Below are positions 1-39,716 of a stretch of 39,716 nt of DNA, piece after piece. Source of the DNA: a virus; the IMG/VR virus record IMGVR_UViG_3300037507_000911, positions 1-39,716 of that record. One strand, written 5' to 3'. The position numbers were made by a program, and so were the translations under genes. The notes beneath the pieces were generated by a model, which was not told the DNA's origin, made no database searches, and was given only the letters and a program-made list of their open reading frames with translations. How positions within the stretch are numbered: the stretch's first letter is position 1; every line of letters begins with the position of its first letter.

Positions 1-113
1 GTGCAAGCAGGAGCCGCACCAGCGTATGACCTTCGTGTTGCGTATGCCATTTATACTCCTAATCTTGTACTGAACGCATCGTCACGACGCAGGTTCCTTC
101 AAGGTCCCAATTG
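1..113. repeat. Terminal direct repeat, left copy
   Basis: These 113 bases are identical to the last 113 bases of the window (39604-39716). A gene reading frame (the 329-aa tail protein) starts inside the right copy and its upstream neighbour ends inside the left copy, so the genome is continuous across the junction. This is what a circular or circularly permuted genome looks like after assembly. A true physical terminal repeat is possible but cannot be told apart here. Confidence 0.95.
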
Positions 114-1918
114 GATTCTAGCGCATCAATGATATTGAACTGCATGTCCTCAATGATGACCGAATAGGACTCTGTGTTTTCCTGATAGTTGATAACCCGC
201 GGGTTGGTCACTAGGTCACGTAGGTAGTTCAGTTCGGTTTCTACATCGAAATAGTATTCGACATCTTTGACCCGCAAATGGTGGTGCATAAGGATTGGGA
301 CACGGAACACTTGGCTTCGGGCAGGGCTGGCATAGGCTCGTGCCATCCAACGGGTCAGGGTTGGTCCAGAGGTTGCGCTCGCACGGGCAAGGGTGAGTTT
401 GAACTTGGCTTCAATGAACTTGGTTTGCGGACCTGTTGCCACATGTTCTGTGGTGCTTGCGTTTTCATGTATGGTCAAATCCAAATATGAAGCAGAGTCA
501 AGTGAGATGCTTGGGGTAATCGTGCCTGCTAGTGGGGTACTTCTTACATCGAACTTCGCTACGAACTTACGGTCAGGGATACCCCAACGGTAGGTTCCTG
601 TGACTATCTCACCGCTGGCTACAAGGTTGGCTGAGTCTTCAACGTAGATACCGTCACCCGATATGGAGAACAGTCGTTTGTTGCTAAACGTGGCGCATGC
701 CAGAACGTTAGACGTTGAAGTGTGCATCAAGTCGGTGGCATGGGCTGGGGTGTTTGCTGCGATGAACGTCGACAAATCTAAGCGACCTAAACCTGTGGAC
801 ACTCCGTCGTAATTTGACCAGCTGAACCAAACATATTTATCTTCAGCCGTAAACGACGTCACGTTTCCACTTGTTGGGATGAGCGCACCAGCGGTAAGGT
901 TCGCGGCGTTATCGGGTGCTGCGTAACGCACACCTTTGTTTGTGCCAATGAGTATTCCGCCGAGATAACCGAAAACGGTTAATGGTATTTCACCTGATGG
1001 AAGTTCTAAAGCCACTACTGGTTGGTCAAGTATGCCTGCTGCGGTGATAGTAATTTTGTAGATTGCTCCACGAGTTCCCGCATATCCTGCAGCATAAATT
1101 GCGTTTTGTCCTGCAGCGAAACCGACCCAGTTCCATGTTGCTATCGGGTGTGCGTAGTCATCTCCGCCGATGTTCCCTGCTGGGTTGTAATAAAGGTCTG
1201 TGGCATAACCACCTGCTGCGTCACCAGAAACCATAAGGTTTCCCTTAACAAAGTCAACATAATACAGTTCATGTCCGTAAGCAACGTTTGACGCTGCGTC
1301 TGCTGCCGTATATTTCCACAAACCGTAAGTATTGGTTAACCCAGCATATGTCAGATAAATGTTTGTTCCATCTGTAGCCATGTCGCGTGGTGTACCTGTT
1401 GGTAAACCAGTAGCAGATGTCCATGTTGGGCTAGTTGCAAATGGGTCTGTGCTGTATTTTAGTGTCGCGCCATCAAGCACATAAACACGGGTGTCGGTTG
1501 CGGCAATGAGAAGGTTGGTGTTCGCAGAGTTCAGTGATTCTTTGACAGCGTTTAATAGTGTTGCTTGACCCTTAGTCCAAGGGTTTACACCTTTGCTAGA
1601 AAAGAATCTATAATCCTGTGCTTCAGCGGTGTCGGCGTAGCGTTGTCCAGCACCATAATGCCAAGACACTTCACCTCTACGCCACAAACCTTGCGGGTTA
1701 ATCGCTGCCTCACCTGGGGCTGTTGACTGGTCAACCGAATCACGCACTCGTGGTTCAAACCCACGGCTAAACTGCCCAGATTTTTCGTCAACGAGATATG
1801 GTCTGCCGTTAATGGCAATAGGGAAAATATCTGGAACAAGTTGTGTGGTTCCTGTGCCTGTGAAGAATCGCGGCGAAGGATAAAACGAGTTTGTAAATCT
1901 AAGTAGCGTTGCCACCAT
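59..1918 (-). CDS. Probable tail protein, beta-rich (619 aa)
   Basis: This is a 619-aa protein rich in Gly, Thr, Ala and aromatic residues, with many short beta-like segments between about residues 130 and 430, suggestive of a beta-propeller or other all-beta tail fold. No catalytic motif was seen. It starts directly after the stop of the 295-aa protein (TAA followed at once by ATG) and is followed across the genome junction by a repeat-containing tail fibre protein, so it sits in the tail module. In phages of this size it would be a minor tail, nozzle or receptor-binding protein. The tail role rests on position and composition; the exact part is not known. Confidence 0.7.
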   Translation of the reverse strand: MVATLLRFTNSFYPSPRFFTGTGTTQLVPDIFPIAINGRPYLVDEKSGQFSRGFEPRVRDSVDQSTAPGEAAINPQGLWRRGEVSWHYGAGQRYADTAEAQDYRFFSSKGVNPWTKGQATLLNAVKESLNSANTNLLIAATDTRVYVLDGATLKYSTDPFATSPTWTSATGLPTGTPRDMATDGTNIYLTYAGLTNTYGLWKYTAADAASNVAYGHELYYVDFVKGNLMVSGDAAGGYATDLYYNPAGNIGGDDYAHPIATWNWVGFAAGQNAIYAAGYAGTRGAIYKITITAAGILDQPVVALELPSGEIPLTVFGYLGGILIGTNKGVRYAAPDNAANLTAGALIPTSGNVTSFTAEDKYVWFSWSNYDGVSTGLGRLDLSTFIAANTPAHATDLMHTSTSNVLACATFSNKRLFSISGDGIYVEDSANLVASGEIVTGTYRWGIPDRKFVAKFDVRSTPLAGTITPSISLDSASYLDLTIHENASTTEHVATGPQTKFIEAKFKLTLARASATSGPTLTRWMARAYASPARSQVFRVPILMHHHLRVKDVEYYFDVETELNYLRDLVTNPRVINYQENTESYSVIIEDMQFNIIDALESNWDLEGTCVVTMRSVQD

Positions 1919-2806
1919 TTAATCCTTAGATAAAAATGTTGGGTATGACCTCTGTAGTCGAGCAGCTTCTGCTTGGATACGTTCACGGCGCAAGCGTTGC
2001 AAATTAGAAATTGAGCCACCTACTGCACCTGACGGTACTTCTTCTGCGCGTCGTGAATCGCCTTGTGATTCGGTGAAATTGCGTTTGATTTCGCGTGGTG
2101 ACATCAATCGGAGTTGCGCCCCAATCGCAACAATATCTGTGACCGACTCTTGAATCCCGCAAGTTGTGTTGATGTCGGAGGATTCGGTTGAAGCGGTCAC
2201 ATACGGTGCTTTGTAAACGATGCGTAGTCGTCCTGGGAATACCCCTTGGTCGAACCGTAACGCATAGCCTGATGGGAAGTCATCTGTTGGCATGTCGCGC
2301 ACGAGACGTATTTTGCGTGCAACAGGGTAATCGTCTGTTAGGTAGCGCACAGATACATTGAGAATGTCAATGATGCTGGTAACGCCAACAAGGTCAATCA
2401 TGGTATCTGAACCGTTGTAATCGATGTCTAAAGCTTTTACTTGGAACAAACCGTTCATCGGGGATGACAGGTCTGCCATCTCATCGTTGACTGATTCCAA
2501 TACTTGTGCGCGTGGGAAACGTGGGTTGACTTTGATGAGGGCGTTAGCCGTATGCGAGACTGCGGTTGTGCCGTTGTAGCCGCGTTCAACTACAAGGCTT
2601 TTTGTTCCTGTGTCAGCGGTCCAGATGTACATGAGTTCTGAATCGATTTCCAGGATTTGTCCTGTACGCAATCCTTCCAACGGGTAGGAGGCAACCACAG
2701 TTGTGGCAGATGCATCGATGGTTGATGCTAGTTTGTTGCGTGCTTCAACTGTTCCCGATAGCAGTTGTCGCAACGTCCTATCGATAACGGTTGCGGCTGT
2801 TGTCAT
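1919..2806 (-). CDS. Probable head-tail adaptor or tail accessory protein (295 aa)
   Basis: The N-terminal third (about residues 20-110) is predicted beta-rich and the C-terminal region (about 215-295) is helical and basic, ending in an Arg/Gln-rich helix (NLQRLRRERIQAEAARLQRS). The composition and position, between small basic proteins and large tail proteins, fit an adaptor or tail-completion protein. I do not recognise a named family. ATG at 2806 abuts the stop of the upstream 42-aa gene, and its own stop abuts the next start, so the three genes are translated as a coupled string. Confidence 0.6.
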   Translation of the reverse strand: MTTAATVIDRTLRQLLSGTVEARNKLASTIDASATTVVASYPLEGLRTGQILEIDSELMYIWTADTGTKSLVVERGYNGTTAVSHTANALIKVNPRFPRAQVLESVNDEMADLSSPMNGLFQVKALDIDYNGSDTMIDLVGVTSIIDILNVSVRYLTDDYPVARKIRLVRDMPTDDFPSGYALRFDQGVFPGRLRIVYKAPYVTASTESSDINTTCGIQESVTDIVAIGAQLRLMSPREIKRNFTESQGDSRRAEEVPSGAVGGSISNLQRLRRERIQAEAARLQRSYPTFLSKD

Positions 2807-2935
2807 CTACTTCTTTTTCTTAGGCTTAGCCTTTGCCTTCATCTTCATTGGCTCGCCAGTTTTCTTGGCTTCCTTCTTTGCGGCTGCCATTCCTTTAGCA
2901 CCGTAACTGAACTCTTTTTTTCCTACCATTGGCAT
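2807..2935 (-). CDS. Small lysine-rich basic protein (42 aa)
   Basis: A 42-aa ORF beginning MPMVGKKEFSYG and ending in a run of Lys, Ala and Met (MKMKAKAKPKKKK). About 40 percent of the residues are Lys. A good AGGAG ribosome binding site lies 5 nt before ATG 2935, and the stop codon touches the ATG of the 295-aa gene. Similar tiny basic proteins lie between structural genes of many uncultured marine and freshwater phages; they may bind DNA or be virion components. Function is not established. Confidence 0.7.
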   Translation of the reverse strand: MPMVGKKEFSYGAKGMAAAKKEAKKTGEPMKMKAKAKPKKKK

Positions 2936-2960
2936 AATGTCTCCTATCGACTCTTAGATG

Positions 2961-3209
2961 TTACCATTTAACTTTATCTGCCCAGTATGCTGCGGACATC
3001 TTGCCTTTGGCGATGTTTTTGGCATGGCGGGCTTTGAAAGCTTTGTTTCTGGCGGTGCCTTCAGGCGAACCTTTGACACCTTGTTGACCGAATCTGATGA
3101 GTTTTACCTTGTCACCTGACTTGGCTAAGACTGCATGGGATTTGTTGGCGTTTGGGGTCCGCTTTGGTTTGTTGTAGCCCGAGAATTTCTCGCCCCTGTA
3201 CTCAATCAT
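2961..3209 (-). CDS. Conserved small basic phage protein (82 aa)
   Basis: An 82-aa basic protein with an N-terminal EYRGEKFSGYNKPKRTP motif, a central VKLIRFGQQGVKGSP stretch and a C-terminal FKARHAKNIAKGKMSAAYWA motif. I recognise this pattern from many aquatic phage genomes, where it is annotated hypothetical or as a domain of unknown function (I believe related to DUF6321, not checked). The aromatic C-terminus (AAYWADKVKW) is its most conserved part. It overlaps the upstream 53-aa gene by ATGA. Confidence 0.8.
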   Translation of the reverse strand: MIEYRGEKFSGYNKPKRTPNANKSHAVLAKSGDKVKLIRFGQQGVKGSPEGTARNKAFKARHAKNIAKGKMSAAYWADKVKW

Positions 3210-3367
3210 TTGTTTTTCTTTACCGCGGCATTATCAACCAGGTTTGGGTATGGGCGTCCTGCTTTTTTGGCACGAGCTTTGGCAGCCTGCTTCTGAGATG
3301 GGGTCAGCGGGGTGGATTTCTTGTTAGGGTTTTTTGTTTCCCAAAAATCCTTTTTGGCTTTTTTCAT
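3206..3367 (-). CDS. Small basic phage protein (53 aa)
   Basis: A 53-aa ORF starting MKKAKKDFWETKNPNKKS and containing KARAKKAGRPYPNLVDNAAV. ATG 3367 overlaps the stop of the glycosyltransferase gene (ATGA) and its own stop overlaps the next start (ATGA). This motif recurs next to the 82-aa protein in aquatic phages. It is positively charged and of unknown function. Confidence 0.75.
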   Translation of the reverse strand: MKKAKKDFWETKNPNKKSTPLTPSQKQAAKARAKKAGRPYPNLVDNAAVKKNK

Positions 3368-4497
3368 TTGGGCTCCACTAAGTATCCTGAGTCCCGCAGG
3401 ACATTGCGTACGTTTAACACTACATCATAGGTTTTCCCTGGGGCAAGGTCGATGTAATGGTCGCCGATGGTGGCTTTGATTTTGCGGTTTACTTGTACTT
3501 GGCATAATGGTTCTAAGGGTAGCCAATCAGATACCACACGATTGCTTGTTGGTTTGACTATCTGGAGTAACTGTTTTGCTGCGGTGTCCCAATTGAACGC
3601 TGCGGTTTCTGCTGCATGGGTTTCTGCCCGCTGACGGTAACGCTTCCGATTGTTGTATAAGTCGGTGATTGCTGCAGCTAGTGCGTCTGGGTCTGGTTCG
3701 TCCCAGTCACCCATGTTTTGCCAGACACCTTTAGCGGTGGGTACTGAGGTGGTGGGGATGCGGTGGGTGGCAAGGTCGGAGAACTCGCGATGCCCGTGAG
3801 CGTCAGACAGAATGGTTGGTACACCTGCCGAGATTGCTTGGAGTGGCATCAGACCGAATCCTTCGCCGCGTGACACAGAAATGAAACCGTCCATTGAGCG
3901 CACAAGGTTGGCTTCTTCTTGGACTTTCATCCAGTCCCTGTAAACTACCACGTTGGGATAGTCGAGGTTAGCTGGGGCGAACAAATGCGGGGGAACTATC
4001 TTGATATGCAACTCAGCGTTAGGAAGCTTTAACTTGTTGAATACTTCCAGTACAACGTCTAATCCTTTTCGGTACCATTCGGAGCCGCCGCACATGATGC
4101 GGAACTTGTCGTGCGGTTCAGGGGTTTTCGGATGCCACACCTCACGGTCAACACCCAAGGGGATAACCCTCACGTTGTCATGGTGTTGGGAGAACAGTTC
4201 CCAGTTGTGCAAGCTAGGGACAATGACGGTTTCGAAGTTGCAGAGGTAGTCAGAGAACTCTGGGGGTAGCCAGTTCGTTTCCCACATCGTAAGCAAGGTG
4301 GGTTTCTGCCCCCGATGCCAGCCTTTAATCAGATTAGGGCGAAGCGCAAACACCACATGCTCTGCGTCGTCACACAAAGTAACCTTTTTAGCTAACGCTG
4401 TTTTAAGCCCAACAACCATTTTGCCGTAGCCAACATGTTCAAGGTTGACCCCAACGAGGTTTAGATAGTTGGCAGAATCCCTGTCTCCACTTGCCAT
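3364..4497 (-). CDS. Glycosyltransferase, GT-B fold, GT4-like (377 aa)
   Basis: A retaining-type GT-B glycosyltransferase. The N-terminal half (about 1-115) forms the acceptor domain with MWETNWLPPEF and VIPLGVD motifs. The C-terminal donor domain carries a WYRKGLD turn (131-137) and the sugar-nucleotide motif SRGEGFGLMPLQAISAGVP around 209-227. The usual E-x7-E of GT4 enzymes reads E212-x7-Q220 here. About 60 extra residues follow the GT fold. Lying between tail-fibre genes and small virion proteins, it may glycosylate a virion protein or host envelope polymers. Family call is strong; substrate is unknown. Confidence 0.9.
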   Translation of the reverse strand: MASGDRDSANYLNLVGVNLEHVGYGKMVVGLKTALAKKVTLCDDAEHVVFALRPNLIKGWHRGQKPTLLTMWETNWLPPEFSDYLCNFETVIVPSLHNWELFSQHHDNVRVIPLGVDREVWHPKTPEPHDKFRIMCGGSEWYRKGLDVVLEVFNKLKLPNAELHIKIVPPHLFAPANLDYPNVVVYRDWMKVQEEANLVRSMDGFISVSRGEGFGLMPLQAISAGVPTILSDAHGHREFSDLATHRIPTTSVPTAKGVWQNMGDWDEPDPDALAAAITDLYNNRKRYRQRAETHAAETAAFNWDTAAKQLLQIVKPTSNRVVSDWLPLEPLCQVQVNRKIKATIGDHYIDLAPGKTYDVVLNVRNVLRDSGYLVEPK

Positions 4498-4739
4498 GAT
4501 TCCTGTGCTTTCTTTTCAACCTCGGCAGCACCATCAATCTTCTTCGGTTGCAAGCCATCGGCGCGAAGACGTTTGTATGCTGGCATATCTTTATTCCAGT
4601 TGCGTTCAGTTTGATTAACTTCCGCTACCCTAGCCCCTCGACTGGTGGTTGTGTTGGTTCCCATGCGAATACCAGATACACGGCAAGCAAAGCATCCCTC
4701 AACATCCAACGATGGATGGGTTTCTTGATGTTTAATCAT
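4461..4739 (-). CDS. Conserved phage protein of unknown function (92 aa)
   Basis: A hydrophilic 92-aa protein with a single C-x-x-C pair (GCFACRVSGI) near the N-terminus and a conserved middle GTNTTTSRGARVAEVNQTE. I recognise the pattern as a recurrent neighbour of glycosyltransferases in aquatic phages, but no function is known to me. ATG at 4739 is preferred over an in-frame TTG two codons upstream (4745). The 3' end overlaps the glycosyltransferase start by 37 nt. Confidence 0.75.
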   Translation of the reverse strand: MIKHQETHPSLDVEGCFACRVSGIRMGTNTTTSRGARVAEVNQTERNWNKDMPAYKRLRADGLQPKKIDGAAEVEKKAQESWQVETGILPTI

Positions 4740-4812
4740 TTTCAAACAGGTAGTTGATTAGCCAGTCGCAAGCACCTTTGCGTGGTTTACGCCTCCAGCG
4801 AAGCAAGTTCAT
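4732..4812 (-). CDS. Possible micro-ORF, basic (26 aa)
   Basis: A 26-aa ORF (MNLLRWRRKPRKGACDWLIN and six more residues) in another frame, starting inside the end of the 74-aa gene and ending 8 nt inside the next gene. It fills a gap left by its neighbours and overlaps both, as coupled phage genes do. No clear ribosome binding site is visible, so it could be chance. Confidence 0.35.
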   Translation of the reverse strand: MNLLRWRRKPRKGACDWLINYLFEND

Positions 4813-5011
4813 TTTGGTGAACGTTGATTGCTGCTTCAAGTGTGGCAAGAGCGTTGTTTGCTGAGGTTACGCCTGCTTCGTCGTTCAACTGTTCACAAGT
4901 TTGTTTGTTGAGTTCATGTTGCCATGCTTCTGATGCGAATTGTGAGATGCGTTGGTTGAGGATGTTTTGCTTTTGCTCTACGGTAAGTAGTGCGGTGTAA
5001 TCAATTGCCAT
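4787..5011 (-). CDS. Small helical protein after tail fibre (74 aa)
   Basis: A 74-aa, probably all-helical acidic protein (MAIDYTALLTVEQKQNILNQ at its start). It directly follows the long tail fibre gene and has a strong AAAAGGA ribosome binding site. Small helical proteins in this position recur in aquatic phages; a tail-fibre chaperone or trimerisation partner is conceivable but unproven. Confidence 0.7.
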   Translation of the reverse strand: MAIDYTALLTVEQKQNILNQRISQFASEAWQHELNKQTCEQLNDEAGVTSANNALATLEAAINVHQNELASLEA

Positions 5012-5036
5012 GATTTTTCCTTTTTGGTTGTTTGGT

Positions 5037-8000
5037 TTATGCGTTTCCTAGGGTGGTTACTGTACCCGAAGAACCTCTATATTTCAATGCCCCTGATTCT
5101 ACATACAGGATGCCTCCTGAGGCGATGTTGGCTGAGGGTGCTGTGCCGTTGCCCATGTGGATGGCTTTGTCGGCTGAGGTGGCGATTGCGGTGGTTCCTA
5201 CGCAGAGGTTGCCTGCCATGTGGTTGGCTGCCGTACCGTTCATATACAGGTTCCAACGACCAGTTGCAGCAGCAACATCACCGTAGAAACCATAGTTGTT
5301 GGTTGCACCAGTCAAAGAAGAAACCGCAAAACCAATTTGGTCAGTGACGGCTGAACCAGAACCAAGCGTCATGTTCCCAGCCCTAAATGAACGCAAAGTT
5401 GTCACCGTTGCAGATGCGGCTGTTGACAATGATGTTCGATAGCCCTCTGCCGCAACAGTAACGTCTGTAGCAAAAGTTGGTTGCATCAACATACCCCATG
5501 CCGTTGTCGCACCAGTTACAGAACCAGCCATAGTGATTATTGCGCTTCCAGATGCAGCCGCCTCAAAAACAAGACCACCAGTGCTGGTAAACCTACTCAG
5601 GGATGTTGATGCCGAGTTCTGTAGGAGGAACAAACTTCCTGTTTGGCTGGCTGCACCTCTGACCACCAAACCAACATCGGCTGCTGTCGTGTTCGTGACC
5701 TGTGCCATCGCACCCGAAGTCAACGTCGCACCTACACCCAAACGACCTGCAAGATAGTTCGCTGCCGTACCAGACATATAAAGATTCCAACGGTTAGCAG
5801 CAGCCGCCAAGTCACCAAAAAAACCGTAGTTATTGGTAGCACTCGTCATGGTTGATGCAACGTTGAAACCAATTTGTGTTGTGATTGTTGAACCAGCACC
5901 AGCAGTAGCCGAAGGAACCGCCTGATAATGGGATAATACGGCAAGAGTAAATGAGGCAGCAGCGGTGGTCACATTTGACCTAAACGAAGCAACTTCGCTA
6001 GTTACATCAGACTGAATTGTGCCGTTAGAAAGAACTGCTATTGATGTTGTTGAGCCAGTTATTGTTTTTGAGATAGTGAGGTTTCTACCTGCGGCTGGTG
6101 TGCCACCGATACCAACCTGACCCGTAGAGTCAATACGCATACGCTCAAAGTTTCCACCACCAGAACCATTTGTGCGCGTACCAAAAATCAACGCCCCAGC
6201 ATAATTCGTGTCAGTAGTGTTTTCCTTGATGCCGCTAATAAAAGCCAAATCAGCGAAAGTTGTTGTACCAGTCGTATAACCCCTAAAGGAAATACCAGAG
6301 CCAGCATTGCCAGAGGTTGCTGACGCAGTACCAGTAAATCTTGCGTTCAAAACATTTGGAGAATATGTTGTAGATGATGTTCCCGTTGCTTCAAAAGTAA
6401 GTGGACTTGCGGGAACTGAACCAATAATAAAATTACCATTGGAATCCACTGTCATTAATGCGGTTCCAGCAGAGTTCTGTATCTCTAGCAATGTTCCCGA
6501 CTGACTGGCTGCACCCTTAACCACGAACGCTTTATCGGCTGCTGTGGTGTTTGTTACCTGTGCCATAGCACCTGAAGTGAGTGTTGCACCAACACCCAAA
6601 CGACCAGCCATGTAGTTAGCGGCAGTACCATCCATATAAAGGTTGAAAGTGTTTGCTGCAGAAGCCAACGCACCCCAAAAACCACGATTATTTGTACCCT
6701 GTGTCATCGCAGAACCAACAACAAAACCACCCAATGTTGTTACAGCAGCACCAGAACCAAGAGTTACACCCCTAGAACTAAAATGGTAAAGTAACGGAAC
6801 TGTTACGCTTGCTGCAACGGCAGGTCCAGCAGCAAAAACCGTTGAACCTGCTGTCACATCAGACTGGATGTTTCCACCAGCAAAAATGCTGAACGCCTCT
6901 GTTGCACCAGTAACAGCCTTGCGAACTTCTAATGTTCGTCCTGCGTTTGGACTAATGCCGATACCTACGTTTCCAGCAGAGTCAATACGCATACGCTCCG
7001 TAAGCGTTCCAGCAGAAGAAGTCGTGTTGAAAATCAAACGACCAGGGACAACAGCCGAAGAAACAACCCCATCAACCGCACCAATGATTGTTACTGCTTG
7101 GCGAACAGTGGAACCATCGTTGGCATCAAAGATGATTGTTCCGATAGTGTCACCTGATTGAACAGCGGTAGGTAAAGCAGTTGTACCTCTAGTTTTTCTT
7201 GAAATAGTCAAAGGACCAGATGTATCGTCAGAAGACCTCTGGTTGATAATCGATGCGTTAAACGCACCACTTACCGAGTTTCTAATTGCTGATGCAGCGG
7301 TTGCTGAATAAACATCCAAAGCAACAGTTGGCAAACTAGCACCAATACCCACCTGACCCGAAGCATTAACAACAAACGGTGAGGCATCAGGATTCGCCTC
7401 ATCCTCAACCACCAACGCATTGCCCGTACCAGTCTGCGTAATACGCAACAAATCTGACGCAGAAGAACCCGAAATAACCTGGTTCGTAGTAAATGTGTTC
7501 GCAGACGCAAGTCGTGGAACAACAGCCGTATCAATAGCAATAGTTGGTGTCGATGACTCACCAGAAGCAGAACCAGTTATACCAGTCCCAGCAGAAATTG
7601 TTGAAACATAATCACCCGTAGTATCCGTACCAAGAACAACAGAACCAGGTGGAACAGAAGGACCAGCAGGACCAGTGTCACCCTTATCACCAGCAGTACC
7701 CTGTGGACCTTGCAACCCGCGAGGAATAGCAAAATTGAAAACAGCCGCAGACGAAGAACCAGTATTTGTTACCGAAACATTAGAACCAGGCTCCCCAGTT
7801 GTAACCGCACCAAGCGTTATTGAAGCAGCCGCACCAGCAGAACCAGTCGCACCCGTAGCCCCAGTCGCACCAGTCGCGCCTGTAGCCCCCGTAGCACCCG
7901 TAGAACCAGTAGCACCAATCGTGGTCCAGCCTGTTGACTTATAAACCTGGAACTCACCCGTATCCTTCAGATATGTAACCATACCCTCAGTAACCGTGAA

Positions 8001-8132
8001 TGCCCCGCCACCACCAAAATATGTGTTACGAGCAGAAGCAGAATCAAATACACCTACAACCTGCGACGCAATAAAATCATTGAACTCTGCTGATTCAATG
8101 GTTTCGGATGTGAACTTTTTGAACTGTGCCAT
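5037..8132 (-). CDS. Long tail fibre with collagen-like and duplicated modules (1,031 aa)
   Basis: The N-terminal about 70 residues likely attach to the tail. They are followed by a collagen-like Gly-x-y stretch (GATGATGATG, about residues 73-100) and a second one (GPQGTAGDKGDTGPAGP, about 141-157). From about residue 240 on, long beta-rich modules are repeated, each with ERMRIDS, VGIG, IQSDVT, NNYGF and NLYM-GTAANYMAGRLGVG signatures. The C-terminus (GGILYVESGALKYRGSSGT) is a common fibre ending. No intramolecular chaperone motif was recognised. It most likely binds the host surface as a trimer. This is the second largest gene of the genome. Confidence 0.9.
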   Translation of the reverse strand: MAQFKKFTSETIESAEFNDFIASQVVGVFDSASARNTYFGGGGAFTVTEGMVTYLKDTGEFQVYKSTGWTTIGATGSTGATGATGATGATGATGATGSAGAAASITLGAVTTGEPGSNVSVTNTGSSSAAVFNFAIPRGLQGPQGTAGDKGDTGPAGPSVPPGSVVLGTDTTGDYVSTISAGTGITGSASGESSTPTIAIDTAVVPRLASANTFTTNQVISGSSASDLLRITQTGTGNALVVEDEANPDASPFVVNASGQVGIGASLPTVALDVYSATAASAIRNSVSGAFNASIINQRSSDDTSGPLTISRKTRGTTALPTAVQSGDTIGTIIFDANDGSTVRQAVTIIGAVDGVVSSAVVPGRLIFNTTSSAGTLTERMRIDSAGNVGIGISPNAGRTLEVRKAVTGATEAFSIFAGGNIQSDVTAGSTVFAAGPAVAASVTVPLLYHFSSRGVTLGSGAAVTTLGGFVVGSAMTQGTNNRGFWGALASAANTFNLYMDGTAANYMAGRLGVGATLTSGAMAQVTNTTAADKAFVVKGAASQSGTLLEIQNSAGTALMTVDSNGNFIIGSVPASPLTFEATGTSSTTYSPNVLNARFTGTASATSGNAGSGISFRGYTTGTTTFADLAFISGIKENTTDTNYAGALIFGTRTNGSGGGNFERMRIDSTGQVGIGGTPAAGRNLTISKTITGSTTSIAVLSNGTIQSDVTSEVASFRSNVTTAAASFTLAVLSHYQAVPSATAGAGSTITTQIGFNVASTMTSATNNYGFFGDLAAAANRWNLYMSGTAANYLAGRLGVGATLTSGAMAQVTNTTAADVGLVVRGAASQTGSLFLLQNSASTSLSRFTSTGGLVFEAAASGSAIITMAGSVTGATTAWGMLMQPTFATDVTVAAEGYRTSLSTAASATVTTLRSFRAGNMTLGSGSAVTDQIGFAVSSLTGATNNYGFYGDVAAATGRWNLYMNGTAANHMAGNLCVGTTAIATSADKAIHMGNGTAPSANIASGGILYVESGALKYRGSSGTVTTLGNA
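5195..5310 (-). repeat. Tail fibre duplicated module, partial copy 3
   Basis: Encodes NNYGFYGDVAAATGRWNLYM then NGTAANHMAGNLCVGT, a third, more diverged and shorter copy of the module at the C-terminal end of the fibre. Confidence 0.7.
5680..5850 (-). repeat. Tail fibre duplicated module, copy 2
   Basis: Encodes NLYMSGTAANYLAGRLGVGA followed by TLTSGAMAQVTNTTAAD, nearly the same peptide as copy 1, about 850 bp away. The flanking ERMRIDS and IQSDVT segments are also paired, so the real duplicated unit is about 270-280 residues. Confidence 0.75.
6530..6700 (-). repeat. Tail fibre duplicated module, copy 1
   Basis: Encodes the block ending NLYMDGTAANYMAGRLGVGA then TLTSGAMAQVTNTTAAD. The same block recurs around 5680-5850 with many identical residues, and a shortened copy around 5195-5310. 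Boundaries are approximate. Confidence 0.75.
7833..7916 (-). repeat. Collagen-like triplet repeat within tail fibre
   Basis: Encodes nine Gly-Ala-Thr or closely similar triplets in a row (residues about 73-100). At DNA level it is a 9-nt-type repeat of GCACC, GTAGC and CAGT units. Such tracts form triple helices in phage fibres and expand or contract easily. Confidence 0.85.
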
Positions 8133-8136
8133 AAAT

Positions 8137-8442
8137 TTAGTTACCTAACGTCGCAGAAGAATCCAAACTAGAAGAATATACAGAGTCTAACTCAAAGGTT
8201 CCAGGAAGCACAGAGTAACCTGCCGCGATAAGTGCTGCTGCTTCGCTGTCTGTCACATAGTTGTCATGCCCACCTAGGAATGTGCGGCGCACCGTATCCA
8301 TCTCTGATGGTTGGTTGGTGGTGTAAGTTCCGTTGTTCAACCAGTACAGGTTTTTCCCGCGAATTCCTAGTCGCAAAAAATCGAACAGTCTAGCACCGTA
8401 GAAACGGACACTGGATTCTGGTGGTGTAACAAAAATGGGCAT
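8137..8442 (-). CDS. Small tail-module protein (101 aa)
   Basis: A 101-aa protein starting MPIFVTPPESSVRFYGARLF and including a NYVTDSEAAALIAAGY motif. It lies between the capsid terminator and the long tail fibre. An in-frame TTG six codons upstream (8460) gives a longer ORF, but the ATG at 8442 sits 8 nt after a TGATACAAT extended -10 element, the spacing of a leaderless mRNA, so ATG is preferred. Function unknown; position suggests a tail or fibre-attachment protein. Confidence 0.7.
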   Translation of the reverse strand: MPIFVTPPESSVRFYGARLFDFLRLGIRGKNLYWLNNGTYTTNQPSEMDTVRRTFLGGHDNYVTDSEAAALIAAGYSVLPGTFELDSVYSSSLDSSATLGN

Positions 8443-8450
8443 GTTGTGTG

Positions 8451-8459
8451 ATTGTATCA
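8451..8459 (-). promoter_or_regulatory. Candidate extended -10 promoter for tail module
   Basis: The minus strand reads TGATACAAT, an extended -10 with five of six consensus bases. No good -35 is visible. The ATG at 8442 follows after 8 nt, so the transcript would be almost leaderless. It lies at the T-tract of the terminator that ends the capsid unit. Confidence 0.5.
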
Positions 8460-8505
8460 AAACGAAAGCCCCCCACCTCCCGTACTAGGGGAAATGAGGG
8501 GCTTT
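8459..8505 (-). terminator. Intrinsic terminator after the capsid gene
   Basis: An inverted repeat AAAGCCCC / GGGGCTTT (8498-8505 with 8465-8472) with a short inner CCC/GGG pairing, followed on the minus strand by CGTTTTG. It lies 40 bp after the capsid stop codon. Stopping transcription here would separate the very highly expressed capsid from the tail genes. Confidence 0.75.
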
Positions 8506-8547
8506 TGTCTCAACCTTCAGCCATGTAGTTGGCTGCTTGGTTAGTTA

Positions 8548-9513
8548 TTAGTTAGCACCAATGCTTGATGCTGACTCAATGCGGCGTAGCGATGCTTCGC
8601 GGAAGCGACCATAGCCACCCAACCAGTACCAACCCAATGGCTGCAAGCGCATGAGGAGGTCGGTTACGTTGCCACGGACAATCTTCGGTACTGCACCGTT
8701 TCCGTCTTGTACGCTGTACGCCTTTGCAAGAGCCTGACGACCCATGATGTGTGTGCAATACGCATCGATTGAACCAGTTGTGCTGGTACCGTTCGAAGCG
8801 TTCGTGAACACCTTGGCGCGAGGGGTTTCAATGAAACGAACCGACTCAAACAAGCCGATTTCTCCGTTGTAGATACCCTCTGGGTTGACGTAGTTAGCTG
8901 GCGTGCGCCATGCTGCTGCGTCAGTTGCCGAACGGAAGTCGTACGAAACGTCTGGGTGGATAAAGCCGATGTATGAACCGTTGAAGGTCGCTACGTTTGC
9001 ACCACGCAACTGTGCGACGGTCCTACGAACATCGTCAGCGGCGAGTACGTCGTCTGCTGAGATTGACTCACGGCTTGTTGGTGTGCTTGAACCACCAGTT
9101 CCGTAAATAACGTTGGTTCCGCCAGCAAGAACTTCACGGACAACCTGGTCGATTGAATCGCCTGCGTTGTATCCGATGATGTTTGCTGCAGCTGAGTCAA
9201 CATCCAAGAACGCTGTTCCACGCAACTTGGCGGTGGTTACTACTGCGTTACCGTATTCGTTAAGAGTTACGGTTACTTGGCTGTCGGACAATGCTGTTGG
9301 GGTTACGTCGGTAACTTCGTTCAACGTTGACGTTGCTGCTGCAATGTCGCTGAAGATGGTGAATGTTACGCCCGTACCTGGCATTGCCTGCTGTACTGGT
9401 TGTACGTCTGCTGCCTGGTCGAAGAGGAGTTCTGAACGAAGGGCGAAGTACGCCAAACGGTCAAACGCTACCTGGTCTACGGACAGTGACGAGGTTGTTG
9501 TTTCGCCTGCCAT
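8548..9513 (-). CDS. Major capsid protein, N4-gp56-like family (321 aa)
   Basis: A 321-aa HK97-fold type capsid protein. Seen: an N-terminal arm with LRSELLFDQAADVQPVQQAM, a beta-rich E-loop region (VTLNEYGNAVVTTAKLRG), and FIHPDVSYDFRSATDAAAW followed by GEIGLFESVRFIETPRAK, all typical of the N4-gp56 family of capsid proteins. It follows the scaffold gene, has a strong AAAGGAAA ribosome binding site and is followed by a terminator. Length suits the family. No separate decoration protein was identified. Confidence 0.93.
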   Translation of the reverse strand: MAGETTTSSLSVDQVAFDRLAYFALRSELLFDQAADVQPVQQAMPGTGVTFTIFSDIAAATSTLNEVTDVTPTALSDSQVTVTLNEYGNAVVTTAKLRGTAFLDVDSAAANIIGYNAGDSIDQVVREVLAGGTNVIYGTGGSSTPTSRESISADDVLAADDVRRTVAQLRGANVATFNGSYIGFIHPDVSYDFRSATDAAAWRTPANYVNPEGIYNGEIGLFESVRFIETPRAKVFTNASNGTSTTGSIDAYCTHIMGRQALAKAYSVQDGNGAVPKIVRGNVTDLLMRLQPLGWYWLGGYGRFREASLRRIESASSIGAN

Positions 9514-9539
9514 TTTAATTTTTCCTTTGGTTTAGAGGT

Positions 9540-9989
9540 TTATGAATTTCCTAATGCTATTCGTGCCTCTGCCAAAATTGAATCTACTTCTTGTGGACTT
9601 CGCGCGTCTTGTAGTCTGCGGTTCCAGTCGATTGGTGGTTGAGCGGTTTGTGAACCTGCAGCAATTTTTGCTGTTCGGTTCCAAGCTTGTGCTTCTTCCA
9701 TTAACGGACTTGGTTCTGGGGGACTAATCAATTGTGCTTCCACTGCAGCTTGTCTGATGGACTCTGGGGAAAGTTCACCGTCATAACCTTTAACGAAATA
9801 CTTTGACGCTGGTGCAGTCAGGTCGATGCCTGCTTTCACAAACGCTAGTTCTCGTTTGGCGATGTCGGCTTCCGCAAGAAGTTTTTTGGCTTCTGCGTTT
9901 TCCTTTTCCAGTTGACGCATCCTTGCCCTAACAGGGTTTCGGTTGTCGTCCATTTGGTCTTCGCTGTCGTAGTTGTCAATATCTGACAT
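9540..9989 (-). CDS. Capsid scaffold protein (149 aa)
   Basis: An acidic, highly helical protein. Residues 1-20 are Asp/Glu-rich, followed by a charged coiled-coil (RARMRQLEKENAEAKKLLAE) and a Pro-rich linker, with a short helical C-terminus that would contact the capsid. This is the usual build of a phage scaffold, and it is encoded directly before the capsid gene. ATG 9989 has a good AAGGAG site; the longer frame starting at 10052 does not look real. Confidence 0.85.
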   Translation of the reverse strand: MSDIDNYDSEDQMDDNRNPVRARMRQLEKENAEAKKLLAEADIAKRELAFVKAGIDLTAPASKYFVKGYDGELSPESIRQAAVEAQLISPPEPSPLMEEAQAWNRTAKIAAGSQTAQPPIDWNRRLQDARSPQEVDSILAEARIALGNS

Positions 9990-10048
9990 ATGGCACTCTC
10001 CTTTTGCCCACATCACTCTGGAGGGTAGTGATGGCTGCTGTTGATTTG

Positions 10049-10086
10049 TCACCCCATATTGCTCCGCACGGTTCGGGGGTTGCCCG
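10049..10086 (-). promoter_or_regulatory. Hairpin in the leader of the scaffold-capsid unit
   Basis: Minus strand CACGG and CCGTG can pair over a 12-nt C-rich loop (within about 10066-10087). It lies between the candidate promoter at 10101 and the scaffold start, so it would be a 5' leader element, possibly stabilising the mRNA or attenuating read-through. Confidence 0.35.
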
Positions 10087-10100
10087 TGAAGGTATTACGA

Positions 10101-10109
10101 ACTATAACA
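10101..10109 (-). promoter_or_regulatory. Candidate promoter for scaffold and capsid
   Basis: The minus strand reads TGTTATAGT, an extended -10 (TG-n-TATAGT). The -35 is weak. It lies directly after the stop of the 382-aa gene, in a 122-bp gap before the scaffold start. With the terminator at 8465-8505 it defines a separate capsid transcription unit. Confidence 0.45.
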
Positions 10110-10111
10110 CA

Positions 10112-11260
10112 TTACATTCCGACTGTGGTGAGTCCTGTCTGTTGTCCACCTTGTCCTGTGAAGCTGCCACCTGTTTCGAATGCTGCGGTGCGTCCGCGTC
10201 GGCGGCGTGCGATTCGTTGTGCGGCGGCTTGGTCGTTGGTGAGTGTGCCTGCAACGATTTGTTCTTGGGTGAGTGCTTGTTCGCCCATCAGGTTGGAACG
10301 GAATAGTTGTTCTTGTTGTCCGATTTGAGCGAAGCCTTGTTGGGCTTGTTCGGCGGTGACACCTTGTTTGGCTAACTGTTCTGCTTGTGCGGTTGTGATT
10401 TGCATGCCGCCTTGGGTTACGCCTGCTGCGGAGATTTGTGCGGCGCGGGCTTTGCGTTCTATTTCTTGACCTGATTTTGTTGGGTCTAGGAAGTAGGCGG
10501 CAATGTCACCGTCTGTTAGGTCGGGGACCATTCGTTTGAGTTGGCTGACGACTTCTGGGCTGGCTTGGGTTACTGCGTTATACCCTTGTTGTATTCTTTG
10601 GGCTAGTTCGACTGGGGAGATGTCGTTGGCGATGAAGTTGGCGAAAGCTTCTTGGGTGTCGTAGAAGCCTTTTGGCATGCCAAGGTTCTTCAGGTTTGTT
10701 TTGTATGACATTTCCTGGTTGATGTACTCAGCTTCAGAAAGCTCAGGCAAACCTTTAGACACACGGGTGGCGTTACCTTTAAACCGTTCCTTGTAGATGG
10801 GTGTTTCACGGATAGAACCAAACAATGCGTCAGCGTTACGCACCAATGTGGTGTCAGCCATGACAGCTTGGTTCAGGGTATCGAACAGTCCTTCGAGACC
10901 ATAACGTCGAAGCACGGCTTTGAGTTCATCGGCAGCAGCGTTGCCAACTGGCAGCACCGTAGGCGTGGATGGAGTAACAGGGTTGTAAACCATTGTTGGA
11001 ATTGACGGACCAGTCGGTGCCTCGTTGCTTGGCGTAACTGGCGTAGCACCGAAATCTGGAAGTGTCGTAGCAACATCCTGTGGTGGGCGTTGAGCCAACT
11101 GAACTTTAGCTGTAATTTGCTTACGACCTTCAGGAGTAGCAGATAGTTCAGCGAAACGAGCATTAAGGGCAGCAGTATCAACAGGCTTACCAGCAGCTTG
11201 AAGTTCAGCGGTGCGCTGTTGAATAAATAATTCTTGGCGTTCTTGTTTAGTCAAAGCCAT
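10112..11260 (-). CDS. Probable internal virion protein (382 aa)
   Basis: A hydrophilic helical protein. It has a Pro/Thr-rich linker (about 58-105), a helical core (about 108-290), a Gln-rich region (about 290-345) and a basic RIARRRRGR patch before a Gly-rich tail. No enzyme motif. It lies in the block between portal and capsid where short-tailed phages encode internal or ejection proteins, and is followed by the separate scaffold-capsid unit. AAAGG lies 9 nt before the ATG. The virion role is inferred from position. Confidence 0.6.
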   Translation of the reverse strand: MALTKQERQELFIQQRTAELQAAGKPVDTAALNARFAELSATPEGRKQITAKVQLAQRPPQDVATTLPDFGATPVTPSNEAPTGPSIPTMVYNPVTPSTPTVLPVGNAAADELKAVLRRYGLEGLFDTLNQAVMADTTLVRNADALFGSIRETPIYKERFKGNATRVSKGLPELSEAEYINQEMSYKTNLKNLGMPKGFYDTQEAFANFIANDISPVELAQRIQQGYNAVTQASPEVVSQLKRMVPDLTDGDIAAYFLDPTKSGQEIERKARAAQISAAGVTQGGMQITTAQAEQLAKQGVTAEQAQQGFAQIGQQEQLFRSNLMGEQALTQEQIVAGTLTNDQAAAQRIARRRRGRTAAFETGGSFTGQGGQQTGLTTVGM

Positions 11261-11265
11261 AATGG

Positions 11266-12198
11266 TTAACCTTTCACTGCTCCGAAACCTCTAGTAATAG
11301 TAGAAGCCACATCACGATACAACGTCTTAGCCTCATCAGTTGACTGCCATTCAGGCAACGTACGCAGGAACTTGCCCCACTCCGTCACATTCATCAGGCG
11401 AGTCTCATTCGTGTTCGGGTCCTGGTATGACAACAAACGCCCCCACTTGTTCGCATCCGTGAAGTCAATCGTGTACGGGTCAATGCCAAGAGTGCTTGCA
11501 GCGACAGCACGATAGGTTGCCGTAGCTTGTGCGACGGTACGACCAGCGTCCAACTGTCCTTTCAACGCAGGGTACAAGTTCTCCGCGTCACGCCGCATCA
11601 TCTCCTTAACCTGTTCAGGGGTCATGGTCTTCATGATGAGGTTCTGGGAATATGCGTTGATGGTTGCGTCATCGAGTTTGATGCCGTAGTCGATAGCGTA
11701 TTGGCGAACCGTTGCAGCGTCTAAACCTTTTGTGGTTGCTTCGCCTGCTACACCGCCAGGGGTTCTACCTGTTTTGGCTACTTCTGCACCAACATAACGG
11801 GCTGTTTCGTTAGTATCCCAACCGTATTTAATAGCTTGTGTGGCAAGGTTTTTTAACGCAACAGGGTCTAGTGAGTAGCCTTGTTTGCCAATATAGGTTT
11901 CAAGTTCAAACTGTTTAGCGTTGATGTCATTGGCAAGGGTGGTTGGGTCTGTGGTTTGCTTGTCAAGGTAGGCACGTTCTTTAGCGTCTTTTGTTTTCGA
12001 CCATTGGGTGGATTGAACAGCGTTAAGGAAACGTGGGGTAAGCCACTTCTCTCTTACGGCTTGGTCAATGATTGCTTGCAATTCAGGCACGGATTGGTAT
12101 AGGTCTGCGACCCAACCGTATTGTTCTTTGGCGTACTGTATCCATGCTGGTGTGCCTTTTGCTGGCATTTTAGGTTCTGTTGGTGGTGTAGTTGCCAT
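11266..12198 (-). CDS. Probable internal virion protein (310 aa)
   Basis: Helical, Ala/Thr-rich protein. Seen: GTPAWIQYAKEQYGWVADLY near the N-terminus and several short repeats of helix-turn type (for example GLDAATVRQYAIDYGIKLDD). ATG at 12198, 6 nt after AAGGA, is preferred over an ATG six codons upstream, which would overlap the preceding gene. Two nucleotides separate it from the stop of the 247-aa gene. Function not recognised; likely a virion or ejection protein. Confidence 0.6.
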   Translation of the reverse strand: MATTPPTEPKMPAKGTPAWIQYAKEQYGWVADLYQSVPELQAIIDQAVREKWLTPRFLNAVQSTQWSKTKDAKERAYLDKQTTDPTTLANDINAKQFELETYIGKQGYSLDPVALKNLATQAIKYGWDTNETARYVGAEVAKTGRTPGGVAGEATTKGLDAATVRQYAIDYGIKLDDATINAYSQNLIMKTMTPEQVKEMMRRDAENLYPALKGQLDAGRTVAQATATYRAVAASTLGIDPYTIDFTDANKWGRLLSYQDPNTNETRLMNVTEWGKFLRTLPEWQSTDEAKTLYRDVASTITRGFGAVKG

Positions 12199-12200
12199 GA

Positions 12201-12944
12201 TTATCCTTGCATCCATTTAGATAGTGCGCCCATATAGTTCATATAGTCGTATGATTCGGCTTCAACTGGTGCCATTTTTTCTGCTTGTGTTTCAGCAAAT
12301 ACTTCTGCGTTGGGTGGTTGTGTGACAATTCCACCGCCTGCAGCCGCACGTTGGTAATTCATATCTAATTGGTTAAATGAATTGACCAGTTTATTCATTT
12401 CTTGCTCAGACAAAGTGCGACCTAGGGCTGATTGTGCGCCACCCTCAAATGCTTTCTTCAAAGTATCTGGGTCATTCAGACGGTAGGTGGGAATAGACCC
12501 TACGTTGCCAGAAATCACTGGGTTTTTAGATAGATACACCAAGCTTTCGTCTAACGATTTACCAGCAATAGGGCTATTGGCACCTTGGTTTATAATGTTG
12601 ATTGCTGTTAAAGCTTTCAAAAAAGCGGATTGAAGCTTAGTATCCATAGGGTTTCCCACCGACATTGGGCGAAATCCAGGTACAGCTTTCATCAACAAAT
12701 CGTTGTATCGAATCAAATCCGTTTTAGTTGATTTGAAAATGATGTTGATGTCTTCTGCAATGTACACCTTCGGCGCATCTGGTGTCCCAAAGTCGGTTGG
12801 AATTTGATAACCTGTTTTGACTTTTCCAAGTGGGACTTTCGAAGAGTCGATTGTTAGAACCGCATCCCCAGTGTCAACATCAGAAGGGAACTCTGTGCTG
12901 TTGCCGCTATTAGGGTCTGTTAAATCTCTTGGTCGCATGCTCAT
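12201..12944 (-). CDS. Probable virion protein (247 aa)
   Basis: A 247-aa protein with a disordered N-terminus (to about residue 45), a mixed central part and a Gln/Ala-rich, probably helical C-terminus ending in YMNYMGALSKWMQG. No motif recognised. It lies between the giant virion protein and two further probable ejection proteins, separated from each by 2 nt, so it belongs to that operon. Confidence 0.55.
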   Translation of the reverse strand: MSMRPRDLTDPNSGNSTEFPSDVDTGDAVLTIDSSKVPLGKVKTGYQIPTDFGTPDAPKVYIAEDINIIFKSTKTDLIRYNDLLMKAVPGFRPMSVGNPMDTKLQSAFLKALTAINIINQGANSPIAGKSLDESLVYLSKNPVISGNVGSIPTYRLNDPDTLKKAFEGGAQSALGRTLSEQEMNKLVNSFNQLDMNYQRAAAGGGIVTQPPNAEVFAETQAEKMAPVEAESYDYMNYMGALSKWMQG

Positions 12945-12946
12945 TG

Positions 12947-15900
12947 TTATTGTCCAATTTCTGGTGGGTCGAACTCTCTAGATAATACCTTTTCCCACAT
13001 TGGGGCAAAATCTGGGTACTTCTCAACAAGAGCTTCGCCCATTTGAGTAAGTTTTGCGCGGAACCCAGCAGATTCCTGTTTTTTCTTCCAGGCTTCGTTA
13101 GCCAAAGCAGGATTCAATTCTAATACTTTAGCTACGTTGCGGGTGCGATAATCCCAATACTGTTTCAAAGCTTCACCAGCTGGCAATGATGTGACTTTAG
13201 AGTCATTAACCATTTGTTCAATCTGAATCAGTTGCTTCTTTAGCCTGTCCTCTGATTCACCAGCGGAAACACTGACATCCCAGAAAGGATACTTAGTTTT
13301 AAGTTCCTCAGATAATGCACGCATTTCCGAAGAATAAGTGTTTGAACGTTTTGTTTGCGCTGGGGTCAAACCTTGCTTCAGACCGATAGCGACCAACGCA
13401 TCTTGTCTAGCGTAATACTGCGTGTCGGCTACCGAACCCAAAGCCTCTTCAATTCGTGGTCCTATTTCTTTTGCTTTTGACCAACCACGGTTGTTGAATT
13501 CAATGAAAGCTTTCGGGTCATACGGCTCGTTTTGTGGACCTAAATAACCAGCAACAAGCTCATACTTGTCAACCAAGCCAGAGTTATTAGACAACCAATC
13601 AATGTATGCCTTTGACGGGCTTAGACCAGGGAAACGTTGTGTCCCACCAGCAAGCAAAATCCATACACCGTCACCATATTTTTGGAACAGTTTGATAGTT
13701 GCTTCGTTTGAATCCCTGCCAGCGTCTTGTGCTTCTTTTATCATTGCGCTGTATTCGTCAAGCACAGCACCCGTAGTGATGTTCCCTGACTTTGTTTCCA
13801 TGAAGAACTTGGTGTATGAAGCTGCAGGCAAAAAGATTTTCATAAATGATTTCAGACCAAGCAAGTAGTCTGTTTTATTTGTGACATCTTCTTCAAGGTT
13901 CGCACGTTGTTCGGTGGTAATTGGTAAGCCATTTCGGTTAGTGGCAATGTTGTTTAGGACAGCGTTAAATGTGGTTGAGCGGATAGAGTCGTTTCCTTCA
14001 GTAGCAAACATTTCTTGAAGGTTGTTAAACAAGTCAATCTTTTGTCCGCCAGCTACCTGTGATGTTCCTGCACCGACAAGACCTTGAAGCCAGATTGGGG
14101 CGATATAGTCGGCAAGTTTTGAACGCATTTGAGGGTCGCCAAAAGGGTTGAACAGGCTTCTTACAGCAAGGAACGGTTCTTGTTTTGGTATGAACGAGTC
14201 AGCAATGATTGCTCCCACACCAAAGAACCCTGGCACACCGTTGCCCATCAACGTCCAGTTTTTTAGTTTGATTCGTTCTTCACCATTCAAACCAAGCATG
14301 CTGTAAAGTTCGCGCGTAAATGGCAACGCAACTGCTTGCTCACCAGTGTCTTCGTCTTTGAAAACTATTCCGCGTCCTGGTTGACCGCCAGCCCATTCAG
14401 GTATTTCAGCATTTTGTGTTCCTTCGTTAAGTACACGCGCGCGTTCAAGCATCGATGGGTTTTCCGCCATCAGTCTTCCCCATACCGACCATTGTTCTTT
14501 CCATGCGTCAAAGAAGGCAAATAGCAATGAGTGGCGTGAACCAAAATATGTTTTGTTTTCACCGCTGTATAGCAAGCTGTCCATTCTTTGGTTGCCGTAC
14601 ATTTCTCCAAGTATTTCAACTTGTTTGCGCGTTGCGGTTCCAGCAGCCTGTGGGATTTGTGCTTTAACAGAGTCGGTCATCCATACTGGCATGTCGCTTT
14701 TTTCTAAAGCTGCAGCCATTTTTGCTGCCTCTTGCGGGTCCATAGCTGGAATTAATTCAACGATGCGCTGCCATTTAGCGTAATCCTTAAGAGGGTTGCG
14801 AGCATATTTTGCTGAAGCATCTCGATACAAACTAAATCCGCGTGTCAACAACCGTTCTTTGCGGTTAATATTTTCAACCAATTCAGATGGGGCAAATGGG
14901 GCTATATCAAATACTTCATCAGGGTTTGTAAGCAAATTGTTTTTTACCCAGTTCCGCAAAGACTCTGTAGCTTCAAAAACATTTACTGTTGTATTTGTCC
15001 TGATTTTCCAACCATCCATAGCCGAAACTGGTTCAGTCCCAAGTTTGCCAGTTGCCACAACGCCAATCGCTACAGCATCGCCTTGTGTGCGTTGCATAAT
15101 GTCAGCCATAGTTGTTACAACCCAAGCGGTATTTCCTTCGATGCTTGTCAATGGTGCCGTAGAACTCATTGCTCCAGCACCTTGACTTCTTATGGCTTTT
15201 TCATATATTTGGTCAAACATTTCACGCAGGTCGCCAGACAAGAAACGCTGTGGCAAACGCATAACTTCTGTGCCACCTCCAGCAAGCATCGCTTTTGCTA
15301 CTTCACGATATTCTGGGCTTTCTGACATATGCACCAGGTCGCGGGCTGTACCAATAACCCACTTTTGGCTTTCATCTCCATCCACTTGGACAAAGCGCGT
15401 TCCATCTTCTTGAACCAAAACATTACGTTTAACGGCTTTTGGTTGACGGCGTTCATAGTTTTGTGTCTGAGGAAGTTTGCGTTCATCTGCCATCAAACCC
15501 TGCGAAATTTCTGTTAGCTTTCGTCCAGTACCAGGCAAAGATTCGTCTATGCGAAGCTCATATAGTTTAATTTGGTCAAGGATTTCTTTTTTAGTACCAA
15601 ATTGTTTGGTGATTCCATCAAGCAAATCTTGAAACATTTGTACGCCAGTAGCGTCGCCTTGTGCTTTTGCAATCATTAAACTTGCGCGCAATGAATCTAT
15701 TTGTTCTAAAACTGGGTGGAGTTTTGCAACTTCTTTTCCATTGCGAATTGCAACACCAGCTGTGTTGTAGTTGAGATGCCCCATTGCACCCATGGCTTTC
15801 AATGAATGGACACTTAAACCTTCGCTAACAGCAATACGCAACAATTCGTCTGGGAGGATTCGTGTAACCATTCTGATTGGGAGTGGCGCACCAAGAGCAA

Positions 15901-18586
15901 TCGGTTTTAAGTATTTTTGTTGAACATTTGTTTCCAACCAATCCAACGCTGACATTGTTAACATCTTGTTCAAACGTGCGCTAACACGAGAATTAGGCAT
16001 GTTTCTAAAAGGTTCAAGAACCTTCCACAAGTTTGTGGTTTCACGCATAACTTGCTTCAATTTGTCTGGATGGACCATCAAGAAACCCTTGGGAATCATG
16101 TCTATTGAACGAAGAACTTCTCCCGTTCCGTCTTCAAACCATGAAGTTACATAACCATCACCCAATGCATCAAATGACCATTGGTAGATTTCGTCGCCTT
16201 TTCCAGCCCAGTCAGAAACAATGTCAATCCATTCTTGTGGTACGCCGTTTTTGCTTAACGCTGGTTGAAGAACTAGTTTTGCCCAATCTTTTGCCAACTC
16301 AAAACGTTTTTCAATATTGCCGCCAGCAACATATTTCATTGTTTTCGAAAGCATGCTGTAACGAAGTTCTTTTGGAACTTTCATAACCGTCATCAAACGG
16401 TTCATGTCGCTAATGGATGCAAGTGGGTCGCTAAAAGAAAAGAATACGTCTTTTGGCATTGTTGCAAATTGCCGTGTTTCACCAGACACATAATGTGCTA
16501 GTGCTCCACCAGTTTGGTTTGTCCATCGTTTGATAACACCTGGAACTTCTGCAATGTTGTAAAGCGGGTCACCGCTGTAAGCGGCATTTGTTAACGCTTT
16601 GTGTACATCTTTTAGATTTACTTCTTTGCCAGCAGCGCGGGCAACGTCTACAATGTCTTGGATTTCTACAGCTAAACCAACTGGGATTTTGCCAAGGAAG
16701 TAGTCGTATAGTTCGCCAGCGTTTGTAAATGAGGAAAGTTTGTTTAGGGTTAGTCTGCCGTCACGGGTGAATGGCATTTCGTCAATTGCGCGCGGGATAA
16801 GTCGAGCTGTTCCGTCGTCACCGATGGCTACTCCTATCCCCGCTTTACGTGCCACCATGTCCGTGCTAACTGGAACGTATGCGGCTGGCAATGGTGGGGC
16901 GTCCATGTTTGCTAATACGTTTTTGCCAATTGTTTCATTTGCTAAATCATCAACTACTTGTTGGACTTCTGGTGGAAGAACGGTTCCTTCTGGCAGCATG
17001 CCACCGAACCTAACGATGTCTGTCCCATCATCAAGATAGCGCCCTGGGTTCATGTCGATTATTTCCCTAGGGATAATTGTGCTTAAACCTTTTTCAATGC
17101 GAGCAGCTTTCCATGCGTCATAAACTTTGTCTGCTGGTGCGCCGTCTAATGCTTTTAATGCTGGTGTGTATTTCAAACCAGATGATTTCATAAGCATTGC
17201 AAGCGGGTCAAAAATCAATGTTGGGTCAGTTATAGCAGTAAATACACCATCTGCAATTCCTGAAAGGAACGATGCAGCGTAGCCATCACGGTCTACGAAT
17301 CCTTCTTTGATTAACGGTTCTACAAGTGCTCGACCAACCGTCCAGGTTTTTCCTGATATTTCTGGCATCACCGAATCTCTTGCAGCAATAGCCGCTTCTG
17401 CAGCTTTGCCAGCTGGGAAGTACCCACCGCCAATATCTAGTTCGCCTTCAGTAACTGCTTGTTTAGCAATTTGCGTAAGAATATTTCCCTGAATAACGCT
17501 TTGTTGAAAATTTGCCCGTTTCTCTGGGTCTTTCATAATACTCACAAGCGACGAAGCCATGCCGCCAGGAGTAAACACATTAGAAATGTCGGATAAAGAA
17601 AGTTTTCCGTCTTCTAAAATCACTTGTTCAACAAGGTTCTTTGTTGCTTGGGCAGCACCAAAAGTTACGCCAGTAATTGTTTTTGTTGTGGCTCTTATAG
17701 GCTTGCCAACAATTTCTTTTACGCTAATTCTTGATGGGATTGTAATTCCTGCAGATTCAATTTCAAATCCACCAGCTGGACCAATATGGTCTGGAGCAAA
17801 AAATCCGAGTGTTTTAGGTACAACAGAAAGACCTATTCCTGCAAGTTTCATTGCATCAGTTCCAGCCATGATTAGGTTTCCAGCAATATATTCTGCTGAC
17901 CATGCGTCTGGTCTTTTGTTCATTTCCATTTCTGCGTCAACAAGTTTTTTGTAAAACGGAAATTTTGCTGGCAAATCTATTGTTGAGTCAAATTTTCCTG
18001 TTCGCGTACCATCCGTTCTGACGGTATCTTTTGGAATCATCCCAGGGATGGCGTTCCACTCTTCTGGAGTCATAGACAAATACAGTTTTGTAACTTGTAC
18101 GTCTTGTAGTTGCATCAACTCTTCGGCGTTGTTTATTGTTTGTGGTACTGGAACTCGTCGCCAGTTAAGACCGTTATCCCAAGTTGGGTCTACTTTGTCC
18201 CACCAATCAGGCTGATGGTCGTGACGGACCGCAAGTTCTTGTGGTGCCATGCGCAATAGGTCTTGAATAGAAAATGGTGTTTCTGTTGCTGTTGGCGTTG
18301 GGTATTGAATACCTTTTGCTAATTCTGTTCTGTTATTTAAATCGGCAACGTTTTGGGTTGCTTGCCTTTGCGAGTTTCGGTGAATTTCTGAAGCGTCAAT
18401 AGGAATGTCAGAAAGACCAAGCGCAGCGGTTAGTTCTGGGTTTGTGTAATACCCACCGTATGTCGCGTTGGCTAAACGTTCTGCTTGGTCTGCCGTGGTG
18501 AAACGGTAACCGTATTCTTCTGTTCTGGTGCGAAGTGCTTGTGTTTCTCTTGCTTCGGCTTCTAGTTCTTGAATGGTTTTTTTCAT
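12947..18586 (-). CDS. Giant virion protein, probable ejection protein (1,879 aa)
   Basis: The largest gene, 14 percent of the genome. It is mostly alpha-helical and mixed-charge. I looked for lytic transglycosylase (ES-x-G), T7-type or N4-type RNA polymerase, papain-like and metallopeptidase signatures and found none convincing. There are hydrophobic, Gly/Ala-containing stretches (for example around residues 245-260 and 1480-1500) that could become membrane-embedded on ejection. Size and position after the portal fit the huge internal proteins of short-tailed phages (compare T7 gp16 or polyvalent virion proteins), but no homology is claimed. It starts by an ATGA overlap with the 129-aa gene. 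Confidence 0.7.
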   Translation of the reverse strand: MKKTIQELEAEARETQALRTRTEEYGYRFTTADQAERLANATYGGYYTNPELTAALGLSDIPIDASEIHRNSQRQATQNVADLNNRTELAKGIQYPTPTATETPFSIQDLLRMAPQELAVRHDHQPDWWDKVDPTWDNGLNWRRVPVPQTINNAEELMQLQDVQVTKLYLSMTPEEWNAIPGMIPKDTVRTDGTRTGKFDSTIDLPAKFPFYKKLVDAEMEMNKRPDAWSAEYIAGNLIMAGTDAMKLAGIGLSVVPKTLGFFAPDHIGPAGGFEIESAGITIPSRISVKEIVGKPIRATTKTITGVTFGAAQATKNLVEQVILEDGKLSLSDISNVFTPGGMASSLVSIMKDPEKRANFQQSVIQGNILTQIAKQAVTEGELDIGGGYFPAGKAAEAAIAARDSVMPEISGKTWTVGRALVEPLIKEGFVDRDGYAASFLSGIADGVFTAITDPTLIFDPLAMLMKSSGLKYTPALKALDGAPADKVYDAWKAARIEKGLSTIIPREIIDMNPGRYLDDGTDIVRFGGMLPEGTVLPPEVQQVVDDLANETIGKNVLANMDAPPLPAAYVPVSTDMVARKAGIGVAIGDDGTARLIPRAIDEMPFTRDGRLTLNKLSSFTNAGELYDYFLGKIPVGLAVEIQDIVDVARAAGKEVNLKDVHKALTNAAYSGDPLYNIAEVPGVIKRWTNQTGGALAHYVSGETRQFATMPKDVFFSFSDPLASISDMNRLMTVMKVPKELRYSMLSKTMKYVAGGNIEKRFELAKDWAKLVLQPALSKNGVPQEWIDIVSDWAGKGDEIYQWSFDALGDGYVTSWFEDGTGEVLRSIDMIPKGFLMVHPDKLKQVMRETTNLWKVLEPFRNMPNSRVSARLNKMLTMSALDWLETNVQQKYLKPIALGAPLPIRMVTRILPDELLRIAVSEGLSVHSLKAMGAMGHLNYNTAGVAIRNGKEVAKLHPVLEQIDSLRASLMIAKAQGDATGVQMFQDLLDGITKQFGTKKEILDQIKLYELRIDESLPGTGRKLTEISQGLMADERKLPQTQNYERRQPKAVKRNVLVQEDGTRFVQVDGDESQKWVIGTARDLVHMSESPEYREVAKAMLAGGGTEVMRLPQRFLSGDLREMFDQIYEKAIRSQGAGAMSSTAPLTSIEGNTAWVVTTMADIMQRTQGDAVAIGVVATGKLGTEPVSAMDGWKIRTNTTVNVFEATESLRNWVKNNLLTNPDEVFDIAPFAPSELVENINRKERLLTRGFSLYRDASAKYARNPLKDYAKWQRIVELIPAMDPQEAAKMAAALEKSDMPVWMTDSVKAQIPQAAGTATRKQVEILGEMYGNQRMDSLLYSGENKTYFGSRHSLLFAFFDAWKEQWSVWGRLMAENPSMLERARVLNEGTQNAEIPEWAGGQPGRGIVFKDEDTGEQAVALPFTRELYSMLGLNGEERIKLKNWTLMGNGVPGFFGVGAIIADSFIPKQEPFLAVRSLFNPFGDPQMRSKLADYIAPIWLQGLVGAGTSQVAGGQKIDLFNNLQEMFATEGNDSIRSTTFNAVLNNIATNRNGLPITTEQRANLEEDVTNKTDYLLGLKSFMKIFLPAASYTKFFMETKSGNITTGAVLDEYSAMIKEAQDAGRDSNEATIKLFQKYGDGVWILLAGGTQRFPGLSPSKAYIDWLSNNSGLVDKYELVAGYLGPQNEPYDPKAFIEFNNRGWSKAKEIGPRIEEALGSVADTQYYARQDALVAIGLKQGLTPAQTKRSNTYSSEMRALSEELKTKYPFWDVSVSAGESEDRLKKQLIQIEQMVNDSKVTSLPAGEALKQYWDYRTRNVAKVLELNPALANEAWKKKQESAGFRAKLTQMGEALVEKYPDFAPMWEKVLSREFDPPEIGQ

Positions 18587-18972
18587 CGAAGCGGTTGGTT
18601 CTCTAGTTCAAGCAACAATTGAAATACCGCTGTATTTGGGTTTTTTGAATAGATGTACCGAACTTGATTTATCAAATCTTGTCGTGAACCTGGTTGCAAA
18701 ACTTGTGGCATCGGTGGAACTAAAGCCTCAGAACCTGGACCCATACCAAGCGGGTTGCCTGCGGTTACTGGTTCTGTTGGGCGTTCCGTTGGACGGTCCA
18801 AGTTGCCGAGCGAACCTGGAGCAATAACAGGTGCTTGTGGTGCGCCCATTGGTACTGCTTGTTGTGCTGCGCGTTGTGCGCCAGCTTCACCATAGGTTTG
18901 ACCTGTGGCTGCTGTTACCGCCATCTTGTTTGTTGGGTTTTGTAAATCGGTGCGATTACCGTACGTTGCCAT
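18583..18972 (-). CDS. Pro/Gly/Gln-rich small protein after portal (129 aa)
   Basis: Low-complexity N-terminal two thirds rich in Pro, Gly, Gln and Ala, then a short helical C-terminus (RQDLINQVRYIYSKNPNTAV). Its ATG abuts the portal stop and its stop overlaps the giant protein start (ATGA). Such linker proteins are frequent after portals in related aquatic phages. A portal-associated or ejection role is inferred. Confidence 0.6.
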   Translation of the reverse strand: MATYGNRTDLQNPTNKMAVTAATGQTYGEAGAQRAAQQAVPMGAPQAPVIAPGSLGNLDRPTERPTEPVTAGNPLGMGPGSEALVPPMPQVLQPGSRQDLINQVRYIYSKNPNTAVFQLLLELENQPLR

Positions 18973-20796
18973 TTATAGTCTTCCCCCTAGTGAAAGAACC
19001 GCTCCTGGAGTATTTGGTTGTTGCGCGACTGCAGCGTTGCCACCACCAAGTTGTGCGAGTAGTCCTTGGATGTTTGGTGGACCTGCAGGTGCTTGTGCTT
19101 GCATCTCTGCGCCCATTCCTGGCATTGCTAGTCCTGGCATGGTTTCTGGTGCGCCTTGTGGTGCCATCGCTGCTTGGCGTTCTTGTGCGCGTTGCTGTGT
19201 CATTTGTACTGCTTGATAGATTGGGACGTTTTTTTCGATGGTGAGCATTGTGAGATACGCCAAATCGTCTGGCTGATAAGGTCCGTTAGGGTCAGCTGCT
19301 TGGGCTTGTATTGAGGACAGTAGTGCAGCTTCCATGGACTCAGCAGTAATGCGGTCTTTTTCCAGTTCGGGGTCTGTGATGAGTGGGTCAGCTTCGCGAG
19401 CAGATTCTTTAGACATAAGCCCAGTCCCAAGACGCTGACCGAGACCAACGATAAGACCGTTAACGTCCGAACCAGACGACGGATAGTTGACGTAGTGGAA
19501 ATCAGTTTCGAAAGTTTTGTTTGGTACATAGTGTGTCATTCCCCCTGATACTCGTCCTGGGATAAAGAATGATTTCTTTTGGTTACCCCAATATGCTTTT
19601 TCAATTCCGATAGCAATCTTATCTTCTTCGTAGAGTGCTTGTTCAAATACTGCTTGTGCTTCTTGTACACGGAAGTCAACGGTTGCTGACAACACGTTTT
19701 CGCCTCTGCGTCCTGTACGAATGTTGGTTCCTGATTCGCCACCGAACTCTGCAGGGATAGCACCTTCAAGTCGCTCTTGGCGTTCCAAGCGGTCAAGTGC
19801 TGTGTCGGTTTTGTAACCTGGGTTGGTTTGCAACTGTTGAATGTCGCCGCCCTTAACTACACCAAGTTGTCCTGTTTTGCCGTCAGCAAGTTGGATGATT
19901 TCTGGGTTTTCTCCTGGGCGTGATACAAGGTATTCGTCTGGGAAGATGCCGCGTTCGATAGCGATTTCGGTGAGTGCTTGTAAGCGTGCGCGGGTGAAGT
20001 ACATTCCGAGGATGCCGTCGTATTGTCCGCGTGGCTGGTCAAGTGTGATGCGTGATGGGACTACTGCGAGTGGCATGCCTGTGCGGTTTGGGATGCGTTC
20101 TAGTTCGATGGTTTCTAGACCAGCGCGTTCTGGTGGTGTGAGACCTTCAGCGAGTGGTGCGCCCATAACTGCGATAACCATTTCTTGGTCGTCGACATAT
20201 TCGAGGATGGTGAATTTGGTGTCGAAGGTGACGCGACCCATACGGAGTTTTCCGATGACTTGTTCACCGTAATAGTCGATAAGCCATTGTGCGGTCTTGG
20301 TGTAGGTGAAGATGCAGTCGTCTGGGACTAGGTTGTCTGGGTCTTCCGATGGTGCAGCGTAGGTGTCTAGCGGGTTGCGTACTGCCCATGTTGGTTGTAG
20401 TTTGCGGAAGTCTGGGCGGAGCATTACTGGGCTTGATGAGTATGCGAGGAAGTGGCGTGCGCGACGGCGCATCTTCAGGTTCATCTTGTTGTGGTCCCAA
20501 TAGGAGAGAACTACTTTTTTGCGTAGTCGTGCCATTTCTTGGGAGTCAAGGTTGCCTTGTTTTACTGGAGGGAAAAATGGCATCGGCATGGTTGATGCAA
20601 TACGCATCGATGTTTGGTCCAAGCCTTGGATGAGGAGGTTCGCTACGTTTGTGCGTGCGTTGCGGTCTAGTTCTGAGAGTGGGATTACTACGTCGCCGTT
20701 GGCTAGGTCGCGTACTTCGCGCATGCGACGCAGGACTGGTCCTTGTGCTTCGCGTCGTGCGTTGTAAAGTTCGACAATTTGTTCGACGGATAGCAC
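18973..20796 (-). CDS. Portal protein (607 aa)
   Basis: Builds the DNA entry ring. Residues about 1-120 are helical, followed by a core with MLRPDFRKLQPTWAVRNPLD, a beta region and the crown-like helices after 400. The C-terminal about 80 residues are rich in Met, Pro, Ala and Gln, typical of the disordered tail of portals from this group. Length is typical and the gene directly follows the terminase. The start is GTG 20796, 10 nt after AAGGAG; no better ATG is near. Confidence 0.85.
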   Translation of the reverse strand: MLSVEQIVELYNARREAQGPVLRRMREVRDLANGDVVIPLSELDRNARTNVANLLIQGLDQTSMRIASTMPMPFFPPVKQGNLDSQEMARLRKKVVLSYWDHNKMNLKMRRRARHFLAYSSSPVMLRPDFRKLQPTWAVRNPLDTYAAPSEDPDNLVPDDCIFTYTKTAQWLIDYYGEQVIGKLRMGRVTFDTKFTILEYVDDQEMVIAVMGAPLAEGLTPPERAGLETIELERIPNRTGMPLAVVPSRITLDQPRGQYDGILGMYFTRARLQALTEIAIERGIFPDEYLVSRPGENPEIIQLADGKTGQLGVVKGGDIQQLQTNPGYKTDTALDRLERQERLEGAIPAEFGGESGTNIRTGRRGENVLSATVDFRVQEAQAVFEQALYEEDKIAIGIEKAYWGNQKKSFFIPGRVSGGMTHYVPNKTFETDFHYVNYPSSGSDVNGLIVGLGQRLGTGLMSKESAREADPLITDPELEKDRITAESMEAALLSSIQAQAADPNGPYQPDDLAYLTMLTIEKNVPIYQAVQMTQQRAQERQAAMAPQGAPETMPGLAMPGMGAEMQAQAPAGPPNIQGLLAQLGGGNAAVAQQPNTPGAVLSLGGRL

Positions 20797-20838
20797 TTAG
20801 AGTAAACTCCTTGGTTTTTTGATGACTAACGCAACTGT

Positions 20839-20844
20839 ACTATA
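20839..20844 (-). promoter_or_regulatory. Weak candidate -10 before portal
   Basis: The minus strand reads TATAGT at the end of the terminase gene, 43 nt before the portal GTG. It is the same hexamer as in the scaffold promoter. No -35 is visible, so this is only suggestive. Confidence 0.25.
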
Positions 20845-22827
20845 TTAGCCTTGTAGCATCCATGTTGGTCGCCATTGTCGTGGTGGGAGTTTGACTCCGC
20901 TTACGTTCGGGAAGTGTAGTTCTGCGAACCAGTTTGCCATTACGAGGTCGGTGCCGTTCTTTTTGTCTGGTGTCCATTTGGTGAGTTCGTCTACTAGTGC
21001 GAGTGTTTTCCAGTTGCCGCGCATTGATGGGAGTCGGACTGCGCCTGCACGGTAGAGAGGTGGGAGTAGTGCTTCGATACCAAGTTTTTCGTCGAATTTG
21101 TTTCGGTGTGTGGTGTGGGGGATGATGTTGACCATTTGTCGTGTTTGCCATTTGCGTACGAAGTCGTGGGCGAGGAGGAATCGTTGGGCGGCGTTGACCT
21201 CTACCACGATATGTGATACAGGGTAGCCGTATGCGAAGGCACGGTTGGTCCAGTCTTCTAATAGTCCTGAATATGTTTGTGATGTGGTGTCATATCCCAA
21301 GAGTTCTTCGGCTGTGAGCTTGACTCGTTCAACATCGATGAGGTATCGCAGGTTGGTGTGGGGTTGGTAGAGCCACCATTGGATTCCCCAGAACTGTGAC
21401 GGTGATGGGTCGACAGTAATGATGGATATTACTGGTGGTCCGAGTCCTTCAGGGATTTGTCCTGGGAGTCTGTCGTTGTCGATGCACCCTGGGTAGAGAA
21501 CTCCGTCTTGTCCTAGTCCGCCTGTGACCCAAACACGGGAAATAAGGTTGGCATCGTCTGCGTCGTCTTCTTGTTGGTAGACAACTTTGAAGGTTCGCGG
21601 GTTCGAGTAGCGGATGTAGGACAAATCTTTCCATGAGAGACGCTGTGGGTCTAGGAGTGGTCCTTCTGGGTATGGTTTTGCGTCGTATCGGCGGGATGCT
21701 GGACCTGTGTCTAGTTCTTCGTAGTATGCCTTGTACACGATATGCTTGTATTTCTGGCTTTTGGTTGGTTCTGTGGCAGCAAGTGACTCTGGGGTGGTCA
21801 TGTCCATGCCGTCGTAGTCGGTTTCATCCACATCGTAAGAGATTTTGTTGAGACAGTGGGCGTATAGGTCGCCTGTTCCTAGTCTTTGCCCTACGACAGC
21901 TAAGAGTCCTGCGGGGTCTACGCGGGCTTCGGCTACTTGGTCCCAGCGTTCAAGCATTTTGTCGCGTGTTGCACCTTCACGGGCGTTGTCTACGGACGCT
22001 ACGTCGTCGAATAGGCATAGGTCGGCGCGGTGTCCGATGTATTCTGAGTCAATTCCGTAGGCGCGGACGGTTGGTTCTTTGTTGTCTAGTCCGTTTCCGT
22101 CTAGTTGTTCTACTACGAACTCTTCTGCACGCCATAATGCGCCTTTGTCGGAGGGTTTGAACCTGCCGTAGTCGATGGATAGGCAGCCAATTGCGTCTAC
22201 TGCTAGTCCTTTTTTGACTATTTCTGGGTCTGGGTGGATTGGTTGTGGGCGTTCGAGGGTTTCACGGATGCGTCGTGAGTATTGTTTTGCCATGGCTTGT
22301 GAGATTGAGCCAATCATGACGCGGATTGAGCGGTTTCGTACGATTGCCCATACGGCAACATCGTGGAATAGGGTGGATTTTCCTGCGCCTGGTGGGACGT
22401 TAAGTACTACGAATTCTTTTTCGGGGTGTTCTAATAGTTCTACGAGGGTGACTGCGGCTTCTACTTGCCATGGGGACGGGACACGACCTAGGTAGTAGCG
22501 GCGGAAGAAGTCGAAGTCTTCTAGTCCGCGTTGTGCTTCTGGGCAGAGTCGTCCGAGTGGGATGGCTGGGGGTAGGTTGGTGGCTTCGTCGAGGTCTTGT
22601 TCGTATTGTTTGTGTTGTACGCCGCCGCCTTTGCCGCGGACACGGGTGGCTTCTAAGACGGCTTGGTCTAGTTTTGCTTTTGCTGCTTTGGATTTGGCTA
22701 ACCAGTTTGAGCCTGTGTTGATGTGTACGCCTGCGATGCGTGATGCTTCGGTGATTGATGAGCCTGCTGCTATGGCTGCGAAAAACCTGGCTTTGTCTTC
22801 TGGTGCTACTTTACGTTTGGTTCCCAT
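20845..22827 (-). CDS. terL: Terminase large subunit with N-terminal HTH domain (660 aa)
   Basis: The DNA packaging motor. Residues 1-60 form a helix-turn-helix-like domain (SSITEASRIAGVHINTGSNW) resembling terminase small subunits. The ATPase follows: Walker A NVPPGAGKST (143-152), Walker B LCLFDD (270-275) and a VVGQRLGTGD coupling segment (311-320). The nuclease domain has a first acidic residue in ITVDPSPSQ (D473), a second in VVEVNAAQ (E543) and probable third Asp in KNGTDLVMA. At 660 aa it is longer than most, by the N-terminal domain. No separate small subunit was found next to it, so this domain may do that job. Confidence 0.93.
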   Translation of the reverse strand: MGTKRKVAPEDKARFFAAIAAGSSITEASRIAGVHINTGSNWLAKSKAAKAKLDQAVLEATRVRGKGGGVQHKQYEQDLDEATNLPPAIPLGRLCPEAQRGLEDFDFFRRYYLGRVPSPWQVEAAVTLVELLEHPEKEFVVLNVPPGAGKSTLFHDVAVWAIVRNRSIRVMIGSISQAMAKQYSRRIRETLERPQPIHPDPEIVKKGLAVDAIGCLSIDYGRFKPSDKGALWRAEEFVVEQLDGNGLDNKEPTVRAYGIDSEYIGHRADLCLFDDVASVDNAREGATRDKMLERWDQVAEARVDPAGLLAVVGQRLGTGDLYAHCLNKISYDVDETDYDGMDMTTPESLAATEPTKSQKYKHIVYKAYYEELDTGPASRRYDAKPYPEGPLLDPQRLSWKDLSYIRYSNPRTFKVVYQQEDDADDANLISRVWVTGGLGQDGVLYPGCIDNDRLPGQIPEGLGPPVISIITVDPSPSQFWGIQWWLYQPHTNLRYLIDVERVKLTAEELLGYDTTSQTYSGLLEDWTNRAFAYGYPVSHIVVEVNAAQRFLLAHDFVRKWQTRQMVNIIPHTTHRNKFDEKLGIEALLPPLYRAGAVRLPSMRGNWKTLALVDELTKWTPDKKNGTDLVMANWFAELHFPNVSGVKLPPRQWRPTWMLQG

Positions 22828-22839
22828 GCGGGGACAACC

Positions 22840-23814
22840 TTAGACGACTGATGGTTTGTTGGTTGCGCGTTTTGCTAGTTTTTTTGCTTCAGCTTTGGTC
22901 AACATTTTTTCTACGATGTTTGGTTCTACTTTTGCTCCAGCTTTTTTAAGTTCTGTTCTTAATGCTGCTTGTATTTGTGCAGCTGTTTTCCCTTGCACTG
23001 GAATTTCTCCTGATACTTTTCCTGGTGATGCAGAGTTTGTTGCCACTGATGGTGGTAACTGGATGATTGGTCGACCTGATTCGGTGAACTGTGGTGTCTT
23101 AGGTAATTTTGGATAGGCAGGTAGTTCTGTTGTTTTCTTTGGTGTTTTAACTACATAGATGGAACCGCCACCTGGTGGGAGTGTTTTCCCTTTGTCCACC
23201 CATGAGCTACCTGTTGCATATCCAGTTGCAACGCTTTGTGTTGAACCTTGAACATTTAACGGGACATCTGTTCGCATGCCGAAGACTCGAAGGTCATTTG
23301 GCATTGCGCGTGAATAACTTGGTTTTAGCTCTTGGATGCCGCGAACTGGGGAGCCGTGTACGAGGACTGTTTGTCCTGTTATTTTGTTTCCGATTCGTGC
23401 GGGGATACCTGAGTTTGCTGCTGCGTTGATTCCTGCTTGTATACCTTTACCTGCAACGATTGCGGTGCCTGTGATTGCTGCGTCGAGTGCAGCGGACTTT
23501 GATAGTGCGGTTAAGGATTGTCGGTCACGGTTAACTGCTGCACCTAATGCTTTGCGGGTTGTGTTCGCATATGGGTTGAGCATGGTGTTGGCGAGGGAGA
23601 TGCCTTGTCCTAGGGTGCGTAGTCCTTGGTCGCCTGGGGTTAGTGGTTGGGTTTGTCCTGCGGCGGTTCTTCCTGATGCGACGATGCCTGATGCCCAGTT
23701 AACTACATCGGTTGGTGATGGCAGGTCTAAGTTCTTTGGTTTGTCTGCTACTGATTGTTTGTAGGAAGCTAGTGAACCTGAGTAGTCTGGTCGTTTAGGT
23801 TTACGAGGTGCCAT
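22840..23814 (-). CDS. Putative ADP-ribosyltransferase-like virion protein (324 aa)
   Basis: The first about 145 residues are Ala/Ser/Gly-rich. The core (about 148-228) has TVLVHGSPVRGIQELKP (His153), a VFGMRTD strand, SVATGYATG and GGGSIYVVKTP. This order (HG-S/T, G-x-L-x-P, A-x-x-YA, then IYVV-x-P) resembles Arr and PARP-like ADP-ribosyltransferases. The usual third-position Glu was not located. The C-terminus is helical and Lys-rich. Its N-terminal SLASYKQSV motif is shared with the neighbouring 224-aa protein. It lies just before the terminase, overlapping its neighbour's stop (TAATG). The family call is tentative. Confidence 0.5.
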   Translation of the reverse strand: MAPRKPKRPDYSGSLASYKQSVADKPKNLDLPSPTDVVNWASGIVASGRTAAGQTQPLTPGDQGLRTLGQGISLANTMLNPYANTTRKALGAAVNRDRQSLTALSKSAALDAAITGTAIVAGKGIQAGINAAANSGIPARIGNKITGQTVLVHGSPVRGIQELKPSYSRAMPNDLRVFGMRTDVPLNVQGSTQSVATGYATGSSWVDKGKTLPPGGGSIYVVKTPKKTTELPAYPKLPKTPQFTESGRPIIQLPPSVATNSASPGKVSGEIPVQGKTAAQIQAALRTELKKAGAKVEPNIVEKMLTKAEAKKLAKRATNKPSVV

Positions 23815-24488
23815 TACTTGTCTTTTTTGTTTTTACCTAGAAGGTATCCGATGGCTGCTGCTGCTGGTGAGGATATTGCTGCACCTACTTTTGCACCAGT
23901 TTTGATTCCTTGTTTAGCTGATTCTGCAGAGTAGTTAGCAATTTTTGTAGCAACATTAGATTCTTTTGTAATCATGCCTTTGATTGTTCCAGCGATTTGT
24001 TCTGTGGTACGCATTGGCATTTGGATAAAAGCTTCTTTGCCTGGGGTTGCACCGAATTGGGTGTAGATGGTTCCTGCGGTTTGTTTGGTTTGTCCACCAA
24101 TTGCTGGGAGCTTGTTACCAATTTTGCTCATTGCACTGCCAAGGTAGTCAACGCCTGCTGATACTCCTAGTTTGGATGCTGAGGTGTTTACTGCGCTACT
24201 TACTTTTGATGCGATTGCTGGGATTGGTCCTGCACCGCCACCTAACATGATTGCGCTGAGGGTTGTGTTTGCTACGTTTCCTTTAGAAAGTTTCGAGCCA
24301 GCTAGTGATGTTCCTAGTGGTGTGCTGGAACCTGCGAACATGCCTGTGTCTGCTGGTTTGTTTGGGGTTGGCATTTTTGTGCCGCCAGGTTTAACACTTG
24401 ATACTGTTGCTTGTTTGAAATCTGCGAGTGAACTGTTCCAGTCAACACCTTGAATGTTTGGTGGTGTTTCGGATTTCTTTTTTGGCAT
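23814..24488 (-). CDS. Small Ala/Gly-rich protein with shared N-terminal motif (224 aa)
   Basis: Starts MPKKKSETPPNIQGVDWNSS and continues LADFKQATV, closely matching the SLASYKQSV region of the next gene. The rest is Ala, Gly, Ser and Thr-rich with weak hydrophobic segments (about 75-95 and near the C-terminus, AAAAIGYLLG), ending KNKKDK. ATG 24488 is preferred to an upstream in-frame start at 24533, which would lie in the promoter. It is the first gene of the late minus-strand block. Probably a virion protein; function not recognised. Confidence 0.55.
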   Translation of the reverse strand: MPKKKSETPPNIQGVDWNSSLADFKQATVSSVKPGGTKMPTPNKPADTGMFAGSSTPLGTSLAGSKLSKGNVANTTLSAIMLGGGAGPIPAIASKVSSAVNTSASKLGVSAGVDYLGSAMSKIGNKLPAIGGQTKQTAGTIYTQFGATPGKEAFIQMPMRTTEQIAGTIKGMITKESNVATKIANYSAESAKQGIKTGAKVGAAISSPAAAAIGYLLGKNKKDK

Positions 24489-24489
24489 G

Positions 24490-24518
24490 TTGCAAGAGTA
24501 ACATAAAGATGCTATTGT
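24490..24518 (+). promoter_or_regulatory. Candidate divergent promoter into the non-coding region
   Basis: The plus strand reads TTGCAA (24490-24495), 17 nt, TATTGT (24513-24518), four of six matches in each box. It overlaps the opposite promoter and would transcribe the hairpin-rich segment that follows. Confidence 0.35.
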
Positions 24519-24527
24519 CTTGTTCAA
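24500..24527 (-). promoter_or_regulatory. Candidate promoter of the late minus-strand operon
   Basis: The minus strand reads TTGAAC (24522-24527), 16 nt, TATGTT (24500-24505). The ATG at 24488 follows 11 nt after the -10, so the mRNA would have only a few leader bases, as is common in Actinobacteria. Confidence 0.45.
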
Positions 24528-24865
24528 CTTCACAAGTCGTCACTGTCGGGAGATAGCGATGCACGCAGGGCTGTACCACGGTTGCATGTGGCGGGGCGTA
24601 AACAGGGGAACCTGGGTTGACTTCTATTCTTTGAAATAGGAGAGCAACGTGATGAACGGTATATCATCAAAACAAAGGTGTCGGCTAAAATTGGCTACGG
24701 CGACCTTCCGTGGGGACGGGAACTGTGGGGGAGAGCAACGTACTGCTTGTTGTGGGGTTGCTGCCAACGGCAGGGTTACTAGCGCGCCCGTTGGGCTTGC
24801 TCGCATAGAAGGAAGGTGAGGGTCATGCTGAGGGTCTCCAAGTCGACGGCACCCTTTTCTTTGCG
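24525..24865 (+). ncRNA. Candidate structured non-coding RNA
   Basis: About 340 bp with no convincing gene but many inverted repeats: CTATT/AATAG (24624-24639), AAGG..CG/CGACCTT (24675-24707), CTGCC-AAC-GGCAG (24761-24773) and GCCC-GTT-GGGC (24786-24796). The last two hairpins have complementary loops, and CCAACGG (24764-24770) and CCGTTGG (24788-24794) can pair instead. A 12-bp sequence GGAGAGCAACGT occurs twice (24639-24650, 24730-24741). Strand, ends and existence of the RNA are inferred from the candidate promoter and pairing only. No tRNA, tmRNA or RNase P RNA pattern was seen. Confidence 0.4.
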
Positions 24866-24968
24866 CCCTCCCCAACCGTATGACAGAACCTAGCTGTTGC
24901 ACCAAATTTAGTGCTAAATAACACTCTGCCCCCCTAGCAAAAAGAGTGAAAACATCTCGAAACGATAA

Positions 24969-24988
24969 CCTACCCCTACCCCCTACCC
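24969..24988 (-). repeat. Telomere-like G-rich tract
   Basis: The minus strand reads GGG-TA-GGGGG-TA-GGGG-TA-GG, a pattern able to form a G-quadruplex; the plus strand could form an i-motif. Confidence 0.6.
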
Positions 24989-25012
24989 AGTGGCTCGGCA
25001 GAGCCCCAGTTG

Positions 25013-25024
25013 GTGATATATCAC
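25013..25024. promoter_or_regulatory. Palindrome GTGATATATCAC
   Basis: Perfect 12-bp palindrome. The inner core GATATATC recurs in palindromes at 25264-25273 and 25421-25432 on either side of the early promoter, suggesting binding sites for one dimeric regulator. Confidence 0.5.
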
Positions 25025-25038
25025 ACAGGCAGGCAGGC

Positions 25039-25083
25039 GCGGACATGTGTACGGGCGGACAGGTGTACGCATAGCGGACAGGC
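25039..25083. repeat. Iteron-like GCGGACA repeats
   Basis: GCGGACA(T/G)GTGTACG occurs twice, 16 bp apart (25039-25053 and 25055-25069), then a shorter GCGGACAGGC (25074-25083). A fourth GCGGACAGG lies at 25173-25181. The even spacing of the first two is about 1.5 helical turns. Confidence 0.6.
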
Positions 25084-25093
25084 AGACACCTGC

Positions 25094-25137
25094 ACCCCTA
25101 CCTACCTACCCGAAAACAAAACACGGCTACCCCTACC
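25094..25137. repeat. ACCCCTACC repeats and TAGG tract
   Basis: ACCCCTACC occurs at 25094-25102 and 25129-25137, and also at 24972-24980 and 25582-25590. Between them the minus strand reads GGG-TA-GG-TA-GG-TA-GGGG (25095-25111), a second possible quadruplex. Confidence 0.6.
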
Positions 25138-25263
25138 TAGCTGTATGTATACAAGTTGCAGACAAGTAGACCGCGGACAGGGTCGCCTAGCTGTGTGTCG
25201 CTGTGTGTAGCGTCTATCGTTGTGTGTGATGGGTGAGCGTTGTTTATCTTGTTTTGTGTTGGG

Positions 25264-25273
25264 TGATATATCA
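25264..25273. promoter_or_regulatory. Palindrome TGATATATCA
   Basis: Perfect 10-bp palindrome 22 bp upstream of the candidate early promoter; same core as the sites at 25013 and 25421. Confidence 0.45.
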
Positions 25274-25294
25274 AAAGAATTCTAGGAATGGTCG

Positions 25295-25323
25295 TTGTAT
25301 TTGTATCACATATGTGATTTAAT
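25295..25323 (+). promoter_or_regulatory. Candidate early promoter of the plus-strand block
   Basis: TTGTAT (25295-25300), 17-nt spacer, TTTAAT (25318-25323). The -10 matches five of six consensus bases. A 14-bp palindrome fills the spacer. The first plus-strand gene starts 40 nt downstream with an AAGGGG ribosome binding site. Confidence 0.5.
25305..25318. promoter_or_regulatory. Operator candidate ATCACATATGTGAT
   Basis: Perfect 14-bp palindrome lying between the -35 and -10 of the early promoter. A protein bound here would block RNA polymerase, so it is a likely repressor or regulator site. Confidence 0.6.
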
Positions 25324-25345
25324 AGAGGTAGTAAGTACAACTACT

Positions 25346-25361
25346 ACTAACAAGGGGAATA
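25346..25361 (+). repeat. Shared leader repeat, copy 1
   Basis: ACTAACAAGGGGAATA, including the ribosome binding site, precedes the 70-aa gene. An exact copy is at 25662-25677. Confidence 0.8.
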
Positions 25362-25362
25362 T

Positions 25363-25575
25363 ATGAAGACAACGAAGAACGGCGACACCTACACAATTAC
25401 GGCAAGCTATAAAGAATTGCGCGATATATCGCACGCATTATTACTAGAGACATCACGCGCTAATAGTCTCTACTATGCGGCAGAGGTTGACGGTGTACGC
25501 GCCGCAGCTTTACAGGTAAAGAATGATTACAATGATTTAATTCGCGCTATTGGTATTGACGCCATACAACACTAA
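25363..25575 (+). CDS. Hypothetical early protein (70 aa)
   Basis: First gene of the plus-strand block. A 70-aa, probably two-helix protein (ASYKELRDISHALLLETSRA region) with no recognised family. The ATG is 5 nt after AAGGGG. Its leader shares 16 identical bases, ACTAACAAGGGGAATA, with the next gene. The palindrome GCGATATATCGC lies inside it (25421-25432). Confidence 0.75.
   Translation: MKTTKNGDTYTITASYKELRDISHALLLETSRANSLYYAAEVDGVRAAALQVKNDYNDLIRAIGIDAIQH
25421..25432. promoter_or_regulatory. Palindrome GCGATATATCGC inside the first early gene
   Basis: Perfect 12-bp palindrome with the GATATATC core shared with two upstream palindromes. It could be an internal operator, though a coding constraint cannot be excluded. 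Confidence 0.35.
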
Positions 25576-25661
25576 GCAAGTACCCCTACCGCTTCGGGCG
25601 TGCTCTTCAATGAGAACTAGGGACTATAAAGCTATTAATATGTAGTACAGTAATACACACA

Positions 25662-25677
25662 ACTAACAAGGGGAATA
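25662..25677 (+). repeat. Shared leader repeat, copy 2
   Basis: Exact copy of 25346-25361 before the Gp88-like gene. Weaker similarity extends upstream (TAATA then GTAGTA), so promoter and leader may have been duplicated together. Confidence 0.8.
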
Positions 25678-25678
25678 C

Positions 25679-26533
25679 ATGCAGACAATAACAATAGGTA
25701 AGCGGGTGCCGAATCTATCGGTAGCTCTAGAGTCACGCGCGGCGGACATGTCGCGGGCATTACATGACACTAGCGGCGAATCATTGAAAGCGGCGCGGGT
25801 AGCTTGGGCAACATTCCGCGAGAGTCACGGCTTTAAATATGACGCCCCGAAACTATTCACCTATCCCGCAAGCCAAGCCAAGCTAGGTAAATCTGAGCAA
25901 TTCACCGTAGGGCTCACCATTCAACACGCCGCGGTAGCGGGCGTAGAGACATGCCCTTGGCGCGGAGAGTGTGCCAGTGTGTGTGTACTTGACAACGGAA
26001 ACGGGCGCTACGCGAACACGCAACGCGGGCGGAATGTGAAAACATTATTTCTATATGAGCACCCCGAAGAATTCACGCGGCTACTAGCTCACGAATTGCG
26101 CGGGCTTGCCGCCAAATATGAGCGCGTCTTAGTGCGGCTCAATGTAAATAGTGACCTACGCTACTACCGAATATTGCCCGAATTAGTAGACGGTGAGCTA
26201 TTCCCTAATGTATTTTTCTACGATTACACCAAGAATGCCGCGGTGCTTAGCGGTTGGGGAATGGTAGCCGCGCATTATCGCGCGATATATTCGGTAAACG
26301 AATCAAGCGATATGACCAAGGTTCGCGCATTCGTTGCCCGTGGAGGTACCGCCGCCATCGTCACAACACGCAAGAAGAACACGCCGCCGCCTAAATCGTT
26401 TATGGGCTTACCCGTGTTAGATGGAGACATTACAGACAATAGATACGATGAGCGCGGCGTATGGGTAGACCTATCCGCCAAGGGTAAAGCTAGGGCGCTA
26501 ATCGGTAAATCAGAATTCGTTCGGGCGATATAG
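25679..26533 (+). CDS. Gp88-like phage protein (284 aa)
   Basis: Resembles the gene product 88 family of actinobacteriophages. Seen: FTYPASQAKLGKSEQFTVGL, the Cys cluster TCPWRGECASVC (C92-x5-C98-x3-C102) followed by NGNGRYANTQRGRNVKT, then VLVRLNVNSDLRYY and a DITDNRYDE motif. The Cys spacing suggests metal or Fe-S binding; it is not the canonical radical SAM spacing. The family's function is not established. The 103-bp gap upstream repeats the leader of the first gene and holds an ACCCCTACC motif (25582-25590). Confidence 0.85.
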   Translation: MQTITIGKRVPNLSVALESRAADMSRALHDTSGESLKAARVAWATFRESHGFKYDAPKLFTYPASQAKLGKSEQFTVGLTIQHAAVAGVETCPWRGECASVCVLDNGNGRYANTQRGRNVKTLFLYEHPEEFTRLLAHELRGLAAKYERVLVRLNVNSDLRYYRILPELVDGELFPNVFFYDYTKNAAVLSGWGMVAAHYRAIYSVNESSDMTKVRAFVARGGTAAIVTTRKKNTPPPKSFMGLPVLDGDITDNRYDERGVWVDLSAKGKARALIGKSEFVRAI

Positions 26534-26544
26534 GAGGGGTGACC

Positions 26545-26778
26545 GTGAACCATTACAAGTATTTAAACATCTCATGCCCTAAATGCGGGGCTATCGCGGG
26601 CGAATATTGCCACCCGAAAATAGACGGAGACGAACCGAACGCGCAACGATACGCGCAATGTGTAGAGCGTTTACGCGAATTTATGCGGCAACATACCGCG
26701 ACACCTTGCGGGCAATGCATCCAAGAGCTAACAACTATCCAACACTGGCGACACACTGACAAGGAGCTAACACGATGA
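26545..26778 (+). CDS. Small zinc-finger-like protein (77 aa)
   Basis: Begins MNHYKYLNISCPKCGAIAGE (GTG start) with C-x2-C, then YCHP, a helical middle and CGQC. This is the pattern of phage zinc-ribbon proteins. GTG 26545 lies 7 nt after AGGAGG; an earlier GTG at 26539 would be too close to it. Its stop overlaps the next start (ATGA). A nucleic-acid-binding role is plausible. Confidence 0.75.
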   Translation: MNHYKYLNISCPKCGAIAGEYCHPKIDGDEPNAQRYAQCVERLREFMRQHTATPCGQCIQELTTIQHWRHTDKELTR

Positions 26779-26954
26779 CAACACTAGACACAGTAGGTAT
26801 CGCGGGCGCGGCTATCTGCTTATCATTCCCGCTATGGGGCGCGTACATATTGCGCGCATACCTAGACAATAAACCAACACGCGCGGAGCGGTGGCACCGT
26901 AACCATGACAATGTGCTACGCCGTAGGGAGCAGATAAACCGCCGCGGCTGGTAG
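26775..26954 (+). CDS. Single-span membrane protein (59 aa)
   Basis: MTTLDTVGIAGAAICLSFPL continues into a hydrophobic segment (about residues 6-28), then a very basic tail (RAERWHRN, LRRREQINRRGW). It looks like an N-out/C-in membrane protein. Starts by ATGA overlap with the zinc-finger gene. Function unknown. Confidence 0.65.
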   Translation: MTTLDTVGIAGAAICLSFPLWGAYILRAYLDNKPTRAERWHRNHDNVLRRREQINRRGW

Positions 26955-27051
26955 CTCTAATCCCGTACCGCGTAGGCGGCGCGTCATTCACGATGACGGC
27001 GGGAGCGACTAGGCACCAATGTCTAGACAATAAACCCAAGGAGGGTGAGCA

Positions 27052-27201
27052 ATGCTAAATAGAGAGATACTGAACATAGATATGGACATGACGCGGAGAC
27101 CCATCTACGACATAGAGCAGGATGTCTGGCAAGCTATCGCCGATGCCAACGGGCTTGACTATGAAGACATAGCCGATGGCGATTTAGCAGAGTGGCTCTA
27201 G
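27052..27201 (+). CDS. Small acidic protein (49 aa)
   Basis: A 49-aa acidic protein (MLNREILNIDMDMTRRPIYD start) with a strong AAGGAGGGTGAGCA leader. The last half (YEDIADGDLAEWL) is helical and acidic. No family recognised. A 97-bp gap before it holds no visible gene. Confidence 0.65.
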   Translation: MLNREILNIDMDMTRRPIYDIEQDVWQAIADANGLDYEDIADGDLAEWL

Positions 27202-27203
27202 TC

Positions 27204-27392
27204 ATGGGTGAAATTATTATTATGGGTTTAAACGGCGGCGGCAAAGTGCTACCAATGACCGCCACTAAACAAGACATAGTAGGCGCGATGCTCGCCAAGT
27301 GCGGACACGCGGACGCGTTAGGTTACCTAGCTGACACCTATTGCAAACAATGTGCAGACAACGGACACAAACAAGTGACAAGGGGAGAATGA
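27204..27392 (+). CDS. Small Cys/His protein (62 aa)
   Basis: Starts MGEIIIMGLNGGGKVLPMTA. The C-terminal half has CGH, then YCKQC with H following, a possible zinc site. ATG 27204 is 2 nt after the preceding stop; no strong ribosome site, so it may depend on coupling. Another ATG lies six codons downstream (27222). Confidence 0.6.
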   Translation: MGEIIIMGLNGGGKVLPMTATKQDIVGAMLAKCGHADALGYLADTYCKQCADNGHKQVTRGE

Positions 27393-27565
27393 TGGCACGC
27401 ACAAAGCAACTAAACATCGGCGCGATAATCAAAGCGTACGAAATGGAAGCGAAACGGGCTGACCGTAATGCCAAGCTCGTAAAGGGAGACCCATTAGAAA
27501 AGTTTTGGCAAGATTACGCCTGCAAAATCAGACAACAACAACAACAAATAAAGGTAGAAGACTAA
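27392..27565 (+). CDS. Small basic/Gln-rich protein (57 aa)
   Basis: MARTKQLNIGAIIKAYEMEA start, helical, Lys-rich, ending in a run of Gln (IRQQQQQIKVED). ATG 27392 is 5 nt after GGGGA; an ATG three bases upstream is too close. The first base of its start is the last base of the preceding stop codon. Function unknown. Confidence 0.6.
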   Translation: MARTKQLNIGAIIKAYEMEAKRADRNAKLVKGDPLEKFWQDYACKIRQQQQQIKVED

Positions 27566-27759
27566 TGGCAACGGCACAAGAACTAGCACAGAACATTGGC
27601 AAGCGCGGACAGCTTCGGGTATCGGGTACGGCGTTGACATTCGCGGTCACGGTTACCGATGCGCGGAACCGCTACGGGAATCTTGACTACAAGCTGACCC
27701 CCGTGGACGGTAACGGCGAAGCATGGCACCAAGCTGACGCGATAATCCTTGACATCTAA
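27565..27759 (+). CDS. Small beta-rich protein (64 aa)
   Basis: MATAQELAQNIGKRGQLRVS start, then two beta-like segments (LTFAVTVTDARNRYGNLDY). ATG 27565 overlaps the preceding stop (TAATG). A longer frame from 27505 would run through the preceding gene. It could be a small nucleic-acid-binding fold; not recognised. Confidence 0.65.
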   Translation: MATAQELAQNIGKRGQLRVSGTALTFAVTVTDARNRYGNLDYKLTPVDGNGEAWHQADAIILDI

Positions 27760-27804
27760 TAATATCTGTACTACGGTTAGACATATCAACAATAAAGGGG
27801 AGTT

Positions 27805-28191
27805 ATGAATAAATACACAGTATCCGTGTGGAATCTAGAAAAGATTCACGCGAAATCACAAGCGGAAGCAGTCGCAAGAATCAAAGAAGAATTCTACGGT
27901 GGTTTATATGGTCGCCGCGATTTTGAATTTGACGATGTGGAATTGGTAGAAGAAGAACTAACCGCTGAAGATTTAGCGGTATGGAATTTGTGCAAAAGCA
28001 ATGCACCATATCCCGAGCAAGTCACATGCGAAGTCGCGGAAAATTTCAGCTTAGAGGGAGACGAACATCTAGTGATAATTATTTGCTCCGTGTTGGTTGA
28101 AGCTGAAGACGAAGAAGAAGCAATGGAGAATGCAAACGACTGTTTTTATTACATCAATAAAGATGAATTTGAAATACGAATTTCAGGATGA
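27805..28191 (+). CDS. Acidic hypothetical protein (128 aa)
   Basis: A strongly acidic protein with two similar halves, each with a beta strand and an EEA-rich helix (KSQAEAVARIKEEF and EDEEEAMENANDC). AAAGGGGAGTT precedes its ATG. A 45-bp gap before it, with TATCTGTAC-like bases, might hold a promoter. No family recognised; acidic early proteins are often inhibitors or DNA mimics, but that is speculation. Confidence 0.7.
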   Translation: MNKYTVSVWNLEKIHAKSQAEAVARIKEEFYGGLYGRRDFEFDDVELVEEELTAEDLAVWNLCKSNAPYPEQVTCEVAENFSLEGDEHLVIIICSVLVEAEDEEEAMENANDCFYYINKDEFEIRISG

Positions 28192-28208
28192 CAACGAGGG
28201 GACACACA

Positions 28209-28298
28209 ATGCATATAACAACATACGAAGAGTTACGCGCAAGCTTGCTTGCGTATCTATTTAACCAAGAGACATACAACGAAGGAGAAGAGCAATGA
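28209..28298 (+). CDS. Micro-protein 1 of the ATGA chain (29 aa)
   Basis: MHITTYEELRASLLAYLFNQ then nine acidic residues-rich positions. It has a GAGGGGACACACA leader and overlaps the next gene by ATGA. Short, but it fits the chain. Function unknown. Confidence 0.5.
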   Translation: MHITTYEELRASLLAYLFNQETYNEGEEQ

Positions 28299-28420
28299 GC
28301 TGCAAAGAATGCGGTCAAGAACTAACGGAGGTAGGGGAGATGGACGAGTATCAACTGTGCCATGTCTGCTACTGCGTAGTAATGGACAAAACCAACAACA
28401 ACAAAGGAGAACAGCAATGA
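28295..28420 (+). CDS. Zinc-ribbon micro-protein (41 aa)
   Basis: MSCKECGQELTEVGEMDEYQ then LCHVCYC: two Cys pairs (C-x2-C, C-x2-C) about 16 residues apart, a minimal zinc ribbon. ATGA overlaps at both ends. Preceded by GAAGGAGAAGAGC. Confidence 0.65.
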   Translation: MSCKECGQELTEVGEMDEYQLCHVCYCVVMDKTNNNKGEQQ

Positions 28421-28599
28421 GCAAGGAAACAATACAGGCAGAGATTATTCGGGGGTTTGAAGACCTCCGTTTTCTACTAAGTGAGGGTGTACGACTGGGC
28501 GAGCTTCGCCCGATGCGGACATTCGCAATGCTAGAGCAACTAAACCAAGCCCAGTTTCTTATTGAGCAGGGCATGCAAGACAAGGAGACAGCACAATGA
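28417..28599 (+). CDS. Small helical protein (60 aa)
   Basis: MSKETIQAEIIRGFEDLRFL start; two amphipathic helices. Its leader AAAGGAGAACAGCA is almost the same as that of the preceding gene. ATGA overlaps at both ends. The long upstream frame from 28249 is a shadow of its neighbours. Confidence 0.65.
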   Translation: MSKETIQAEIIRGFEDLRFLLSEGVRLGELRPMRTFAMLEQLNQAQFLIEQGMQDKETAQ

Positions 28600-28775
28600 A
28601 AACACTAGAAACCACGAAACTTATCGAAATCACCATGCTGGTGGCAGTAGATACCTACGATGGCAACTTTGTCGGGGTGTCTGCAATGGACTACATCACC
28701 ACCGCAAGCGAAGCACAGGTAATTGGATACACAGAGCGTGCAGTCATCGCAACATATATGGACGGTAAAGAATGA
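28596..28775 (+). CDS. Small beta-rich protein (59 aa)
   Basis: MKTLETTKLIEITMLVAVDT start; probable beta strands and one helix, ending ATYMDGKE. AAGGAGACAGCACA precedes it. ATGA overlaps at both ends. Not recognised. Confidence 0.6.
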   Translation: MKTLETTKLIEITMLVAVDTYDGNFVGVSAMDYITTASEAQVIGYTERAVIATYMDGKE

Positions 28776-28891
28776 GCGCAGTACTAATAGCCGTACTGTA
28801 TTTCGCTATCGGGTACAGCACCCACAAACTCATCACCGTCAAGCGCAAGCGAGCAATGCGAAACCACCCAAGCTGGGGGTCAAGCAAATGA
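28772..28891 (+). CDS. Small membrane protein (39 aa)
   Basis: MSAVLIAVLYFAIGYSTHKL gives one membrane span; the tail is basic (VKRKRAMRNH). ATGA overlaps at both ends. Confidence 0.6.
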   Translation: MSAVLIAVLYFAIGYSTHKLITVKRKRAMRNHPSWGSSK

Positions 28892-29100
28892 AAGAAATCG
28901 GAATGTCATTAGACGAAGGTGGTTTAGTTTGCTTGGAGTGCTTCCATTATTACCAAAACGAAGCATTACGAGAAGGAAAAGTAGTAAAAGCTACGCCAAA
29001 TTACGAAGAACAAGACTCAAACCCTGACGGTTACACCTGCGCCACTTGTGGCGACGAATGGTATCCAAAAGGTTACATAGCAGAAGGAGAAGGAGAATGA
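28888..29100 (+). CDS. Zinc-ribbon-like protein (70 aa)
   Basis: Two Cys pairs: CLEC (about 15-18) and CATC (about 50-53), separated by a charged region (EALREGKVVKATPNYEEQDS). Ends in EGEGE. A zinc ribbon is likely. ATGA overlaps at both ends. Confidence 0.7.
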   Translation: MKEIGMSLDEGGLVCLECFHYYQNEALREGKVVKATPNYEEQDSNPDGYTCATCGDEWYPKGYIAEGEGE

Positions 29101-29354
29101 AAGTGTACGACCTAACCCAAAAATCAGACCCACAGCATGTCTTTGTCATATGTTATGACCCGAACCAAAACCTTTGGTATCACGAGACTGATGTAGAAGA
29201 TGATGTGCTACCTGATGGCACGGTATGGAATGAGAACACACGCTCATGGCAAAGCGGTTACCTTGGTGACGGCGAATACCTTGACGGTGTAGAAGACTGT
29301 GCTATCGCATTACATAAGGCTCTCACCTATCTGAATGAGCAGGTGCAGGTATGA
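29097..29354 (+). CDS. Acidic hypothetical protein (85 aa)
   Basis: MKVYDLTQKSDPQHVFVICY start, rich in Asp, Glu and Trp, with a middle stretch VEDDVLPDGTVWNENTRSWQ. GAAGGAGAAGGAGA lies before the ATG. ATGA overlaps at both ends. Function unknown. Confidence 0.65.
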   Translation: MKVYDLTQKSDPQHVFVICYDPNQNLWYHETDVEDDVLPDGTVWNENTRSWQSGYLGDGEYLDGVEDCAIALHKALTYLNEQVQV

Positions 29355-29506
29355 AAACAGCGAGCGACATCATTGAAGAATGGGTACATCAGTACATCAC
29401 GAACGAACCAACAGCCCGTGAAGTGGTGCGGATATTGCGCGAGCGTTGGGGTTGGACTGTGCTTATCGATGACATGAAAAGCTATGAGCAACAAGCTGAC
29501 AGCTAA
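29351..29506 (+). CDS. Small helical protein (51 aa)
   Basis: MKTASDIIEEWVHQYITNEP then TAREVVRILRERWGWTVLI. Two helices, one like a short DNA-binding helix. It is the last member of the chain of ATGA-coupled genes and overlaps the following gene by 23 nt. Confidence 0.6.
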   Translation: MKTASDIIEEWVHQYITNEPTAREVVRILRERWGWTVLIDDMKSYEQQADS

Positions 29507-29768
29507 GTATCGGCTATGGAAATGGCAACGGAACTACCGCAAACAGGGACAATACAAGAAGCCCCGCAAGCTGTATGTCGTAGTCAAAATAGTAGGTAGC
29601 AGGGAATACGGGTACTGGCGTGGCTGTTACAAATATGACGGTCACACCTTTACCCCGCACCCCGCCAAAGCGTACCTATTCAAGGGCAAAGACCAAGCCG
29701 AAGCGACAGCAGACAACTCAATGCTGTACCGCTACGCCAACTACAAGGTGATACGCTACAAGAAATAA
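29484..29768 (+). CDS. Basic hypothetical protein (94 aa)
   Basis: A very basic and Tyr-rich protein (KYRLWKWQRNYRKQGQYKKP near the start). Beta strands follow (KLYVVVKIVGSREYGYWRG). It is the last gene of the plus-strand block. A DNA- or RNA-binding role is plausible from charge; no family recognised. Confidence 0.7.
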   Translation: MSNKLTAKYRLWKWQRNYRKQGQYKKPRKLYVVVKIVGSREYGYWRGCYKYDGHTFTPHPAKAYLFKGKDQAEATADNSMLYRYANYKVIRYKK

Positions 29769-29792
29769 TGTGTTAGAGTTACAAGTTGAATT

Positions 29793-29839
29793 GCCCCGCT
29801 CCACAGATTTCCCCTTCTCTGTGTCGTAGTGGGGCTTTT
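29793..29839 (+). terminator. Intrinsic terminator of the plus-strand block
   Basis: Stem GCCCCGCT (29793-29800) with AGTGGGGC (29828-29835), extended by CACAG / CTGTG, then TTTT. It sits between two convergent operons. On the minus strand the hairpin is followed by AATTC, so it should work mainly for the plus strand. Confidence 0.85.
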
Positions 29840-30102
29840 CACTTTCCCGAACGCTTCTTAGCTAACGCTTCACGCTGACGCGGGGTAAGCCCGCCGAACA
29901 TACCGAACCTGCGGATGTCATTGGTCTCGCATTGCATTGCATACTCTAAGCAAGCTGACCGTACCGTACATTTATTACAGAACGCTTGTGCCTCATCAAA
30001 GAAATCACGATGGTTCACACCTATCTGTGGCTCAGGGAAAAACACATCTCCACCAACACCTATACAGTTTGCCTTCTCATACCATGCTGGACGCATTGTC
30101 AT
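29839..30102 (-). CDS. whiB: WhiB-like transcriptional regulator (87 aa)
   Basis: A WhiB-family [4Fe-4S] protein. Four Cys in the family pattern: C13, then FCNKCTVRSAC with C42-x2-C45-x5-C51. The glycine-rich turn FGMFGGLTPRQREAL then follows, with a basic C-terminal tail (AKKRSGK) for DNA contact. WhiB proteins are confined to Actinobacteria and their phages, so this is the best host marker here. ATGA overlap with the upstream Cys-rich gene. Confidence 0.93.
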   Translation of the reverse strand: MTMRPAWYEKANCIGVGGDVFFPEPQIGVNHRDFFDEAQAFCNKCTVRSACLEYAMQCETNDIRRFGMFGGLTPRQREALAKKRSGK

Positions 30103-30290
30103 TTCTTTTTACCCTTCTTCTTTGCCGTAGCGATATGTTGCCGTAACACATGGCATAAACATTCGCATCCTTCTATCTCGAAATCTGTCCACACTGCGAC
30201 AGCTTTTTCTATCGTTCCACAATGGTCACATATGCCAACATGCCCACACGGGTGGACACATGAGCCATCGGGAAGTTCAGTCGTCGTCAT
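30099..30290 (-). CDS. Cys/His-rich small protein (63 aa)
   Basis: Contains CVHPCGHVGICDHCG and CECLCH, seven Cys and four His in about 50 residues, then a Lys-rich tail (AKKKGKKK). Likely binds zinc. ATG 30290 is preferred over the upstream in-frame start at 30341, because that frame runs through another short gene. Confidence 0.6.
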   Translation of the reverse strand: MTTTELPDGSCVHPCGHVGICDHCGTIEKAVAVWTDFEIEGCECLCHVLRQHIATAKKKGKKK

Positions 30291-30375
30291 CTTCTTCAGG
30301 TTTACCACACACGAGTGGTGTTCTCCCAATCGGGAAGTCACACGGGCAAGGTTTACGCTCGCCTTTCTGCACCAT
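30277..30375 (-). CDS. Cys-containing micro-protein (32 aa)
   Basis: MVQKGERKPCPCDFPIGRTP then LVCGKPEEDDDD. It shares one base of its ATG with the upstream stop (TGATG) and overlaps the next gene by 14 nt, as neighbouring genes do. A three-Cys mini zinc site is possible. Confidence 0.5.
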   Translation of the reverse strand: MVQKGERKPCPCDFPIGRTPLVCGKPEEDDDD

Positions 30376-30689
30376 CAGCTGACCACGCCAAGGAAGTTGT
30401 CAATCTGTTTAGCGTTCACCATTGACAAGCAACCGATATACCCTGCGGTGTCTACCACGGTGTCATGCGCCCATCTACCCTCATCTAACGCTGTCCTAAG
30501 ACGAGACAGTTTGACTGACACCATGAACAAGATGGCTTGCTCGACAGTCATGTCGATACCTGTGAGTGCCTTGAAGATGTCACGGGTCTGTGTGTAATCC
30601 TCTAACGGGTGAGCGTAAGCGTCATGTCTGTCGCCTGTGATAAGGCTGTGCGCCTCAAGCAATACCTCAGCTCCCTTCATAACCCTCAT
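30375..30689 (-). CDS. DUF6378-like protein (104 aa)
   Basis: Resembles the phage DUF6378 family, which is thought related to MazG-type nucleotide pyrophosphohydrolases. Seen: LLEAHSLITGDRHDAYAHPL, then a helical middle, KLSRLRTALDEGRW and DTVVDTAGYIGCLSM. The all-alpha build fits. Start ATG 30689 (or 30680); upstream frame to 30842 overlaps another gene. Likely substrate would be a nucleoside triphosphate, not tested. Confidence 0.75.
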   Translation of the reverse strand: MRVMKGAEVLLEAHSLITGDRHDAYAHPLEDYTQTRDIFKALTGIDMTVEQAILFMVSVKLSRLRTALDEGRWAHDTVVDTAGYIGCLSMVNAKQIDNFLGVVS

Positions 30690-30918
30690 CTCTGAATGGG
30701 TTACGCCACACCGTTTGGAAACTGTTCGCCTCAATCTGTTCCTTGTGTTGTCTGTCCTCGTAGCATCTGATGACATGTATGCAAGGGTCTGAACCGTCAG
30801 TAAACTCTGCGTCCTCTGTGATTGACATAGGAAGACCGTCATGGGTGTAACAAACAGGCGGTGAAATCCACCCGCTGTCCATACCAGCCTTCAGCCATGT
30901 GCCGAAATCGGTGAACAT
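30667..30918 (-). CDS. Conserved hypothetical protein (83 aa)
   Basis: MFTDFGTWLKAGMDSGWISP then VCYTHDGLPMSITE; three Cys and several Trp. I have seen this motif (W...GW....VC.THD) in actinophage proteins of unknown function. Overlaps SSB (ATGA) and the DUF6378-like gene. Confidence 0.65.
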   Translation of the reverse strand: MFTDFGTWLKAGMDSGWISPPVCYTHDGLPMSITEDAEFTDGSDPCIHVIRCYEDRQHKEQIEANSFQTVWRNPFRDEGYEGS

Positions 30919-31322
30919 CAGAACGCTTCTTCGTCACCCAAGAAAGGTACAGGACCAAACTTTTGGCTGACCTGCTTCATGGTTTGTTCGGTCTTGTCTG
31001 CGAACACAGCATTGAACCTGACAGTCAAACCAATTTCGTCTGCCAAGATTTTTGTTGTCCACTTCTTCTCACCAGTTTTCTTATCCTCATACGATGAGAT
31101 GTCAAGCTTGCCTGACACGATGACACGGCTACCTTTTTCAATCGATGATGCTGCATGCTCTGCCATCTGACCGAACACGGTGACATTGTGCCACACGGTT
31201 ACTTTCTTTTCTTCTTTGCCTGATGTTGTTGCCACAGTGAATGTGCCTTGCGCTAATCCTGATGTGGTGTACTTCAACTCGATTGGTTTGCCAGCGTTGC
31301 CGACAATGGTGATGTTATTCAT
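30918..31322 (-). CDS. ssb: Single-stranded DNA-binding protein (134 aa)
   Basis: An OB-fold SSB: NNITIVGNAGKPIELKYTTS, TVWHNVTVFGQMAEHAASSI, EKGSRVIVSGKLDISSYEDK and KILADEIGLTVRF are all typical. It is short and ends PFLGDEEAF, an acidic tip with terminal Phe like the DDIPF tip that recruits partners. It protects ssDNA in replication and recombination. ATGA overlap with the 52-aa gene upstream. Confidence 0.93.
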   Translation of the reverse strand: MNNITIVGNAGKPIELKYTTSGLAQGTFTVATTSGKEEKKVTVWHNVTVFGQMAEHAASSIEKGSRVIVSGKLDISSYEDKKTGEKKWTTKILADEIGLTVRFNAVFADKTEQTMKQVSQKFGPVPFLGDEEAF

Positions 31323-31477
31323 TTGGTTTCCTCTTTCATTGGATGGATGTTATCTGTTGTGCTATTCCTCTCACGCCCAAGACAAACATGGGTTGGTGGT
31401 TCGGAAACTTTGACATGGGTAACAAGACGCATAGTGCATCTATCGCATATCCATGATGTTGTGTGTCGCCCCTTCAT
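31319..31477 (-). CDS. Zinc-finger-like micro-protein (52 aa)
   Basis: MKGRHTTSWICDRCTMRLVT then VKVSEPPTHVCLGRE: CDRC and HVC suggest a zinc knuckle. Its stop overlaps the SSB start (ATGA), and AGG lies 5 nt before the ATG. Confidence 0.6.
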   Translation of the reverse strand: MKGRHTTSWICDRCTMRLVTHVKVSEPPTHVCLGRERNSTTDNIHPMKEETK

Positions 31478-31488
31478 GGTTGCCTATC

Positions 31489-31962
31489 TTACGGCTTGAT
31501 AGCCCACGGACCCCACCCAAAACCGTAACGGTCAACACCGTACTGGTAGATGGCTAGTCCTGCGGTTAGACAAGTAACTGGTTTGAATAGGTCTGCTGGT
31601 TTGGTGATGATGCCCTTATCGGTTAACCACCCTGTCCATGAACCATTCAGTTGGAGCAAGCATCGGCTGCCACCGTTAGGGTCTTCACGGTTGAATGAAC
31701 GGTTTATGCCACGGCTCTCTCTAAAAATTACATGGTCGAGTGTGCGCATAGCGTCCTCTTTCCAACCAACTTGCCGTGCCAATGCCCACCATTGGGGGAC
31801 TTTAGCGTCAGCTGGAATTGGTAGTGGTTCTTCCCTTACTAAACGAACATTGCTGGTTGCGGATGGCGTTCCTGTCGTCGTCTCTGCTGGTGCTTCTGCC
31901 ATTGCTACCGTTCCCCCTGCTACCCCTAAACCTATAAGTGTTGCTACAAAAATCTTTAACAT
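31489..31962 (-). CDS. Secreted lysozyme-like / lytic transglycosylase (157 aa)
   Basis: Residues 1-24 form a Sec signal peptide (MLKIFVATLIGLGVAGGTVA then MAEA). The mature part has HVIFRESRGINRSF with catalytic Glu82, then GGSRCLLQLNGSWTGWL and CLTAGLAIYQYGVDRYGFG, the SLT-like pattern (E-S-x-G, LLQ-x-N, AA-x-x-Y). It would cut the glycan chains of peptidoglycan outside the membrane. A second wall enzyme beside the M15 peptidase; it may serve lysis, entry or wall remodelling. Confidence 0.82.
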   Translation of the reverse strand: MLKIFVATLIGLGVAGGTVAMAEAPAETTTGTPSATSNVRLVREEPLPIPADAKVPQWWALARQVGWKEDAMRTLDHVIFRESRGINRSFNREDPNGGSRCLLQLNGSWTGWLTDKGIITKPADLFKPVTCLTAGLAIYQYGVDRYGFGWGPWAIKP

Positions 31963-31970
31963 TGTTTCTC

Positions 31971-32405
31971 CTAATCGTAGGTGGATACTGACATCAACTC
32001 CTTGACTTGCTCTGGGTATATAAGGAATCCTTTTGCTGGGTTTGTGGAGTCTGCGGCTGCCGTTCGGATTTGTAATCTCTCGACATTTGCTTTTATGTAT
32101 CGGCGTAGCCTGCTGGTTTCAATTATAACAAACGCATTGGGTGAGAACAAATACACCCACCATTTGGCTTTAGTAGTGGCTATTCCTGATGGCTTCCATC
32201 CTGTATCACGGGGATTCTGTTCGAACTCTACGAAGATGCGTCCGTTTCTGAAGCGGTCAAACTTTACTTCGAAAGAACCTTTGCTCAGCTCTCCAAGGAA
32301 CTGTTGTACAAGCTCTTCACCGTGATGACCAAACTCTAAGTCTTTAGTGAAGTCGAATTGTTTGATGTCGTGTGATGGTTCGTACCCTTCGGTACGCTCG
32401 ACCAT
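31971..32405 (-). CDS. Predicted PD-(D/E)XK nuclease (144 aa)
   Basis: Pattern HHGEELVQQFLGELSKGS (E30), then FEVKFDRFRNGRIFVEFE (E46, K48, D50, E60) and GWKPSGIATTKAKWWVYLF. This layout recurs in phage endonuclease-fold proteins of cyanophages and aquatic phages. It probably cuts or resolves DNA. The ATG lies at the end of the Holliday-junction-type nuclease. Confidence 0.7.
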   Translation of the reverse strand: MVERTEGYEPSHDIKQFDFTKDLEFGHHGEELVQQFLGELSKGSFEVKFDRFRNGRIFVEFEQNPRDTGWKPSGIATTKAKWWVYLFSPNAFVIIETSRLRRYIKANVERLQIRTAAADSTNPAKGFLIYPEQVKELMSVSTYD

Positions 32406-32755
32406 CAGTAGCCTGCCTGTTTCAATATTTTCATCAGGTCATCTAAACGCAACAGCGCATACTGGTCAGCAGGGTTACCGTAGTTGCGACGCTTCGCCAC
32501 CACAATCCCAATCTCTGCACCCGCGTTCTTCCGTTCGTTCTCAGCTTCATGCAACCACCCAGAAAAGTTTAATGTCTTCTGGTTCTTGCACTCCCACACG
32601 AGACGAGGGTCAGTACCTGCGATGTCACCCTTATCCAATGTGCCTTGCAATGTGCGACGCTCAACAAAAGGATAAAAGTTTTTCAGATAGTTGACGATGA
32701 ATGTTTCGAAGTTAGTTCCCTTGGCTCGTTCCTTCGACACGCTGTACCTCCTCAT
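32405..32755 (-). CDS. Holliday junction resolvase-like PD-(D/E)XK nuclease (116 aa)
   Basis: N-terminal E17 in KGTNFETFIVNYLKN, then VERRTLQGTLDKGDIAG (D44) and WECKNQK (E55, K57): the E...D...E-x-K site of archaeal-type and phage junction resolvases. Also NFSGWLHEAENERKNAGAEI. Size fits. It would process recombination intermediates next to the annealing protein genes. Confidence 0.75.
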   Translation of the reverse strand: MRRYSVSKERAKGTNFETFIVNYLKNFYPFVERRTLQGTLDKGDIAGTDPRLVWECKNQKTLNFSGWLHEAENERKNAGAEIGIVVAKRRNYGNPADQYALLRLDDLMKILKQAGY

Positions 32756-32906
32756 CCAGTAGCAAACGGAACAGTGCGCTACGCGACCATCCCCGTTTCT
32801 TACATATCGTTTCCACCCATGACAGTTGGTGTGCAGTCAATCGCATCGACACCATCTTGGTTGACGGTGCTGAACCTGTCGGGTCTACGGTGCGTTTCGC
32901 CGCCAT
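32712..32906 (-). CDS. Ribbon-helix-helix DNA-binding protein (64 aa)
   Basis: A Thr-rich basic N-terminus, then MVSMRLTAHQLSWVETICKK and RGWSRSALFRLLLDEE: strand, helix, turn and helix of the CopG/Arc family. Dimers usually bind short palindromes, so the palindromes near the early promoter are candidate targets (inference). Overlaps the following nuclease by 44 nt. Confidence 0.78.
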   Translation of the reverse strand: MAAKRTVDPTGSAPSTKMVSMRLTAHQLSWVETICKKRGWSRSALFRLLLDEEVQRVEGTSQGN

Positions 32907-33565
32907 TAGTTACCACCCTCGTTCTTCATAGCGGTGAAAGCGTCACGCAAAATAGGTAGCTGTGACTGCATGATTACCCCATCCCAGTTCAGCTTTGCTT
33001 TAGATGCAACGATGGCTGGGTCCAAACCAATCTTGTCACAAGCGTCAACGAATTGTTTCACTTGTTGCTGTGTCAACGCTTTGTCTTCGTTCACGGGAGA
33101 AGGTTCAGCAGGTTTGGTAGCAAGCGGATTCGCTACCTTGCTGTTGGTCTGTACCTTCCCCGCTATTTCTTGTCCTTCCCATTCCTGTTTGCTCCACAGG
33201 GATAGCGAGATTCCGAAACGCATTGCGGCGTTGCGTAGGAAATCTCCGATAAGTTCTTTGTCAAGTTCAGCTTTGTCGTGTTTGACTGAGCCAACACCGA
33301 TGATGTCTTTGCCGTGGACGGTGAGGATTCCCCACATCACAGCCATGCCATTCACTACATGAATTGCTGGTCGTCCTTCGTTCCAGCCGCATGGTTGCCA
33401 TGACCATAGTGGGTCGACCTCGATGAGAATTTTGGTGATTTCCGCATGCCCGACAAAATCGAGTGAACCTCCGCCGCGTGGGAGTTTGCCGACAATTGAC
33501 TTGTCAGGTACACCATGCTTGTTGAGTACATCGAGTAGTGCTTCTTTGATTGCTTGCTCTTCCAT
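32906..33565 (-). CDS. Rad52-superfamily single-strand annealing protein (219 aa)
   Basis: Contains VGHAEITKILIEVDPLWSWQ, then MWGILTVHGKDIIGVGS and KELIGDFLRNAAMRFGISLS: the conserved core of Rad52-type annealing proteins (Sak/Erf group). The C-terminal 70 residues are a linker and a small helical tail. It pairs ssDNA for phage recombination, with the YqaJ-type exonuclease encoded directly upstream (ATGA overlap). Confidence 0.88.
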   Translation of the reverse strand: MEEQAIKEALLDVLNKHGVPDKSIVGKLPRGGGSLDFVGHAEITKILIEVDPLWSWQPCGWNEGRPAIHVVNGMAVMWGILTVHGKDIIGVGSVKHDKAELDKELIGDFLRNAAMRFGISLSLWSKQEWEGQEIAGKVQTNSKVANPLATKPAEPSPVNEDKALTQQQVKQFVDACDKIGLDPAIVASKAKLNWDGVIMQSQLPILRDAFTAMKNEGGN

Positions 33566-34521
33566 TATCTTTCTCCCTTCAAGAGAAGTGTTCGTGTTGT
33601 TGTTGGCTTACTATATTTTGCTGCTATCTCAGGTTCCATTGCTTTCAATCGTTTAATGTCCAACGATTCCCATGTGCGTCCCTTCCATGTTGCAATGATT
33701 GTTCCGTCAACCGTAGCAACTTCGTTCGGTCCAATCAACTCACACAGTTCAGCCTTCAGTCTGTCTTCTAACTCTGCTAGAGACTTGGCTTCTGACTTCA
33801 CATGCTTCAGTTGTGCTACGAGTTCCTTGGCGGTGACTGGTAGTTCTATCGCTGTGTGTTCTACCTTTTGGTAGCGGCTAGTGATGGTTTCATATGACCA
33901 GTTCACGCCTTCTGGTGTCATGTCCATGTCGATAGCTGACAACCATTTGGCTACAGCATCACAATGTTCTTGTTTCTCATCATCGCTGATGTGTTGCTCG
34001 TAGATGTAAAGGCTCATCGTGTTATCGAACACACCCCATGTAACTTGGCTTACGTCAGCGCAGATGGCTTGCTGGATTCCTTGGATGCGCCAGTAGTCAG
34101 GTAGTTCACCTTCCCATGGGCGTGATGAGGTTTTGATTTCGAGAATCTTTCGCTCGTCACCGTTCTCATAGAAGCCGTCGAGTGTGGCAATCATTCGCGC
34201 ACCGTTGTCTGTTTCTGCAACAAACATTTCTTCAGGTGTGGTAAACGGTATGCCTGTTTTGTCGATAGCCCATTTGATGCAGAGCGGTTCAAGGTCGTTG
34301 CCACGGGTCATTGCCCATGTTGGTGGGATAGGTGCGGGGGGTATGTCACCTAACATTTCGGCAGCGTACTTGTCTGCTGGTACAAACGGGTGTCGCCCGT
34401 AGATGGCAGCTACCGCTGATGCTGATAGCCGTTTGCGTTTCATCTCATCCCAAAAACGGATGTCAAGCCAGTCTTGTTCTCCGTGTGTTGGTTTGATTAT
34501 GCGGTATCTATTGATTTGCAT
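33565..34521 (-). CDS. YqaJ-type exonuclease (318 aa)
   Basis: Lambda-exonuclease/YqaJ fold: RLSASAVAAIYGRHPF, GNDLEP (E78), ATLDGF (D115), LEIKTS (E128, K130) and DYWRIQGIQQAIC with the conserved Gln. The C-terminal third is helical. It degrades one DNA strand from ends and supplies ssDNA to the annealing protein next to it, forming a two-gene recombination system. A good candidate promoter lies directly upstream. Confidence 0.9.
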   Translation of the reverse strand: MQINRYRIIKPTHGEQDWLDIRFWDEMKRKRLSASAVAAIYGRHPFVPADKYAAEMLGDIPPAPIPPTWAMTRGNDLEPLCIKWAIDKTGIPFTTPEEMFVAETDNGARMIATLDGFYENGDERKILEIKTSSRPWEGELPDYWRIQGIQQAICADVSQVTWGVFDNTMSLYIYEQHISDDEKQEHCDAVAKWLSAIDMDMTPEGVNWSYETITSRYQKVEHTAIELPVTAKELVAQLKHVKSEAKSLAELEDRLKAELCELIGPNEVATVDGTIIATWKGRTWESLDIKRLKAMEPEIAAKYSKPTTTRTLLLKGER

Positions 34522-34555
34522 GATTTCCCTTCGTGTTGTTTCCCTTACCGTCTAC

Positions 34556-34583
34556 CTTATCCGACAGTAATACCGTATGTCAA
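34556..34583 (-). promoter_or_regulatory. Candidate promoter for the recombination operon
   Basis: The minus strand reads TTGACA (34578-34583, perfect -35), 16 nt, then GATAAG (34556-34561). It overlaps the stop of the 88-aa gene, and the exonuclease ATG (34521) lies 34 nt downstream. Confidence 0.6.
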
Positions 34584-34846
34584 GTATCTTTTGGAAAAAC
34601 TTTCATGGTCTTCACCATCGCAACAGGAACACAAAGCACACCGTCAACATCGTCGCTATCTGTTTTCGATTGGTAGATAGTTATATGGTCTGGCTTGCCA
34701 CCCTCGTCAGCGGTCAGTAGGAAGCCGCAGCTGTTCACCATGCACGGCTCTTGGTCGATGCCATCGAGTGGTGTCCATGTTTCTGTGGCGGCATGCGCGT
34801 CCATCCATGTGACGATTACTACTGGGTGGGTTAGCCCTTCTGCCAT
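34580..34846 (-). CDS. Conserved hypothetical protein (88 aa)
   Basis: Starts MAEGLTHPVVIVTWMDAHAA and has ETWTPLDGIDQEPCMVNSCG, a GFLL strand and VCVPVAMVKTMKVF, a small beta-rich protein I recognise from other phages, function unknown. 1 nt separates it from the upstream gene. Confidence 0.72.
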   Translation of the reverse strand: MAEGLTHPVVIVTWMDAHAATETWTPLDGIDQEPCMVNSCGFLLTADEGGKPDHITIYQSKTDSDDVDGVLCVPVAMVKTMKVFPKDT

Positions 34847-34847
34847 G

Positions 34848-34997
34848 TCAAGAGTTTACTGTCTCCCGCGGGCGCGAGGATGCAATGAGGAGACGGTCTA
34901 GTTCGTTTAAAGCTTGGAAGAATTCTTCTTCTTCAGGGCGGGAAACCCTTGCGGTTACTAGGTATTTGCGGATTGTCTCTAGCGTTTGGCGAGTCAT
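34848..34997 (-). CDS. Small helical protein (49 aa)
   Basis: MTRQTLETIRKYLVTARVSR then PEEEEFFQALNELDRL: two helices. No good ribosome site precedes ATG 34997. An in-frame TTG four codons upstream (35009) would add LVGP and cannot be excluded. Confidence 0.55.
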   Translation of the reverse strand: MTRQTLETIRKYLVTARVSRPEEEEFFQALNELDRLLIASSRPRETVNS

Positions 34998-35037
34998 AGG
35001 ACCGACCAAGATACCAGCTTGACGAATTGTCTTGCGA

Positions 35038-35256
35038 TTACTTTTTGTGGTTTTCTATATGCTCACTCAATTTGTCAGACACTTTGTCAATCTTGTACTC
35101 AACAGAACCCTGCTTTTTGTACACCATCTTCAACATCCCCATCACAATCTCATGGTCTTTAGTGTTTTCTTTTTTTAGTTTCTGTAATAGAACAGTTAGC
35201 AAACCAAAAAAACCAGCAATAACAGCAGCCCAAACAGTGGACCAGCCAGCGTCCAC
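35038..35256 (-). CDS. Holin-like membrane protein with coiled coil (72 aa)
   Basis: One membrane span (VWAAVIAGFFGLLTVLL, residues about 8-24), then a basic, coiled-coil-like segment (KLKKENTKDHEIVMGMLKMV) and a charged end (DKLSEHIENHKK). The shape matches small proteins that accompany endolysins. It lies after the M15 peptidase. It could be a second holin or spanin-like helper. Confidence 0.6.
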   Translation of the reverse strand: MDAGWSTVWAAVIAGFFGLLTVLLQKLKKENTKDHEIVMGMLKMVYKKQGSVEYKIDKVSDKLSEHIENHKK

Positions 35257-35257
35257 A

Positions 35258-35818
35258 TCAAGCTACTTTGCTCGCAAGATAATCAAGAACACGTTGCGGT
35301 TTTGCATCACCACAAACGTAACGCAAATGCCACGGTTCACTTGGCACAACTTCCCAAGAGAAACCAAACGACACAGCATTAGCTTTCAACCATGCAAGAC
35401 GTTTCGGTTCGCTAGCGTTCTTGATGTCAATAGCAATACCAAGGTTATGTTTGGACGTTCCAGGAACAGCCAACATTGCATTACCCTTTTTCAGATACCA
35501 CGCTTTGCCTTGATATACGCGAGGCTTTTGACCTGCGATTACATCTGTGGTGTATCGCTGGAAGAATCCGTACTCTTGAACCGCCAAAGTGCGGTATGTG
35601 TCCGCTGGGCTTGTCGGACTAAGGTCAATTCCTTCAGCGTTTGCTGCCGCATCCATTGCTTCGTATGCGTCTGCCGCGCAATGGTGCAACATTCCTTTGC
35701 CTTCAATCTTGCGAAGAAGTTTCGGAGCGAGTTCACCAGGCTTCGCATTCTTAAGACAAGAACAGAGTTTGACGGGGATGATAGGTAGGTCATTGCCTGC
35801 CTTCTTCTTCAACGCCAT
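35258..35818 (-). CDS. Endolysin, M15-family peptidase (186 aa)
   Basis: Zinc peptidase of the VanY/M15 type. Substrate segment TSPADTYRTLAVQ (69-81), first motif SKHNLGIAIDI with H124 and D131, second EPWHLRY with E161 and H164. These are the three zinc ligands and the catalytic Glu. It cuts peptide stems or crosslinks in peptidoglycan. No signal peptide is seen, so holin release is needed; holin-like genes flank it. Confidence 0.9.
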   Translation of the reverse strand: MALKKKAGNDLPIIPVKLCSCLKNAKPGELAPKLLRKIEGKGMLHHCAADAYEAMDAAANAEGIDLSPTSPADTYRTLAVQEYGFFQRYTTDVIAGQKPRVYQGKAWYLKKGNAMLAVPGTSKHNLGIAIDIKNASEPKRLAWLKANAVSFGFSWEVVPSEPWHLRYVCGDAKPQRVLDYLASKVA

Positions 35819-36066
35819 TACTCGGCTACTTCAGGTTTAGCCTTAACTGCACCTGTGAACGCGAGTTCGATTTCTTCTTTGCTGAGCGAACCGTCAACGC
35901 TGAAGCGCAACAACTTTTCTACTACTTGGGCGCATGCCATGATGCCTGCAAGTGCTGCAGACTTCCATAGGTCTACACCAATCAAAGCACCACCAGCAAC
36001 AGCTGCCAATGCGGATGAGCCGAACAATGCGAAGATACGGAAGATGATGTTTTGAAGCTTTGCCAT
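35818..36066 (-). CDS. Putative holin (82 aa)
   Basis: Two membrane spans: about residues 6-30 (IIFRIFALFGSSALAAVAGG) and about 33-50 (LWKSAALAGIMACAQVV), then a charged helical tail (SLSKEEIELAF). This layout and position before the endolysin fit a class II holin. Its stop overlaps the endolysin start (TAATG). Confidence 0.75.
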   Translation of the reverse strand: MAKLQNIIFRIFALFGSSALAAVAGGALIGVDLWKSAALAGIMACAQVVEKLLRFSVDGSLSKEEIELAFTGAVKAKPEVAE

Positions 36067-36068
36067 GA

Positions 36069-36230
36069 CTAGTCTTTCTTAGATAGGGTTAGTGAAGAGT
36101 GTACCAAAACAACAACGCCTGTGATAAGGGTTGCCTGTCGTAAGGTAGGACCAGAGAGGGTAATCAAGACCATGCCTGTACCCGCCCATGTCCATGCGTT
36201 ATCTGCTAGGTAATCCAAGAATTTTCTCAT
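36069..36230 (-). CDS. Small two-span membrane protein (53 aa)
   Basis: MRKFLDYLADNAWTWAGTGM then VLITLSGPTLRQATLITGVV and a basic end (SLTLSKKD). Two short membrane segments. Overlaps the stop of the surface protein gene (TAATG). A second holin or antiholin is plausible. Confidence 0.6.
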   Translation of the reverse strand: MRKFLDYLADNAWTWAGTGMVLITLSGPTLRQATLITGVVVLVHSSLTLSKKD

Positions 36231-37711
36231 TAGCGTCTAATTCTAGTACCTGCGGCGGCGAGGGTTATCCCTGCCGTGACTGCGATAAGGGTGCGGCGTT
36301 CTCCGACTGGAATGTTTGAGCCAGTAGGGGTGTAGTCATCCAAGCCTTCGCCAAAGATGTCGATGGTGTCTTCGAATTCTTCACGGATTTCCGTAGGTGC
36401 GGATTCAATCGCGGCGATAAGTTCCTCGGTCTGGGCATCGGATAGTTCGGCTACGTCTAACGCCTCAAAGATTTCTTGCGCTTGTTCGGTGCTAACTATT
36501 GCAAGCACTTCGGGGCTGGAGGCGAGGGCGGTTGCCTGCTCTTGGGATGGTTCCTCAGCAAGCAGGGATTCCACGACCTGTTCAACTTGTTCGGGGCTGA
36601 GTTCGGCTAGGGCTTCTACAAGGGCTTCCGTGGTTTCTGCTTCTGCTATTAGCGAATCCACTTCCTCGACGCTTAGAGGGGCTTCTAGAGGGGTCTCAGG
36701 CTCTTCTGGCAGGGTTGTGTCTACGACTGGTTCTTCTGTAGTGTCGGGGGATGGCTCAGGACTTGGTTCAGTTGTTGTGGTTGTTTCTTCGGGAAGCGTC
36801 TCCTCTGGCGTGGCTTCCTCTACTGTCGTTGTTGTGGTGCCTGTCTCGGTTATCTCTGGCTCTTCAGGAACGGAAGGCTCAACAGGTTCTGGCTCGGATA
36901 TTTGAGGCTGTGTAACAGGTGTTGGTACTGGCGGTGGTTCTGTTGTGGTCGTCGTTGATTCTGTTGATGTTGTTTGGGGTACGGAAGTACTGGTAGTTGT
37001 TGAAGATGTACTCGTAGTTGAAGTGGTGCTAGTCGTTGATGTGGTACTAGTTGAAGAAGAAGTGCTAGTTGAGTTCGCCACAGAAGTTGTTGTCTGAGGC
37101 ACAGTCGTTGAGGTTGTCGTCGTTGTTGTCGTTGTAGTCGAAGAAGTAGTGGTTGTTGTAGTTGTTTCTGGAACTGTCGTAGTAGTCGGGTTGGTGACAG
37201 GGACAGTCGTTGACGGGACAGTAGTAGTAGAGGTCGTCGTCGACGTTGTGGATGAGGTTATAGATGCCCATAACGACAGGTTACTAATTGTTAGATACCC
37301 AGGTTGGCAACAGGAATCTATTGAGTACTGGCGGAACGTGAATACATCCCCCTCGTTGACGGGTACAGACAGCTCGCCTGTCGCATTGTTCTGTTGTGTA
37401 AGCAAGGTGTATGCACCGTTGACCGCGTACTGTGGCGGGTCATACACCCAACCATCATTGGTTTGATATTGCCAAGTAAAATCTATTGTGTCCACATCTG
37501 CGGGGATTGTGGTTTCAATCTTGACCCAGTTCGCCCCCATGCAACCACCACCATCAGGACCACGCAGGATAATGCTGTCGTCAATTACTTCGACTGAACC
37601 TGCTGCACATGACTGGCTGTATGTCCACTCGCCTAGCGTGTCGGCTTTAGCAGGTTTCGCAAAGAGCGCGAACAGTATTGCGGGGATGATGATTAGCCAC
37701 TTGCTACGCAA
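36230..37711 (-). CDS. Secreted, mucin-like, membrane-anchored protein (493 aa)
   Basis: Sec signal peptide 1-23 (MRSKWLIIIPAILFALFAKP then AKA). An N-terminal all-beta domain (about 24-150) has four Cys (C35, C57, C134, C135). A Thr/Ser-rich stalk (about 151-268) with VPQTT and TTTVP units follows, then a Pro/Glu-rich stalk, an acidic helical region (about 340-450) with ELSPEQVEQVVESLL repeats, and a C-terminal membrane span (RRTLIAVTAGITLAAAGTRI). It would sit outside the host membrane. This stalk type is common in Acidimicrobiia surface proteins. Functions such as superinfection exclusion are only inferred. Confidence 0.75.
   Translation of the reverse strand: MRSKWLIIIPAILFALFAKPAKADTLGEWTYSQSCAAGSVEVIDDSIILRGPDGGGCMGANWVKIETTIPADVDTIDFTWQYQTNDGWVYDPPQYAVNGAYTLLTQQNNATGELSVPVNEGDVFTFRQYSIDSCCQPGYLTISNLSLWASITSSTTSTTTSTTTVPSTTVPVTNPTTTTVPETTTTTTTSSTTTTTTTTTSTTVPQTTTSVANSTSTSSSTSTTSTTSTTSTTSTSSTTTSTSVPQTTSTESTTTTTEPPPVPTPVTQPQISEPEPVEPSVPEEPEITETGTTTTTVEEATPEETLPEETTTTTEPSPEPSPDTTEEPVVDTTLPEEPETPLEAPLSVEEVDSLIAEAETTEALVEALAELSPEQVEQVVESLLAEEPSQEQATALASSPEVLAIVSTEQAQEIFEALDVAELSDAQTEELIAAIESAPTEIREEFEDTIDIFGEGLDDYTPTGSNIPVGERRTLIAVTAGITLAAAGTRIRR
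36917..37258 (-). repeat. Thr/Ser low-complexity repeat
   Basis: Codes for about 115 Thr, Ser, Val and Pro residues from about 151 to 265. On the plus strand it is made of GTT, GTC and AGT triplets. Such tracts change length easily and may be O-glycosylated. Confidence 0.8.
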
Positions 37712-37712
37712 G

Positions 37713-37940
37713 TTACCACTTACCCATGGGACACACAGCGTCCCTCAACTTAACCTTCCCCGTCATAAGGCAACCACATTGCTTGCATTGTTTAGTTAAA
37801 CCAATAAGTTCAGGGCATGCCACGCAAATTTGCATGCGGTGATAGGCAATGCGACCATCTGCGCGAGGGACGTTTGGGTTAACCAAATCCCAAGGGCGTG
37901 TTGTCCCTAACCTTTTTTTATATTCTTCCCACGCGCTCAT
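37713..37940 (-). CDS. Cys-rich small phage protein (75 aa)
   Basis: Four to six Cys in a CVACPELIGLTKQCKQCGCL motif, then KVKLRDAVCPMGKW. This ending (CP-x-GKW) recurs in phage proteins next to tail genes. It may bind zinc. Overlaps the gene before it by ATGA; its own stop ends 1 nt before the surface protein start. Confidence 0.75.
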   Translation of the reverse strand: MSAWEEYKKRLGTTRPWDLVNPNVPRADGRIAYHRMQICVACPELIGLTKQCKQCGCLMTGKVKLRDAVCPMGKW

Positions 37941-38152
37941 TCTGGAGAGAACGTAGACCCGTTGTATTTCCAGCCCATCTGTACCGTTTGACCTAGTTCT
38001 GCTGGGATGATGACAACCTTCGGGTCAGATGAGTACACCGCGGTCAAGTGTTCTAGTTCTTCGTAAAGCATATGTTTCCATACGACTTCGCCGTTAATAA
38101 CAAAAGCAAAAAAGTTGTGTGGTTTGGTTAGGTCTGGTCCGTTGTTTGACAT
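37937..38152 (-). CDS. Small conserved tail-module protein (71 aa)
   Basis: MSNNGPDLTKPHNFFAFVIN then GEVVWKHMLYEELEHLTAVYSS and GWKYNGSTF. I recognise this pattern as a common small protein after phage tail fibres. Function unknown; a fibre or assembly accessory is possible. Confidence 0.72.
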   Translation of the reverse strand: MSNNGPDLTKPHNFFAFVINGEVVWKHMLYEELEHLTAVYSSDPKVVIIPAELGQTVQMGWKYNGSTFSPE

Positions 38153-38161
38153 GATGTTCCT

Positions 38162-38662
38162 TTAAGGGCAGGTGTTCCCAGTGTATAGACAGTACCAACT
38201 ACCAATGTAGGTTAGGTATCCTCCATTGACAACGCTTCCACCGCTAATACATGGGTCAGGTGTTACTTGAACATGCAAGATGTCGTATGCAGGGTTTTCT
38301 CCAGCACCACAAGGAATGATTCCACAAGTACCTAGGTTGCCACCTTCTGTAGTTGTGAAACTGTAACCAGTGTTTGAACAAGCAGCAATAGAAGTACCTG
38401 CACGCGTTGCAGTATCAGACCTATCGAAGCCACTCTTGTCTGCATAAACAGAAACAGTTGCCGAAGCACCGTTACCTAAACCAGATTGGGTGACTGTTGA
38501 GCCAGACCTGCTTACGCTGCCTGCTGTTGTGCTAAGCGTGTAGATGTATGTTGCGTCGTAGTTGGTAATAGAGAATGTGAACCCGCCGTTAGTAGCGGTT
38601 GCTGTACCTAGTGTTGGTGTAGCAAGTTTTTCTGAGCCGCCAACGACAGCAACAATCTGCAC
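38162..38662 (-). CDS. Tail-associated protein with Ig-like and Cys-rich parts (166 aa)
   Basis: The GTG start at 38662 follows the previous stop (TAA) by 1 nt. An all-beta domain (about 15-90; LGTATATNGGFTFSITNYDA) resembles Ig-like or Fn3-type repeats of fibres. It ends in a Cys-rich part (CGIIPCGAGENPAYD, then SWYCLYTGNTCP). Likely a host-contact protein. The 192-aa frame extending to 38740 lies inside the previous gene and is rejected as start. Confidence 0.65.
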   Translation of the reverse strand: MQIVAVVGGSEKLATPTLGTATATNGGFTFSITNYDATYIYTLSTTAGSVSRSGSTVTQSGLGNGASATVSVYADKSGFDRSDTATRAGTSIAACSNTGYSFTTTEGGNLGTCGIIPCGAGENPAYDILHVQVTPDPCISGGSVVNGGYLTYIGSWYCLYTGNTCP

Positions 38663-38663
38663 G

Positions 38664-39653
38664 TTATACCGCCGTGTTACCGACGAGAACCCAAGTATCA
38701 GTTGCAATCTTGATGGCAGTAGCGGTAGCCCACTGACCATTCAGTTTCACCTTAGAACCCTGTGCGTTCAATGTCACGCCAGAACCAGCAGCAACAGTCA
38801 CCTGACCTGAACCAATCTGCATAAGGTTCACTTGGTCGCCAATGTCAAAAGCAACAGACGAGTTAGGTGGAATAGTCACAGTGAAGCCAGTGCTTTTATT
38901 GAGCGTCACCAACTTGTGAGCATCAGCCAGCACAAGCGTGTAAGTGTCAGTAACAGCGTTAAGTGTGAGGTTGTCAAGTTCTGCTGAACCAATAGCACGG
39001 TCAGCCATCTTCGCCTGTGTCACAGCACTATCAGCAATCTTGCCCGTAGTCACGTTCAAATCAGCAATCTTGGCTGTCGTCACATTCAAGTTAACAATCT
39101 TCGCTGTCTCAACAGAATCAGTAGCCAACTTCGCAGCAGTCACGTTCGCGTTCAAAATCTTGGCAGTAGTAACAGCATCCGAAACCAAACCAGCAGCAGT
39201 AATCTGACCCCACTTCACCCCATTTGTGGCAGCCGAATCAGCAAGCAACGCAAAATCATTTGTGCCAACAGCCAAACGGTCAAGCACACTACCCGTAGTG
39301 ACCAAGATGTCACCCTTGGTGGTAAGTGTTGAAGCGACCTTGTTCGCTTGGTCAGCATCAGTAGCAGTAAAAACTGGGTAACAAGTCGCACCAGAGTTAT
39401 GTGCAGCCGCAGTAGTCCCATCAACACCACGGGTGATGCTTGACAATGATGAGCCTGAGCGTGTGCCAACCAAAACCTTTTCTTCGGTACTAAGACCTGG
39501 GTCAATAACCATAAAGAATGAACCGTTAGCGGTACTGTTCCAGTTCGTTACGTCACCCGTCAACGTTGCAGTACTGTCGCTGCTGGTAATGGAATTGGTC
39601 AGGGTGCAAGCAGGAGCCGCACCAGCGTATGACCTTCGTGTTGCGTATGCCAT
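38664..39653 (-). CDS. Tail fibre protein with 10-residue repeats (329 aa)
   Basis: The N-terminal part (1-110, beta-rich) likely attaches to the tail. Residues about 161-230 are ten-residue repeats (VTTAKIADLN type), followed by a beta-rich C-terminal domain. The ribosome site AGGAG overlaps the stop of the 619-aa gene. The start lies in the terminal repeat, so the gene is continuous only in the circular form; the 619-aa gene comes directly before it. Confidence 0.85.
   Translation of the reverse strand: MAYATRRSYAGAAPACTLTNSITSSDSTATLTGDVTNWNSTANGSFFMVIDPGLSTEEKVLVGTRSGSSLSSITRGVDGTTAAAHNSGATCYPVFTATDADQANKVASTLTTKGDILVTTGSVLDRLAVGTNDFALLADSAATNGVKWGQITAAGLVSDAVTTAKILNANVTAAKLATDSVETAKIVNLNVTTAKIADLNVTTGKIADSAVTQAKMADRAIGSAELDNLTLNAVTDTYTLVLADAHKLVTLNKSTGFTVTIPPNSSVAFDIGDQVNLMQIGSGQVTVAAGSGVTLNAQGSKVKLNGQWATATAIKIATDTWVLVGNTAV
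38994..39173 (-). repeat. Ten-residue tandem repeat in tail fibre
   Basis: Six 30-bp units coding for VTTAKILNAN, VTAAKLATDS, VETAKIVNLN, VTTAKIADLN, VTTGKIADSA and VTQAKMADRA. A seventh, weaker unit follows. Such a period suits a trimeric beta-stalk. Confidence 0.85.
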
Positions 39654-39716
39654 TTATACTCCTAATCTTGTACTGAACGCATCGTCACGACGCAGGTTCC
39701 TTCAAGGTCCCAATTG
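39604..39716. repeat. Terminal direct repeat, right copy
   Basis: Exact copy of bases 1-113. Removing one copy gives a 39,603-bp circle. It contains the start codon (39653) and ribosome binding site of the 329-aa tail protein and the 3' end of the 619-aa tail protein. Confidence 0.95.

Follow-up and report, generated by a model that had tools for sequence, protein, structure and literature searches.

A conserved structured RNA predicted opposite the terminase operon of freshwater phages, in a repeat-rich region that also carries a two-box site

The window analyzed here is a 39,716-nucleotide stretch of viral DNA (IMG/VR record IMGVR_UViG_3300037507_000911), and the intergenic region at positions 24489–25362 of it is probably a bidirectional control hub that holds a conserved structured RNA together with a separate two-box site. 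Comparison with related phages indicates that positions 24526–24862 (+ strand) encode a structured noncoding RNA that was previously uncatalogued. Its RNA-like fold, its fixed place and orientation, and its promoter elements are conserved at the sequence level. We infer that the RNA is transcribed and, since the rightward genes behind it are not conserved, that it stands alone and probably acts in trans. An earlier note on this DNA had described the region as an intergenic segment packed with unlike repeats that served as an origin or master control region; it overlooked the RNA, which fills the left half of the region.

Results

The window phage and its host

The window carries an exact 113-bp terminal repeat (positions 1–113 and 39604–39716), so the record is a closed genome. 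It is the genome of an ∼40-kb tailed phage of a common freshwater type, and the features discussed below are collected in Table 1. Among deposited phages, the terminases nearest to that of the window are those of LanE43-AprE7 and F5 (29% identity), phages that were isolated on 'Ca. Planktophila' (PMC10202952). These two phages and the window have p03 (77%) and a capsid family in common and a similar layout, as distant relatives. Since the closest deposited terminases, p03, and the capsid family all point to Planktophila phages, a freshwater actinobacterial host is likely. The control region is followed in the window by a gene for a Gene product 88 family protein (Pfam PF17338, 25679–26533), as it is in a few relatives but not in most genomes that carry the RNA.

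Table 1. Coordinates of features in and near the control region of the window
Feature	Position	Strand	Details
Portal, leftward late operon	18973-20796	-	
Terminase large subunit, leftward late operon	20845-22827	-	phrog_38, 660 aa
First gene of leftward late operon	23814..24488	-	Start codon at 24488
Putative rightward RNA promoter	24490..24518	+	-35 TTGCAA (24490-24495), 17-nt spacer, extended -10 TGCTATTGT (24510-24518)
Putative overlapping leftward (late operon) promoter	24495..24527	-	Extended -10 TGTTACTCT (complement of 24495-24503), -35 TTGAAC (complement of 24522-24527)
Predicted full-length noncoding RNA	24526..24862	+	Extent judged from the promoter and the U-rich tail
H0, 5' hairpin with invariant GGGA loop	24543..24556	+	33/47 relatives, 13 different stems, 0.35 expected in shuffles
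Conserved pseudoknotted core of RNA, 170 nt	24569..24738	+	Model R1, 160 bits, E 7e-54; covariation
U-rich tail TTTTCTTT after weak hairpin, probable terminator	24855..24862	+	-10 kcal/mol
Box A AAAAGAGTGA	24940..24949	+	Single copy in window; 61/77 box C places, always 42-44 bp before box C
Putative -10-like hexamer TAACCT	24966..24971	+	16 nt past box A; many relatives have TAATAC or TATACA instead; by inspection
Box C, conserved 18-bp element	24994..25012	+	CTCGGCAGACCCCCAGTTG in relatives
Palindrome TGATATATCA	25014..25023	.	Kept in close relatives (alignment)
Three tandem GCGGACA iterons	25039..25080	+	Starts 25039, 25055, 25074, spaced 16 and 19 bp; conserved in close relatives only
Possible early promoter, 14-bp palindrome ATCACATATGTGAT in spacer	25295..25325	+	Sequence; palindrome retained in L003, L007, L008

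The left half of the region encodes a predicted pseudoknotted RNA

In a comparison of the region with distant relatives retrieved via a neighbouring protein, a block of ∼175 bp (24566–24740) was 74–81% identical, and nearly all other intergenic DNA could not be aligned. This block contains the RNA core, which was the sole significant match when the window was scanned with model R1. The core consists of seven helices (P1, H1, H2, H3, H4, H5, and H6), a GNRA tetraloop, and a pseudoknot.

Support for this fold came from covariation in a MAFFT alignment of 47 sequences (A1), in which about 96% of the cells were paired (95.7–96.1%), compared with 75.1–77.4% in shuffled and 30–48% in slid controls. 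Changes on both sides of a pair were found in 364–368 cells (120 when shuffled, 34–79 when slid) and in 24 of the 41 pairs of the core. Essentially the same helices, H6 excepted, were recovered by RNAalifold unaided. The pseudoknot, formed by the H1 loop (UUGC or UCGC) with a GCAG, GCAA, GCGA, or GCGG segment after H3, was paired in all 47 sequences, four of which have swapped a U-A for a C-G pair, and the H2 cap (GGAA, GAAA, GTAA, or GCAA) follows the GNRA pattern. H5 is nearly invariant, partly through having served as a search anchor, so it was not counted as covariation evidence. Folding of 24540–24890 as a single sequence was unremarkable (z −0.91), and folding energy alone would not have revealed the RNA. 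ARAGORN detected no tRNA or tmRNA.

The fold also varies in larger units. One clade has a long insertion in H3, and divergent relatives retain H5–H6 with a different 5' half. In addition, two genomes hold a second, shortened copy of the RNA 5' half (P1-H1-H2-H3, with no H4-H5) at L211:13378-13475(+) and L217:5079-5203(-); these copies lie between RecE and VanY genes, in the same orientation as the main RNA and about 11 kb from it. Because divergent relatives swap the 5' half and two genomes carry it a second time, the RNA is, judging from these sequences, modular.

The RNA has a fixed genomic address

When 18 further virus contigs were mapped, 17 had the RNA immediately beyond the 5' end of the leftward terminase-portal-capsid operon, pointing in the opposite direction, the exception being the divergent L219. 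As an independent query, the terminase retrieved 67 loci. Of these, 54 contained the RNA, always on the strand opposite the terminase (the copy in L276 is truncated, 28 bits), and the 13 loci without it are all on contigs that end within 1,508 bp upstream of the terminase. The RNA is therefore present in 54 of 54 related terminase loci having enough upstream sequence. On the rightward side, no gene was common to more than 4 of 19 genomes, so the RNA is not the leader of one particular gene; a role as a general riboswitch or gene-specific leader was rejected for this lack of a conserved downstream gene in the 19 genomes.

A pattern built from the most conserved hairpin found the RNA in at least 120 viral contigs. 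The same pattern gave 18 matches in 84,980 cellular genomes, all without the remainder of the core and apparently fortuitous hits within coding sequence, and a search of 396 actinobacterial genomes with stricter filters and without a positive control gave 0 copies. BLASTN of INPHARED phages with three representatives gave no match to the RNA. Rfam 15, whose families include GOLLD, ROOL, OLE, tmRNA, pRNA, and introns, contained no matching family at permissive or gathering thresholds, the sole match in the region being at chance level, and no title or abstract describing the RNA was found in the open-access literature.

The cultured Planktophila phages E7 and F5 had no copy of the RNA (best score, 9 bits), so its function is dispensable or replaceable in those phages. 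Upstream of its terminase, E7 has an extended stretch (L281:1359-3157) that is mostly non-coding, is AT-rich, and contains hairpins, none of them of this RNA family. Two other kinds of RNA-like sequence occur near the RNA in some of its carriers. A hammerhead type II ribozyme-like match lies ∼700 nt downstream of it at L142:8827-8886(-), with 36.4 bits against a cut-off of 37. In L080 and L175 (also L063 and L064), the 3' half of a tRNA-like sequence, comprising the T-arm GGTTCGACTCC and its flanks, is inserted immediately upstream of the RNA promoter; such insertions are confined to some members, and ARAGORN calls none of them.

Overlapping promoters and the ends of the RNA

The rightward extended -10 sequence, TGNTANNNT, is present in 37 of the 47 relatives (4.7 in shuffles), mostly 49–60 nt before the core. 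Its leftward counterpart is present in 33 of 47 (5.5 in shuffles), and the two are mostly 13–17 bp apart. In the window, the -10 of the leftward promoter overlaps the -35 of the rightward one and sits beside the start codon at 24488. Overlapping bidirectional promoters of bacteria are described as being occupied by one polymerase at a time (PMC12825309). By analogy, the promoter pair of the RNA and the late operon could bind only one polymerase at once, and the overlap may couple or mutually exclude transcription of the two.

The window clade has a conserved, clade-specific 3' domain and a U-rich tail at 24855–24862, and in L118 a strong terminator lies directly 3' of the core. Across all clades, terminator-like sites were no more common than on the reverse-strand control (31 versus 35), which makes the 3' end the weakest part of the RNA anatomy and leaves room for read-through into the early genes and for a role in cis.

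A two-box element lies downstream of the RNA

The element at 24940–25012 often has a TA-starting hexamer 16–17 nt past box A, and it resembles a promoter with an unusual -35. Box C is often preceded by an AT-rich stretch and a run of at least five G or C (62 of 77 places, compared with 12.5 when shuffled). A scan with box C alone uncovered 34 new loci. In 30 of them a member of the RNA family lies immediately upstream, some being weak and divergent at 34–42 bits; of the remaining four, three have box C less than 300 bp from a contig end, with no room for the RNA. Because 30 of 34 box C loci lead to the RNA, the RNA and the two-box site are co-conserved in a fixed order, although they may merely be two core features of one phage group. 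The element is most likely an early-operon promoter or operator and possibly an origin or a packaging site. Pairing of a G-run in the RNA with box C, judged by eye, was discarded because the C/U-varying position of the core does not covary with box C.

By inspection, box C lies inside an inverted repeat in L066, L073, L081, L118, L177, and L211, with stems that differ yet remain complementary (GGCTCGG/CCGAGCC, GGCTAGG/CCTAGCC, and GGGCAGG/CCTGCCC). A DnaA-box-like TTATCCACA is found between the RNA and box C in L142, L153, and L160 and not in the window.

Most of the repeats vary among close relatives

The repeat families listed in the earlier note are present where it had placed them. In addition to the three tandem iterons, GCGGACA(G/T)G occurs at 25173, and a fifth copy (25742) is within a gene. 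ACCCCTACC occurs at 24972, 25094, 25129, and 25582, CCTAGCTGT at 24889, 25136, and 25186, and palindromes with a GATATATC core at 25015, 25265, and 25423; the 14-bp palindrome spans 25305–25318. Their repetition exceeds that of dinucleotide shuffles: three 9-mers have at least three copies in the region (mean of 0.00 in 500 shuffles), 21 9-mers have at least two (1.5 in shuffles), and 34 8-mers have at least two (6.2 in shuffles). Stretches of the same genome near 7050 and 36600 are equally repetitive.

As conserved signals, these repeats fared unevenly. Four close relatives have alignable intergenic DNA (L003, L007, L008, and L063), and across them only 24993–25081 is strongly kept, a segment that contains the 18-bp element of box C, the one TGATATATCA palindrome, and three tandem GCGGACA. 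The copies of ACCCCTACC and CCTAGCTGT and the fourth iteron, all among the repeats that the note had cited, differ from phage to phage. Of the iterons, whose spacing it had proposed to compare in related contigs, the three tandem copies are kept in these four relatives only; more distant ones have lost the iterons and retained the 18-bp element. Phage regulators probably bind these lineage-specific iterons and palindromes. The possible early promoter around the 14-bp palindrome was absent from the promoter-scan calls.

Discussion

The results are best explained by a control hub in which two interleaved promoters at the left edge would fire in opposite directions, one into the leftward terminase-portal-capsid operon and the other into a rightward noncoding RNA of ∼340 nt. 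This RNA would begin with the 5' GGGA hairpin, followed by the pseudoknotted core of 170 nt and then by a 3' domain that differs between lineages; the U-rich tail is probably its end. Farther downstream, the two-box element would be a separate site, most plausibly an early-operon promoter or operator and possibly an origin. The term "master control region" used in the earlier note thus suits the region, a large intergenic space between divergent genes in which the overlapping promoters and the two-box element are both conserved. The RNA might be made alongside the late transcript and, as a scaffold of RNA or of RNA and protein, serve a late-phase function such as assembly, packaging, or late switching; we hold such a late-phase role weakly and advance it as a tentative suggestion, position being the one tie of the RNA to packaging. 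It is improbable that the RNA and the downstream two-box site form one unit, in which the RNA targets or primes DNA there at the start of replication or packaging. If true, the unit would be an RNA-dependent initiation system in phages without a recognizable initiator protein.

Among the alternatives, the reading of the region as ordinary intergenic DNA, in which the repeats and the RNA fold arose by chance, has next to no probability: single-sequence folding energy is ordinary and every repeat family is short, but the covariation controls on 47 sequences and the conserved place in many contigs refute this reading, and the repeats exceed those of shuffles. A cis-acting leader of a rightward early transcript, be it a riboswitch or an antitermination RNA of the HK022 put kind, is unlikely. 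The RNA does occupy the 5'-terminal part of a possible rightward transcript, two genomes have the shortened second copy in the same orientation, and terminator support is lacking across clades; however, the first early gene of the window is more than 600 bp away, the genes there differ between clades and early genes have promoter-like sequence of their own, and the strong L118 terminator comes right after the core. HK022 put, too, is a structured RNA with which a phage transcript begins, a likeness to which the second copy in two genomes adds. The new RNA differs in being larger and probably a stand-alone unit, with no conserved operon found downstream.

We regard the origin favored by the earlier note, one used by host factors, as rather unlikely. 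It could be a DNA origin located at the two-box element and the iterons, or the structured RNA could serve as primer for an origin of the ColE1 kind. No replication initiator was recognized among the ORFs scanned (nor was the WhiB protein that it proposed for footprinting). The two boxes keep a rigid spacing of 42–44 bp, commonly accompanied by AT-rich DNA and a run of G or C, the RNA and box C co-occur in fixed order, and close relatives have the iterons. Against this, the DnaA-box search and GC-skew analysis that the note had suggested gave no DnaA box in 24489–25362 at up to one mismatch, with TTATCCACA there in just 2 of 94 relatives, and a skew of constant sign across the region; the iterons and most of the cited repeats are not conserved, and in the window clade the RNA probably stops before the two-box site. 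ColE1 RNA II is comparable in that it is structured and contains a G-run, and in that the phage RNA, too, would be transcribed in the direction of a conserved site some hundreds of bp farther on; the phage RNA, however, probably terminates before the site, and the spacing between RNA and site is variable. Also quite improbable is a packaging site (cos or pac) beside the terminase, for which the RNA would act as packaging RNA. Such sites commonly have repeats together with a short conserved box, and the region adjoins the terminase-portal operon. However, contig ends scatter in the region with no single point (which counts against a cos site), the window closes on itself via its 113-bp terminal repeat and so has no natural end, and its large terminase (phrog_38) is not of the gp16 type that uses the pRNA of phi29.

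That pRNA is phage-encoded, near packaging genes, and roughly similar in size to the new RNA. The new RNA differs in having no Rfam match and another fold, and the terminase next to it is of the large type rather than gp16; in the window, that terminase is the 660-aa phrog_38 large subunit and not a gp16-family ATPase. GOLLD and ROOL are large, ornate, pseudoknotted noncoding RNAs of phages and prophages that were found by covariation and whose function is unknown (PMC12286853). The new RNA resembles them as a pseudoknotted phage RNA found by covariation, with conserved and variable parts, and the GOLLD name also comes from lake samples (PMC12286853). It differs in being shorter (core of 170 nt and ∼340 nt in total, compared with about 660 and over 800), in having no match in Rfam, and in lying away from tRNAs at a fixed position opposite the terminase operon. 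The bacterial bidirectional promoters have overlapping divergent elements where one polymerase can exclude the other (PMC12825309); here the predicted arms are a structured RNA and a phage late operon.

The region also offers a caution, in that repeat-rich intergenic DNA taken as a set of DNA signals may be mainly an RNA gene. Few large structured RNAs are known in bacteria and phages, and the jobs of most are unknown. The RNA described here is near-universal in a widespread freshwater phage group, holds one fixed address, and is absent from Rfam 15, and the alignment, covariance model, and window coordinates make tests of its expression, structure, and knock-out direct. Because it is near-universal at a fixed genomic address, the RNA is likely to be important to infection and a core part of how these phages work.
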